A stretch of 50,115 bases of DNA from an uncultured Clostridia bacterium. Lineage in GTDB: Bacteria; Bacillota; Clostridia; Oscillospirales; Ruminococcaceae. The DNA is taken from contig CANRFR010000004.1 of the NCBI GenBank assembly GCA_947629945.1, positions 1-50,115 of the forward strand. Reading direction: 5' to 3'. Under the pieces are notes generated by a model. It saw only the letters and a program-made list of their open reading frames with translations. It had not been told where the DNA came from and searched no databases. The translations under genes and the position numbers were made by a program. Positions 1 through 50,115 of the stretch are shown piece by piece (within the stretch, counting starts at the first letter, position 1; every line of letters begins with the position of its first letter).

Positions 1-128
1 TCAGATTGTACAAAGTGAGCGCCGCAAGGCTGACGCCTTGCAAGCGAACTATGTGCAAGATGACGGAAAAGATGCAAACAAGCGAATGACAAAGCCCGTA
101 GGGCGGTCTTTGTGCGGTGTTGCCTTAA
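1..128. repeat. Repeat-like segment at the left host flank
   Basis: No gene is supported here. The last 18 bases (111-128) are an exact inverted match to 44136-44153, where the same bases start at the stop codon of the ABC ATPase gene. A second short dyad sits at about 23-40 (GCAAGG...CCTTGC). A sequence shared exactly between two unrelated intergenic positions suggests a dispersed genomic repeat or the end of a small mobile element. Its full length cannot be judged because it runs off the left edge. Confidence 0.45.
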
Positions 129-222
129 GTATCTCGGATATTTTTATTTGAAAAAACGAAAATGTTATAAATTTTTTAGAATAGTAAACAAAGTGTTGTC
201 TGCCACGCAAAATACAAAAAAT
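129..222 (+). other. Left prophage flank, possible 5' remnant of the interrupted DUF4367 gene
   Basis: In the frame whose codons begin at 121 this stretch has no stop up to position 222, where the prophage begins. It ends in an AAT codon. The right flank begins with AAT AAC at 35557 in the matching frame, so joining the two flanks and dropping one AAT would give a continuous reading frame into the DUF4367-like segment. The local translation is basic and not recognisable, so this remains a hypothesis. The repeat at 1-128 would have replaced the rest of the gene. Confidence 0.3.
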
Positions 223-245
223 TGACAAGCAAAACACAAAAAAAC
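222..245 (+). repeat. Left terminal inverted repeat of the prophage
   Basis: The bases TTGACAAGCAAAACAC followed by an A tract match, inverted, 35535-35557 at the far end of the prophage. They differ by one substitution and one A in the tract. The TG at 223-224 fits the 5'-TG...CA-3' ends used by Mu-type transposases. The late-operon terminator directly abuts the repeat, which is what is expected at the end of a transposable phage genome. No 5-bp target duplication is evident: the flanks are AAAAT and AATAA, sharing only AAT. Confidence 0.65.
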
Positions 246-276
246 AGCCGCCGAATTTATATGCCTTCGGCGGCTG
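238..276 (-). terminator. Terminator of the prophage late operon
   Basis: A perfect 11-bp stem (245-255 with 266-276) closes a 10-nt loop. On the minus strand it is followed by seven T residues, a classic intrinsic terminator. It lies downstream of the Dcm-like gene and merges into the terminal inverted repeat, so late transcription ends at the element boundary. Confidence 0.85.
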
Positions 277-409
277 AGAATCATATAAATGGCTTTGTTA
301 AGCGAAATATTAGAAAGTTGGCATAAAGCTGCCAAAAGTTTGCTCTGGTAAATGTTTTGCTGACGGAAAATTTATTTGTTTTTGTGAAAAATAAACAAAA
401 CACGCTATT

Positions 410-1338
410 TTAGGATAACGGCAAAAAATTAAAAATATGCGAAATAACGTCCACCGTCCAACCGTTGCCCAAGCACTTATACCGTTGAGCATTTGAAACA
501 CAGTCAGTGTAGGCATCGGGTAGTGTTTGGAGACGTTCGCATTCTACGGGAGAAAGTTTTCGAATTATATAATCGCCGTCGGGTAGGTCTATTTTGTATA
601 ATCCTGTACCCGAACCTTGCCCCCCCTGTCCCGTTGAAAGCGCTATGGATTTTCCGTAAACGGAATAGACTCGATGAGCCTGTCCGGAACTGCCTATATC
701 ACCTATGCGAACAGGTTCGGCAACCATTGTGCGTTGGTGGCGGTCAAGTGTATTCTTCAGCGTTGCGCTGCCGTAATTTGCGGTCAGACAATACGATTTA
801 CCCGTCCAAGCAATAGCGTTGTTAATTATATCGGCAAGCATTTCTCCTTTATCTGTAGGCTGTGTAACGTTGGGAATATTTGTCCAATAACACCGCTTAC
901 GGGTTTGCGCTGATACCAAAGCGGAATTGATCGTTATCGGCTGAACACCAAGCTGATAGCTGATTGCGTCCTTTATTCGCTGATGAATTGAGTGGTTATT
1001 TTCGTATAAAAACCATCTTGCGCGCTTTCCCGTAAGGCGCGGACGTATTCCATAAATAACCTCCATCCCTCGCCGCCTGCCTCAGTTTCGCGTCCTTGCT
1101 TTGCAATCGACCAATATGTACACGGCGAACCGCCAATAAGCAGATCATACCCGCGAAATTGCTTGAAATCGCCTTTGAAAACATCTCCGAAGCGCCGTAT
1201 TTTGGGATAATTTTTTTGGCTGACGGCGATTGCGTATTTGTTAATCTCAAAAGCCGAATAATCCTCTACCATGATCCCCGCGCGTTCCAAGGCAACACGA
1301 CCGCAAGAAATGCCATCAAAAAGGCTTAACACTCTCAT
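410..1338 (-). pseudogene. DNA cytosine-5 methyltransferase, frameshifted
   Basis: The protein would methylate cytosine at C5 using S-adenosylmethionine. The N-terminal half starts with the SAM-binding motif LSLFDGISCG and contains the catalytic Pro-Cys motif in GGSPCTYWSIAK. The C-terminal half, in another frame, contains FLYENN and the QTRKRCYW motif, then a target-recognition segment and a C-terminal GNGWTVDVI motif. The two frames overlap between about 973 and 1066. The switch is near 1015-1030, where RALRE should run into ARWFLYENN, so a single-base indel is the simplest explanation. It is the last gene of the late operon and overlaps the upstream HTH gene by 4 bp. Activity is unlikely unless the frameshift is a sequencing error. 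Confidence 0.85.
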
Positions 1339-1547
1339 CGGTCATCACCACCCATGAATTCTAAAACGTCGTTCAAACCGCATTTTAATGTTTCTAAAAT
1401 GCGGTTTAAATTTTCGATTTTAATGAAATCCGCATTGTTATTGCAAAGATCGGATATTGTCGACGGGCGTATTCCCGTGCGCTTTGCAAGCTCCGACTGC
1501 GTCATATTTTTGCGCTCCAAAATTGAGCGCAGCTTTATGTTTATCAT
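1335..1547 (-). CDS. Small XRE-family HTH regulator next to the methylases
   Basis: This 70-aa protein is a single Cro/CI-type helix-turn-helix. MTQSELAKRTGIRPSTISDLCNN is the recognisable HTH, and no further domain follows. The start is preceded by GGAGG in a good position. Its stop overlaps the start of the Dcm-like gene by 4 bp, suggesting translational coupling and a role in controlling the methylase. A dyad immediately upstream (1563-1588) is a candidate operator. Its target is otherwise unknown. Confidence 0.75.
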   Translation of the reverse strand: MINIKLRSILERKNMTQSELAKRTGIRPSTISDLCNNNADFIKIENLNRILETLKCGLNDVLEFMGGDDR

Positions 1548-1562
1548 AAAAACCTCCGATTT

Positions 1563-1588
1563 ATTTTGTTTGCGTTGTGCAACAAAAT
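1563..1588. promoter_or_regulatory. Inverted repeat upstream of the HTH gene, possible operator
   Basis: ATTTTGTT and AACAAAAT form 8-bp arms around a 10-bp spacer, which itself contains TGC...GCA. The dyad sits about 15-40 bp before the start of the small HTH regulator, where an autoregulatory operator would lie. No clear promoter was identified around it. Confidence 0.4.
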
Positions 1589-1621
1589 CCGTTATTCACT
1601 TCGTAAAAAAAATAAATCGAA

Positions 1622-2371
1622 TCAGTAATTTGTGATTATAAGCTCTTTAAATTTCCCGCTTGAAAGATTATTATTACGCTCCACGAGCGCAATATTAAAA
1701 TCTTTATACAAATCCCTCACAAAATCGTCATCGTTATAAGACAGCAAGAATTTACCTTCGATCGTCGACAAAGTGTCACGCAGTCGAATATGATCCGATT
1801 CCGTAAACTTGATGTCGTAGTATTTCTCGGTGGTATGATATGGCGGGTCGCAGTAGAAAAACGCTGTTGGTCTATCGTAAACTTTGATCAGATTTTCAAA
1901 GTCCTTATGCTCTATCACTACCGCCGACGACAGTAAACGCCGCTGAACATCCGTAAAATATTCGACTGCGTTTGAAAGATTTTTAGCGCTGCAGCCGTAT
2001 GATTGCATATCCGCGCCGAACGATAGTTTCATTCGCAGAAAATACCTCGCGGCACGCTGGATATCGGTAAATCCGCGCACATCCGTTTGTGCGCGAACGT
2101 CCTCAAAAAATTCGCGCGAGTTGCAATAGCCGTCGAGTTCCCGCTGAAGCTCGCCCGCGTGATACTTTATACACCGCATTAAATTGACAAGTTCGCCGTC
2201 CGCATCGTTGTAAACCTCTAAATTTGCGTGCTTGTCCTTATAAAACAGCAACCAACCCGCGCCGCCAAAGACCTCGATATAACGCTCAAATGACGCACTT
2301 TCGGGAAAGTGCTCGCATATCGTTTTCCTTAAAATTTTTTTACCGCCTATTCTCGTAATTGGACTATTCAA
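1622..2371 (-). CDS. Dam-type DNA adenine N6-methyltransferase
   Basis: The protein is predicted to methylate adenine in DNA; GATC is a typical Dam-family target but the site cannot be read from sequence. It has the N-terminal ITRIGGKK segment, motif I (EVFGGAG) near residue 38 and the catalytic DPPY motif in FFYCDPPYHT at about residue 180. At 249 aa the length is normal for phage D12-class enzymes. The start is a TTG preceded by AAGGAGTGA. It follows the endolysin directly and precedes the HTH/Dcm pair, forming a DNA-modification block at the end of the late operon. Such enzymes often protect phage DNA from host restriction. Confidence 0.88.
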   Translation of the reverse strand: MNSPITRIGGKKILRKTICEHFPESASFERYIEVFGGAGWLLFYKDKHANLEVYNDADGELVNLMRCIKYHAGELQRELDGYCNSREFFEDVRAQTDVRGFTDIQRAARYFLRMKLSFGADMQSYGCSAKNLSNAVEYFTDVQRRLLSSAVVIEHKDFENLIKVYDRPTAFFYCDPPYHTTEKYYDIKFTESDHIRLRDTLSTIEGKFLLSYNDDDFVRDLYKDFNIALVERNNNLSSGKFKELIITNY

Positions 2372-2375
2372 AAAA

Positions 2376-3416
2376 TCACTCCTTATAAAAATATAAGCGG
2401 GGCTTTACGCCCCGCCAAAAATTATCTAATGTAAGATCCTTAACGTTGACCGCCGCGACAACGACATTGCCGTAGCAGATAACGGCGCGGTCGCCGACAA
2501 GCTCGGTGACGACGTGCGGACGATTAGAAACAAAGGAAGCGAGATAGCCGCCGTTATAAGTCTTTGCGCCGCTCTTTACCATAACAGACGAGCCGACTTT
2601 GATTTCTCCGGCAGATTTCTTCTTTTCTTCCTCCGTGATACGACGGTTAAGCTCGTCCATAATTTCATAGGGGTCGTAACCCGCAACGGCGAGATCGTGA
2701 TAACGCTGTTCGCCGTTGCCCCAGCGTCCCTCCCAAATTTCGTCGATAATCTCATCGGTGGATTTAAGCGTGGGTTTGGTGTACGTCTTACCGTGATTTT
2801 TGTACCACGTTTCCGTCTCCTGCGGATAGTTTACGAAGCAAATGTCGCTGTCGATTTGCATACCCGCCGAGTATTTCAAGCCGTTCTGCCACATTTTCTG
2901 TCCGTAGTGATACGAACTTTCCGAAACCCAATGTGCCAGCCAGATGTCGCAGTGCTGCATAATCCGCGATTTTTCAAGATATCTTTCCATCCACGACGGA
3001 TTTGCGTAAATTCCCGAAGGATAGCCGAGCCGTTGAACCTCGTCAATAAACGCGATTGCGATGTCCGTAGCGATCTTTTTGCCCTTGTTGGCAATCTGCA
3101 TTTCCTCCGCGTCAAAGAACACGGGGTACTTCGGGAGCGGATATTTCTTGATTTGCTCAACGATGAACTGCGCTTCCTTTTTCGCTTCCTCTACGCTCGT
3201 CGCGCAAGAGTAGTGATAAAATCCGTAGTCGATATCCTGAGCAATACAGCCGTTTACGTGACGGTTCAACAAATCGTCAACAAATTGCTTATGCGATGAA
3301 GTTCCCGTAACGCTTGCTCGGATAATCGCAAACTCGTTGCCGTCCGCTTTCAGTTTTGCGTAATCAAGTCCGTGCTGGCAGAAGCTGATGTCTACTCCTT
3401 TGATGTTAAGTGCCAT
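2376..3416 (-). CDS. Endolysin: GH25 muramidase with CW_7 and SH3-like repeats
   Basis: This 346-aa enzyme should cleave peptidoglycan glycan strands at host lysis. The GH25 domain covers about residues 4-200, with KGVDISF at the start and the catalytic-type VFFDAEE motif. A CW_7 (Cpl-7-like) wall-binding repeat follows (DEIIDEIWEGRWGNGEQR...), then an SH3-like domain. No signal peptide is present, so export relies on the adjacent holin. The ATG at 3416 is chosen because GGAG precedes it and upstream in-frame sequence overlaps the holin gene. Oddly, the last 15 codons run through a GC-rich hairpin (2398-2416) that looks like a terminator, so the natural stop may have been lost by a small indel. 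Confidence 0.9.
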   Translation of the reverse strand: MALNIKGVDISFCQHGLDYAKLKADGNEFAIIRASVTGTSSHKQFVDDLLNRHVNGCIAQDIDYGFYHYSCATSVEEAKKEAQFIVEQIKKYPLPKYPVFFDAEEMQIANKGKKIATDIAIAFIDEVQRLGYPSGIYANPSWMERYLEKSRIMQHCDIWLAHWVSESSYHYGQKMWQNGLKYSAGMQIDSDICFVNYPQETETWYKNHGKTYTKPTLKSTDEIIDEIWEGRWGNGEQRYHDLAVAGYDPYEIMDELNRRITEEEKKKSAGEIKVGSSVMVKSGAKTYNGGYLASFVSNRPHVVTELVGDRAVICYGNVVVAAVNVKDLTLDNFWRGVKPRLYFYKE

Positions 3417-3418
3417 AA

Positions 3419-3625
3419 TTATTCTCCTTTCTCGCTGTTCCCGCCGTCGGCTAATCCCTCGCCGAGAACATACCCGACAACTGCCGCGCCGCTCAAAATA
3501 GCGCCGCTGATTTTGTCCGCTGTCTCTTGCTGTCCGCCGAAAATGACGACCATTCCTGCGACAAATCCCGCTAGAGATACCCACAGCTTACGGCTAGTAA
3601 GTTTTCGTTTCCAGTCAATTTTCAT
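3419..3625 (-). CDS. Holin-like small membrane protein
   Basis: This 68-aa protein has a basic N-terminus (MKIDWKRKLTSRK), two short hydrophobic segments (LWVSLAGFVAGMVVIFG and ISGAILSGAAVVGYVLG) and a charged C-terminus, the layout of small class II phage holins. It lies directly upstream of the endolysin in the transcript, separated by 2 bp. It probably forms the membrane lesions that release the enzyme. An AAGGAGG site precedes the ATG. Confidence 0.85.
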   Translation of the reverse strand: MKIDWKRKLTSRKLWVSLAGFVAGMVVIFGGQQETADKISGAILSGAAVVGYVLGEGLADGGNSEKGE

Positions 3626-3758
3626 AAAAACCTCCTTTCAATTCCTCATGTGATACTCTTCCGGATCGTTCATACGATTTGAAATTTCCTTGATTTGCTA
3701 TTAAACATCCGGAATTCCCAAAAGCGATATCATCGCGCAGATTGTTGTACTGTTCATT
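3615..3758 (-). CDS. Short ORF between tail fibre and holin, probably frameshifted
   Basis: A 47-aa frame begins with an ATG preceded by GAGGTG and overlaps the holin start. Its first 12 residues (MNSTTICAMISL) look like the start of a small phage protein. In a neighbouring frame the downstream part reads IKEISNRMNDPEEYHMRN and ends at 3638, which looks more natural than the in-frame translation. I suspect a small gene broken by a one-base indel. No function is assigned. Confidence 0.35.
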   Translation of the reverse strand, partial: NEQYNNLRDDIAFGNSGCLIANQGNFKSYERSGRVSHEELKGGFYEN

Positions 3759-3762
3759 TCAT

Positions 3763-5878
3763 CACCTCATTTCCACGCTGATAATGTGGTCGTTGATACG
3801 CTCAATAACGAAAAACGTTTTGTGGCACTCCCAATTGTCGGTTTTTGTGGCAATGCCGCCCGAGCCGCATTTCGCGAAGCCGCCCGCTTCACACGTTCCG
3901 TCGTCGCGCAACGGCAAAACTCCGACCATTCCCACGCAACTCCATTCGGGACGGTCTTTGCGGTCAATATAATATTGCGTACTGTCGTATTCGGGTTTTC
4001 TATTTTGTGCTGTTCGATATGCGAACCTACTTTTACGGTAGTTACGGTGCCGTTTTGATTATGAACCTCGTTGTAATCATCGACTTCAACGTCTTGATAT
4101 ACAAATCCGTTGAATTCGTCACGCTTCCAGCGACCTATCCAGTCGTCGTCATTATTGCCTATGACCGACGGATTTCCCGATGTTATACCTACTATGTAAT
4201 CGTTCGGTTCGGCTTTGTACAGTTTTCCGTCCTTTACCGTAACTAAATATCCGCGCCTGTCCTCGCCGCTTTCGTTATCGTCGAACCACGGCTTAATAAA
4301 CTCGGCATAGTCCGCGCCCGATGTGGAATACTCGCCTTTTGCGTGCGTGGAACCCGTAAGGTCAACTCTGAACACATTCGCCAACGTTGCGCCCTCGCGA
4401 CCGTATTCGGCGTATGTTTGAGTAGACGGACAATCCGCCATGTTTATGTTTGCCGAGCTCTGCCCATATCCAATGGTGAGCAGCGAGTTATTTTTTACTT
4501 CATTAAGAAAACCTATAACCGTTTCCGCGTCGTGACCCGTCATCGTGCGGTTTCCCGCGGCGAACGAGGAATGATGGCTCGCTTGTGTGGCGTATCCTTG
4601 CGAACAAGCCGATTTAGCGTTTGCGGTGCAGTATAAATTTCTTGTATGAGAAGCGTCGCCGTTAGACGTGCAATGAGACCCCAGCGCAAAAGCGGACTCC
4701 CCAAGCGCGGACGCTTGATAGCCGATCGCGCAGGAATAATCTCCGTTTGCAGTCGCATTGAAGCCTTCGGCGTAGGACGTTATTCCGCTTGCGACAGCGC
4801 CGTGTCCGCTTGCGTGGGAACCGTAACCCAAGCTGTCGTCAACCGTGCACTGATATCCTTGCGCGGTCGAGGAATGTCCCTGCGCTTTACTTTCTTCTCC
4901 GATAGCGCACGCGCGGTCACCCGTAGCTTCACAGCGCAATCCAAACGCTTGCGATTTATCTCCGCTTGCCGTGCACGTTTGTCCGCAGGCTATTGACCCC
5001 TCGCCAATATCCGAATTTACTTTACGTCCAATTGAAAACGAACCTGTACCCGTCGGGTTGTTTTTATCCATTTTTCCCGATATGTCCACAACGGTATCGG
5101 TAAATTGAGCGTCTGCCGGAACGTCCTTTCCTACGGTGTGTCCGTTTACCGTGCCGGAGTTGCCGCCGTTTGCCTCTGCTGTTATTGTGATGTCTTTTGT
5201 GCCATCGAACGCAACTCCGTTAATATTTCGCGCCGTTTTCAGCTTGTCCGCCGTGCCCGCGTTCCCCGAAACAGAAGTCTGCGAGGGGTGCACATGGTCT
5301 TCCCGCGCATACTTTTCGGACGTGCCGACCGCCGCCGTACCGTTTGCTTTTGGCGCGGTCGTAGCAGCCGTGTATTTCGTGTCCGTAAATTTTGCGTTCG
5401 CGGGAACGTCCGACTCCACCGTGTGACCGTTTACCGTATCGGAGTCGCCGCCGTCAGCGGGGAGCGCCGTCGGTATTTCGGACTTGTCCGCTTTTGAGAC
5501 AAGTTTTTCATCGGTATACGCTTTCGCCGCTGCGAGATTTGCCGTGTCTTGACTGTCTACGTAGCCCTTTGTAACATCGCTTACGCCGCCACCGCCGCTT
5601 GACGGTGACGGCTGTCTAAAATTTGGCGCGGCGTAGTCGGTGCCCGTGCACTGCGCTCTGCCGCTGCCCAGCAAATAGACTTTTCCGCGCGCGTCAAGCA
5701 GCACCTCTCCGCCGCCGGCGGGTATCTCGATAACGTTGTCCGCGTCCGCGGTAACGCCCGGAAACGCGCTCGCGTAAATTGTGCCGTCGCCGAGGTTTTT
5801 TATCGCGACATTCTGACCGCCGAGATCTTTCACGCATACCTCCGCGCCGTTTAATTCCACTCTTTGTATTTGCGCCAT
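3763..5878 (-). pseudogene. Tail fibre/receptor-binding protein, frameshifted near the C-terminus
   Basis: The N-terminal ~110 residues are a baseplate-attachment region. A Gly-rich linker and repeated TVNGHTV...DVPA segments follow. Around residues 285-460 there are about ten short repeats of the YadA/Hep_Hag head type (ASGDKSQAFG, ATGDRACAIG, and so on) that should form a trimeric beta-roll. From about residue 500 there is a Peptidase_G2-like domain, which in relatives cleaves itself from mature fibres. Near 3992-3997 the frame changes: the annotated frame ends at 3767, but the frame ending at 3763 reads EYDSTQYYIDRKDRPEW and RDDGTCEAGG, the expected C-terminal family sequence. A one-base loss in a C run fits. 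Confidence 0.8.
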
Positions 5879-5888
5879 AGTTTACCTC

Positions 5889-7739
5889 CTAAACTTCGTC
5901 CTCCGCCGGTACAGACCCCGGCGTTAATTCTTTTTCAACCTTTGTCACGGTTCGATCGACCTTTTGTTTGGGTAAATAGTCGTTCGTTATTCCCATTGCG
6001 AACTGCGCTTCGATAGGCGACGCGAACTGAATAATGTATGAATCGCTGGAAACAACAGTGCCGTTATTAAACTCAAAAACCGCTTTTGCTGATATATGTC
6101 CAAAATCTCCCTCGGTACCGTAATATGTAACACTGCCCAGCATCGCTCTGCCGTTGTCCGGTACAGCGTTTAAATTGTCGCCCCAGACTCGGTGCACCTT
6201 ATATCCTGTTCTTCCGTCGCCAATTTCCCAATAAAGACCCCACACCACAGACTCCAAGTCACCATTTTTATCATACACATACGATATCAGCCTGCTGTAT
6301 GTTCTAATTCCGTTAATATATCCCTGACATATCACGGGATTTTGCGGTCTGCCGCCGTATAAGATCGGACTTGTCTCAAACGGTAAAACCGTGTAGTCGT
6401 ATTTTAAATACTCCGACGTGTACTGCGATACTATTATCGCGGTTTTTATTTTGACGCCTTTGCGCCCCGGCTTTTGCGACTGCGGGATCGGCGGCACGTA
6501 AAACAAGCGATTTTCATCCGCCTGAGCGGCGATATAATCGTCGTCATCGCCAAGCGACGCGCTGTTCATTTCAATTGTGTTTGTTTCCGCAATGTCTCTG
6601 TAAACAATTGTTGTCTGCCCAACATTTGTAATTGTCTGCCGCCCGCCGTATTCCCATGTGCTGTGAGTAATAAACCCGATAAGGTCGTTGTTTTTATTGG
6701 TGCCGTTTATAACTCCTCCACGCAGTCTGATAACGTCGCCCGCGTCGAGAGAGGGATCGTTTTTTATAACGCTTCGGAACGCGTAAAAATACGCCGTGGA
6801 AAGCTGTTCCAAAATGTCGTCTAAAATATCTTCAAGCGGTTTGCTTGAACCTTCGATCAAAGGATTTTTCTCAAGAGCGATCGTTATGTTCGCGTCGTCA
6901 ATAAGCTCGGCGGAACTGCGGGTGACAAGCTTATCATCCGCGCCCTCCATCGACACGCCTACGATATGTATTCGGTCGTCGGCAAATTTTATCTCGTCGT
7001 ATCGCTGATCGCCGTCGATATCCCTTACCGCAATTATCGTACCCAAGGAGTGATCGTCTTTTAGCCATTCCCATTTTGACATTATCGGCACGAACTCCAA
7101 ATAATTTTGACGGTTGATGCGCCCGAAGCATCCCATTATCTGAGCTATCCACATAATTCCGTCCCACGCCGTCTCGATCTGCGGGCTGTCGAAATTCAAC
7201 GGGATATTGCCGTTGGGCAGCTGTGAAAGGTCTTGTGAAAATCCGCATGTACTGTATGCAGCTAAAAGCCTCGCCGCCGCTGTTGCTGTTTTGTCTTTGA
7301 GAGCCGCACGCTGAGAATCTCGAATCACGTACCCAAATGACAACATACCGTCGTGCGCCACGACGCTTATGCAGTTATCAACGCGAGTGAGCGCATTGGA
7401 ATCAACGAAAAACGCCCCCATTGGTATTCGCTCGTAGCTCTCGTTTTCAAGCTTGAGATGAATATATATCGAGACCCTCGCGCCCGCGTAACGGTGCAGA
7501 TCGGTGCTGTCATCTATCAACGTGAGCCTTGCCGTTTTTGTGGGCACAGCGCCGACGTCTATTATGTTTTCGCCCGCTCCGCCCGACATCATCTGCGATT
7601 CAATTACGATTCCGTCTTTTATTTTATCATCATAAAAAATCGCTTGTTTATTGTTTGCGTAACGCACCCGCACCTCGGCTTTCCATTCTTGAAAATCCTT
7701 TTCAATCGCTTTTTTATAGGCTTCGCTTACGTTATACAC
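5889..7739 (-). CDS. Tail hub / baseplate protein
   Basis: This 616-aa protein lies between the distal-tail-like gene and the fibre, the place of the siphovirus tail-associated hub. The first ~110 residues (VSEAYKKAIEKDFQEWKAEV, then RIPMGAFFVDS) resemble the N-terminal part of Firmicutes tail/baseplate proteins, and residues ~110-370 resemble a gp27/hub-like fold. The C-terminal part is beta-rich and may carry the fibre. No lytic domain is evident. A GTG start is used with AAGGAGG upstream. Confidence 0.7.
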   Translation of the reverse strand: MYNVSEAYKKAIEKDFQEWKAEVRVRYANNKQAIFYDDKIKDGIVIESQMMSGGAGENIIDVGAVPTKTARLTLIDDSTDLHRYAGARVSIYIHLKLENESYERIPMGAFFVDSNALTRVDNCISVVAHDGMLSFGYVIRDSQRAALKDKTATAAARLLAAYSTCGFSQDLSQLPNGNIPLNFDSPQIETAWDGIMWIAQIMGCFGRINRQNYLEFVPIMSKWEWLKDDHSLGTIIAVRDIDGDQRYDEIKFADDRIHIVGVSMEGADDKLVTRSSAELIDDANITIALEKNPLIEGSSKPLEDILDDILEQLSTAYFYAFRSVIKNDPSLDAGDVIRLRGGVINGTNKNNDLIGFITHSTWEYGGRQTITNVGQTTIVYRDIAETNTIEMNSASLGDDDDYIAAQADENRLFYVPPIPQSQKPGRKGVKIKTAIIVSQYTSEYLKYDYTVLPFETSPILYGGRPQNPVICQGYINGIRTYSRLISYVYDKNGDLESVVWGLYWEIGDGRTGYKVHRVWGDNLNAVPDNGRAMLGSVTYYGTEGDFGHISAKAVFEFNNGTVVSSDSYIIQFASPIEAQFAMGITNDYLPKQKVDRTVTKVEKELTPGSVPAEDEV

Positions 7740-7752
7740 CTTTGACGCCTCC

Positions 7753-8106
7753 TTAAAACTCTATCAGATTTACCTCAAGCCGCCAGCGGCTTGCATTTTC
7801 GCTTACGACCTTATAACCCTCCCAATTTTTGTCGCCCGCGTAACAGGTGATCGTTTTATAGGAGCCGCAGAAAAACGTTACGCTGAAGCTCGGAGCGTCG
7901 ATTGCCGACATTATGTCGGCGAACTCTTTAAGCGTGAGTCCATCGAGCTTCAGCATGATTTTGTTTTTGTTTATTCGGCGAACATCGCGGATAGTTACTC
8001 CTGTTTCCGTTGTTCCCGCGCCGCTGCCGTCCACGTCGATTATCGTGCCTTTGTATGTAGTGATATTTCCCGGAAGAGCCATTCCGTTGATTTTTATTAC
8101 GCTCAT
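7753..8106 (-). CDS. Distal tail-type protein (DUF6711-like)
   Basis: This 117-aa protein begins MSVIKINGMALPG and ends in a beta-rich segment with KTITCYAGDK, the pattern of small DUF6711-type proteins found between tape measure and hub genes in Firmicutes siphoviruses. The ATG at 8106 follows GGAGAATGAA and lies 1 bp after the tape-measure stop, so this start is chosen over an upstream in-frame one. It probably closes the end of the tail tube. Confidence 0.65.
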   Translation of the reverse strand: MSVIKINGMALPGNITTYKGTIIDVDGSGAGTTETGVTIRDVRRINKNKIMLKLDGLTLKEFADIMSAIDAPSFSVTFFCGSYKTITCYAGDKNWEGYKVVSENASRWRLEVNLIEF

Positions 8107-8107
8107 T

Positions 8108-11053
8108 TCATTCTCCTTTATAGTTGGATAAGCTGCGGTCACCGCGGTCGTAAGTCATATACGCTTTTAAGCCGCTCGGTATGGTGACTTTTTCTTCCGT
8201 TTCGTCGTTAATATTAAGAACTACGGTTGTTTCGGCGTTTGGCAGCTTTCTCCAATCCGGAGTAACAAACGGATCTACTCTTTGCAATGGAAGATTGTTC
8301 GCCTCCATAAAATCATCAATGTTTGTTAGCTGATCCTTTTTAAAGTCCGACGATTCCGAAGCGCTGTGAATATAATCCAAAACCCCGTCAACCCACGCTT
8401 TCCCGGAATCGCTGCCGCTTTGGTAGAATTCGCTTATGTCGGGAAAAAGAGCCTTTCCGTCAAAGGTTTCCGCATCTTCAAGTACTCCGGCAACACCGTC
8501 CATAAATCCGCTCGTTCCGTCCTCACCCAGCTCCGTCAAGGATTGAACGACCTCCGCCCGCTCAGCAGACCAGTCGCCGTAGGTTTTATCCTTTGATGAA
8601 AGCGACCTGTAAAGTGCTTTCGCTGCCTCCAATAAATACTCTTCATGCAGATCCGATGCCATTTGCGACAAGCTGTTGACATATTCTTGACTGTTATCGC
8701 CGCCTTGCTTTGCCCCCTTATAAGCATCGTAATATTTTTTCAAGCGTTCCTTCTTATTGTCGTCGGCGCTGAAAATTGCGCTGTTTCTAACAAAATCATC
8801 AAATACGGAATCCTCGGTGAATTCATAATGCGCCTTGCCCCACGCGTCAAGGATCTTCATTTCGTATTGCAAAGACTCTGCTTTCTTTTTGTTCGTACTT
8901 TCATTGATTTTTTCAATTAATTTTTGACGTTTCTGTTCTATTTCTTCTTCGGACGCTCCATCTGCTTTCATTTCAAGAAGTATGCTTGACATTTGTTGAA
9001 AAGCCGCCTCTTCGACTTTACTTTGAGATTCTTCAGATTTTTCACGCGCTTTCTTAATTTCGTCCAACAAAACGTCGTAGCTGTCGTAGGTATAAGCGCG
9101 GGAAACAAGCCGCTCCCACGCCGCGCTCTGTTCTACATCGCCTTGTGTGGCTGTCAGTTTTGCAAGCTCGTCGTACAAATGCTTGATATTTTCGATTTCA
9201 CTTTCGACCAGTCCGCGATTTTCCTCAGCCGCAGCTTGCGTTATCGAATGTATCTGTGCACGAATCATTTCAATTTTTCCCGAAATGCTGTTGTCCAGAT
9301 TGTCAATACCGTCCAATATGGCTTGTTCTTCAGCGTCGATGTCTCCGTCCGACCCGAACAATGTCTTTAAAGCCGTGGTATCATTTGTCGAGTGAGTCAA
9401 ATCCAATGCCGCGTCAATGTACTCGTCGACTTGCTTGGTAAACTCGTCCAAGTCATCGGCGGAACTGCTGAATTTAAGCGCTTCCGTCGTATCTCCTATT
9501 GCTTTTGATAAATTCACGAAATTATCGCGTGACGTTTTTATTTTATCTTGGTTTTGCGAAAAAGCGTCGGCAATCCTGTTCATATCCGAATCTATCGGCG
9601 ATACAAGTTCGTCGATCTCCTCAAGCGATATGGAAATATCTCCGAAATGCGACGCTATCTCTTGACGTTTCAGTTCTTCGTTCAGTGCGATTATTCCGAC
9701 CACAAGCCCTGTGACCCCAATAACCGCTGCCGCCACGGGGTGCGCCATAATTATCCTAATAAGATCGCCAAAGCCTCTTGCAAATGTGCTCACGCCGCCT
9801 GCAATACCTTTAACCGCTTTGTAAGCCAAAATCGCGGTGAGAATATCCATAAGCGTGTCAACAATACCGCCCGCGCTGATCTTATCGTTGTCCTTAATAA
9901 AACCGAAAAACTTACCGACACCCTTTATGATACCCTCGACAGCTTTAGTGAGCGGGTGCCGCTTAAATGCGAGATAAATTTCGTTGATAACATCACGGTA
10001 TTTCCCCGCGGCTTTTTTGGCGGTTTTGGTATCGGCTTCCAGATTTACGCCAAGTAAATTCGAGGTATCAATGCCCGCGTCGGTTGTTTGTTCGCTGTCA
10101 TCGTCGGATTTTGCTCCGCTGATAATGTGTAGCTCATCGAAGCCCGCAATAAGATTGTTGAGCTTCTTTCTGGATTTGTCCGCCGCCTTTCCCATTGACG
10201 TGACTTCGTCCGTGACCGCCTCGGCGTTTTGGACAGCAGACGCGTTTTCCGCATTACCGTTGCCGCCGAAAAACAGCTCGTTCAAGAACGACACCGCCTC
10301 GTTTGCGAACTCCAAGGCGGGTGTTAACGTATTCATTATCAAGCCGCCGAAATTTGTTATAAACTCGTTCCAGCGTTCCGAAAGAAGCCGCGTTTGGTTT
10401 GCCCAGCCATCGGAAGTCTTTGCAAAATCGCCCTGTGCCATAGACGTTTGCTCCAAAAAGTATTTATACCGCACAAGCAGCTGCTCATTAGCGCTCATTT
10501 CCTCATAGGTTTTTGAAAACCCCTGTGCCATTGCGTATGCGGACAAATTGGTCTGAGTCATAACAACGCCGATAGCTTTAAGCGGCTCGGTTTCGCCCGT
10601 TATCAGCGCTCGCCCGATCGTGTCGACCTCGCTTTGCGTTTTATTATAAAAGGACATAATATCCGACAGCCGTCCCGTGAGTGTTACCGCCATATCCGAA
10701 GCCGCGTCCGTTGCTACTCCCATACCCTTTGCCATTGCCATATAGGTTGAACCCATATTCTTTGCGGTAAGCTCCGAAATGCCGTAGGTGTCGAGCGCGG
10801 TGTCGGCAAACTGCTCCATTTTCCACGACATATCGCCGAACGCAGTGTCAACCACGTTCTGCGCTTCGTCGAGGTCGGACGCGGCGGTCACGGCTCTTTT
10901 ACTGAAATCCACAAGCTCCTTAACACCGAACGCGACGCCAATTGCCGTGCCGATACTCTTTATTTTGTTTTCGATTGCCGAAATGCCGTTATCGATCGGT
11001 GTCGAGTTTATCGACGTATCTATGCGTATCGAGCCGTCATAGCTTCCCGCCAT
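8108..11053 (-). CDS. Tail tape measure protein
   Basis: This is the longest gene of the tail module, 981 aa. The N-terminal half carries the TMP family segment (DLDEAQNVVDTAFGD, ELTAKNMGSTYMAMAKGMGV, then the LTGRLSDIMSFYNKTQSEV stretch). A hydrophobic stretch lies near residue 440 (AAAVIGVTGLVVGIIAL), and long helical, coiled-coil-like segments follow. Tape measures set tail length at roughly 0.15 nm per residue, implying a tail near 150 nm. No peptidase or transglycosylase motif is visible. Confidence 0.93.
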   Translation of the reverse strand: MAGSYDGSIRIDTSINSTPIDNGISAIENKIKSIGTAIGVAFGVKELVDFSKRAVTAASDLDEAQNVVDTAFGDMSWKMEQFADTALDTYGISELTAKNMGSTYMAMAKGMGVATDAASDMAVTLTGRLSDIMSFYNKTQSEVDTIGRALITGETEPLKAIGVVMTQTNLSAYAMAQGFSKTYEEMSANEQLLVRYKYFLEQTSMAQGDFAKTSDGWANQTRLLSERWNEFITNFGGLIMNTLTPALEFANEAVSFLNELFFGGNGNAENASAVQNAEAVTDEVTSMGKAADKSRKKLNNLIAGFDELHIISGAKSDDDSEQTTDAGIDTSNLLGVNLEADTKTAKKAAGKYRDVINEIYLAFKRHPLTKAVEGIIKGVGKFFGFIKDNDKISAGGIVDTLMDILTAILAYKAVKGIAGGVSTFARGFGDLIRIIMAHPVAAAVIGVTGLVVGIIALNEELKRQEIASHFGDISISLEEIDELVSPIDSDMNRIADAFSQNQDKIKTSRDNFVNLSKAIGDTTEALKFSSSADDLDEFTKQVDEYIDAALDLTHSTNDTTALKTLFGSDGDIDAEEQAILDGIDNLDNSISGKIEMIRAQIHSITQAAAEENRGLVESEIENIKHLYDELAKLTATQGDVEQSAAWERLVSRAYTYDSYDVLLDEIKKAREKSEESQSKVEEAAFQQMSSILLEMKADGASEEEIEQKRQKLIEKINESTNKKKAESLQYEMKILDAWGKAHYEFTEDSVFDDFVRNSAIFSADDNKKERLKKYYDAYKGAKQGGDNSQEYVNSLSQMASDLHEEYLLEAAKALYRSLSSKDKTYGDWSAERAEVVQSLTELGEDGTSGFMDGVAGVLEDAETFDGKALFPDISEFYQSGSDSGKAWVDGVLDYIHSASESSDFKKDQLTNIDDFMEANNLPLQRVDPFVTPDWRKLPNAETTVVLNINDETEEKVTIPSGLKAYMTYDRGDRSLSNYKGE

Positions 11054-11078
11054 GATTCATCTCCTTTTATTTTTTGCA

Positions 11079-11109
11079 TAACAAAAGCACCTTGCGAGAG
11101 CAAGGTGCT
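11079..11109 (-). terminator. Terminator after the moron genes
   Basis: AGCACCTTG (11086-11094) pairs perfectly with CAAGGTGCT (11101-11109) across a 6-nt loop. On the minus strand it is followed by a T-rich run. It ends the self-promoted lipoprotein unit just before the tape-measure gene; late transcription must read through it. Confidence 0.75.
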
Positions 11110-11127
11110 GATTATTAGTGATTTGTT

Positions 11128-11346
11128 TTAATTGACTTTCAAAATATTATCCGTCAGTATATGATAAATTTCAAATACTTTCTGGATTTCTTCATCAGAC
11201 AATTTTCTGCTTTCGGTAACTATTGGGTTAAGCAGTGACTGCATATCTTTAACGGATTTTTCAATCTCTTGAATTGCGCCACTCCATATAGTCAACATAG
11301 TACGGAGAACATCCTTTTCAGATTTATCAAGTTGGTTATCTGTCAT
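11128..11346 (-). CDS. Small helical protein of the moron unit
   Basis: This 72-aa protein (MTDNQLDKSEKDVLRTMLTI...) is predicted mostly alpha-helical and lacks signal peptide or membrane segments. I do not recognise a family. It follows the lipoprotein gene on the same transcript between a consensus promoter and a terminator, so it probably works with that protein or as a separate lysogeny factor. The ATG at 11346 is chosen over an upstream TTG; neither has a strong ribosome-binding site. Confidence 0.55.
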   Translation of the reverse strand: MTDNQLDKSEKDVLRTMLTIWSGAIQEIEKSVKDMQSLLNPIVTESRKLSDEEIQKVFEIYHILTDNILKVN

Positions 11347-11416
11347 ATACAAATCATATGTAACTTGTATATCGTAACTTGATTTAATATAATTGATACC
11401 GGCAGTGCAAGCTTCA

Positions 11417-11773
11417 CTATTGCTTTTTTAACAAATAACCCAAGTCATATTTAACAGCTTTCCCATTCTTAATATCGCCGAGAAATGTGTCGATTTCTTT
11501 TGCAATTTTATCGTAATCGCGTTTATAATCATACATCATTTCATGAATACGAATGGTATCTTTTGCAAGCCGTTCAACATCATCAAGCGATACGCCCCAC
11601 TCGTCCACCTCGCTTATTTCCGCTTCCCTTGATTCCCAATACTCGGACTGTTCTTTCTCGTGCTGTTCTCTTGCGTATGAGGCAATCTGTTTTTGACGCT
11701 GTTCCTCATTCCTACAAGCTGTGAGCGTTAAAGCCACTGTCGCACAAAGTATAACGGAAAGAAATTTCTTCAT
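11417..11773 (-). CDS. Prophage moron lipoprotein, possible superinfection exclusion factor
   Basis: The 118-aa product has a type II signal peptide, MKKFLSVILCATVALTLTAC, with Cys20 as the lipidation site. A highly charged helical region (RNEEQRQKQIASYAREQHEK...) follows. It is preceded by GGAGG and a perfect TTGACA-17-TATAAT promoter, so it can be expressed from the silent prophage. Gram-positive temperate phages often carry small surface lipoproteins that block DNA entry of related phages; here that role is inferred only from the architecture and position. It sits between tail chaperone and tape-measure genes. Confidence 0.7.
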   Translation of the reverse strand: MKKFLSVILCATVALTLTACRNEEQRQKQIASYAREQHEKEQSEYWESREAEISEVDEWGVSLDDVERLAKDTIRIHEMMYDYKRDYDKIAKEIDTFLGDIKNGKAVKYDLGYLLKKQ

Positions 11774-11800
11774 AAAGTTTTACCTCCATAGTTTTCTTCC

Positions 11801-11829
11801 ATTATACACCAAACCCGGAAATTTGTCAA
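11801..11829 (-). promoter_or_regulatory. Consensus promoter of the moron lipoprotein
   Basis: On the minus strand TTGACA (11829-11824) and TATAAT (11806-11801) are separated by exactly 17 bp. Both hexamers are perfect. The promoter overlaps the last codons of the Gp15 gene and lies about 30 bp before the lipoprotein start. Confidence 0.85.
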
Positions 11830-12374
11830 CACAGTTCACTTTCAAACTCGGCAATCTTCGCGAGATCGCCGTCGGACAGCTGCTGTTTAATTCGGTATTT
11901 CGCTTGAAGCTCCGCATAGTGTTTCCGCTGAGAATCGCTGAGCTGTGACAAGTCTATCGCGCGTATGCCGATAATATCCGACAGCGAACACCCGCCCAGA
12001 TCGCTCAGCATTGCCAAAAAAGCAAACCAGTGCATACGTTCCCGTGTAAGATCAATGCCATACCGTGCGCGAAACGCCGAGTATATAAAACGGTTGTCCT
12101 GCTCGAAATCAAACGTCGGAGGTTTACCATCGGGAACGCTTTCGTTACTCGGCTGACCTCCGCTCATAAACCACCTCAAACCCTTGGAAGCAAGCTGAAA
12201 ATCGGACGGCGCTCCCGCTCCGTAAAGCAGCCGCACCGCTGTCATCATCTTTTCCGGCTCTGCCAGATTAACATCGTTCAGCGCCTCGGAAATTTGTATG
12301 CCTATGCGAAAATCCGTTCGTATCAAATAGCCCTCGTATTCGTCGGGAAATCCATCCAAAATAACGTTAAGCAT
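11826..12374 (-). CDS. Gp15 family tail assembly protein
   Basis: This 182-aa protein starts MLNVILDGFPDEYEGYLIRTDFRIGIQI and contains FRARYGIDLTRERMHWFAFLAML, matching the Gp15 phage family. In Firmicutes siphoviruses it lies just before the tape measure, the position of the second tail-assembly chaperone. Its start overlaps the previous gene by 8 bp, compatible with coupled translation. No slippery site typical of G/GT frameshifting was found in the overlap. Confidence 0.8.
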   Translation of the reverse strand: MLNVILDGFPDEYEGYLIRTDFRIGIQISEALNDVNLAEPEKMMTAVRLLYGAGAPSDFQLASKGLRWFMSGGQPSNESVPDGKPPTFDFEQDNRFIYSAFRARYGIDLTRERMHWFAFLAMLSDLGGCSLSDIIGIRAIDLSQLSDSQRKHYAELQAKYRIKQQLSDGDLAKIAEFESELC

Positions 12375-12789
12375 TGCCCATTCTCCTCGCGCTGTACTTG
12401 TTCATTTTTTCTTGCCGCCGCTTCGCTTCTTCCTCAAAATAGGGCGTGAGCGCGTCGAAAAACTGCATATGCATTTCCACGGACGGCAGAATGTCGCCGT
12501 AAACTTTTCGGCACGTGCCCTCGCCGAAAACCTTGTCGACAGCGTCGCGCATATAAATGTTAAGCTCGCGTTCGGCGGCGATCATTTCGTCAACGCTTTC
12601 AGCGTCGGACTTTCCTTTGAGCTTTTCCGCAAGATCTTTTGTAAATTTCACTCGGTCGGTCTCAAATTGTTTTATCATCGCGTAAAAATTATACGGTAAA
12701 TTCAGGTCGTCGAAATCGAGTTCCAAAATTTCGCCTTTGTCGTTTACTTCAATGCGCTTTACATTGCGCTGTATACGTATTCTGTCCAT
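12367..12789 (-). CDS. Tail assembly chaperone-like protein
   Basis: This 140-aa acidic/helical protein (DRIRIQRNVKRIEVNDKGE...) sits between the major tail protein and Gp15, the place of the first tail chaperone. The central LNLPYNFYAMIKQFE and late VEMHMQFFDALTPYFEE segments resemble small Firmicutes tail proteins such as DUF6673, but assignment is mainly positional. Confidence 0.6.
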   Translation of the reverse strand: MDRIRIQRNVKRIEVNDKGEILELDFDDLNLPYNFYAMIKQFETDRVKFTKDLAEKLKGKSDAESVDEMIAAERELNIYMRDAVDKVFGEGTCRKVYGDILPSVEMHMQFFDALTPYFEEEAKRRQEKMNKYSARRMGNA

Positions 12790-12816
12790 AAATAATCTCC
12801 TTTAAATCAAAATATT

Positions 12817-12838
12817 TATCCCGCCGTTTGGCGGGATA
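12817..12838 (-). terminator. Hairpin after the major tail protein, attenuator-like
   Basis: A perfect 9-bp stem TATCCCGCC/GGCGGGATA closes a GTTT loop (GTTT/AAAC by strand). On the minus strand only a weak AT-rich tail follows, so it may partly terminate or stabilise the upstream mRNA. That would suit a highly expressed tail-tube gene followed by low-abundance chaperones. Confidence 0.5.
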
Positions 12839-12849
12839 ACATTACTTGA

Positions 12850-13374
12850 TCAACTTTTTGCCGTGCTTGTTTCACCGTCGGGAGTAAATGTGACCTTGCC
12901 GTTTACGATAGTTGCTTTTCCGGTCACGGGATCGCCGCGATAGTTGTAGGTATACCCTATACTCAGCGGGTCGGGCGCGGAACCGCCGAAGCTATCAATT
13001 TGAATTGATACGTCCTGACGCTCGGCGGGGTAAGAGCCGTCCGACTGTTTGTCGAAAACGTCCACATTTAAAATTTGTCCGTAAGCGTCCGACAAAATCT
13101 TTCTGTGTCGGCGGATATCGTTGATGTACTCGTATGCGGGATCCGTTTTTGAAACGGATTTAGACACCGCCATAGACGGCTGATATCCCGTAATATCTGT
13201 TTCGGCGGTATCTTGAGTAACGTCCTGCACGGTCGTGGTCTGCGGATTCATCTGCGCGGTAAGTTCACTCGCGAACTTGCCTTCGCGTACCCAAGTGGGC
13301 GCCGCCGCCGTTCCCGTGTTCAAAAACGTATAATACTCACTTCGTTTTGCCTTGTTTTCGTTTGAAACTGCCAT
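12850..13374 (-). CDS. Major tail (tube) protein
   Basis: This 174-aa protein has the tail-tube pattern of Firmicutes siphoviruses: MAVSNENKAKRSEYYTFLN, a segment asking for ELTAQMNPQTTTVQDV, then DPAYEYINDIRRHRK and the beta-rich GGSAPDPLSIGYTYNYRGD region. It would polymerise into the tail tube around the tape measure. It lies after the tail-completion genes and is followed by a strong hairpin. AAGGAGG precedes the start. Confidence 0.8.
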   Translation of the reverse strand: MAVSNENKAKRSEYYTFLNTGTAAAPTWVREGKFASELTAQMNPQTTTVQDVTQDTAETDITGYQPSMAVSKSVSKTDPAYEYINDIRRHRKILSDAYGQILNVDVFDKQSDGSYPAERQDVSIQIDSFGGSAPDPLSIGYTYNYRGDPVTGKATIVNGKVTFTPDGETSTAKS

Positions 13375-13406
13375 TAAAACTCCTCCTTGTTTTAAATGTT
13401 CGGCGG

Positions 13407-13438
13407 TCGATATGCATTTTCTTCAAAAACGCATATCG
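13407..13438 (-). other. Intercistronic hairpin before the major tail gene
   Basis: CGATATGC (13408-13415) and GCATATCG (13431-13438) form an 8-bp stem that continues inward with a T/A run. On the minus strand no T tract follows. It may act as a processing or stabilising stem at the 5' side of the tail-tube message. Confidence 0.35.
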
Positions 13439-13449
13439 GCTTTCCCGCC

Positions 13450-13860
13450 TCACTCCGTATAATATTCAAGGGCGAACGACCCCTGAAAAACCGCGCCGTC
13501 TTTGTCCTCCGAGATCAGCGTGCAGGTGTCGGCGCGTGAAATTTTCTGCACGTTATAATTCTTGATCTCGGGCAAATTTTCGGGAGCGATAAGCCACTCC
13601 GCAACGCCGTCGATAAGCTGCTGAGCGGCGAGCTTGCCCGCGGTATCGATCTCGAGCGAACGGTATATCAGCGCGAACGGATACTGCATATCGCAGCTGC
13701 CGTCGCAATATTCCTTGATCACCAGCTCGCCCTTGGTGTTTAAAACGCTGATGGAACGCTTTTTTGCGTCCATTCCCGCAAAGCCTATCGCCGTAACGCC
13801 GCTTTCTTTCAGCAGCGGACAGCTTTTCAGCCTGCGTAAAATTGCCTCGGTAAAATCCAT
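13450..13860 (-). CDS. Tail completion / minor capsid-type protein
   Basis: This 136-aa protein (MDFTEAILRRLKSCPLLKE..., ending FQGSFALEYYTE) has the alpha/beta pattern of Firmicutes tail terminator/minor-capsid-3 proteins that cap the tail at the head side. It is the last connector gene before the tail tube. The ATG at 13860 is chosen because it overlaps the previous stop; the upstream in-frame extension lies inside the neighbouring gene. Confidence 0.65.
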   Translation of the reverse strand: MDFTEAILRRLKSCPLLKESGVTAIGFAGMDAKKRSISVLNTKGELVIKEYCDGSCDMQYPFALIYRSLEIDTAGKLAAQQLIDGVAEWLIAPENLPEIKNYNVQKISRADTCTLISEDKDGAVFQGSFALEYYTE

Positions 13861-14204
13861 TATCGCCCTCCCGAAATTCTTCTTACTTCCATCAGCCACG
13901 ACCGTTTATTTACGGCTTTTGATGCTTCAAACCATTTCGCGCACGCCAAAGGGTGACGTGATTTCGAAAATCGAATGTTTACTCCGTAATACAATTTCTT
14001 TGCATACGGCGCTGTATATTCGATCTCGCCGCTGCCGATACGCGTGCCGAGAATGCCCGATTTTGCGAGTATTCCCGTGCGCATCGGAACATACTTGTCG
14101 GTATCTTTCAGCACCTGACTGTCGAGATATTTCTGCGCCCGCACGATATTTTGTGGTATCCTGTTTCGATCGTTCCATTGAAAACTTGCGTTAAAATCAA
14201 TCAT
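13860..14204 (-). CDS. Head-tail joining protein (HK97 gp10 / minor capsid 2-like)
   Basis: This 114-aa basic protein contains NIVRAQKYLDSQVLKDTDKYVPMRTGIL, EIEYTAPYAKKLYYG and the HPLACAKWFEASKAVN segment, characteristic of phage minor-capsid/gp10-like proteins. It would lie in the neck. It overlaps both neighbours by a few bases, as usual in this module. Confidence 0.75.
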   Translation of the reverse strand: MIDFNASFQWNDRNRIPQNIVRAQKYLDSQVLKDTDKYVPMRTGILAKSGILGTRIGSGEIEYTAPYAKKLYYGVNIRFSKSRHPLACAKWFEASKAVNKRSWLMEVRRISGGR

Positions 14205-14590
14205 TTACAAGTCACTTCCCAATGCGGCAAACCGCCGAAATCGAACGTTTTCACGGAAATAATTCGGAACGTCTCCGCTGTTGCGGTTAGCTCCGCGAAA
14301 TTATCCGCCGCGCCAACGTCGCCCACAGCGATAATATCTCCCGCAGCCAAAGTCCAATGCTCGGATTTTTCCTCGCTTTTTTCAAATTCAAGCGGCGTTA
14401 AAAAAACTTTTTTATGCGGCTCAAAAGGAATTATAACAAGTAAATTATCCGCGTTTTTATCGCCCTCGGCGTTTTTTTCCGCGCCGCGTATTTTTTCGAT
14501 ATGCACGCCGTTCAGCAGGTGAGGGAAAAGTGTTTTTTTGAAATCGACCTCGGCGGAATTGTAAACCGTGATTATCCCGGTGAATTTCAT
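14201..14590 (-). CDS. Head-tail connector, stopper-like protein
   Basis: This 129-aa protein (MKFTGIITVYNSAEVDFKKTLF..., ending FDFGGLPHWEVTCK) has the beta-barrel-like composition of neck proteins such as the DUF6751 type. The segments DNLLVIIPFE and LAAGDIIAVGDV are consistent with it. The assignment is partly positional. The ATG at 14590 overlaps the previous stop; a longer frame upstream is a shadow of the neighbouring gene. Confidence 0.6.
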   Translation of the reverse strand: MKFTGIITVYNSAEVDFKKTLFPHLLNGVHIEKIRGAEKNAEGDKNADNLLVIIPFEPHKKVFLTPLEFEKSEEKSEHWTLAAGDIIAVGDVGAADNFAELTATAETFRIISVKTFDFGGLPHWEVTCK

Positions 14591-14934
14591 TTCCGACCAA
14601 CTCCTCTGTAAAGCCATTCGGTGGGCAGCCACACTCGGCACGCCGCCCACGCGAACGACGTTTCGGACGTGTTTTCGGAATTCGCGTAAGTCACGCTCCA
14701 GCTGCCCACGCTCTCCGACTGTTTGATTTGCCCGTTGCTTGCCGCCGCGGAAAGGGTATCGCATAATTCACAGCAGCATCGTTTTACGCGTTCGTCGTCG
14801 GCGTGCTCCGCTGCCCGTCCGAACGTTAATTTGTTGATATAAGCGGAGGCTTTCGGAGCGAGCTGTTGAAATTCTTCCTCGTTCAGATCGCCACCGACGC
14901 TTTTGTAAAATTCATAGTCCGCGAAGATCATCAT
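14587..14934 (-). CDS. Head-tail connector (gp6/gp15-type adaptor)
   Basis: This 115-aa helical protein starts IFADYEFYKSVGGDLNEEEFQQLAPKAS-like and contains AYINKLTFGRA and RVKRCCCELCDTL, typical of the small adaptor that docks on the portal. It follows the major capsid gene, the normal place for it, and its stop overlaps the next start. Confidence 0.72.
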   Translation of the reverse strand: MMIFADYEFYKSVGGDLNEEEFQQLAPKASAYINKLTFGRAAEHADDERVKRCCCELCDTLSAAASNGQIKQSESVGSWSVTYANSENTSETSFAWAACRVWLPTEWLYRGVGRK

Positions 14935-15830
14935 TCCGCAACGCTCACTCTCATAGCTTCAAGCTGTTTGTCTTCAACCCAGATATCGTGGAATTTGCGG
15001 AACTCAATAGTCCACGCGTCCGCGCCCTGAGTGGTATCAGGGTCGAAAATCTTCACGCCGTCCGTTTTGGAAACGGCGATCGGCGCATTTCTCGGGCAGA
15101 GGATCCAGTTGATCAGCTTTGCGTCATCAGCCTTAGTAAAGCCAAAAGCGTCGCTGCCGCTGTTAAACGTATATGCCGAATACATTCTCGCGCTGGGAAC
15201 GCGAACTATCGGGATCCCGTTAAGCGTTTTAACGGAAAGATCTATGCCGCCCTGACGGAAAGTGCCGACGTTAATTTGACGCTGAAGCTTATCGGTGCTG
15301 TCAAGAATATCCGCGATGATGTAAGGCATAATGAGCACCAGATCAGCCGCGCCGCATTTGTCCTGAACATCGGTAATATCGTTTTTTATTGTGCTTAATA
15401 TCGTAGAAGCAACGGGCTTGTAGCTTTTGCCGTGTCCCGCGTCGGAAATCAACTTATACAGCTTACTGTAACGATACGCGTCAACTTCGGGGATAACGTT
15501 CTCGGTCTGGAACGCACTCATAGCGGCAGTCGCGTTTGCTATAAATCCGCTTTCGTCCACGTCAACTCTGTCAAGCAAGAACTGAATTCCTCTGTCCATT
15601 GCCATTGTTTTGGTCTCATAGCTGAGGGATACTTTGCCGCGCGGATAACCGTTGCTGCGGTCATAGTCTCCCAGACCGTCGGTAGACAGCACGGGGATTT
15701 TGATGTCTCTTCCGCCGCTGTACTTTACCTGTTTTGCGTTCGCTTCCATCCAGCCCGAGGTCGAGCCTTCGATAAGCTGCCGATCGCAAGCCTGCTGAAA
15801 TAATGTTACCGTTTCGATATTGTTTGCCAT
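14931..15830 (-). CDS. Major capsid protein
   Basis: This 299-aa protein follows the scaffold gene and precedes the connector. It has an HK97-fold-type sequence with KIPVLSTDGLGDYDRSNGYPRG, an early VSLSYETKTMAMDRGIQF segment and the central ADLVLIMPYIIADIL strand-helix region. The ATG at 15830 is preceded by GGAGG at a slightly long spacing and is preferred to an upstream in-frame codon. Confidence 0.85.
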   Translation of the reverse strand: MANNIETVTLFQQACDRQLIEGSTSGWMEANAKQVKYSGGRDIKIPVLSTDGLGDYDRSNGYPRGKVSLSYETKTMAMDRGIQFLLDRVDVDESGFIANATAAMSAFQTENVIPEVDAYRYSKLYKLISDAGHGKSYKPVASTILSTIKNDITDVQDKCGAADLVLIMPYIIADILDSTDKLQRQINVGTFRQGGIDLSVKTLNGIPIVRVPSARMYSAYTFNSGSDAFGFTKADDAKLINWILCPRNAPIAVSKTDGVKIFDPDTTQGADAWTIEFRKFHDIWVEDKQLEAMRVSVAE

Positions 15831-15850
15831 TATACTGTTACCTCCCATAA

Positions 15851-16420
15851 TCAGTCGTTTTTCAACCCGAAGCCGCCGAATATCTGCGCTTCGAGATTAT
15901 TCGCGTCCGCGGACGCGCTGCTTTGAGTGCTGCCCATAAAAAGTCCGGGCTTTTCCGCGGCAAACACGTCCGGCTCGGACTTTTTGAGTCCTTCGAGATA
16001 CTCCTTGCCGCCGACGAACGCGCCGTTTTCGTACTTAAAGCCTTTCGCCTTAAATTCCTCCAGCACGGAATTTTTCACGCGTTCCGAGGCAAACTTGTAC
16101 TCGCCGAACAGCTTCTCGGCGGCGTGGTCGGTCTCCTGCGCCGCGAGCTTCGCGGCAAGCTCCTCGGTGTCGGTTTTGTACTTTGTGTTCAGCTCCTCAA
16201 GCTGTTTTGTAAGCTCCTCTGACTTATTGTCCGCCTTGAGTTTTTCAAGGTCTTTGTCGCGTTCCGCGAGCTGTTTTGTCAGCTCGTCGAGTTTTGTTTT
16301 CTGTGCCGCGAAGTCCGCTGCGGCAACAAATTCTTTTGCTCCGACCTCTTTGATCTGCGCGGTCTGGTCTGCCGTAAGCTCGATGCCAAGCTTTTTTAGC
16401 AGCGATAAAAGTTTTTCCAT
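15851..16420 (-). CDS. Scaffold protein (minor structural gp20-like)
   Basis: This 189-aa, Lys/Glu-rich protein starts MEKLLSLLKKLGIELTADQ and carries a long coiled coil (about residues 35-105, KLDELTKQLAERDKDLEKLK...). It ends in a short globular segment with LFMGSTQSS and FGGFGLKND. Gp20-type scaffolds guide assembly of the capsid shell and are removed later. It sits directly upstream of the capsid gene with a GGAGGAATTGAT site before the ATG. Confidence 0.82.
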   Translation of the reverse strand: MEKLLSLLKKLGIELTADQTAQIKEVGAKEFVAAADFAAQKTKLDELTKQLAERDKDLEKLKADNKSEELTKQLEELNTKYKTDTEELAAKLAAQETDHAAEKLFGEYKFASERVKNSVLEEFKAKGFKYENGAFVGGKEYLEGLKKSEPDVFAAEKPGLFMGSTQSSASADANNLEAQIFGGFGLKND

Positions 16421-16457
16421 ATCAATTCCTCCTAAATTCAATTTTGAGTATAATAAA

Positions 16458-16478
16458 CGCGCCCCTCATCGGAGCGCG
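16458..16478 (-). terminator. Weak terminator-like hairpin before the scaffold gene
   Basis: CGCGC (16458-16462) pairs with GCGCG (16474-16478) around an inner C/G pair and a short loop. On the minus strand the tail is TTTATTATA. It separates the capsid module from the minor-capsid/acidic-protein pair upstream and might lower downstream expression. Confidence 0.4.
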
Positions 16479-16480
16479 AT

Positions 16481-16654
16481 TTATTTATGATGTTGTCGCT
16501 TTTGACAAGCGATAACAAATGATTTAAAATCGCCGCGTGGAGATAAATCCCGAAAAGGTAGCGAGTTGTAACAGCTCATGATCGTACCCACAGAGCAGGC
16601 AACGAGCGCGGCGAGCTGGGTTTTGAAATATTTGTTATGTTTCAAAATATACAT
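16481..16654 (-). CDS. Small hypothetical protein after the putative immunity gene
   Basis: A 57-aa frame starts MYILKHNKYFKTQLAALVAC with GAAAGG just before the ATG, and it has one short hydrophobic segment (AALVACSVGTIMSC). The basic C-terminus reads CQKRQHHK. I do not recognise it. The interval 16481-16706 has no better gene, so this frame is listed at low confidence. Confidence 0.3.
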   Translation of the reverse strand: MYILKHNKYFKTQLAALVACSVGTIMSCYNSLPFRDLSPRGDFKSFVIACQKRQHHK

Positions 16655-16706
16655 CCTTTCATTTGGGGCAGAAAAAAGCGCCTTGCACGCGAATGCAAAA
16701 CGCTTT

Positions 16707-16934
16707 TTATGCTCCACAATCTACCATATATCCAAGTATATTTTCGCAAAGTCTTCCAGTGGGATTTACAGTTGTATGCCCATCTGCTTCTCCAAGTCCG
16801 TGCATTTGAAAATAATCAGTAACCTTATCATCTACTTCAAGTACCTGATCATCTGTAAGTTCACCATCAATATCAAAATCAAAATGGATTTTGTCAAGTA
16901 TCTTACGATGTTCGGATAACCATTCAAATTTCAC
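16707..16934 (-). CDS. Small acidic protein, putative immunity partner of the capsid-fused toxin
   Basis: This 75-aa protein is strongly acidic (FDFDIDGELTDDQVLEVDD) and ends in a Gly/Cys-containing tail. I do not recognise a family. Its GTG start shares the G of the TAG stop of the minor-capsid/toxin gene, and a GGGGTGA site lies inside the end of that gene, so the two are translationally coupled. A small acidic product immediately behind a basic nuclease-like C-terminal domain is the usual layout of toxin and immunity protein. The pairing is inferred. Confidence 0.6.
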   Translation of the reverse strand: MKFEWLSEHRKILDKIHFDFDIDGELTDDQVLEVDDKVTDYFQMHGLGEADGHTTVNPTGRLCENILGYMVDCGA

Positions 16935-18397
16935 TATTTTATCACCCCGTATTTCTTTTTTAGCTTTGTAGAAGTTTGCCAAACAGTAATTAACTCACCT
17001 GTATCCGGATTGACTTGTACTCTAGCGCTTGCACCAATATATTCTTGGCTTCTCCTTCCTTTGGAATCCACCTTAATTTTACCATAATCAAGCGTATTTG
17101 TCAAGGCATCGACTATATCTTTTTGTGAAACTTTTCGGGATATACTCTGCCCTACAAAATGATCGCTAACATAGGTAACTTGTAATCCGTTTGAGGCGGT
17201 TAAACCCACCAGTGTCTGCATTTGTTTCCACACCTTTGTTGCATAAGATGATTTGCCCGCCAAACGTCTGCCATATTCCGTAACAAATATTCTCTCATAT
17301 TCGGTAAAGGAATTGGCACGTCGGGCGAAATCCTCATATATATCTTCCATTCTGCGAAGCCTAATACTTGCGACTGTATAGTTTTCGACATCTCCCATAG
17401 AGTCCGCGGCAATACAGCGATTTTTTTGCTTACGCATAGCGCGCTCCATTTTTCGCATTTGCTGTTGAGCTTTGTACGCCGTGTACTGCTTACCCTCGTA
17501 GGTAAACGGCGGCGGGTCGAGCGCCGCGAGCTGCTCCTCGGTGTAGGACGGTTTTGTAACGCCCATAATTATCGGGTACGCCGAGTGCCGACAGTTGTAG
17601 TCGTTGATCAGCGGCAGCACTATCGTTTCGTATTGCGAATTCGGATATTGCCGCCCTTGGTAAATCGCGTGCGACGGTCGAGCACCGACGTGAGCGGATA
17701 TCTCCCAGCCGTCCGCGCCAAACTCGGCGGCGTTCTGCTCGGAGATCTTCTGCGTGATCTGTGAAACGCTTGTCATCAGAGCGCGGCGAACCGCGACTTC
17801 TATTCTATCGGAACGCCCCGAAGCGTAACAAACCGTCCGCAATCCGCTGTCCGCCAGAGCATTGCACGCTTGCCGGATTGCGGTGTTGTAGTCGGTAACA
17901 CCCGTTGCGACTTTCATCTGCGCCATATCCATTTGCTTACGCAGAAAATCCGTAAGCGAGGAATACTCGACCTGTCCGTTCGCGTCAATCTCCGCAAATC
18001 CGAGCGTTCCCGTGAGATTTTTGCAAGCGCCGTTAGTCTGTTTGATTTGCGCCGCCATCAACTTTTGGAGCTGCTCGTTGTCCTTTAGCGGTATCGCTGA
18101 GCCGTCGTTTCCGGTCAGCATACGCGCGTCAAATTCATTCGATTTCTCCGCTGCGTCAAGAATAAGATTTCGGATTTCGTCCTCGGAAACGCTGTTGATT
18201 TTAGCAATCTTTTCGGTAATTTCTTTGGTCGACATACCCAGTTCCCGCGCACGGTACATCTGATACTCCGCAGTATCGGTAATTTTTGCCGCGCCCGCGA
18301 TCCTCCGCGCAATGTCGTGAAGAACAAACTCGGACAATTCCTCGTAAATATTCGTAAGCGGCTTGGGGAGATTTTGAAGCTGCTTGGGAGTCAGCAT
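16934..18397 (-). CDS. Minor capsid protein with C-terminal nuclease-toxin-like domain
   Basis: This 487-aa protein begins with a minor capsid (Phage_min_cap2/MuF-like) domain: residues ~1-310 include TDYNTAIRQACNALADSGLRTVCYASGRSDRIE-type sequence, GWEISAHVGARPSHAIYQGR and NDYNCRHSAYPIIMG. A linker rich in Lys/Arg/Gln leads to a middle helical part. The last ~85 residues (VSDHFVGQSISRKVSQKDIV..., RRSQEYIGASARVQVNPDTGELITVWQTS) look like a BECR-fold RNase domain of the PBECR kind seen on phage capsid proteins; His and Arg near its start and the Thr/Ser-rich end are compatible with catalysis. A coupled small acidic gene follows. Standard min_cap2 proteins lack this tail. Confidence 0.78.
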   Translation of the reverse strand: MLTPKQLQNLPKPLTNIYEELSEFVLHDIARRIAGAAKITDTAEYQMYRARELGMSTKEITEKIAKINSVSEDEIRNLILDAAEKSNEFDARMLTGNDGSAIPLKDNEQLQKLMAAQIKQTNGACKNLTGTLGFAEIDANGQVEYSSLTDFLRKQMDMAQMKVATGVTDYNTAIRQACNALADSGLRTVCYASGRSDRIEVAVRRALMTSVSQITQKISEQNAAEFGADGWEISAHVGARPSHAIYQGRQYPNSQYETIVLPLINDYNCRHSAYPIIMGVTKPSYTEEQLAALDPPPFTYEGKQYTAYKAQQQMRKMERAMRKQKNRCIAADSMGDVENYTVASIRLRRMEDIYEDFARRANSFTEYERIFVTEYGRRLAGKSSYATKVWKQMQTLVGLTASNGLQVTYVSDHFVGQSISRKVSQKDIVDALTNTLDYGKIKVDSKGRRSQEYIGASARVQVNPDTGELITVWQTSTKLKKKYGVIK

Positions 18398-19761
18398 TAC
18401 TCATCATCTCCAAACACAGCAGTCATTTCCGGCAACACTGATTTTGCTTTGTCGAGTGGTACGCCGAAATACCAAGCGTTGAAATCCTCGGGTTTGAGCA
18501 GCCCCGCTTAAACCATCTGAAAACGCCGATTAAACTCCGTTCCCGTATCCTCGAAAACGCTGTCTCCAAACTCTATGGCAGGCTCGCCGTCGGCAATGTC
18601 AAAGCCGTAAAATCGCGACAAATTCGCAGTAATTTTCGCGAGAGTTTCAAGCGCGGGTCTTAACTGCCGTTGGAGCTGCGAAACGGTATTGTATGTAGTT
18701 CTGTCCTCGGAAAGCACCTGCGTTGCCGTCACCAAGCCCTTTTGCGAATCGAAAGTAAAAGTACCGCTCGAAACGCCGATCTGAACCTCGTACAAGCGAA
18801 GTTCGGTATTTATAGCCGCCTTGTGAGCCTCCTCGCGAATTTGCGGCGCATAAGCCATTATCTGATTGTCAAGCGTAGTGTTAAAGTCACCTTCAACGGT
18901 AACAAAATAATCATCGGTGATGCCGTCTTTACCACGAAAAATATCTCCGCTGCCAAAAACTTTCGCAGACATTTTTTTGAATTCCGCGATATATTCGGAG
19001 TGCGCGTAATCAATATCGTGAAGCGTTCCGACGGAGTTTGCAAAAATAGATATCGGCAGTTCGCTGTCGAGATCAATATTATTCGCGTAGGGCGTTCTGA
19101 ATGTCGCGATCATTGGAATATCCGATGGTATTTTCCCCTCGGGTAAAAGCGTTTCCCAACGCGGTATCTCCGTCAGTTCCACGCGCTGCCTAGTACCGTA
19201 CAAATACGCAGAATTATGTACATAATGCGCTTCTCCGTCAAATCGGTGATGTTCGCGGCGCTCATAAATTTTACCTTTGTAACGTATACGCTCAAAAAAT
19301 ATTCCCTCGGTGACATGACCGTTTTCGTCAAACATCATCGGAAGAAAATCCCGCGATGTTCCCACATCGAAAAACACCTCGCCGGAGCGCGTTATGTACG
19401 GCTTTATAACCGTGTATCCACCGACAAGCGTAAGCTGCACGATCCTGTCTAAATTCGGCAAAAGGTTTTTCTGCGCGTAAACGTTCAATCGCTCATCGGC
19501 GAGTTCGTATTTTATTTCGCTCGTTACCAATTGTGCTAGATACGCTGTGGAAATATACGCGGTCGGCAAAGGCTTAAAATTTTTATGCGTGGCTTGTCTC
19601 GGCAAATTGCCGCCGAAAATATTCCACCATTCTCTAGTTTTAGCTTGCATTACAGAACTCACTGCCGTCTCGATTTGTGAAATATCCGCAATTTCATCCA
19701 CATTGTCACCGCCTTTTTTAAAACCGCTAAAACGATTTTTTAAATATTTTAAAATTTGCAT
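18397..19761 (-). pseudogene. Portal protein, interrupted by an in-frame ochre codon
   Basis: The product is the SPP1 gp6/DUF1073-like portal through which DNA enters the head. It reads YLKNRFSGFKKGGDNVDEI at the start, has KTREWWNIFGGNLPRQATHKNFKPLPTA-type sequence, and the C-terminal QIGVSSGTFTFD and TATQVLSEDRTTY motifs. The frame meets TAA at 18508-18510 after FNRRFQMV but then continues open for 36 codons (AGLLKPEDFNAWYFGVP...) to a TAA that overlaps the next gene's ATG. The extra codons match the usual portal tail, so a GAA or AAA codon has probably mutated. The shortened 417-aa protein may or may not work. Confidence 0.85.
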
Positions 19762-21011
19762 TATTTATCACTCCTAATAAGCTGCGGAATGTACCGCTCA
19801 AACGAGTACTCGAACGCGTCAAGCGTATCAATATCCGAAGTTCCGTCGTCGAGCCGAACCTCTTTTCCGATAATTTTATCGTCCCACACTGCGCCTTGGA
19901 ACGCGTCAATTAGTGTTTGACACTCACCGGAGAGCATAAAAAATCTTCCGCCGCCCATAAGCATCGTTGTTGCGCGTATACGGTCGTTGATCTCACGCTT
20001 CAGCGAATTTTTAACGATAACTCCGATCGGGCGAAGCGCCTGCCGCAAGCCCGCTATAAGCGTTTGCTCCGCGCTGTCGGCGTAGAGCGCGGAAATTGTT
20101 CCGTATTTATCTTTTATCTCTACACAGAAGTCGTAAACGCGCTTGTACAGTGTTTGCGGGGTCATGTCTGCGGCGGGAATGCGCTCGGTTTTAAGAGCGT
20201 ATAATTTACGCATATCGTGCGTTGTCCCGGAGCAGACAAGCGCGTGTTGGGAACCGTTGCCGCCGAAATCCAAACCGATATTTATATAATCAAAATGCGG
20301 AATATCTTTCGCGAAAAAGACTGTCGGAGAATCCGAAAAAACCTTGTATATAGCGCCGTTCGCGACTACCCACTTGCCCAAAATAAAACGGTCGTAGTAA
20401 ACGCCCGTGTATTCCTTTTTTAGGCTTTGAACGTAATCTGCGGGGAGCGTGGTGTTATCATCAATATGGAAAAACATTCGGAATAAGTCGTCCGAAAGTT
20501 TTTCGTTTTTAAGATATTCCGTCATCAGCCAATGCGTCGGAACATCAGGGTTTGTCGTAGCGATAAGTTTCGCGCCGGGTGCGGACAAACGCGACAGCAG
20601 CATAATAAAAAAATCTTTCGGGAACAGCGTCAGCTCGTCGCAGTACGCGCCGCCTAGAGTGATACCGCGAATTTTGCCCTCGCTGCGCTGATCGTTCGCG
20701 CCCTCCAGCATTATTTTTCGACCAAACAGAACGCCCTCCTTTTTGGAGAGCGAAAATTTAAAATTCTTTTTACCAATCAATTCCTGAAGCGGAAACAAAC
20801 AATTTCTTTTCAAGGTTTGAAGCGACTTCGCGCACATCATATATAAATAATCTTTTGGGCGCGACGCCACCCAAATTGCCCACAAAATAAGCGAAATCCA
20901 CGTTTTCCCCGAACGCACCGAACCCTCAAGGACGTTCAGCCGCTTTAATTTATTGTTTTTAAAAACGTGGATAAGCTCATTCTGCTTTGCCGTAAACGCA
21001 ATTTTATCCAT
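19761..21011 (-). CDS. Terminase large subunit (PBSX-like)
   Basis: This 416-aa packaging motor has an ATPase with Walker A GSVRSGKTWIS near residue 30 and Walker B GGAYCDELTLFP near residue 120, followed by the coupling motif ATTNPD. A nuclease domain has acidic motifs IGLDFGGNG (about residue 240) and ALYADSAEQ. It cuts and pumps DNA into the prohead. It is full length for the PBSX type and overlaps TerS upstream. A Mu phage would instead use a gp28-type enzyme, so packaging style here follows siphoviruses. Confidence 0.93.
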   Translation of the reverse strand: MDKIAFTAKQNELIHVFKNNKLKRLNVLEGSVRSGKTWISLILWAIWVASRPKDYLYMMCAKSLQTLKRNCLFPLQELIGKKNFKFSLSKKEGVLFGRKIMLEGANDQRSEGKIRGITLGGAYCDELTLFPKDFFIMLLSRLSAPGAKLIATTNPDVPTHWLMTEYLKNEKLSDDLFRMFFHIDDNTTLPADYVQSLKKEYTGVYYDRFILGKWVVANGAIYKVFSDSPTVFFAKDIPHFDYINIGLDFGGNGSQHALVCSGTTHDMRKLYALKTERIPAADMTPQTLYKRVYDFCVEIKDKYGTISALYADSAEQTLIAGLRQALRPIGVIVKNSLKREINDRIRATTMLMGGGRFFMLSGECQTLIDAFQGAVWDDKIIGKEVRLDDGTSDIDTLDAFEYSFERYIPQLIRSDK

Positions 21012-21462
21012 TTTTCAAAGCCTCCATAATTTCCTCGATTTTACCCTCGCCATCGCCGGAAGCAACGCCCGTCTTAGAATAATTCTCGGATTTTTTATTA
21101 ATAAGATAAAATTCGATTGCCGCTTGTGACGGCGCGATGTGCTTTTCTAAGGTTTCCACGGTTTTAATGCCGTTTACAAATTTTGTTTTATGCTCTACAA
21201 TCGTGTAACCCGTTGCCGCTCTGATCAGCGCCTGTTCCACTTCGGCGGTAAGAAGTTCGGAGTTTTCCGAAAGAAGTTCCGCGATACCGCCGTGCCGTGT
21301 CTTGATTTCGGATATCTTTTTGGCACGCTTCGCGGGATTTTCGGTAGACAAATAAGCCTCGACAAGCTGCTGCACAGCGGAGGTCGAGGTGGAATTATTA
21401 AGTTTTTCGTGTTCCGCGATCGCCGTGCCGAGCGCCGCGATACTTTTCTTTTTTCGGCTCAC
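21004..21462 (-). CDS. Terminase small subunit
   Basis: This 152-aa protein has a helical N-terminus, a central ALIRAATGYTIVEHKTKFVNG segment and a KHIAPSQAAIEFYLINKKSENY region, all typical of small terminases. It recognises DNA for packaging and recruits TerL, whose start it overlaps by 8 bp. It starts at GTG with GAGGTGATGAT upstream. Confidence 0.78.
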   Translation of the reverse strand: MSRKKKSIAALGTAIAEHEKLNNSTSTSAVQQLVEAYLSTENPAKRAKKISEIKTRHGGIAELLSENSELLTAEVEQALIRAATGYTIVEHKTKFVNGIKTVETLEKHIAPSQAAIEFYLINKKSENYSKTGVASGDGEGKIEEIMEALKNG

Positions 21463-21673
21463 ATCATCACCTCATTTTCGGATATGCCTTTTTAAGCGTT
21501 ATACACCCTTTTTAGAGCGCCGTTTTATAAAAACAGGGGAAACTATATCTCGAAAGTCTGACAGCCCTTAAATCGCAAATTTCGGCTCGTTTTTTCAAGG
21601 GTACAGCTCCGCCCTTTGCGCACATATAAATATGGGCGTACGCTTTAATATTTTTTTGCCGCTGCGGAGCGTA
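21463..21673 (-). other. Non-coding leader between the NusG-like gene and the terminase genes
   Basis: About 210 bp with no supported gene, the longest gap in the late operon. On the transcribed strand it holds a possible stem at 21620-21650 (GCG..CATAT/ATATG..CGC) and a GGGCGGAGCTGTACCCTTG segment followed by AAGGGCTGT, suggesting alternative pairing. Its place right after a NusG-family gene and before the long morphogenesis run makes it a candidate antitermination or loading site. Function is not demonstrated. Confidence 0.4.
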
Positions 21674-22165
21674 TCACGCGTTGACGGGCGGAGCGTCAAA
21701 TTCCACCGAGAAAACAATTCTGTGTTTTTCGCCGTAGATAGTAACGTCCGCCGTGGCGCGTTTGCCGCGCCGATTAAATTTAATTATCTCGTGTTCAAGA
21801 TTTTTTAAGAACCCGCTTGTAATATGCAGAACATTATCCAAAATATATCCGCGAGAAATTCCAATACAGTCGCCGCCGTTGCAAAGCCGCCGAATATAAT
21901 CGTCCTCGTCGGGCGGCAGCGGAAGCTCGCTAACAAATCGGAGAGCACCTCCGCACTTCATCACGCTGTGCCATACCCACGGCTGCAATTCGGGAATATC
22001 CACGAAAATATATCCCGTGAAGATTATCCGCTCGACATATTGCCAATGTCCACGCCGCCGCTCGGCTTTTAATTGCCGCGGACAATACGCGGATATATTT
22101 TTTTGCCGAAGTTCCTCGATTATCGACAACTCGCGCCCGCTTTGAACGAAAAGCACATACAGCAT
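21674..22165 (-). CDS. NusG/RfaH/LoaP-family transcription elongation factor
   Basis: This 163-aa protein has an N-terminal NGN domain (LYVLFVQSGRELSIIEELRQ, then IFTGYIFVDIPEL) and a C-terminal KOW motif (SGFLKNLEHEIIKFNRRGKRA). This is the architecture of NusG paralogs such as RfaH and LoaP, which keep RNA polymerase moving across long operons. A housekeeping NusG would not sit in a phage late operon, so this is a phage specialised paralog, probably for the ~21-kb late transcript. Its ATG overlaps the TAA of the DUF3486 gene. It is followed by a 210-bp leader-like gap. Confidence 0.85.
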   Translation of the reverse strand: MLYVLFVQSGRELSIIEELRQKNISAYCPRQLKAERRRGHWQYVERIIFTGYIFVDIPELQPWVWHSVMKCGGALRFVSELPLPPDEDDYIRRLCNGGDCIGISRGYILDNVLHITSGFLKNLEHEIIKFNRRGKRATADVTIYGEKHRIVFSVEFDAPPVNA

Positions 22166-22707
22166 TATTCCACGTCCTTTCGGGCGGCTATAAATTGCAC
22201 CAATTGCTTATACAGCTCCGGAGCTTCTTTCGCCATAGCGTCGAAAATTTCTTCTTTGAAGCTCTCGAACGCTACGTCCTTAAGATTTTTGACTTTGGCG
22301 TCGTTCTCGTTTTTGTAAGCGATTGCGCGTATCAAACCTGCGCATCGGTCAATCAGCTTAAGCGGATCCGAATTTTTTAAATCGTCCTCGCTAAGCTCCC
22401 GAACCGCTGTCAAAACCTTATGCGACACAAGCCGCGCGATCCCCTCGGTGGTATCAAGCTGCGGATATTTAGCCATTTCCTCGGTGAGTGTTCGCATATT
22501 CTCGCTTGCCAGCCGCAAATCCTGCACCGTGGCGTTAAGCCCTTGAGCGTATCTGCAAACCGCCGCCTCGGAAAGCGTAATGTTTGCAGTATCCCGAACG
22601 AAATTGCATACATCTCGGTAGGTATAATTGCCGAGTATCATTTCCTCGACCGCGCTTTTAATGTCAGTCGGCAGTGCGTCGATCTTGCTGTGTTTACGGT
22701 TGCTCAT
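22165..22707 (-). CDS. Mu gp27-like protein (DUF3486)
   Basis: This 180-aa protein starts NRKHSKIDALPTDIKSAVEEMI and has an HTH-like NITLSEAAVCRYAQGL segment, the DUF3486 signature. In Mu it is gp27, placed just before the terminase and thought to act in packaging. Its presence next to an unrelated small terminase marks the splice point between Mu-type and siphovirus-type genes. Confidence 0.8.
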   Translation of the reverse strand: MSNRKHSKIDALPTDIKSAVEEMILGNYTYRDVCNFVRDTANITLSEAAVCRYAQGLNATVQDLRLASENMRTLTEEMAKYPQLDTTEGIARLVSHKVLTAVRELSEDDLKNSDPLKLIDRCAGLIRAIAYKNENDAKVKNLKDVAFESFKEEIFDAMAKEAPELYKQLVQFIAARKDVE

Positions 22708-22711
22708 ACAT

Positions 22712-23041
22712 TCACCGCCTTATGCAGGGATCGTTGACTTTGCCATTTAAAAATGCAATGCCTTTTGCCGTGAGCTTTGCCTCAAGTTTATACATTTCCG
22801 CGTCGGCAAGGTCGGCGATCTCGGCATGTCCTTCGACGGTGCGGAGCTTTATGTAACCGCTCTCGTTAAGGTAATTTATACAGTCGGAAATTTCGGCGGC
22901 GCTCATTTCCGCACCCAATCCGTACTCCAGATCGCCGACTTTTATATACCTCTCACGGAGAGCGTTCACTGCCCGCAGCACTCGCGCGTTGTTGTCAAGA
23001 AATTTTTCGCGCCGAACTCTTTCAAAATCCAATTTAATCAC
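22712..23041 (-). CDS. Mu gp26-like winged-helix protein
   Basis: This 109-aa protein has a winged-helix pattern (NARVLRAVNALRERY, EISDCINYLNESGYIKLR, then AKLTAKGIAFLNG). A small wHTH protein of this size lies between gp25- and gp27-type genes in Mu-like phages. It uses a GTG start overlapping the previous stop. Target DNA is unknown. Confidence 0.65.
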   Translation of the reverse strand: MIKLDFERVRREKFLDNNARVLRAVNALRERYIKVGDLEYGLGAEMSAAEISDCINYLNESGYIKLRTVEGHAEIADLADAEMYKLEAKLTAKGIAFLNGKVNDPCIRR

Positions 23042-23345
23042 CCCGATTTATGTTGTCGATTTTAGTTTCAAGCCGTGACATTGTGCGGATAAAATCCGCG
23101 TTGCGAACCGTATTTTCCTTTAAAAAATCTATGTTGCTCTCAATTTTTTCAATAGATTTTTTTAGCTCGTTTAATTCGGTCTTGCTCGCGTATTTGTCAT
23201 CCGCGTTTTCGATTTTTTCTTTAAGCTCACGCAGCTCATCTTTGGAAGCGAGGCTGTCGAGCTTGTCAAAACTGCGCTTTAAGAAAAACGTAATTATGCC
23301 GATAGCGGTCGTTAAAATCAAGTTGTAAATTGTACTGAAATCCAT
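23034..23345 (-). CDS. Mu gp25-like membrane coiled-coil protein (DUF2730-like)
   Basis: This 103-aa protein has one N-terminal membrane helix (IYNLILTTAIGIITFFL) followed by a long charged coiled coil (SLASKDELRELKEKIENAD...). The layout matches DUF2730/gp25 proteins found first in the late operon of Mu-like phages. It is the first gene after the putative Mor-dependent promoter. Confidence 0.65.
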   Translation of the reverse strand: MDFSTIYNLILTTAIGIITFFLKRSFDKLDSLASKDELRELKEKIENADDKYASKTELNELKKSIEKIESNIDFLKENTVRNADFIRTMSRLETKIDNINRGD

Positions 23346-23377
23346 ATAATCACCGCCGTTTTTTATTTTGCAAATTC

Positions 23378-23434
23378 ATAATACCATGAAAAATCTAATT
23401 TGTACAACGTGATAATGTGCGTGATATTACGCAC
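23378..23434 (-). promoter_or_regulatory. Putative activator-dependent late promoter with upstream dyad
   Basis: On the minus strand a good -10 (TATTAT, 23383-23378) is paired with a poor -35 (TTGTAC, 23407-23402) at 18 bp. Centred about 54 bp upstream of the likely start is the dyad GTGCGT-GATATT-ACGCAC (23417-23434). Weak -35 plus an upstream dyad is how Mor/C-type activators control Mu middle and late promoters, and a Mor-family gene ends about 45 bp further upstream. Confidence 0.6.
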
Positions 23435-23446
23435 GATTTTACGGCA

Positions 23447-23473
23447 CAAAAAAAGAGCCGCGCAATGCGGCTC
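23447..23473 (-). terminator. Terminator between early/middle and late transcription
   Basis: GAGCCGC (23455-23461) pairs with GCGGCTC (23467-23473) over a 5-nt loop, followed on the minus strand by seven T residues. It ends the transcript just after the Mor-type gene and isolates the late promoter. Confidence 0.85.
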
Positions 23474-23478
23474 AAAAA

Positions 23479-23745
23479 TTATTTTGTCGAAAGCTTTCGT
23501 ACATCGGACACAGTGATCTCCAAATCGCGCGCGATCTGTTCATTGTTATCTCCCTTTTGTTTGCGGCGGCGAATATAGTCTGCAAGCTCGGGCGTAGGTA
23601 TAAGCGACCGGGCTTTGGGTATCCATATTCTGTCGCCGCCGTAAACATCCATAAGAGCGCGGTAATTATCCATACCGATAATTTCAACGACTGCCTGCTG
23701 TTCCTCGTTCAAGTGCGACAACAACACCAAATCAGACATCGGCAT
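23479..23745 (-). CDS. Mor/C-family transcription activator
   Basis: This 88-aa protein (MPMSDLVLLSHLNEEQQAVV...) contains YGGDRIWIPKARSL, matching the Gly-rich strand of the Mor family, and a C-terminal HTH with NNEQIARDLEITVSDVRKL. Mor activates Mu middle transcription by binding a dyad upstream of the promoter. Here the gene lies last in the early block and directly before the candidate dyad promoter of the late block. The ATG at 23745 with GGGGTGAG is favoured over an upstream GTG. Confidence 0.8.
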   Translation of the reverse strand: MPMSDLVLLSHLNEEQQAVVEIIGMDNYRALMDVYGGDRIWIPKARSLIPTPELADYIRRRKQKGDNNEQIARDLEITVSDVRKLSTK

Positions 23746-24211
23746 TTTTCTCACCCCGTTTCATTTTGCGCTCCTCAGAGCGAATTATCCTTTTCAACAT
23801 TTCTATTATCTGTGCGCCCTCATCGCGCGTTACCTTATAGAAAATATCTCCGTCCGTTTTTATGCTCCTATTGGTAACTTTGCAAATGAGACCGCGCAAA
23901 CGTTCGCGCACCTCGACTTCCGACGGTGACAATTTCGCCAATTTATACGCCAGACTAAAGCAGAATTTCTTCTGCTCTCCGGTTATAAATTCATGTTCCG
24001 AGGGCTTTGGCGGACACACATTGTTTTGATAGTCAATCAGCCGCGCGATAATAAAATCCGCTTGCTTTTCGGTAAGTTCCGAAATATGATCTTTTCGCGA
24101 CCACTGTTTTATCCACAAGTGCAGATCATCATCGTTCCCGCGCTCACGGTCGAGAAGTCCGCATTTTGCGCCCAGAGCGTATATCCGTTGTATTTGTTTT
24201 CCCGTTGCCAT
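23732..24211 (-). CDS. GemA/gp16-like protein (DUF1018)
   Basis: This 159-aa protein starts MATGKQIQRIYALGAKCGLL and has WSRKDHISELTEKQADFIIARL, the two hallmark segments of the Mu gp16/GemA family. GemA is reported to modulate host gene expression and DNA topology in Mu; here the role is inferred. It precedes the Mor gene as in Mu-like phages. Confidence 0.78.
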   Translation of the reverse strand: MATGKQIQRIYALGAKCGLLDRERGNDDDLHLWIKQWSRKDHISELTEKQADFIIARLIDYQNNVCPPKPSEHEFITGEQKKFCFSLAYKLAKLSPSEVEVRERLRGLICKVTNRSIKTDGDIFYKVTRDEGAQIIEMLKRIIRSEERKMKRGEKNADV

Positions 24212-24212
24212 T

Positions 24213-24854
24213 TTACGTCACCGCGATTTTGGTGGAGCTGTCCACCGAAACGCCGAGGTTTATGCTCTTGATAATACACTCTTTATCCTCGCCGGACATC
24301 TCCGCTATGCGGCAGAGCGTCTGCCAGATAACCGCCTCGGCATACATATACGCGTAATCTCCCGCGTCCTCCTCGGAAAGTCCGCCTATTTTCATCAGGT
24401 TATCGCGGTCTGTCTCGAATTTTGCGCCCTTGAGTTTTTTCGCGAGCGCCGTCTTTGCTTTGTCGTCGCAAGGCAGCTGCGATATTACGTCCTGCGGCGT
24501 GGATTTGATATAGTCTCCCGTAAAGATACCGATAAGCATACGCTCGATCTCTTTGCTTTGCGGCTTTATCTCGCGCTTTATTTCCTCTTTAAAAATATCT
24601 TTAAAAACATTTTCACCAAGCGCCTCGGAAAGATAATTCGGCGCGGTGATCTCAAGCGATTGCGCCTCGGTGTAAGTCACGGCAGCTTGACTTCCCACGT
24701 CGGCGTATGTACGGGATTTGTATTTGGTGTCGATAACGTCCTCGCTGCCGCGCTCCAAAAAGTATGCCTCAAGCTCCTTTTTGCGCTCGGTGAGCTTGGC
24801 TATCTGCGCTTTAACGGCACTTAATTCGCGCACTTTTTCGGTAATTTCGTCCAT
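24213..24854 (-). CDS. Conserved early phage protein, helical
   Basis: This 213-aa protein has a coiled-coil N-terminus (VRELSAVKAQIAKLTERKKE) and a longer helical body ending NLGVSVDSSTKIAVT. I do not recognise a family. The ATG overlaps the stop of the AbrB-like gene as TAATG and has AAGGAGG upstream. Its place in the early block suggests a DNA-metabolism or host-takeover role, without direct evidence. Confidence 0.6.
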   Translation of the reverse strand: MDEITEKVRELSAVKAQIAKLTERKKELEAYFLERGSEDVIDTKYKSRTYADVGSQAAVTYTEAQSLEITAPNYLSEALGENVFKDIFKEEIKREIKPQSKEIERMLIGIFTGDYIKSTPQDVISQLPCDDKAKTALAKKLKGAKFETDRDNLMKIGGLSEEDAGDYAYMYAEAVIWQTLCRIAEMSGEDKECIIKSINLGVSVDSSTKIAVT

Positions 24855-25096
24855 TAATCGCACACCTCCTTGTAGAGCCGTGCCGCACAAATCGGACAAA
24901 CAAAAACATCGCTGAATTGCTTGACGTTTTCCACACTGCCGCAAAAACGGCAAGTGTCGACGTGCTTGGTAACAATCAGTTTACCGTCTGCCGCCGTTAG
25001 ATCTACCGCAGTTCCCGCGTCGATATCCAAATGCGCGGCAATGTCTTTTGGGATCGTTATCCCGCGTGCTTTGGACAACTTTTTGAATTTTACCAT
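24854..25096 (-). CDS. AbrB-like regulator with a C-terminal zinc-ribbon
   Basis: This 80-aa protein begins with a SpoVT/AbrB swapped-hairpin domain (VKFKKLSKARGITIPKDIAAHL, DGKLIVTKHV). A CRFCGS...CPIC cysteine pair array follows, expected to bind zinc. The fusion of AbrB-type DNA binding and a zinc ribbon in one short protein is common in Firmicutes phages. GGAGG precedes the ATG at 25096. Confidence 0.75.
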   Translation of the reverse strand: MVKFKKLSKARGITIPKDIAAHLDIDAGTAVDLTAADGKLIVTKHVDTCRFCGSVENVKQFSDVFVCPICAARLYKEVCD

Positions 25097-25126
25097 ACAA
25101 AAACCTCCTGCATTAATTATTAAACG

Positions 25127-25249
25127 AATTTTGCGAAGCAAAATTTGAGGGTTGAAACGCTTCGCGTTTCAATTCGCCTGCTCTGCGTTTTTACGGGCTT
25201 GCAACCGTTATCCGAGATAGCCGCATTAGGCGGGGGAAAAGCTTCCCCC
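25127..25249. repeat. Intergenic element with two GCGAAGC mini-hairpins
   Basis: Two perfect hairpins lie side by side: AATTTTGC-GAA-GCAAAATT (25127-25145) and TTGAAACGC-TTC-GCGTTTCAA (25152-25172). Each presents the sequence GCGAAGC, one on each strand, known to form unusually stable single-stranded DNA mini-hairpins. The next ~60 bp (25173-25232) resembles 27035-27095 in front of another early gene. A third stem GGGGGAA/TTCCCCC lies at 25232-25249. No gene is present. Confidence 0.6.
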
Positions 25250-25256
25250 CATTACA

Positions 25257-25559
25257 TTATATTTCGCATCGTGCAAGTCCGAGAATAACCATTCCGTCCT
25301 TGCAATACTGAGGATCGTCCAAAATGTAAGTTATTTTGAATAATATACATTCTCCTGAATATCTGCCCTCGTTAGATGTGCGGCAAAATCTTTTGTATTC
25401 ATCTTCGGAGCCGAATATATAATCAAACGGCGCAAATTCGTTTACCGCAAGGATATCTCCCGCTTGATACGGACGGTCTTTTTTGCGTACTTCAAACGGC
25501 TTTGTGCCGTCTGCTAACGCCGCAAAATATTCCGGGCGGCATTTTACTTCATGTATCAT
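25257..25559 (-). CDS. DUF3850 / ASCH-like protein
   Basis: This 100-aa protein begins MIHEVKCRPEYFAALADGTKPFEVRKKDRPYQ-like, the DUF3850 signature, with an AGDILAVNEF segment. ASCH/DUF3850 folds are thought to bind RNA or nucleic acids. The ATG at 25559 with GGAGGGTTCTA is chosen; it overlaps the reading frame of the broken gene upstream, so the two were translationally coupled. Confidence 0.8.
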   Translation of the reverse strand: MIHEVKCRPEYFAALADGTKPFEVRKKDRPYQAGDILAVNEFAPFDYIFGSEDEYKRFCRTSNEGRYSGECILFKITYILDDPQYCKDGMVILGLARCEI

Positions 25560-25743
25560 TAGAACCCTCCTGCACAATATCCAACCCGTCAACGGCATAG
25601 CCGCCACGGTAACCCTCGAGCAGAACAACAAGCGTTCCGCTGCACTCCCAAGGATCCGAACGCACCGTTCAAACCTTGCCTTTGTTTTTTTCGCTTACAA
25701 AATATTTATCGTTCATAACAACCTTGTCGCCAATTTTGAGCAT
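25549..25743 (-). pseudogene. Small conserved phage protein with an in-frame opal codon
   Basis: The frame reads MLKIGDKVVMNDKYFVSEKN, reaches KGKV, then TGA (25669-25671) and continues TVRSDPWECSGTL...GGYAVDGLDIVQ to a natural stop. The interrupted codon is expected to be Trp (TGG to TGA). The two parts together form one 64-codon SH3-like phage protein. TGA is used as a true stop in nearby genes, so recoding is unlikely. Confidence 0.7.
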
Positions 25744-25755
25744 AGTTTTATCCTC

Positions 25756-26583
25756 CTAAACATCTAACAATTCATTCATTTCCTCAAACCCGCGCCATGC
25801 TTCGCGTTTCCGTCTGCTCACCCCGCGAAATTCAACCGGATAACACCGTTCCAAAACGCGGTCGTAAATTCTTGCGCACCGAATGTCCTCCGCGTGCTTG
25901 AACGCGTCCAGCGGCAAATTTGACGTATATATTACAGGCTTGTTGCTCCTATACCGCGCGTCGCATACCGCGTAAATTCGTTCAAAGCCGTAATCCGTGG
26001 AGCGTTCCGCGCCGAGATCGTCAAGTATCAGCAAATCTATTTCGTTCATTCGCCGGATAATTTCGTCCGTGCCGTCGATGAGCGTTACCAGAGAGGTCAT
26101 CACCACCGAATAATTTTGCTCCAGCATCGCGTTTGCGACACACGCAGCCGCGAACGTCTTTCCCGTACCGACGCCGCCAAAAAGCAGCAGCCCACGATTG
26201 TCTTTGAGCATTTGCGGAAATTTCTCAACGTAACGTTCGCATATTTTAAAGCTTCGCGCATTGTCGCCGCCCTTATCAGCACCGAGAAATGTACATTTTG
26301 ACAGCTTGTTTCCCATCATAGACAGACGGCGAAGCTCCGCTGTCTTAAACGCCCTCTCGATCTCTTTGCGCTGGCGCTTTTCTTCCGCGTCCGCGCGTTT
26401 CATACAATCACACCACACTGAATAAACGATTTCCTCGCCGTCAACCACCGTGCGGCATTGCTTCGGAGTGTTGCATTTTCCGCAAAAAATCAGTCCGTCT
26501 TTGGTGTAATCGCCGCCGCTCGGCGGAGCTTTTGCCGCAAGAGCGTTAAAAAGCATTTTTGCCAAATTATTAGCTTTATCCAT
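25756..26583 (-). CDS. DnaC-like helicase loader ATPase
   Basis: This 275-aa protein has an N-terminal Cys cluster (CGKCNTPKQC and CDCMKR) followed by an AAA+ ATPase with Walker A FGGVGTGKTF and Walker B LLILDDLGAE. It should load the replicative helicase, here to prime copying of the transposition intermediates. Start ATG at 26583 overlaps the stop of the DnaD-like gene as GTATGGATAA. Both proteins form the replication-initiation pair. Confidence 0.88.
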   Translation of the reverse strand: MDKANNLAKMLFNALAAKAPPSGGDYTKDGLIFCGKCNTPKQCRTVVDGEEIVYSVWCDCMKRADAEEKRQRKEIERAFKTAELRRLSMMGNKLSKCTFLGADKGGDNARSFKICERYVEKFPQMLKDNRGLLLFGGVGTGKTFAAACVANAMLEQNYSVVMTSLVTLIDGTDEIIRRMNEIDLLILDDLGAERSTDYGFERIYAVCDARYRSNKPVIYTSNLPLDAFKHAEDIRCARIYDRVLERCYPVEFRGVSRRKREAWRGFEEMNELLDV

Positions 26584-27007
26584 ACTCGTCAAACGGATTT
26601 CCGCTTATGGGAGCTGACGGCGCGGCGGAGATCGGCGAATAATTCCCCTCGATCACCTTCAGCGCGTTGGTCGGGACAAGCAGCCAATCAAGCGACGCGT
26701 GCCATTTTCGGGAGTTGTCGCCGCCCAGAAAACGGCTTTGCGCGGCTTTTCGGAACAGCTCGTCAAGATCGTAGCCGTCTTTTAAAAGCCGCGAAATTGC
26801 GCGTTTTCGCTTGTCGGTGAGCCTTGTCGCGGGCGGAAGATTTTTGCAGACAGCGTTATATGTTTCCAGAACGGCTTTGTAATCCACCGCTACCGACGGC
26901 GTTTTAAGTTCTTTTAAAAAGCGTTTCAGCTCGCCGAACTGCTCCGTGGTAAGCTCAAGATCGAGCACGGCGTCATGTTCAAGATCACACAGCTTAAATT
27001 TTCCCAT
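26576..27007 (-). CDS. DnaD-like replisome organiser, short
   Basis: This 143-aa protein starts MGKFKLCDLEHDAVLDLELT and contains LPPATRLTDKRKRAISRLLKDG plus FLGGDNSRKWHASLDWLL, the C-terminal segment shared by phage replisome organisers. The typical N-terminal winged helix is absent, so it is shorter than usual. It overlaps the DnaC-like loader. Confidence 0.7.
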   Translation of the reverse strand: MGKFKLCDLEHDAVLDLELTTEQFGELKRFLKELKTPSVAVDYKAVLETYNAVCKNLPPATRLTDKRKRAISRLLKDGYDLDELFRKAAQSRFLGGDNSRKWHASLDWLLVPTNALKVIEGNYSPISAAPSAPISGNPFDEYG

Positions 27008-27034
27008 AAAATCCTCTCCTTTCCTTAATTTTCA

Positions 27035-27100
27035 ACTCGCTCACTCTGCCTTATACGCGGACTTGTGACCGCCGTTGGTGGCATTAAGCGGAGCGGCTGA
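27035..27100 (-). repeat. Second copy of the early intergenic element
   Basis: On the minus strand this segment reads CGCTTAATGCCACC...CGGTCACAAGTCCGCG...GGCAGAGTGAGCGA. It aligns with the 25173-25232 element (CGCCTAATGC...CGGTTGCAAGCCCGTA...CGCAGAGCAGGCGA). Both copies lie in the 5' leader of an early gene. No coding frame is supported. Confidence 0.5.
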
Positions 27101-27113
27101 CCGCCCCGAATAT

Positions 27114-27278
27114 TTATTTGTACAGTTCTTTTTTTATTGTACGAACTTTATCCGTTTGCCGATTTTGTATAATCATTTCCTTGTCGGCGTCCTTGATCAC
27201 GAGCCAATTCTCACAATTCAGCCGAGCGGATTTCATCAACATTTTTTGTCGGCGTGTGGGATTTTTACCGTGTTTCAT
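27114..27278 (-). CDS. Small phage protein of the DUF6906 type
   Basis: This 54-aa protein starts MKHGKNPTRRQKMLMKSARL and contains NWLVIKDADKEM, the pattern of a small conserved Firmicutes phage family (DUF6906-like). Function unknown. Its ATG overlaps the TGA of the MuB-like gene as ATGA, implying coupled translation. Confidence 0.75.
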   Translation of the reverse strand: MKHGKNPTRRQKMLMKSARLNCENWLVIKDADKEMIIQNRQTDKVRTIKKELYK

Positions 27279-28219
27279 TTTCCGCGCACCGCCTTTTCCA
27301 TGCCCTTGAGATCAAGGTGCATCATCTTTGCCATTTTGACTAACCCGTTGAAATCGTATGCGCCCATATCGTAGGCGTTTCCAAAAAGCCGCACTGCACC
27401 GCGCACGCCCTCGTCGGTCTGCGAGATCTTATGTAAAAACGTCAGCTCGCTCTTTTTGCCATGAAGCACGGGGATAAGCATTTCAATGTCCGCTTTCTGC
27501 ACATCAAGCGTGCGGAGCTGCTGCCGCTGCCATGCGCGGTTGTTTACCTGTCGATACTGTTCGCGGGAACGTCCCTCAATCTTCTCGCGTATACCGTTGT
27601 TGCCGACCAACGCCACGCCCAGCGTCTGCCCACGCTCCGAAAAATAATCCGCGAACGCGCGGAGCGTTTCTATGCTTCCGTATGTGAGCAATTGTGCCTC
27701 GTCTACCGCGATCACCATACCGTCGTGGAGCTTTGCCGCTATCGTCATCCATAAATCGTCGCGGCTTTGGGAGATCGGCAATCCCATCTCCAGAGCCAGC
27801 ATTTTAAGTACCGCTTTTGTGGATTTGGTGCAAGGGTTTGTTGTTATCATTACGCTGTTCATCGGATTATCTGCGACATACTTTCGGAGCGCTTTGGTTT
27901 TGCCTATACCCGCGTCGCCTGCCACAAACGCGAACCCGCCCTTGATTTTCACGTTTTCGAGCGTCTTGTAAACGACCTCGGATATCGTTGTCGGTGCGTA
28001 TTCAATCTCCTCATACGTTTCCGCCGCTTTGGATTTGGTGTCAAAATATGCCTCTAGTTTTTTAAACTGCTTCGTCACATCGCCGTTATAGGTTTCCGAG
28101 CGGAGCTGTGAGATGATCGAGGACGATACGCCGATCTGCACTCCTGCTTTTTTCTCCGAGCCAAGCTTCGCGGCAAGCTCCTCAAACTGTTTTATCAGCT
28201 TTTCTTGTTTTTCCGTCAT
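27275..28219 (-). CDS. MuB-like AAA+ ATPase, transposition target selector
   Basis: This 314-aa protein has an N-terminal HTH-like segment (SEKKAGVQIGVSSSIISQLRSE), Walker A VAGDAGIGKTKAL and Walker B IAVDEAQLL, with further AAA+ motifs (ALVGNNGI). MuB-type proteins bind DNA with ATP, select targets and stimulate the transposase. It lies directly after the transposase gene. Length and motif spacing are normal. Confidence 0.88.
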   Translation of the reverse strand: MTEKQEKLIKQFEELAAKLGSEKKAGVQIGVSSSIISQLRSETYNGDVTKQFKKLEAYFDTKSKAAETYEEIEYAPTTISEVVYKTLENVKIKGGFAFVAGDAGIGKTKALRKYVADNPMNSVMITTNPCTKSTKAVLKMLALEMGLPISQSRDDLWMTIAAKLHDGMVIAVDEAQLLTYGSIETLRAFADYFSERGQTLGVALVGNNGIREKIEGRSREQYRQVNNRAWQRQQLRTLDVQKADIEMLIPVLHGKKSELTFLHKISQTDEGVRGAVRLFGNAYDMGAYDFNGLVKMAKMMHLDLKGMEKAVRGK

Positions 28220-28220
28220 A

Positions 28221-30209
28221 TTATTTTCCTTTCTGCAATCGAGCCGCCAAATTCATGTGCTCTAGCATTATCTTTATTTCAGTGATATTGCTAAGCTCGG
28301 GATTTTCTTCCAATCGCTCCTCTGAAAATATGGGAGTAAATGTTGTGGGCGGATCGGGCTTAAATTGTTTCTTACCTTCAAGCCCCTTCTTAACCATAAG
28401 TGCCAGAATATCTATCTGCTTATCCGGGTCGAGCGAGTCCGTTATACCTTTCGCAAACTGCTTAACAACGCACTTGTTTTCGTTAATGACGCGCTCAGCG
28501 TTCGCAATATCGTCCTTGTTGTCGGTAAGGTACGGGATCATTAGTTCATTGGCAAGTTCCCAAGTCCATAAATACTTGTCGGTTTCCATATTGTAAACAC
28601 GTACCGACAGCGGGTTTGCGGGGTCGTACCGCACATACACACTCTCTCCGATATGGAGTATCGTTTCCTTGCCGTAATACCACACCTTTTCGCCCGAGAT
28701 AGTCACAAACACACCGTTACGCCCGATTTTCTGCGGACGGCTCACGCGTTTCAGAAGCATATCCAGATTAGGTTCGTCGCATTTTCGGAACGTCGTTTCT
28801 TTTATACTTTCGTTCCATACCTCAATGCGCCGCATACCTTTGTAGCGCGTTTCCTTGCCGCCGTAAAAGTCAACGTTGTAATCACCCTCGATGAAAACGT
28901 CCAATGCTGCGGCGATCTGCAGATCTGTCGGGAGCTGTCCCGACTTCAAGATCCATTTCAGACTTTCTTTGCGCTCGACCACCGTGCCGCCGCAGAACGT
29001 TTCTATCGACCGTGAAAAGTGGTTTTTAAACGTGTAAAACGTTCGCTCTATGGGCTTCGCCTTTGCATTTCTTACGATAGCATTGTGCATTTCAATGTCC
29101 AAAAAACTGAGGATAGTCGGCGGCAGCGGGTCTTTGTTCCAGTCCTTTTTACGGCGGTGTCCTCGACCGCCGATATCCGAAACGAGGAACTCCGAACCGT
29201 TATCCACATAGATCGCGCGAGGCACTCCGAATTTTAAAATGCCTTTCCGAAGTGCTAACAGCGTGCTGTCGGAACACGGGTTTTCCGTCAAGTTCCAGCC
29301 AACCATAACGCCGCTTTTCGCGTCCGTGAACGCTGTAAGATACACACGGTTCGGCTTGCCGTTCTCGCCCGCCGTGAAGAAATCGAAAGTGTGGTTGTCC
29401 GCAATCCAAACATCGTTGGCGCGGAGATCGTCGTACATACGCTCTATGTACGGTAAACATTTATCTGCAAACATTTTATCTCCCTCTCTCATAAACATCA
29501 CAAGCGCGTAGGGGAGAGCCTCCGCCTTGCGTCGGAACGTCCGTTCCGATGGCATGTCTCCCGCCGCTTCGGGGTAGTATGTTCTCACCCACGTTTGCAG
29601 GAGAGCGTAGCAGCGGCTGATCGGCAGCTTGTTATCGTGCAGATACAAGCTGTAAAACGCATTGAGCATATAATCCGGAGCGTCCGTTTTGCCCTTGTTA
29701 TGACCGCCTTGATGATCTACAAGACCGTCGATATTACCGTCCTTATACGCTTTGTACTTCCGGTACAAAATATCGGGCGATATGCTGATCTCCGGGTAGT
29801 GCAGCTTGATCGCCGCGCAGAATAGCTCATCAACCCTGCATTTGCCCAGTTCCGCACCCTTCGCCGCACGAGCCGCCTGCCATTGCTTTATGATTTCGCA
29901 CCATAATCCGACATCGCGCCGCTGCCCGCCGTCAAGGCCTTGCAGCGTGAGTTGACGAGGATCGGGCTTCGGTACGGGCTTTGTCGGTATGGGCACGGGT
30001 GCCAGCCCCAGCTTGCCGCGCTGTTTGTTTTCCCACTTGATTTGAAGCTTTTCGGGGAGCGTGGAAAGTGGAAAAACATACTCGGTGCGGTTGTTTGCCG
30101 CGCTGTCCTTTTCGATATGTTCCAGCTTGCCGCTTTGGGCGAGTTGTTGTACATACCTAAGGCTACATCCTTTAAGCTCTGCGACCTCAGCCGTAGTCAA
30201 ATACTCCAA
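28221..30209 (-). CDS. MuA-type DDE transposase
   Basis: This 662-aa recombinase has an N-terminal MerR/winged-HTH segment (YLTTAEVAELKGCSLRYVQQL) and a linker with further DNA-binding helices. The RNase H-like core has D271 in WIADNHTF, D336 in YVDNGSEF and E388 in KPIERTF. These positions closely match MuA (D269, D336, E392). A Mu-transpos_C beta domain and a C-terminal tail that would contact the MuB-like protein follow. The start is TTG with AAAGGAGAGA upstream. It pairs and joins the phage ends for integration and replicative transposition. Confidence 0.93.
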   Translation of the reverse strand: MEYLTTAEVAELKGCSLRYVQQLAQSGKLEHIEKDSAANNRTEYVFPLSTLPEKLQIKWENKQRGKLGLAPVPIPTKPVPKPDPRQLTLQGLDGGQRRDVGLWCEIIKQWQAARAAKGAELGKCRVDELFCAAIKLHYPEISISPDILYRKYKAYKDGNIDGLVDHQGGHNKGKTDAPDYMLNAFYSLYLHDNKLPISRCYALLQTWVRTYYPEAAGDMPSERTFRRKAEALPYALVMFMREGDKMFADKCLPYIERMYDDLRANDVWIADNHTFDFFTAGENGKPNRVYLTAFTDAKSGVMVGWNLTENPCSDSTLLALRKGILKFGVPRAIYVDNGSEFLVSDIGGRGHRRKKDWNKDPLPPTILSFLDIEMHNAIVRNAKAKPIERTFYTFKNHFSRSIETFCGGTVVERKESLKWILKSGQLPTDLQIAAALDVFIEGDYNVDFYGGKETRYKGMRRIEVWNESIKETTFRKCDEPNLDMLLKRVSRPQKIGRNGVFVTISGEKVWYYGKETILHIGESVYVRYDPANPLSVRVYNMETDKYLWTWELANELMIPYLTDNKDDIANAERVINENKCVVKQFAKGITDSLDPDKQIDILALMVKKGLEGKKQFKPDPPTTFTPIFSEERLEENPELSNITEIKIMLEHMNLAARLQKGK

Positions 30210-30278
30210 AAAAATCTCTCCTTTCGCTAAAATTTTTCAAAAACCTCTTGACAAATGTCCTCGGCTCTGGTATACTTA

Positions 30279-30473
30279 TTACAGAGCCTTTTGTTCATTT
30301 TCCAAGAAATCTTGAACGTCATGCAGAAGCGACTGAGCTGTGGAAATGAGCTGTCGTTTCTGCGAAGGCTCTATTTTTTTGTCCTTTCTGTCCTCGCGGA
30401 GCAAACGGTACAGATCATCGAACCACGCCACAAGATAGTCGCACGTTTTCTCCGTGAATTCTTGCATTGTCAT
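30279..30473 (-). CDS. Small early phage protein, helical
   Basis: This 64-aa charged protein (MQEFTEKTCDYLVAWFDDLY...) is predicted all-helical. I do not recognise it. It lies just upstream of the transposase and has GGGGTGAAATT before the ATG. Confidence 0.6.
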   Translation of the reverse strand: MTMQEFTEKTCDYLVAWFDDLYRLLREDRKDKKIEPSQKRQLISTAQSLLHDVQDFLENEQKAL

Positions 30474-30556
30474 AATTTCACCCCTTTTCGCGACCTGCCA
30501 TCATCGGCGCGGGTAGGTCATTTCCCGCGGACGGACAGTTAAGCTGTCCGTTTCGG

Positions 30557-30874
30557 CTATTTGATTGCGTCAAGAATAATCTCGCGGTTTTGCTTAATGA
30601 TATCGAAAAAAGTGCCGATAAAGTCGCACATTTGTTCCTCGTTGACGTTATCCAAATTAACATCGTAGGAAAACGCGACCGCGTGAACAAGCTCGTGTGT
30701 AACGATTTTCTCCATCAGCCCCATAGGAAGATCGCCGTCTATGTAGATTTCACATTCACGCATAAGCGTCACGCCGTATAGCGACGGTACGCCGTCCTCG
30801 TCGGTAAGCTCGTCGTGGGTTTGCGATACAAAATGTACTTTCCATTTAAATCCGTTGATGTATACAGTTATCAT
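30557..30874 (-). CDS. HExxH zincin-like protein
   Basis: This 105-aa protein contains IVTHELVHAVAFSYD, a HExxH zinc-protease motif, followed about 20 residues later by NEEQMCDFIG, which could give the third zinc ligand. It resembles small phage minimal zincins (ImmA/SprT-like). ImmA-type enzymes cleave phage repressors, but no HTH domain is fused here. It overlaps the upstream gene. Confidence 0.72.
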   Translation of the reverse strand: MITVYINGFKWKVHFVSQTHDELTDEDGVPSLYGVTLMRECEIYIDGDLPMGLMEKIVTHELVHAVAFSYDVNLDNVNEEQMCDFIGTFFDIIKQNREIILDAIK

Positions 30875-31229
30875 TGTTTCTCCTCTCTTTTAGTCTGTCA
30901 ACCTCCGCGCACATCTCGTCGACAAGCTGTGACGCGTTATCCAAGCTTTTCCGTATCGACCTCAAACCGCCAATTAAATCCTGCTCGTACGGCTCGTTTT
31001 CAATCATGTGTATGTACATATTATCTTCGAACCACTCAAACGCTCTCGCGCAGAAATCCCACTCAGCTTCCTCGCGGTCTACAAAGTAGTGTCCCGCGCA
31101 CACGCCGTTTCCGTCATCGTCGATCTGCCACACGACATAAGGGCTTGGAGCTGTTGCAGACTTGCCCATAGCGTACCCGTTCGCAATCGCGATGATCACA
31201 TATCCTTGAATTGTAACTCCGATATTCAT
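30846..31229 (-). CDS. Hypothetical early protein
   Basis: This 127-aa protein (MNIGVTIQGYVIIAIANGYA...) has a beta-rich N-terminal part with YVVWQIDDDGNGVCAGHYF and a helical, charged C-terminal part. I recognise no family. Both ends overlap neighbours by a few codons. Confidence 0.6.
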   Translation of the reverse strand: MNIGVTIQGYVIIAIANGYAMGKSATAPSPYVVWQIDDDGNGVCAGHYFVDREEAEWDFCARAFEWFEDNMYIHMIENEPYEQDLIGGLRSIRKSLDNASQLVDEMCAEVDRLKERRNNDNCIHQRI

Positions 31230-31447
31230 AACCTGTCCTTTCTATCCGGCATATAAGCCACAATCAAATTTTCTCTCCCTATCCGCTTAAGCCGCTCCAC
31301 AGTCTTTTTGCGCTCGGCTTTTACCTGCTCGGGCGTCTTAAAAAACGGGCACTTGTTACCGCCGTAGCTGCTCGTCAGCTTCCGGCAGTGTCCGCCCATG
31401 CAAGCGAAGCACTCGTCCACGCTGCATAAAGGATCTATAGTTGCCAT
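31226..31447 (-). CDS. Cys-rich small phage protein
   Basis: This 73-aa protein begins MATIDPLCSVDECFACMGGHC and has a further CPFF motif, giving at least five cysteines suited to a small zinc site. The C-terminal half is a basic helix (AERKKTVERLKRIGREN). Proteins of this kind are frequent in Clostridia phages, function unknown. Confidence 0.65.
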   Translation of the reverse strand: MATIDPLCSVDECFACMGGHCRKLTSSYGGNKCPFFKTPEQVKAERKKTVERLKRIGRENLIVAYMPDRKDRL

Positions 31448-31509
31448 ACTCTCACCTCGTTTCCCGTACTTTTAGATTTTGCATTCGATTGCCAAGCCGT
31501 AAATGTCAA

Positions 31510-32070
31510 TTATATTTCCACGCAGTCACGTGGATCGCAAAGCATATCGGCGTAAGTCAAGCCGTCCGATTGATAAATAACATCATAAATAGAAATAACG
31601 TGTGGATGCCGGCGTGCACGCTTTCGCTCCTGCCTTACCGTGTCACGCATGGAGCTGTAAGCTATTACCGAGAACTTGTATTTGTGCAGCTCTTTTCTCT
31701 TAAACCAGACTTGAACTGCATGAAGATATCCGAATATTATAATGTCGTACCAATCGTCCTCACGCAAGCGACGGCTGTTTAGAAACGAATACACCAACTT
31801 ATGATGTTTCTCCGCAAACGCTCTTTCTTCGTCTGTTAAAGCGGTTTTCGCCGTTCTGTTGTAGTGTCCGCCGCATTGAATAAACTTTGATGGAAAACCA
31901 AGCTTTACAAGCTTCACCGCAACTTCAGGAGAAGGCTTTACATCGCCGTGTTCATATCTGTGAATCGCGCTTTTACATACCCCAAGCTGTTCTCCCAAAG
32001 CCTTTTGGATAAGCCCTTGTTTTTCGCGCCATTCCTTTAACACACTCGGAAAATCCTTTGTATCGGTCAT
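31510..32070 (-). CDS. XRE HTH fused to a sigma-70 region-2-like domain
   Basis: This 186-aa protein begins with an XRE HTH (QGLIQKALGEQLGVCKSAIHRYEHGD, residues ~18-45). The C-terminal ~110 residues (DEERAFAEKHHKLVYSFLNSRR, DDWYDIIIFGYLHAVQVWF, KYKFSVIAYSSMRDTVRQERKRA) follow the sigma region 2 pattern: helix, DD.(Y/I)D....Y.., then a FS..A...MR core. No region 4 is present. It may redirect RNA polymerase or act as an anti-repressor. Confidence 0.7.
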   Translation of the reverse strand: MTDTKDFPSVLKEWREKQGLIQKALGEQLGVCKSAIHRYEHGDVKPSPEVAVKLVKLGFPSKFIQCGGHYNRTAKTALTDEERAFAEKHHKLVYSFLNSRRLREDDWYDIIIFGYLHAVQVWFKRKELHKYKFSVIAYSSMRDTVRQERKRARRHPHVISIYDVIYQSDGLTYADMLCDPRDCVEI

Positions 32071-32079
32071 AGCGTCCTC

Positions 32080-32247
32080 CTATTCCACGAACGTCCGCTT
32101 GACGTAATCAAATACCCCAAAAAATTCGCCGTTGACGTAAACATTTCCGACGGTATCGTTGTCGGGCGCGATCTCAAGCTCCCTCACTTTAACGCCCAGC
32201 GCCGCGAGAGCGGCGGTCACAATGGGCTTTTTGTCCTTTATTTTCAT
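32080..32247 (-). CDS. Small early protein coupled to the Cro-like regulator
   Basis: This 55-aa protein (MKIKDKKPIVTAALAALGVK..., NVYVNGEFFGVFDY) is beta-rich and ends VKRTFVE. No family recognised. The ATG overlaps the HTH gene's TGA as ATGA, so it is translationally coupled and too short to appear in large-ORF scans. Confidence 0.65.
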   Translation of the reverse strand: MKIKDKKPIVTAALAALGVKVRELEIAPDNDTVGNVYVNGEFFGVFDYVKRTFVE

Positions 32248-32447
32248 GATATCTCCCTCCCTATCATCTCATCGGTAGAGCAGTGGAACACGTCCGCCGT
32301 CGCAACCACAACTCTGAGCGGCGGTATCTTGTACCCCGTCTCATAGCTTTGGACACTCTGCTGCGTAATGCCTATGCGCTGCGCGAGATCTGTTTGCGTC
32401 ATACGGCGTTCCTCGCGCTTGCGCCGTAAAATTGCGCCGAATTCCAT
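32244..32447 (-). CDS. Cro-like XRE regulator
   Basis: This 67-aa protein is essentially one HTH (MTQTDLAQRIGITQQSVQSYETG, residues ~16-38), the size of a Cro-type repressor. In a lambda- or Mu-like circuit it would repress the lysogeny side after induction. GGAGG precedes the start. Confidence 0.72.
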   Translation of the reverse strand: MEFGAILRRKREERRMTQTDLAQRIGITQQSVQSYETGYKIPPLRVVVATADVFHCSTDEMIGREIS

Positions 32448-32483
32448 TTTAAAACCTCCCTTTTAAAGCTCTGAAAAGCTTTT

Positions 32484-32615
32484 TTAACCGTTGATCTCCG
32501 CGAACAAGCTCGCAATCTCGCTATTCAACTCCGCAATTTCCTCCGCGCGTTCCGTCGTGTAAGGCTTTGTGGGGGTAAGCTCATCTTCGCCGAGCTCCAA
32601 CTCATCAAAATCCAT
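32484..32615 (-). CDS. Small acidic early protein
   Basis: A 43-aa frame (MDFDELELGEDELTPTKPYT...AEEIAELNSEIASLFAEING) has AAGGAGG just upstream and follows the antirepressor remnant. It is strongly acidic with a C-terminal helix. No family is recognised. Confidence 0.55.
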   Translation of the reverse strand: MDFDELELGEDELTPTKPYTTERAEEIAELNSEIASLFAEING

Positions 32616-32618
32616 AAG

Positions 32619-33348
32619 TCAATCCTCCTTGATATCGTCCAACGAGATTTGCAAGCTGACTGTCCGCGTGCGTCTTGTTATACCGAGCCGTGTCTGTGCG
32701 TAGCGACAGACTGCCATTTGAGATATCTTTACACCGTTATCGTTCAAAAAATCGGCGATACCTTTTTGAGAATACTCGCCGCATCGTAACATTTCATCTA
32801 CCTGCGCTCTCAGTCCCTTATCCAGTTCCTCTATAACGCAAGTCTGGGATTTCTTACGATATTTTGAGAGGTCAGATTCAGACCCGGAAATTGATGTAGT
32901 GCTTGTTTGTGTGTCGATGATGGGTATGATCTGTTTCATAACCTCACTGACCACCGCCGTCGCCGTTCGCGCGATGATCTCCTCGACATTCCCGACGTAG
33001 CCGCCGTTGTGTCTAATCTGCGGTAAAACCTCATCGAAAACCCACCGCTCGAACTCCTCCGCTTTGGGCAGCTTTGAGCTGACTAATAAGGCGGTAGAGG
33101 TTACCCTCACTGATATACTTGATTTCGGTTATCTGTTGAGTGGTTACTCCGTGTTGATTAGTGGTGTAGGAGACCCCGTCGCGTTTCACGACCCCCTCTG
33201 CCTTACAATGCTTTATTATAGCATCGCGAGGGTTACTGTATCCTAAAATTTTGGCGCATTGGATAGCAGGAAAATACTCTTTCCCGTCGATCAGCATAAC
33301 CCCAAGCTCGCCAAACTCCTAGTTGCTGAAAACCTTTAATTCGTTCAT
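32619..33348 (-). pseudogene. BRO-family phage antirepressor, amber plus frameshift
   Basis: The original gene starts at the ATG 33346-33348 behind GGAGG: MNELKVFSN, then TAG (33319-33321), then EFGELGVMLIDGKEYFPA. The BRO-N domain continues ILGYSNPRDAI and YISEGNLYRL, where the frame breaks near 33080-33090 and resumes as SSKLPKAEEFERWVFDEVLPQI. The C-terminal part has a long charged linker and a wHTH-like segment (EYSQKGIADFLNDNGVKISQMAV). Two independent lesions make it a pseudogene. Intact versions relieve CI repression. Confidence 0.85.
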
Positions 33349-33366
33349 AGAAAAACCTCCTAACTG

Positions 33367-33394
33367 TTGATTTTCACCGCCCTTGTGGTATAAT
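33367..33394 (+). promoter_or_regulatory. Promoter of the small plus-strand gene
   Basis: TTGATT (33367-33372) and a perfect TATAAT (33389-33394) are separated by 16 bp. The segment CCCTTGTGGTATAAT closely resembles CCTTGTGTTATAAT of the repressor-side promoter at 34014-34042, suggesting shared control. Confidence 0.7.
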
Positions 33395-33418
33395 GTGGCA
33401 AGAGGGGAGGTGACGAAT

Positions 33419-33646
33419 TTGAAACTTTCAAGTGAATTCTTGGAAAACGCTTTAGGCAAAGCCAATGAAGGATTAAAGGGTTACATGGAACAAACTAAAG
33501 GAAATCCGCCTGATAATACTTATGTTTGCTCTATAATTGTTTCAATTGCTTATAGTCTAATTTTGGAATACCATGCCTCATTAAAAAAGGAATTGAAAAA
33601 ATCCAACATCAACATAGGGGATTTGGAATTTGACAAACCGTTTTAA
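33419..33646 (+). CDS. Small plus-strand lysogeny-side protein
   Basis: This 75-aa protein begins (TTG) KLSSEFLENALGKANEG and has a hydrophobic middle (VCSIIVSIAYSLILEY) and a charged C-terminus. GGGGAGGTG lies 6 bp before the TTG. It is the only CDS besides the repressor on the plus strand of the prophage and has its own promoter, so it is likely expressed in the lysogen. It lies antisense to the early transcript. Function unknown. Confidence 0.65.
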   Translation: MKLSSEFLENALGKANEGLKGYMEQTKGNPPDNTYVCSIIVSIAYSLILEYHASLKKELKKSNINIGDLEFDKPF

Positions 33647-33647
33647 A

Positions 33648-33995
33648 CTAGCCCTTTTTAGTGACCTCTTCAAGACAGCCTTGTAAGGTATTGGCAAAAT
33701 TCTTAATTTTTTGCTCCGCAGTTTCCGCCTGCGGAGCGTTTTCTTTGCGTTGTTTAACAGCTTCGTTCATCTTTTTGATGGTGGAAATTATCTCACGATT
33801 GTGCCTAATTGTTTCGGCGATGTCATCACTTGTTTGATCGTGCGCGTCTCCAAAAAACAAATTGGTATTTTTGTTCTTCGATAGCTCCGTCAAGAGCGGC
33901 GGCAGTTCGTGATTTTCTTCCGCGTTCTCCATGCCGCCAAGCGTATCTAAAAGCTCGGCAAGCTCCTTCGGACTGCCATTAATTGTAATTTTCAT
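33648..33995 (-). CDS. Early protein after the repressor region
   Basis: This 115-aa acidic/helical protein (MKITINGSPKELAELLDTLG...) has no recognised family. AGGAGGAATTTT precedes its ATG. It is the first gene from the lytic promoter at 34089-34119 and so is probably immediate-early. Confidence 0.65.
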   Translation of the reverse strand: MKITINGSPKELAELLDTLGGMENAEENHELPPLLTELSKNKNTNLFFGDAHDQTSDDIAETIRHNREIISTIKKMNEAVKQRKENAPQAETAEQKIKNFANTLQGCLEEVTKKG

Positions 33996-34013
33996 AAAAT
34001 TCCTCCTGTTGTC

Positions 34014-34042
34014 TTGAAATTTCTCCCTCCTTGTGTTATAAT
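34014..34042 (+). promoter_or_regulatory. Strong plus-strand promoter toward the repressor
   Basis: TTGAAA (34014-34019) and TATAAT (34037-34042) are 17 bp apart. Transcripts would start near 34050, about 125 nt before the repressor. A 17-codon mini-ORF (ATG at 34048, MDYCILLYPFRGYLYYA) lies in the leader without a properly spaced ribosome-binding site. Confidence 0.75.
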
Positions 34043-34088
34043 AGGAGATGGATTACTGTATCTTGCTATACCCCTTTAGGGGTTACTT

Positions 34089-34119
34089 ATATTACGCTTG
34101 ATTTAAATCAAGTTGTCAA
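34089..34119 (-). promoter_or_regulatory. Lytic promoter with an embedded operator palindrome
   Basis: On the minus strand TTGACA (34119-34114) and TAATAT (34094-34089) are separated by 19 bp. The spacer is almost filled by the perfect 16-bp palindrome CTTGATTTAAATCAAG (34097-34112). A dimeric repressor bound there would block RNA polymerase. Another CTTGA half-site occurs at about 34128. A second inverted repeat ACCCC-TTTA-GGGGT lies at 34069-34082. Confidence 0.72.
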
Positions 34120-34174
34120 TAGACTTGCTTGAAAATAATTAAGTAATTCTATACAAATTTTTATGGAGGTTTTT

Positions 34175-34927
34175 ATGGAAAATAGCGAACTTATACTAAA
34201 TTTCATTGAAAAGCAGAACGTAAGCTGTTATAAAGTTGCCCAGTCTACTGGAATTTCAGAAAGTACATTTAGCAAATGGAAAGTAAAGCCAACCTCGAAG
34301 GTGGATTTATCCATTGTGCAAAAAATCGCTAGACATTTCAATACAACAATAGATATTATGCTTGATTATAATCAACCCCAAAGGTGCACATCTTCCTTAT
34401 CTAATGATGAATTGGAATTGTTTTGCTCATTCAACAAGCTAAGCGAAAGAGATAAAGGAAAGGTTATGGAACGAGCTGAAATCCTCGCCGAGCTAGCCGC
34501 CGAGCGAGCGGCGGCACAGGCAAAAAATCGACAAAGCCCACCGCCGTTGCCTCCGATGAGCTGCCACCGGAACCAACGACACACTCAATTGCCTACTACG
34601 GCTACCCCGCAAGTGCCGGAACAGGCCGAAAAGATTGATGTAGTCGAAACGCCCGAAGTTCTCCGCGCCGATTTTGCTATTCCAATCGAGGGTAACAGCA
34701 TGGAGCCGGACTTCTCAAGCGGCGATATTGTGCTGGTGGAATCCTGCCCGTGCGTTTCCCGCGGCGAAATTGGCATTTTCGTATTGGACGGCGACGCTTT
34801 TATTAAGGAGTTCGGCGGCGATTGCTTGATCTCCCATAACGAAACATACGATCCGATCATGCTAAAAGAATACGAAAGCGCTGTATGTATGGGACGAGTT
34901 CTCGGCAAAGCGGAGATCATAAAGTAG
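34175..34927 (+). CDS. CI-type repressor with scrambled self-cleavage segment
   Basis: This 250-aa protein has an XRE HTH (CYKVAQSTGISESTFSKWK, residues ~18-36) and a LexA/S24-like C-terminal domain with Ser175 in IEGNSMEPDF and Lys211 in GDAFIKEF. It should hold the prophage silent by binding the operator region just upstream. Start ATG 34175 is set by GGAGG at 34165-34169. Between about 34521 and 34630 the frame is locally shifted: the current frame reads SCHRNQRHTQLPTTATPQ, whereas the other reads SIAYYGYPASAGTG, the standard cleavage region with the Ala-Gly bond. Two compensating indels, in an A run and a C run, explain this. Repression may persist while RecA-stimulated self-cleavage is lost. 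Confidence 0.85.
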   Translation: MENSELILNFIEKQNVSCYKVAQSTGISESTFSKWKVKPTSKVDLSIVQKIARHFNTTIDIMLDYNQPQRCTSSLSNDELELFCSFNKLSERDKGKVMERAEILAELAAERAAAQAKNRQSPPPLPPMSCHRNQRHTQLPTTATPQVPEQAEKIDVVETPEVLRADFAIPIEGNSMEPDFSSGDIVLVESCPCVSRGEIGIFVLDGDAFIKEFGGDCLISHNETYDPIMLKEYESAVCMGRVLGKAEIIK

Positions 34928-34959
34928 CTTTTAAATAGCTCTATAGCGCGATAAAATTA

Positions 34960-34988
34960 TCCCGACAGTGTAAACCAGTCGGGATTTT
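34960..34988 (+). terminator. Terminator after the repressor gene
   Basis: TCCCGAC (34960-34966) pairs with GTCGGGA (34978-34984) across an 11-nt loop, followed by TTTT. It ends plus-strand transcription from the repressor. Confidence 0.8.
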
Positions 34989-34989
34989 C

Positions 34990-35534
34990 TGCTTAAAAAC
35001 GGAAGAGCGGCGGGCACTTCGGTGATGATAATCGGCGTGCTTGGTTAAAATGTGTTCGAAAATCGTCATTTTGATATCGCACAGGACAAAAAAATGAGCA
35101 GATTTTCTGCCGCTCAAAAATATATTTAAATAAGTGTAAAAAATTGCACAAATTTTCAACCGTTGTTAATAACTTTCTCTTACATTTTTGTGTCAAAAAA
35201 CAGGTTTCTCGATAAGGCTTTTTTTGTTTCTCGTGTTTCTTGCTAAAATATAACAAATATGTAAATAAATTACAGCATTTTTTCAAGTCTTTATTTTGTT
35301 TAAAACGCATAACACCGCCATTTGAACGAAATTTAAATGCTCTAAAACGTTTTTTAAAAAGTCCAGCTAAAATTACTATCACTCAAAAAATTGACAAAAA
35401 AACGCTTGAAAAGTTTTGACAAACCTTTCGGGCGATCCTTTTATAAAATTCCATGCTTTTGCAAGAAAATTTGGCACAGTTGAGCCAAAACCAGACGTTT
35501 TTCAGATATTTTTCGAATTTTTACGGCTTATTTT
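34990..35534. other. Non-coding end region of the prophage
   Basis: About 545 bp, AT-rich, with no supported gene. A hairpin GCAGA/TCTGC with a T tract on the minus strand lies near 35092-35117 and may stop transcription entering from the host. At 35216-35258 a segment GGC-T7-GTTT..CGTGTTT..CTTG resembles the terminal repeat copy at 35526-35560 and could be an internal transposase-binding site. TTGACAA motifs recur at 35391 and 35416. Confidence 0.5.
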
Positions 35535-35557
35535 GTTTTTTGTGTTTTACTTGTCAA
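35535..35557 (-). repeat. Right terminal inverted repeat of the prophage
   Basis: Read on the minus strand it is TTGACAAGTAAAACAC followed by an A tract, matching 222-245 with one substitution. The element ends with CA at 35555-35556. Host sequence resumes at 35557 with AAT AAC in the DUF4367 reading frame. Confidence 0.65.
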
Positions 35558-35940
35558 ATAACATTGACGATGAAAACTGTCCGCAAACTATTGAATATAA
35601 ATACGCTTTGGCTTCTGTTCCCGACGGATTTGAAATGATAGAAACGGATTCATCTACAATGGACGTTTACACGTTATACAGGAACAAGCAAACAGAGCAG
35701 GAAATTACTTTTCATCAAATTGTCAAATCATATTATAATCCGCATGTAAATACCGAACATTACCAAATGGAGGAAATAACCATAAACGGAAAAACGGGAC
35801 TGTACGTTTATTCTTGCGATGAAGGATACTTAAACTTAAGTTCAGCCTTGATATTGGATAACGAAGATTATATATTAGAAATTGTGGCAGATTTCAACAA
35901 ATCGGAGATGCTAAAATTAGCCAATTTTAACAAAGCTTGA
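35557..35940 (+). pseudogene. DUF4367-type protein gene, 5' part cut off by the prophage
   Basis: The segment encodes NNIDDENCPQTIEYKYAL, then SVPDGFEMIETD, EITFHQI, GKTGLYVYSCDEG and a final LILDNEDYILEIVADFNKSEM. This is the pattern of DUF4367 extracellular domains found on Firmicutes membrane regulators. The normal N-terminal part with its membrane helix is absent. The reading frame extends into phage DNA back to 35416, giving a chimeric start (MTNLSGDPFIKFHA) with a T-rich, artificially hydrophobic segment encoded by the phage end. This marks the insertion target. Confidence 0.75.
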
Positions 35941-36037
35941 TTTTTTTTAATTTTTTTGTTACTCCAATTTGCCAAAAAAAAAGATGTGTATAATAGAGGG
36001 ACAAAAACCTCTAACAATCAAGAAAGGAGGGTTACCA

Positions 36038-36478
36038 ATGCAGTTTAAAAAAATTTTGGTTTCGCTTGGAGTGTTGTTGTGCTTTTGTACGAGCTTTAGT
36101 GCTGTTGCGTATGCCGATATGACCACGCCATTTCCCGATTATGGGATTTCGGTTTTATATGAAATTGCTAACACCCCGAAATCTACACTGAGTATTGATA
36201 ATGGAACGGCACATTGCTTGAGTTCGACTGCGGGCATTAATACAGCCAACATTAAGGTTACACAAACCTTGCAAAAACAGGGTTTCTTGTGGATATGGAC
36301 TAATGTTAAGGGCGCAAGCTGGAGCAAACAGGTTACCGGCGATACGATTCGCCTATCCAATACCAAAAGCGGTCTTGGCAGCGGTAAATATCGTGTGAAA
36401 TCTGTATTTACCTTAACAGACAGGAACGGCGAGAACGAAACTATCACAATTTACAGCAACGAAATAAAAGTACCATAA
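36038..36478 (+). CDS. Secreted Ig-like small protein
   Basis: This 146-aa protein has a signal peptide (MQFKKILVSLGVLLCFCTSF, cleavage after AYA). A beta-sandwich-like domain follows with STLSIDNGTAHCLSSTAG, KVTQTLQKQG and SGKYRVKSVFTLTD segments, a type widespread in gut Clostridia. AAGGAGG precedes the ATG. It heads the secreted-protein/lipoprotein locus but is not a copy of the 141-aa proteins. Function unknown. Confidence 0.8.
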   Translation: MQFKKILVSLGVLLCFCTSFSAVAYADMTTPFPDYGISVLYEIANTPKSTLSIDNGTAHCLSSTAGINTANIKVTQTLQKQGFLWIWTNVKGASWSKQVTGDTIRLSNTKSGLGSGKYRVKSVFTLTDRNGENETITIYSNEIKVP

Positions 36479-36596
36479 CTGAAAATTGTGGGGAATTGCT
36501 GTCGATATTTCTTATTAAAGAAAGGAGCGATTGGATTTTACAGATTATTGTAGCATTGGAGGTTTGGACTGAATATCGCCAAACTTCACAATACAC

Positions 36597-36625
36597 TTGA
36601 CTTCTCTGTCAAGATGTGGTATAAT
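36597..36625 (+). promoter_or_regulatory. Promoter of cassette copy 1
   Basis: TTGACT (36597-36602) and TATAAT (36620-36625) are 17 bp apart, about 25 bp before the secreted-protein start. The equivalent site of copy 2 lies at 38360-38388. Confidence 0.8.
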
Positions 36626-36647
36626 TAATTTATGGAGGAATGTAATT

Positions 36648-37073
36648 ATGAAAATTATTAAGAAAATTACTGCTGTTGTTCTTGCAGCGGCAACGGTGGG
36701 TACACTTTCTATAACGGCGATGGCGTATTACTCTTCTGACTCTCGAGATATTGATCCGTATGGTACATTGAACGGTGATACCACTGTAACTTATACTTCG
36801 GGTTACGTTTATTTTACTGCAAAGTCCTCGGCAACCCAAACTACGCCGCTTATTGTGACGGGGATTAAAGTGACAAATACTTCTACCGGTTCAGTGGTTT
36901 ACAATCGTTTAGATAATGTAAACGACCGTGTTAGCAAGCCAAATACAGAATTAGTTATATGTGAAAGCCCAGGCTATAAAAACAGTGATAATTATACTGC
37001 ACTTTCAATACATGAAGCATACGAATATGGCGGGAAAAGATTAGCACGCTTTTATACCTTAGTCAATAGTTAA
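36648..37073 (+). CDS. Secreted 141-aa protein, cassette copy 1
   Basis: The signal peptide MKIIKKITAVVLAAATVGTL ends with cleavage after AMA. The ~117-residue mature part is beta-rich (YGTLNGDTTVTYTSGYVYFTA, VTGIKVTNTSTGSVVYNRL) and ends GKRLARFYTLVNS. It is about 75-80% identical to copy 2. The most variable part is the RVSKPNTELV region; the signal peptide and the ALSIHEAY region are conserved. A lipoprotein gene follows after a conserved hairpin. A bacteriocin, toxin or signalling role is possible but unproven; no known family could be assigned. Confidence 0.8.
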   Translation: MKIIKKITAVVLAAATVGTLSITAMAYYSSDSRDIDPYGTLNGDTTVTYTSGYVYFTAKSSATQTTPLIVTGIKVTNTSTGSVVYNRLDNVNDRVSKPNTELVICESPGYKNSDNYTALSIHEAYEYGGKRLARFYTLVNS

Positions 37074-37080
37074 ATGTTAT

Positions 37081-37111
37081 GCATAGCAAAGTCATTTAGG
37101 CTTTGTTCTGC
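37081..37111 (+). other. Conserved intercistronic hairpin, copy 1
   Basis: GCATAGCAAAG (37081-37091) and CTTTGTTCTGC (37101-37111) form an 11-bp stem with one mismatch and one G-U pair. Copy 2 has the same structure at 38869-38899. No T tract follows, so it may trim or stabilise the mRNA to favour the secreted protein over the lipoprotein. Confidence 0.6.
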
Positions 37112-37139
37112 AATTATAAAATGACACAATGAGAAAGTT

Positions 37140-38291
37140 ATGAAAAAATCAACGGCTTTACTTCTGACATTATGCTTAACGCTTTGCGGCTGCAAAAATT
37201 CCGATAACCTTTCCGAACCGCCAAGCTCCGTAGCCGAAATATCCGACCCGTTCGGCGAAATATCCAACGGCGATAATTCTTTAAGCAGCACCGACAACGA
37301 GACCTCATCGTCTCAAGGCGAAAGCGAAATTGACGAGGACGAAGAAATTCAGAAAAACCAACAAAGATTAAACGAGGCGGCAAGTCAGATACAACAACTT
37401 GCCACCGATGTTTATATTGAGAAAGCGGAATGGGTTGATGATGAAACGCTTAAACTGCCGTTGAAGTTGACGGGCAAAGGCAATCCCGAATTGAAGTTCT
37501 GCCCGCTGGTTTTTTGCGACGGAAAGTTGGCGCAGACTTCATTGGACGGGGAAAATTTCGGTTATTCAGAATGCAGGATAAACTTTATCGAGATTTCGGA
37601 TGACGCTCCCTTTGACTGCGTAACGCATGAGATATACGTCAAACCCGTTTTCGACAGCAGTCTTACAAGTCATTATTTCGCGCTTGGTTATATCGCAAAT
37701 CCCGATGAGCGTCCGGACGATTATTGGATGGTTTCGGGAATGTTGGTGCAAAGTCACGCTATCTGGAGCACTAAACTAAATATCGACAAAGAAACGGAGT
37801 TGGATATTGACGGTCGCAAGTCGATTTATGCCGAGGGGGGCAATATCCTAAAAGCTGATTCCGCCGTTCCTCTTACCGATGAACTAAAAGCAAAGTATCA
37901 ATTGAATGAAGATTCTGCGTATTATATAGATCTTGACAACCCCGCAAATTCGCAGACGCTCTCTCAAGACGGTAAACATCAATATAACATTATGCTCGCT
38001 AACGGCGCGGACAAAGCGAAATTCTCTGTCGTTGCCGCTACAACGCGAGCACAGAGACTTCCATATAGAGTTACATTTTTTGTAAATCACAAGCCCGTTA
38101 AAATCAACGGAGGTTACGATTATCTCGGGTTCACGCTCGAAGGCGGAAAGATATCCGCAACGGAGGTTGAGATTAACGGACTTAAAGACAAGGACATCGT
38201 TTATGCCGTGTTCTGCCCTATGCCCGAAGCACCTACCTACCGCGAGTGGTTCGAAATTACAAATGTGTACATTGTTGAGGAACACATCTAA
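37140..38291 (+). CDS. Lipoprotein of cassette copy 1
   Basis: This 383-aa protein has a type II signal peptide with lipobox LCGC (Cys18). An acidic Ser/Asp/Glu-rich linker (residues ~20-75) follows, then a beta-rich extracellular domain with KAEWVDDETLKLPLKL, GENFGYSECRINF, NPDERPDDYWMVSGMLVQ and LEGGKISATEVEINGL. Copy 2 is clearly homologous; the DDYWMV and SQTLSQ/SQTFSQ segments are the best conserved. Anchored at the cell surface, it may bind or protect against the neighbouring secreted protein. The family is not recognised. Confidence 0.8.
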   Translation: MKKSTALLLTLCLTLCGCKNSDNLSEPPSSVAEISDPFGEISNGDNSLSSTDNETSSSQGESEIDEDEEIQKNQQRLNEAASQIQQLATDVYIEKAEWVDDETLKLPLKLTGKGNPELKFCPLVFCDGKLAQTSLDGENFGYSECRINFIEISDDAPFDCVTHEIYVKPVFDSSLTSHYFALGYIANPDERPDDYWMVSGMLVQSHAIWSTKLNIDKETELDIDGRKSIYAEGGNILKADSAVPLTDELKAKYQLNEDSAYYIDLDNPANSQTLSQDGKHQYNIMLANGADKAKFSVVAATTRAQRLPYRVTFFVNHKPVKINGGYDYLGFTLEGGKISATEVEINGLKDKDIVYAVFCPMPEAPTYREWFEITNVYIVEEHI

Positions 38292-38359
38292 TTGCAAAAG
38301 TATACTTTCGGATTGGATAAATCAAGTAATTATTTTGCTAATTTTCTCTTAAAAAAGTC

Positions 38360-38388
38360 TTGACAATTTCATATAATTATGGTATAAT
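38360..38388 (+). promoter_or_regulatory. Consensus promoter of cassette copy 2
   Basis: TTGACA (38360-38365) and TATAAT (38383-38388) are perfect hexamers 17 bp apart, about 48 bp before the secreted-protein start. Confidence 0.88.
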
Positions 38389-38435
38389 ATACAAAGAGAT
38401 CGATCTCAATATTTTTTTAATGGAGGTTTATTATT

Positions 38436-38861
38436 ATGAAAATCATCAAGAAAATTACTGCCGGTGTTCTTGCAGCGGCAACGGTGGGTACACTGTCTAT
38501 GACGGCAATGGCGTATTACTCCTCTGACTCTCAAAAAATCGAAGGGTATGGTACATTGAACGGCGAAACCACTGTAACTTATACTTCGGGTTACGTTTAT
38601 TTTACTGCAACGTCCTGGGCGACACAAACGACGCCGCATATTGTGACAGGGATCAAAGTGACAAATACTTCTACCGGTTCAGTGGTTTACAATCGTTTAG
38701 ATAATGTGGACTATCGTATAAATATCCCGGATACAAGTTTAGTTAAATGTGAAAGCCCGGGTTTTAAAGACAGCGACAATTACACTGCACTTTCGATACA
38801 TCAAGCATACGCAGGAAGCGGTAAAAGATTAGCGAGCTTTTATACCTTAGCCAACAGTTAA
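38436..38861 (+). CDS. Secreted 141-aa protein, cassette copy 2
   Basis: Same length and architecture as copy 1: a signal peptide MKIIKKITAGVLAAATVGTL cleaved after AMA, then YGTLNGETTVTYTSGYVYF, IVTGIKVTNTSTGSVVYNRL and a final GKRLASFYTLANS. Nucleotide identity with copy 1 is high over the signal peptide and central part, showing a tandem duplication. The changed residues cluster in the DYRINIPDTS and SWATQTTPH regions, compatible with diversification of a binding surface. Confidence 0.82.
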   Translation: MKIIKKITAGVLAAATVGTLSMTAMAYYSSDSQKIEGYGTLNGETTVTYTSGYVYFTATSWATQTTPHIVTGIKVTNTSTGSVVYNRLDNVDYRINIPDTSLVKCESPGFKDSDNYTALSIHQAYAGSGKRLASFYTLANS

Positions 38862-38868
38862 ACGTTAT

Positions 38869-38899
38869 GCAGGGCAAAGTCTTTAAGGTTTTGCTCTGC
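38869..38899 (+). other. Conserved intercistronic hairpin, copy 2
   Basis: GCAGGGCAAA (38869-38878) pairs with TTTGCTCTGC (38890-38899) as ten base pairs including one G-U. The stem is kept between copies although several bases differ. Confidence 0.62.
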
Positions 38900-38928
38900 A
38901 ATTTATATTACGACACAAGGAGAAAATC

Positions 38929-40053
38929 ATGAGGAAATCTACAAAATTTTCGGTCTTACTTTTTACTTTATGCATATCACTTTGCGGCTGCAAAAATTCC
39001 GATAATCTTTCCGCGCCGCCAAGCTCCGCAGCGGAAATATCAGATCCGTTTGGCGGAATATCAAACGGCGATGATTCTTTAAGCAGCGTTGACAGTAATA
39101 TCGACAAAGAAGACTCCGAAAAGAACGCTAAACGTATTGAAGAGTTATATTCAAGAATTCGCGGGTTCAATACTTGGTTTTATGAAGATAAAGCGGAATG
39201 GGTAGATGACGAGACAGTAAAGATGCCCGTGCGCTTAGAGCTTGACGGCGACTTGGAAACGGAATTTTGCCCGTTTGTACTTTGCGACGGAATGATGGTG
39301 CAAACTTCTATGGACGGGGAGAATTTCGGTTATTCGGACAGCAGAATACATTTTGCCGAGATGACGGATAATATGGATAACGTTACGCACGAAATATACT
39401 TCAAGCCCGTTTTCGACAAGAGCCTTTCAACGCACTATGTGACTGTTGGATATATAATCAACCCCGATGAACGCCCCGACGATTATTGGATGGTTTCCAA
39501 TATGCTGATACAAGCCGACGCGTCTCTCGGACTTGCGCCGTTGGACATTTCGGAGCACGAAAACGTCTGCGTTGATATGGAAAATGTCCTAAAAGCCGAA
39601 GACCCCGTTCCTCTCACCGAAGAAACATCGAAAAAATATGAGGTGCCGCTCAACGTCGCCGGTGATGCCAATGAACAAAGAACAAACCTGGATATTACCG
39701 ATCCCGCGGATTCGCAGACATTCTCCCAAGAGGGAAAACACCAATACAATATTATGCTTGCCAAAGGCTCGGACAAAATAAATTTGTCGGTTGTTTCCGC
39801 GACAAATACGCCGCAGAAAATACCTTACAGAGTAATGTTCTATGTGAATTGCAAGCCCGTTAAATTCAACGGAAAATACGATTATCTCGACGTTATGCTC
39901 GAGGGCGGAAAGATATCTTTAACAGATATCGAACTTAAGGGTATAAAGGACAAAGATATTGTTTACGCGTCATTCACTCCGCTTACCAAGGTAACGGGAT
40001 TTGAGTGCGCCGCAACAAACGTCGTACACCTTGTCGAGGAGCAAAAAAATTAA
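38929..40053 (+). CDS. Lipoprotein of cassette copy 2
   Basis: This 374-aa homolog of the 37140-38291 product has lipobox LCGC (Cys21), a shorter acidic linker and the same domain (AEWVDDETVKMPVRLE, GENFGYSDSRIHF, NPDERPDDYWMVSNMLIQ). GGAGAAAATC precedes the ATG. It is 31 bp upstream of the ABC-2 membrane protein and is probably cotranscribed with it. Confidence 0.8.
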   Translation: MRKSTKFSVLLFTLCISLCGCKNSDNLSAPPSSAAEISDPFGGISNGDDSLSSVDSNIDKEDSEKNAKRIEELYSRIRGFNTWFYEDKAEWVDDETVKMPVRLELDGDLETEFCPFVLCDGMMVQTSMDGENFGYSDSRIHFAEMTDNMDNVTHEIYFKPVFDKSLSTHYVTVGYIINPDERPDDYWMVSNMLIQADASLGLAPLDISEHENVCVDMENVLKAEDPVPLTEETSKKYEVPLNVAGDANEQRTNLDITDPADSQTFSQEGKHQYNIMLAKGSDKINLSVVSATNTPQKIPYRVMFYVNCKPVKFNGKYDYLDVMLEGGKISLTDIELKGIKDKDIVYASFTPLTKVTGFECAATNVVHLVEEQKN

Positions 40054-40084
40054 CGTAATAGTATACCGTTGAGGATCGGACAAA

Positions 40085-41221
40085 ATGAAAATACTTTTTT
40101 ATGAAATGCGTAAAAGCTGGTTAAGAGCTGCTGTGTTCATTGTGCTGGCGGTTGTGACTGTTTTGGATTTTTTCAGAATATATCCCGCGAACAATTCAAG
40201 ACGCGCTCTTTACCGCGGCTATAACGAGGTCTTTTTCGATTACGGCGGCGTTCCAAGTGAAGAAAAACTCCAAGACCTTTCCCAAAAAGCCGATGCAGTC
40301 GACGGCGCTATGCTCGCGGGTTTGGTTGACGTTACCTCGGACGATTTTTATATGGAAAACGCGTCGCGCGAGGATTCTTTGCTGAACTTTAACGTTAAGC
40401 CGCAAATTGAATATATGATAACTTACCCGAATATTTCCAACCAAATCGCCCTTACCGCTTATGAAAATGTCGAGTTATACAAACAAAGCGGCAGAGCGTA
40501 TGAGACGGAGAAAAACGCGCTTATATACAAGCTCTACAGTGGCAGAAATGTTCCCGAAATTCGCGGAAATAAATGGGCGGAGCGGTTTCTCTCGCACGAT
40601 TTTTCTTCGTTGGCGTGCTTGATATTGCTTGTACTCGGACTGTCGGGCAGTTTTTCGACGGAGCACGAAAGCGGTATGAGCACGCTTATCGGAGCATACG
40701 GAAAGGTTCGAAAAACCGTTGCCGCAAAAATGCTGTCGGCGGCGGTTTTCTGCGCTTTTTTAACAATATGGTTTACGGCGTTCGACCTTGTATTTTTTAA
40801 TATATTTGACGGATTTGACGGAATAGATTTGCCGCTTTATTCATTGTCGGCGTATAAATTCACGCCGTTTAATTTCAGCATTTTGCAAACGGTTCTGTGT
40901 TGGTGTCTGCAGCGTTTTCTTGCGTTATTTGCCATTGCGGCGGCGCTTTATCTGATTTCCGAAATATCGCGGAACGCCGTTGTTGCCACCGCAGGCGGAT
41001 TTGCGTTATGTATGCTTTTGGTGCTGCTCGGCGGACTTCGGAAGAATATTTTCAATCCCGTATCTTCGCTTACTCCGAAGAGCTTTTTGACCGAATTTAA
41101 AGCGTATGATATTTTCGGCGCGCCCCTTTTGCAGCCATATGCCGCGCTTATTGCGCTTGTTTTGGAGAGTTTGATAATTTGCGGGGTAATTGCAGTGTCC
41201 GAGAAATTACAAAGGAGATGA
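40085..41221 (+). CDS. ABC-2-type membrane protein
   Basis: This 378-aa protein has an N-terminal membrane helix (AAVFIVLAVVTVLDFF), a ~130-residue extracellular loop and five further helices in the second half (ACLILLVLGLSGSF, LALFAIAAALYLI, ALCMLLVLLGG, ...). GSFSTEHESGMSTLIGAYGKVRKTVAAK is the ABC-2 permease signature region. It should form the channel with the next membrane protein and the ATPase. It ends 4 bp before the next ATG. Confidence 0.82.
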   Translation: MKILFYEMRKSWLRAAVFIVLAVVTVLDFFRIYPANNSRRALYRGYNEVFFDYGGVPSEEKLQDLSQKADAVDGAMLAGLVDVTSDDFYMENASREDSLLNFNVKPQIEYMITYPNISNQIALTAYENVELYKQSGRAYETEKNALIYKLYSGRNVPEIRGNKWAERFLSHDFSSLACLILLVLGLSGSFSTEHESGMSTLIGAYGKVRKTVAAKMLSAAVFCAFLTIWFTAFDLVFFNIFDGFDGIDLPLYSLSAYKFTPFNFSILQTVLCWCLQRFLALFAIAAALYLISEISRNAVVATAGGFALCMLLVLLGGLRKNIFNPVSSLTPKSFLTEFKAYDIFGAPLLQPYAALIALVLESLIICGVIAVSEKLQRR

Positions 41222-41225
41222 GCGT

Positions 41226-43247
41226 ATGCTTAGATTTGAATTGGATAAGCTGTTTATTAAGCAAAAAGCGCTCGTGCTTCTTATCGTCGTCTTTGTGATT
41301 ACGGTTTTTACGGTCGTGTATAATTACCCCAAAAACACGTTCTCTTCAAGCGAGACGGAGCGTCAATTTTACGAATACACAAAGGAACTTTCGGGAAAGC
41401 TCACGGAAGAAAAAAAGGAAAAGATACTCGCCGAGCAGCTTGTGATAATCGAAGCACAAAACGATGAAAGCATAGTTTCCTCAAAGCTCAGAAACGGCGG
41501 CTATGAAAACCGCGAGGAGTACCGCGCCGAGCTTTCTAAAACTCTGGCGGTAACTAACCGCGCGGAGCCGTTTAACGAGCTTTTCACGCGCTATTCGCAC
41601 GCTGTCGCCGACCCCGAAAGGCGGTATATTTTAAGCGGGAATTACGATGGAATGACCGTTGATTTTGCCGACTTGCCTTTTATTTTGCTGATCGTTTTTT
41701 CAACCGCAATGCTTTTTCTTACAGAGGAAAATTCGAAAATGATAACATTTATGCGGATAAGCGAAAACGGACAAGGCAGAACTTTTCGCGCGAAGATTGT
41801 TTCGTTAGCTTTGCTGATCGTCGCGGGGAGCGTTTTCGGAACGGCTGCGGAATTCGTCATGCTGAATGTACGCGGCAGCTTTGAGGAGTTGTCTTACCCG
41901 ATACAGAGCATAGTTTATTTCGACGGCTGTCCATTCGATTTGACAATACTTGAGGGCTTTTTAGTGCTGAATTTAATAAAACTTATGGGTTATTTTTTTG
42001 TTTCGGCATTTGTTATTCTGCTTTCAATAACGCTGAAAAAGGCGCTGCTTACGGTATTTATCCCGTTTGCTCTATGCGTTTTGCAGCAGTTCGCGTTCAC
42101 GCCCGCAACCCCCGCTTACTATCTTCCAACGGGATTGCTCCGTGCTGTAGGCTATTTCCGCGGAGCATACCAAACCGAGACTTACCCGATAGAAACGATA
42201 GAACCCGTGCCGCCGCAGACTGTATTTATCGTATCGGGAGCGGCGCTCGTTTTTATTGCCGTTTCGATATTCACGGCGTATAAATATTACTGTCCGCGCG
42301 GAAAGAAATTTAACTCTAAAGCCGCAGTCTCCGTTATATCGGCGGCGCTTGTTTGTTTAACGCTTACGGGTTGCGGTGAAGAGCGGCGCGGTGCTCCGAT
42401 GAATTGGCGTGAGACATCGTATTTCTCGCAGTCAGATGACTATATATTTTTCCTTAACGAGGGCGGCGAAATAACTGCGGAGCGCAAATCCGACGGCGAA
42501 AAAATCTCGCTTATGCACGATCCGTTTGCAGAGAAATCGGTATTCGGCGCTATTTATTCGTCCGATAATACTCTTTATTATCTCAAAAGCGGTTTTTCAA
42601 GCGAACTTATAAGTCTCAACGCCGATACCTTTGAGGAGCGGCTTGTATATTCCCCGTTGGCGGACGAGGGCACGATATTGGGTTTGGGCTATGGCTTTAA
42701 ACGCGAACGTTTATCTGTGGAGGCGGCATTCTCAAACGGCACGGATTGGTTCTTAAAATCGTCCGAGGGCGGAATTTTTAGGCTGAAAAACGGTTCTTTG
42801 GAAAATATACTTTCCGATAAAGAAGTCACAAGCAAGCTTTGTTTTGACGGCAGACGGATATTCTACATCACTCAAGCGCTTGAGTTAATGAGTTACGACA
42901 CGGTAAGCAGCGAGGAAAATCAAATCAGCGACGATTTTGTCGGGGCTGTGTATACCGACGGCGAGCGCGTTGTTTATTCAACGGAGCAAGGGATATTTTC
43001 GCTTTACCCCGAAAATAACACTGAGGAAAAATTATCGGACGAAACCGCCGACGAGCTTGCTTGTGCGGACGGTCGAACGGTATATTGCAAAGATGAAACG
43101 CTGTATCTTCTTGATGACGAGCCTGTCGAAATTTACAGCGGTATGCAATTCGGATTTGCGGTTATTTCCGGTAAAAATAAGGTCTGGGTGAGAGCTTACG
43201 ATACGCAGACAAACCAAACAAACGATTTGTTTTTGGATTTACCCTAA
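41226..43247 (+). CDS. ABC-2-type membrane protein fused to a lipobox and propeller-like domain
   Basis: This 673-aa protein has an ABC-2-like membrane part (helices at ALVLLIVVFVITVFTVV, LPFILLIVFSTAMLFL, KIVSLALLIVAGSVFG and further to residue ~360). It is then interrupted by a perfect lipoprotein signal, KFNSKAAVSVISAALVCLTL-TGC, with Cys383. The C-terminal ~290 residues repeat a DDYIFFLNEGG, NTLYYLKSG, GRRIFYI, GERVVYST and GRTVYCKDE pattern, like DUF5050-type beta-propeller blades, and would lie outside the cell. GGAG precedes the ATG. This permease-lipoprotein fusion is unusual. Confidence 0.8.
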   Translation: MLRFELDKLFIKQKALVLLIVVFVITVFTVVYNYPKNTFSSSETERQFYEYTKELSGKLTEEKKEKILAEQLVIIEAQNDESIVSSKLRNGGYENREEYRAELSKTLAVTNRAEPFNELFTRYSHAVADPERRYILSGNYDGMTVDFADLPFILLIVFSTAMLFLTEENSKMITFMRISENGQGRTFRAKIVSLALLIVAGSVFGTAAEFVMLNVRGSFEELSYPIQSIVYFDGCPFDLTILEGFLVLNLIKLMGYFFVSAFVILLSITLKKALLTVFIPFALCVLQQFAFTPATPAYYLPTGLLRAVGYFRGAYQTETYPIETIEPVPPQTVFIVSGAALVFIAVSIFTAYKYYCPRGKKFNSKAAVSVISAALVCLTLTGCGEERRGAPMNWRETSYFSQSDDYIFFLNEGGEITAERKSDGEKISLMHDPFAEKSVFGAIYSSDNTLYYLKSGFSSELISLNADTFEERLVYSPLADEGTILGLGYGFKRERLSVEAAFSNGTDWFLKSSEGGIFRLKNGSLENILSDKEVTSKLCFDGRRIFYITQALELMSYDTVSSEENQISDDFVGAVYTDGERVVYSTEQGIFSLYPENNTEEKLSDETADELACADGRTVYCKDETLYLLDDEPVEIYSGMQFGFAVISGKNKVWVRAYDTQTNQTNDLFLDLP

Positions 43248-43287
43248 AAGCGGAAGAAATTCGTATTAAAGTAAAGTTGGAGAATTT

Positions 43288-44139
43288 ATGGAGCTTATTA
43301 TAAAAAATATTACAAAAACATACGGCAAAAAACGAGCGCTCAACAATTTTTCTTTGGAGCTTAAGCCGGGAGTATACGGACTGTTAGGTCCGAACGGCGC
43401 GGGAAAATCCACGCTTATCGGCGTAATAGCGGGGCTTGTTAAGCCCGACAGCGGCACGGTGAGCTATTCTGACGAAAAAGGTGCAAGGCTTAACAGTCAG
43501 TTGGGGTATCTTCCGCAATATCAGAGTTATTATAAAAATTACTCCGCCGCCGAATTTCTGAAATATATGTGCGCGCTGAAGAATTACAAGCCGCGCAATA
43601 TCGAAAAATACTGCTGCGAGCTTTTGGAGCTGGTCAATTTATCCGATGTCGGAAAAAAGCGTATCGGCGCGTTTTCGGGCGGAATGAAGCAGCGGCTTGG
43701 TATAGCGCAGGCGCTTATCGGCGAACCGAGCGTGCTGATTTTCGACGAGCCTACGGCGGGTCTTGACCCAAAGGAGCGCGTTCGTTTTCGCAATATAATT
43801 TCTTCGCTCGGAAGTGATAAAATCGTTATTTTGGCAACTCATATCGTGTCGGATATTTCCTACATCGCAAACGAAATAGTTTTGATGTACAATGGAGAAA
43901 TAAGGGATATCGGAGCGGAAAACGAGGTAATTTCCAAAGTCGTAGGCAAGGTGTGGGAATGCGAGATACCAAGCGGCGAGGTGATCGCCGTTATGAATAA
44001 ATTCAAGGTGTCCAATGTTGTGTCGCAGCACGAGAAATGCCGCGTGAAAATAGTTTCCGACCAAAAGCCGTTCTCCGACGCCGTAAACGTTGAACCCAAT
44101 CTTGAGGATATTTGCCTTTATGAATTCGGCGAGCTTTAA
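43288..44139 (+). CDS. ABC transporter ATP-binding protein
   Basis: This 283-aa ATPase has Walker A GPNGAGKSTL, Q-loop LPQYQSYY, signature FSGGMKQRLGIAQAL, Walker B VLIFDEPTAGLDP and H-loop LATHIVSD. The C-terminal ~60 residues are the regulatory tail of CcmA/NatA-type exporters. It powers the two membrane proteins upstream, 40 bp away. The stop codon coincides with the start of the 18-bp dispersed repeat. Confidence 0.92.
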   Translation: MELIIKNITKTYGKKRALNNFSLELKPGVYGLLGPNGAGKSTLIGVIAGLVKPDSGTVSYSDEKGARLNSQLGYLPQYQSYYKNYSAAEFLKYMCALKNYKPRNIEKYCCELLELVNLSDVGKKRIGAFSGGMKQRLGIAQALIGEPSVLIFDEPTAGLDPKERVRFRNIISSLGSDKIVILATHIVSDISYIANEIVLMYNGEIRDIGAENEVISKVVGKVWECEIPSGEVIAVMNKFKVSNVVSQHEKCRVKIVSDQKPFSDAVNVEPNLEDICLYEFGEL

Positions 44140-44201
44140 GGCAACACCGCACATTGTGCAAAAATTAACCGCGCTATGAATTTTCAAAGCATAGCGCGGT
44201 T
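44136..44201 (+). terminator. Repeat and terminator closing the ABC locus
   Basis: Bases 44136-44153 are the exact inverse of 111-128. A perfect 12-bp stem follows, AACCGCGCTATG (44167-44178) with CATAGCGCGGTT (44190-44201), then TATGTGTTGTTTTGTT. It ends transcription of the ABC genes and, on the other strand, of the IS region. Confidence 0.75.
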
Positions 44202-44232
44202 TATGTGTTGTTTTGTTCGCAAGGCAAACCAA

Positions 44233-45068
44233 GTTAAGCCGGCAGAGAAATTCTGTCAGCCAAAATCAGATTTGCCAAAGCGAACATGATATTTATTTTT
44301 AAGGTCTGCTTTGCTGGACGTCGATACCGCGTTCGTCGAAAGCCGAGCTGCCGTTTTACGACCGCAAAAACGTGTTCAACTTTTACTCTTACCGATGATT
44401 TTTTGCTGCCCGCTGTCCGCTTGCCGATAATTTCTTTATTTGTGACGGTTTCCGAGTAACATCATGCACAATCGCTCCCGTAGCCTTGACCGTATACACC
44501 AAACCGGTTCCTTTATCGACACCAATATGCGTTTTGTAACCAAAATACCATTGGTTTCCTTTCTTCGTGGAATGGGCTTCGGGGGCGCGTTTTTTTTCTT
44601 GTTTTTTGTTGATGCCGGCGCGGCAATAAGCGTGGAATCAACTATGGTTCCGCGCTTTAAGATCAATCCTTTTTTCGTTAGAATTTCGACTACCTGTTTG
44701 AATATTTTTTCTTGGATTCCGTTACGTTCGAGAATATTTCTGAACCGTCCGATCGTGTCGCCATCAGGCACTTGATTCGGTGAATTTACATCACAAAATT
44801 CCGAAAAAGCTCTGCTGTCAATGATTTCATACATCGTTTTCATATCAGCTAAATCGTACAAATTCTGCAATATAAATATTCTCAACATCAGTTCCAGATC
44901 GTAAGGCTTATTTCCGATTTCTCCTTTATAATAAACCGGCTTTATTATCCTTATCCACTCGTCCCAAGGTATGAGTTTATCTATTTTTTCAAGAAATTCT
45001 TTTTTGTTTGTGCGTGCCTACAGCATTTCGTCTCCAAGCTCCGCTATCGTTATTTGATGACTTTTCAT
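44233..45068 (-). pseudogene. IS5-like transposase, degraded
   Basis: Pieces of one transposase lie in several frames. The start MKSHQITIAELGDEML is followed by an in-frame TAG and then RTNKKEFLEKIDKLIPWDEWIR. The DUF772-type middle reads DLADMKTMYEIIDSRAFSEF and VPDGDTIGRFRNIL. The core has VDSTLI and GTGLVYTV-like segments, and the C-terminal VEHVFAVVKRQLGFRRTRY carries the last catalytic Glu. At least two frameshifts and one nonsense codon make it inactive. Terminal inverted repeats were not confidently located. Confidence 0.8.
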
Positions 45069-45090
45069 TATTTTATTATATCCATGGAAA

Positions 45091-46200
45091 TCAATTTTTG
45101 TTTAGAACTAATTTAATGTAATTTGTATCCAACAAACAATCAAACATAATTTTTGAAACAGGACGTTTTGAGTTAGAAGCGGATTTAAAATTATTGATAA
45201 AATTAAGTGCAGCTTTTCTGAAAATGTTTAAATTCTGCTGAACATTTTTATCTTCCACTCTGCAAAAATCCTCTGCGAAATGAACATCAAGGAGCCAATG
45301 CATGGTTTCAACAGACCATTCAAGACGAACATTATCAAGCAATTTACGCGCACTTAATTTTCGACTTGAAATATAAAAATGCCATTCGGAGGTTTATTTG
45401 TTTTTACTTATAAATTCTCTGTGAATTGCACTAATCATATGCAATTTAGCCCAATCTTCTTTTTGGCTCAGCCAAGAAATGTCTTGAGTTATGTATGCGG
45501 TGCGGATCTCGGTTCTGCCGCGATTTTTTCTTTTACCGTCACAGTTTCAAATTCATCAATTTTTTTATTTATATATTCCTCGATTTCTTTTTTCAATTTG
45601 CGATGATTGTCTTTTACACATAGCAAATAGTCCGCCTTATTTTTTACAATAGTTTCGGCGGTTTCTTTTTGACAATTAAGAGCGTTTGCGACCACAAGAC
45701 AGCCTTTTATATTCAAGCTGCTAAGTAATTCTCTGACTGCGGGAATTTCATTTCTTTTTCCATTGCATGTTTTTTGTGCAAATGTCATTTTTAACTCGCT
45801 TATTTGTGCACTGATTATATGCAGCGGTTTTTCGTATCCGTCCATTTTTCCCGTCGAACGAATTGTTTTCCCATCTACTGAGATTACTTTTTTCTTTTGT
45901 GGCAACAATGCCTCTACAAAATTTACAAAACATTGATTCAATGATTCGGGCTTTATCATCTTCAGTAAACTTAACAAACAAAAAATAGCATGGCACAGCT
46001 TTTATTGCAAATTCTTCCTTTAAAAATTTGCTTATTCTTTCGCTGGATGCCCATTGATGTATTTGACTTACGTTTTTTAGTCCGCATATGTTTCCTAAAA
46101 TTGCTATCGTTATTGCATCCGCTACGCTGTACACGTATCCGTTGTAATTTTTTGTTGTTTCTATGTCGGTAAAGTATTCTTTTATTTCAATATATTCCAT
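45091..46200 (-). pseudogene. ISAs1-family transposase, degraded
   Basis: The N-terminal frame reads MEYIEIKEYFTDIETTKNYN and SQIHQWASSERI. A frameshift near 45970 leads to VISVDGKTIRSTGK, HIISAQISELKM and QKETAETIVKNKADYLLCVKDNH, and another break leads to RLEWSVETMHWLLDVHFAED and NIFRKAALNFI. This is the ISAs1 (H-repeat-associated) order. In the second catalytic motif the family's Asp is replaced by Asn (VVANALNCQ), so the catalytic centre is also damaged. Confidence 0.85.
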
Positions 46201-46218
46201 ATCTACATTATACCACAT

Positions 46219-46414
46219 AGTCCTGATTAAGTCAACGACATTATATGAACAAATCCGTTTGTAATTCGCTCAAACGCCGTATTTAAGGGCTTTATCATCG
46301 ACTGTGGTAGAAAGATATATTATCAAAATCCGTTTTTCTTCTACCAGATTTTCTACCAAAATCGCTCATTTTTTCGTTCTCTTTTTCTCGCTATAAATTT
46401 TTCGATATTATATT
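46219..46414. other. Element-end region with candidate integrase arm sites
   Basis: No gene is seen in this ~195-bp gap between the dead IS and the integrase gene. It has CTTCTACCAGA and TTTCTACCAAA in direct repeat (46347-46373) and the inverted TGGTAGAAAGA at 46304-46314. Short repeats at this place, next to the integrase 3' end, fit arm-type integrase sites and the element boundary. The core att site cannot be fixed without the other end. Confidence 0.45.
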
Positions 46415-47863
46415 TTATAATCTTGATGTTTGCGATTCTCCTGTCACCGCAGGGGTGTCGCTTTTCTTTTTACGTCCGCCAGACTTTTTAGGTGCAGGCG
46501 TATCTGTTGTTTTTGCAGTAGTCTTTTTACTTGCCGACTTTTTCTTTGTGGACTTCTTTTCAGGCTCGGTAGTTTCATCAGTAGCTTTGCTCTGCTGTTC
46601 CGCTTCACCGTCAAGCACCCTTGCGATAGTCTCCGCAGAAATGACCTTTGCGTTATATTCCAAGTGGCTATAAAGATTCGCCGTGATCGCATAGTTGCTA
46701 TGTCCAAGCCACTCCTGAATCGCCTTCATCGGAACATCGTTTGCAAGCAAAAGGCTGGCACATGAATGTCTCAGATCATGAAAACGCAGATGCCTCAGCC
46801 CTGCTTTGGTAATGACGTAGTGAAAACGGCTGGTCACATACTCAGGCGAGATCAGCTTACCGTAATTATCACGGCAGATGAAACCTTCAAACTCCTTATC
46901 ATAGGACGAACCACAGATCTTTTTGAAGTGAGCTTCAAGCTCTTTTTTCTCAAGGAGCATTCTCTCAATATGCGGTATCAGCGGAAGTGTTCTTCTTGTG
47001 GAATTGGTTTTCAACCTTGTCTCCACATAGAGCTTTCTCTGTCCGTTCTCGTCATAATCGCTGACAACTTTACGCTGAATAGTGATCGTCTTATTCTTGA
47101 AATCGACCGCATCCCATCTCAGACCGAGTACCTCGCTGCGACGCAGACCATAATAGGCGGCAATGTGTACCACCAATTCAAGTCTGTCACCCTTGAATAC
47201 CTCAAACAGTGTATTCAGCTCGTCCTTATTATAAAAGGTGGCTTCATACTTATCTGCTCTCGGCATAACAAGTTTATCCATCGGGTGAAGTTGAAGATAC
47301 TCCATTTTCACCGCATAGGCAAGTCCCGAATGGATAGCAAGATAATACTGCTTCACGGCACTGCCCTTGCAGCCCTCATCGAGCTTGTGATTAAGGAATT
47401 CCTGAACGTGATTGTGTCTCAGCTCACCGAGGGTGATACCCGGATAGTGAATATCAAGATATTCCACGAATCGCCTGTTAGCACTCTTATATGTCTGATA
47501 GGTAGTTCTTGCAAGGTTCGGACGCATTGCCGTCAGCCACTCATTCACATATTCACCCATCGTCATCTTTGATTCGGGAGTGTCAGCCATGACAGCATAC
47601 GGCTCTTTCATCGCAGAAACAGGTGCAGAAGTGGACTTTGACTTTTTAGGCTTTTCAATCGCTCCTGTTCTGAACTGTTCGTCGAACTCTGCCACGATCT
47701 GATCGACCGCTTCTTTCAGAGCCTTTTTCGTGCATTTCTCAGGAAGATCCGTATTCACCCACTTGCGCTTACGCTTTCCCTCGCTGTCCTTGTAGTCAAA
47801 AACAACATACTGTTTTCCGTTTTTTACGGAAATGATGTACTTATAAGGCAGACTTGCTTTCAT
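46415..47863 (-). CDS. Tyrosine integrase of an integrative element
   Basis: This 482-aa recombinase has an N-terminal arm-binding domain (KQYVVFDYKDSEGKRKRKW), a SAM-like core-binding domain (~100-200) and a catalytic domain with R241 in YGLRRSEVLG, H362/R365 in FHDLRHS, H388 in WLGHS and Tyr398 in NLYSHLEY. It matches the Tn916-like ICE/phage integrase type. The C-terminus has an extra Lys/Ser/Thr/Pro-rich tail of ~65 residues (KKKSASKKTTAKTTD), unusual for the family. It would integrate or excise the element to its right. Confidence 0.9.
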   Translation of the reverse strand: MKASLPYKYIISVKNGKQYVVFDYKDSEGKRKRKWVNTDLPEKCTKKALKEAVDQIVAEFDEQFRTGAIEKPKKSKSTSAPVSAMKEPYAVMADTPESKMTMGEYVNEWLTAMRPNLARTTYQTYKSANRRFVEYLDIHYPGITLGELRHNHVQEFLNHKLDEGCKGSAVKQYYLAIHSGLAYAVKMEYLQLHPMDKLVMPRADKYEATFYNKDELNTLFEVFKGDRLELVVHIAAYYGLRRSEVLGLRWDAVDFKNKTITIQRKVVSDYDENGQRKLYVETRLKTNSTRRTLPLIPHIERMLLEKKELEAHFKKICGSSYDKEFEGFICRDNYGKLISPEYVTSRFHYVITKAGLRHLRFHDLRHSCASLLLANDVPMKAIQEWLGHSNYAITANLYSHLEYNAKVISAETIARVLDGEAEQQSKATDETTEPEKKSTKKKSASKKTTAKTTDTPAPKKSGGRKKKSDTPAVTGESQTSRL

Positions 47864-47991
47864 TTGATTTTCCTCCTTCGATTTGAAAGCGGTAGAAGTC
47901 TGCTGTTGACTCTTCTATTATACATCGGAACCAAATATAATGCAAGACTATTGAACCGCAATTCTCCGATTTTCGGCGCTATGTCCGGCTT

Positions 47992-48216
47992 TTAACCGTC
48001 ATTTTTGTGCGCAATTAAGAACTCAATTACGTCTGCTTTCAGTACCCTGATATGCCGACCGCTGTGTTCGATACGCTTGATCTCTCCGTTTCCGATCATA
48101 CCATAAACTTTGGTAGTCCCGAAATGCAAGATCTCACATACTTCTTTCACAGTCAGCACGGGCGGATACTTCCGCAGTTTGTTCGCAATATCCTTCTTAT
48201 CCTCATTGCTCGCCAT
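47992..48216 (-). CDS. Excisionase / MerR-like HTH
   Basis: This 74-aa protein contains a HTH_17-type helix-turn-helix (LTVKEVCEILHFGTTKVYGMIG, then RIEHSGRHIRVLKADVIEF). It lies 128 bp upstream of the integrase in the same direction, the usual Xis position. It should bend DNA at the attachment site and favour excision. AGGAGG precedes the ATG. Confidence 0.82.
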   Translation of the reverse strand: MASNEDKKDIANKLRKYPPVLTVKEVCEILHFGTTKVYGMIGNGEIKRIEHSGRHIRVLKADVIEFLIAHKNDG

Positions 48217-48376
48217 TAAAAATCCTCCTATCTCTCAGGAGAAAAAGAAAACAAATTAGCGTAGATGTTTCATATTCAGTTTTCAAGATGCTGTAAATAC
48301 ATCGTCTGTCGGTTATTTTTATGCCCAAAGATTGATGTACTGTTGGCAGCTCCTACTCCGAAGAATAGAAGCTCCC

Positions 48377-48475
48377 GACGGCACATCAGCCGTCGTTCAA
48401 AACAAGGAGGTGTGTGTGAAGCACCATAGGCAGTACCCGAAAAACGGACACTCCCGACAGCGTTTCAGCTATCGT
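48377..48475. repeat. Dispersed stem-loop motif, copies 1 and 2
   Basis: Copy 1 is CGACGGC-acatca-GCCGTCG (48377-48396); copy 2 is CGACAGC-gtttca-GCTATCG (48456-48475), which has one mismatch and overlaps the 3' end of the antirepressor gene. Both are preceded by CTCC. A third copy, GACAGC-atctct-GCTGTC, lies at 49416-49433. The stems differ but remain paired, which points to RNA- or protein-recognised structure. Confidence 0.55.
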
Positions 48476-49229
48476 CCTGCTCGATGAGGGGCAGGATACC
48501 CTCTCTCTTTAGCTGGTCATAGATGAATATGCGGCCCTGCTGCGTCCAATATGAATGAACTTTGGCAGTAGGTTCACCGTTCTTATCAAAAACAGTATGT
48601 GTCTTTGACTTCATGTATCCTCTGTCCGCATATTTCTGATAGAGAAGCCATATTTGCCCCTGCTTATACTGTATGCCGTGTTCATGAAGCCATTTATTCA
48701 GCCACTTTGCTGACTTTCCATAGTCCTTTGCGATAGTGGTTATGGGCATAAGCCCTGCGGATTGCAGTACCATATCGCAATATGTTGCCTTCGGCTTCAT
48801 TTCCTCTATCTGCTTCGCCTGAACAGCTGTCGTTTCGATAAGACTGCCGTTCTGCTGTTTGGCAAGCTCCAGTTTCTGATCAGCGATCTGTAACGCTCTC
48901 GCCATGACCGCATCGGGACTGTTCCATTGCTTTTCAAGGTTTATAAAGTATTCACGGCAGCGCTTGCCGATCTCGGTACGCTGAATCATGCACAGCTCTT
49001 TTGCCATATCAATGGTGAGCTGATGATCGGTTCTCGGCTTTCCTGCAAGTCCGTCCGACCTATTATTCAAAAAAGAATAATAGTCTATTCCCTCAGAAAA
49101 ACCATATTCACACATTCTATCAAACCATATTGAATACTGCGTCCTGACCTCAAGGGCGGCATGAAGCTCCCGTCCGCTGACGGTTGGATTATCATTATCG
49201 TATTTCACAGCAATTGTGATTTCATTCAT
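48465..49229 (-). CDS. Phage-type antirepressor (AntA/AntB + KilAC)
   Basis: This 254-aa protein has an N-terminal AntA/AntB domain (VSGRELHAALEVRTQYSIWFD, then GIDYYSFLNN and HQLTIDMAKELCMIQRTEIG). A coiled-coil linker follows and a C-terminal KilAC domain (MPITTIAKDYGKSAKWLNKW, GQIWLLYQKYADRGYM). Such proteins counter CI-type repressors. It sits between the excisionase and the sigma-like gene of the integrative element, so it belongs to that element and not to the Mu-like prophage. ATG at 49229 is chosen. Confidence 0.82.
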   Translation of the reverse strand: MNEITIAVKYDNDNPTVSGRELHAALEVRTQYSIWFDRMCEYGFSEGIDYYSFLNNRSDGLAGKPRTDHQLTIDMAKELCMIQRTEIGKRCREYFINLEKQWNSPDAVMARALQIADQKLELAKQQNGSLIETTAVQAKQIEEMKPKATYCDMVLQSAGLMPITTIAKDYGKSAKWLNKWLHEHGIQYKQGQIWLLYQKYADRGYMKSKTHTVFDKNGEPTAKVHSYWTQQGRIFIYDQLKREGILPLIEQDDS

Positions 49230-49238
49230 ATAGAACAC

Positions 49239-49710
49239 CCTCTCTCTATCTTGTCGGTGTTTTTGCTTGTGATGTACTCCTTAGCTGTCGGGAACGGAGA
49301 ACCGCCCCCGACGCAGGAGTGGCAGTATTTCTGCCATTATGAAAATAGGAGAAATGGAACTGTCGCATTCAGAGATGTTTTAGGCAGAACCCAAGCCGCA
49401 GGCTCAGGCTCTCCCGACAGCATCTCTGCTGTCATAGTGAAAGGAGCTTCGATAGAGCATCGAAAAATGAAAGAAAAGCGAACCTCCGGAAACGGTACAG
49501 CCTGAAAATGGACAAAGAAGCTGTGCCGTTCCCTCAGCTCAATGATCAGCCTTCATAAAAGAAGGAGGATAAGAGAGGTAATCGTGCGCTGAGATTTGCG
49601 CTGAGCGTTTTACCTCTCTACTCATCTACCGAGGATTTTTCATTTTTGGGGTGGATTTTCAAGAATTTTTTTCTCCAAAAAGAAAAAATCGGCATTTTGC
49701 ATATTTTTCG
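49239..49710. other. Non-coding stretch with repeat stem-loops
   Basis: About 470 bp without a supported gene. It holds the third stem-loop copy (49416-49433). TGTCGGGA at 49285-49292 is an inverse of the motif's TCCCGACA. A 10-bp inverted repeat AGAGAGGTAA/TTACCTCTCT at 49572-49581 and 49610-49619 encloses the direct repeat GCGCTGAG. The last structure lies downstream of the sigma-like gene and may be a regulatory or termination element. Confidence 0.45.
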
Positions 49711-50115
49711 TCACTTGTTTTCGTGCATGATGATGTAATCTTTCAGCATGGCTTTTGCCTGTTCAAGTCTGTACCGTACCGCTTCAAAGGTTATGCCGTA
49801 CTTGCTGGCGAGAAACATCAGACTGACCTTTTTCTCACTATAAAAATAGTCTTTGATAAGAGCATAGCCTTCCGGATTTTCTGATTTGAGAAGCTCCATA
49901 GCGGTCGGAAGGTAGTCAAGTCTGCTGTCATGACGCTTCTTTTCTTCTGCTTCATATTCGTTTAAGGGCAAACTCGCAGGATCAGGCTGAAGCTCAAGTA
50001 CATCATCGAAGTCCACAATATCTATAAGCCCGTTCTCAGCATCACGCTCCCTGAGATACTGCTCTCTCCGCAGAAGTTTGTTGTACTCCACTTCTATCTT
50101 ACGGGGAACATCATC
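49711..50115 (-). CDS. Sigma-70 region-4-like regulator, start beyond the window
   Basis: The visible 134 codons read DDVPRKIEVEYNKLLRREQY at the edge, then FDDVLELQPDPASLP, LDYLPTAMELLKSENPEGYAL and a C-terminal helix-turn-helix (LMFLASKYGITFEAVRYRLEQA). This is the short sigma-like protein found in many Clostridia integrative elements. The open frame continues past 50115, so the true start lies outside. It may activate transfer or excision genes. Confidence 0.75.
   Translation of the reverse strand, partial: DDVPRKIEVEYNKLLRREQYLRERDAENGLIDIVDFDDVLELQPDPASLPLNEYEAEEKKRHDSRLDYLPTAMELLKSENPEGYALIKDYFYSEKKVSLMFLASKYGITFEAVRYRLEQAKAMLKDYIIMHENK

Follow-up and report, generated by a model that had tools for sequence, protein, structure and literature searches.

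A Mu-like prophage repressor with an out-of-frame linker and no recognisable self-cleavage site in an uncultured Clostridia bacterium

Results

The Mu-Like Prophage and Its Lesions

The window analysed here is the whole of one contig (C4; 50,115 bases) from a 2.75-Mb assembly of 206 contigs. A Mu-like transposable prophage extends from the first part of the contig to about position 35,563, with its genes mostly on the minus strand. These include a MuA-like transposase, a MuB-like ATPase, a helicase loader, terminase and portal, as well as a minor head protein, scaffold, tape measure and GH25 lysin. The MuA-like DDE transposase (28221–30209, minus strand; phrog_310, E 1.8e-94) and the MuB-like ATPase (27275–28219, minus strand; phrog_296, E 1.9e-46) are both full length and align over 671 of 671 and 325 of 325 residues with their counterparts in the related genome G036, at 90 and 95% identity, respectively. 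TerL is also full length when compared with relatives. The transposase is 52% identical to a human-faecal phage record and 36% identical to BalMu-1.

The right end of the prophage, TTGTCAAATAACA (35551–35563), is common to G036 and two further relatives, G004 and G029, and ends in CA at the host junction (position 35563), as the termini of Mu-like phages do. Beyond it lies the 3′ half of a host-type gene that has an uninterrupted 238-aa homologue in G026 (contig C25). The other half of this gene was not found in the assembly.

Some genes of the prophage are broken. A BRO-type antirepressor-like gene (32619–33348, minus strand) is interrupted by an in-frame stop close to its start and by a frameshift near 33075; intact BRO copies of 217–218 aa lie near the repressor in G004 (L221) and G029 (L222). 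To judge from the family names, the BRO proteins of this phage group would be antirepressors. The portal gene (18508–19761, minus strand) carries a premature in-frame stop that is followed, in frame, by some 36 further conserved codons, and a small lipoprotein-like gene (11131–11779, minus strand), a single ORF of 222 aa in L220, is divided between two overlapping ORFs, close to an A run. Homopolymer errors do not account for in-frame stops. Since the lesions coexist with several full-length genes (among the matches listed, for example, MuA, MuB and TerL), the element has the look of a prophage in partial decay and not of an old remnant.

The Repressor Gene

Near the right end of the prophage, and divergent from the early genes, a CI-type repressor is encoded on the plus strand. 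The ORF list gives it as 34163–34927 (254 aa), and it matches the phrog_4 transcriptional repressor (E 2.5e-18). The probable start is the ATG at 34175, which is preceded by GGAGG and gives a protein of 250 aa. Pfam places an HTH DNA-binding domain at residues 13–64 (34199–34354, plus strand; PF13443, HTH_26; E 2.4e-7, 31.3 bits against a cut-off of 22) and an S24 peptidase-like domain at residues 168–246 (34664–34900, plus strand; PF00717, Peptidase_S24; E 6.8e-14, 52 bits against a cut-off of 23.3). Both domains are in the same ORF, in agreement with the first-pass annotation, which had put the HTH and the S24 domain with its catalytic Ser175 and Lys211 in one frame. Counted from the ATG at 34163 instead of that at 34175, these two residues are Ser179 and Lys215, and their counterparts are conserved in 39 of 39 aligned relatives. 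The repressor is the sole S24 match in the host assembly (PF00717, E ≤ 0.001).

In an AlphaFold model of the repressor the block means for residues 11–70 are 83–97. Its fold is LexA-like, and the PDB matches include HTH chains. The model has weak strands at residues 136–141 and 155–160, approximately where LexA has its cleavage-site segment, and PDB alignments begin at residue 136; this may be caused by the input alignment, whose 39 other rows contain the segment. A perfect 16-bp palindrome, CTTGATTTAAATCAAG (34097–34112), is found upstream of the repressor, between it and the early genes, and is a candidate operator.

The Linker Is Read in a Different Frame from That of the Relatives

Between the HTH and the S24 domain, about 34 residues (34528–34630, plus strand) are read in a frame that differs from that of the relatives. 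In the actual repressor frame the linker is NRQSPPPLPPMSCHRNQRHTQLPTTATPQVPEQA. The unused frame codes for KKSTKPTAVASDELPPEPTTHSIAYYGYPASAGTGRKD, which ends in the cleavage-site motif SAGTG and runs to a stop at 34636–34638. Both peptides were searched against all ORFs of at least 60 aa from 159 related loci. The unused-frame peptide matched the in-frame linkers of G036 (67.7% over 31 aa, E 4.4e-11) and G029 (50% over 42 aa, E 1.6e-6), with further short and weaker matches around SAGTG in other relatives. The actual 34-aa linker gave no match at E ≤ 1 in this set. As only the unused-frame peptide matches the in-frame linkers of relatives, the repressor linker belongs to another frame. The first-pass annotation had come to the same view, that the linker is meaningful only in the alternative frame, and had named relatives encoding the current linker as possible counterevidence; none were found among these ORFs. 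A tblastn search showed 61% identity between residues 118–155 of the window repressor and a G036 reading outside the G036 repressor frame, which is DNA conservation and not a coded relative. Codon-position mismatches in the linker number 5, 7 and 7 at ORF positions 1, 2 and 3 over 96 columns (7, 5 and 7 in the other frame), a flat pattern that favours neither frame in an alignment that is ambiguous in mid-linker.

The cleavage motif itself is nearly invariant. In the aligned relatives, SAGxG is conserved at S (39 of 39), A (39 of 39), G (38 of 39) and the final G (39 of 39), so that 38 relatives carry the full motif and the remaining one has SADTG. The window repressor has TATPQ at this position, has no Gly at all in residues 124–176, and lacks a cleavable Ala-Gly bond upstream of the Ser in the same frame. 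The earlier proposal that frame-cancelling changes had removed the self-cleavage segment is thus borne out. A broader set of S24 ORFs (152 found, 131 after removal of 21 duplicates) was scanned for a loose [AVCGS]G motif 20–45 residues ahead of the GxS motif, which was present in 125. The six exceptions comprise three ORFs that do have SAG and were missed by the register of the pattern, a partial ORF (L023), one with no GxS by pattern (L029) and L100, which has SAD.

L100 (2435–3160) is an S24 repressor of another MAG (SVSG01000006.1) with S-A-D-T-G instead of S-A-G-T-G. This is the LexA3-type change, and L100 is a candidate for a second natural uncleavable repressor. Because L100 shows Ala-Gly changed to Ala-Asp, the cut site may have been lost more than once.

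Two Losses Shift and Restore the Frame

The first frame switch is at a run of six A (34522–34527, plus strand), one base shorter than the seven A of the closest relative, G036. The length of this run is taken from one assembly of one strain. The second switch is the junction of a 23-base absence (34624–34627, plus strand) relative to G036 and G029. In these two relatives the missing bases follow ACAGGC or ACGGGC and fall within the codons for LFLDETT or LFLDETI; the gap can be shifted by a few bases, and the aligner divides it in two. The losses of 1 and 23 bases total 24, a multiple of three, and the repressor frame is therefore kept. The two switches had previously been put in an A run at 34521–34526 and near 34621–34628. 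The A run is correct and lies one base further to the right, and the second site is also approximately right, with 23 bases missing there and not a one-base change.

The earlier suggestion of possible counterevidence, a misassembly involving one A and one C, does not fit the nature of the second event, and a 23-base absence is not usual for a base-calling error. The G036 repressor is read through in one frame. The shifted frame is free of stops over an ORF of 54 codons in G036 as well, which makes the restoration of the frame weak evidence for selection; it may be due to chance.

Relatives of the Repressor, and RecA and LexA in the Host

The window repressor is 58% identical to that of G036 at the amino acid level (residues 20–254), and window positions 34440–35563 are 80% identical at the DNA level. 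G036 is the best match among 43 genomes of the genus (78%). Among 396 genomes of the family three others matched, at 68–78% over at most 156 bases. The relatives on genome contigs are the best 80 of 311 confirmed ones. The phage collection contained nothing that matched window DNA from 34100 to 35000. In viral contigs, only 12 distant S24 loci were found with the window repressor and 38 distant loci with the G036 repressor, and a SAGTG-type DNA pattern had no match. No independent copy of the prophage was thus found in the phage, viral-contig and genome collections, from which the nearest records may be absent. Lineage-specific silent and replacement changes in the S24 domain number 10 and 6 for the window and 11 and 6 for G036, a balance that a very recent lesion in a dying gene would produce just as well.

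Locus L181 (G026, contig C25; about 390–990) is a repressor remnant whose HTH is interrupted by a stop and whose S24 core is missing; its HTH DNA is 77% identical to that of the window. Window positions 34440–34506 form a possible mosaic joint, with the upstream DNA nearest to G026 contig C25 and the downstream DNA nearest to G036 contig C11. From these sequences, an exchange of repressor halves at the hinge (34440–34506) is possible.

RecA (PF00154) had no match over the cut-off in the window's own genome, while 40 of the 43 genus genomes have one. Loss of recA by the host was rejected as the reason; the DNA flanking the recA place stops at contig ends on both sides (C95 and C80), and the absence is therefore an assembly gap. 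The LexA DNA-binding domain had no match in the host assembly.

Discussion

We favour, at a probability of roughly 65%, a defective prophage with a lambda-CI/LexA-like repressor that would be unable to cleave itself. The repressor gene of the Mu-like prophage would have lost one base in or beside the A run and a further 23 immediately behind the codons of the cleavage site. The HTH and S24 domains would have stayed in frame, with the stretch between them read in the wrong one and the Ala-Gly bond and the segment after it gone. If made, the repressor should still form dimers through S24 and recognise its operator, and with no recognisable bond to cut it should not be inactivated by RecA. It would then be the natural equivalent of lambda ind-, and the broken antirepressor-like gene and the shortened portal would complete the picture of a decaying, non-inducible prophage. 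The sequence itself shows the change of frame, the missing motif, the intact catalytic residues and the damage to other genes; that the protein is expressed, folds, binds DNA and resists cleavage, in what order the losses came and whether their outcome is selected for are matters of inference. The protein might also be unstable, with some 34 residues out of frame and 8 missing next to S24. The first-pass annotation had gone further and seen an uncleavable repressor locking an otherwise working prophage. This is not supported as put, since the BRO, portal and small lipoprotein-like genes are also damaged and the prophage is for that reason probably defective anyway; a "locked" prophage is plausible from its sequence.

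The favoured reading overlaps with a plainer one, in which the repressor gene is no more than a pseudogene, the two losses came about by neutral decay, the frame is open by luck and no functional protein is selected; the odds of the two are not exclusive. We give the plainer reading a fair chance, clearly below even. The other broken genes of the prophage speak for it, as do the related remnant in G026 and the 54 open codons of the shifted frame in G036, by which a cancelling deletion would be easily tolerated. It fits less well with two stop-free repressor domains, with an S24 silent/replacement balance that is the same as in the intact G036 lineage, and with the full-length state of several prophage genes. 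A further idea, that the prophage has been domesticated and its repressor retained as a stable immunity protein that cannot be cleaved, by way of the scrambled linker, while the lytic route (antirepressor and portal) decays, is rather doubtful.

It is unlikely that the short A run is an assembly or base-calling error. A homopolymer of six A in a single assembly of 206 contigs invites such an error, yet it would have to fall exactly where the frame reopens, and with seven A in G036 a genuine loss of one A in the lineage of the window would be natural too. A cleavable full-length repressor results neither way: if the A run is put down to error, the true gene has the 23-base deletion only, and its product is a truncated HTH-plus-linker protein that ends at 34636–34638, before S24, and not a normal cleavable repressor. 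That slippage at the A run, programmed or by the polymerase, gives both full-length and truncated HTH-linker products is very improbable. The heptamer A AAA AAT does fit the rule for −1 slippery sites, and the sequence downstream folds modestly (z −2.1; matched or bettered by 8 of 200 shuffles). The stem, however, begins about 16 bases after the heptamer, which is further than the usual frameshift spacers, the G036 relative is read through in one frame, and the −1 product stops before S24. We see just as little likelihood that antirepressor-driven induction has replaced cleavage and made it unnecessary. A BRO antirepressor-like gene adjoins the repressor in this group, and non-cleavable repressors with antirepressors exist (PMC3121763), but the BRO gene of the window is interrupted by a stop and a frameshift (an antirepressor elsewhere is possible), and G004 and G029 have intact BRO and intact SAGxG together.

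The window repressor shares with lambda CI and LexA an HTH, an S24 domain with Ser and Lys, and a LexA-like fold; it differs from both in having lost the Ala-Gly segment through out-of-frame reading and a 23-base deletion. The lambda cI ind- mutation (A111T at the cleavage site) is reported to lower induction about 1000-fold (PMC4752277), and LexA3 G85D, or G91D in Listeria, is described as uncleavable (PMC6872733). These are, like the window repressor, full-length repressors without a cleavable bond (PMC4752277, PMC6872733). They are laboratory-studied point mutants, whereas in the window some 34 residues are replaced, with a net loss of 8, in nature. HTH-S24 repressors of Mu-like phages are reported to correlate with mitomycin inducibility (PMC8541194). 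MuM16-1, for example, is described as transposable with a lambda-like repressor (PMC8541194), as is the prophage here, but repressors of the MuM16-1 type are thought to be cleaved and that of the window has no site. Natural non-cleavable repressors are described for the Gifsy phages, which are inducible via antirepressors (PMC3121763); those antirepressors are intact, unlike the neighbouring antirepressor-like gene of the window. In grounded or cryptic prophages, as described in PMC6379469, lesions block the lytic cycle and the element stays, as here, although the grounding described there is through excision functions and in the window prophage the switch is hit. In a search of titles and abstract openings, none of the matches listed concerned a prophage repressor losing its cleavage site via cancelling frameshifts.

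The case is a natural experiment and not a new mechanism. If the gene is only a pseudogene, it represents ordinary prophage decay. Should the protein be produced and bind DNA, it would be a natural uncleavable repressor that arose by frame scrambling, and the linker of CI-type repressors would tolerate a change of about 34 residues. The case would also be a concrete step by which transposable prophages turn non-inducible, and the loss of SAGxG could be scored across genomes to count such steps.
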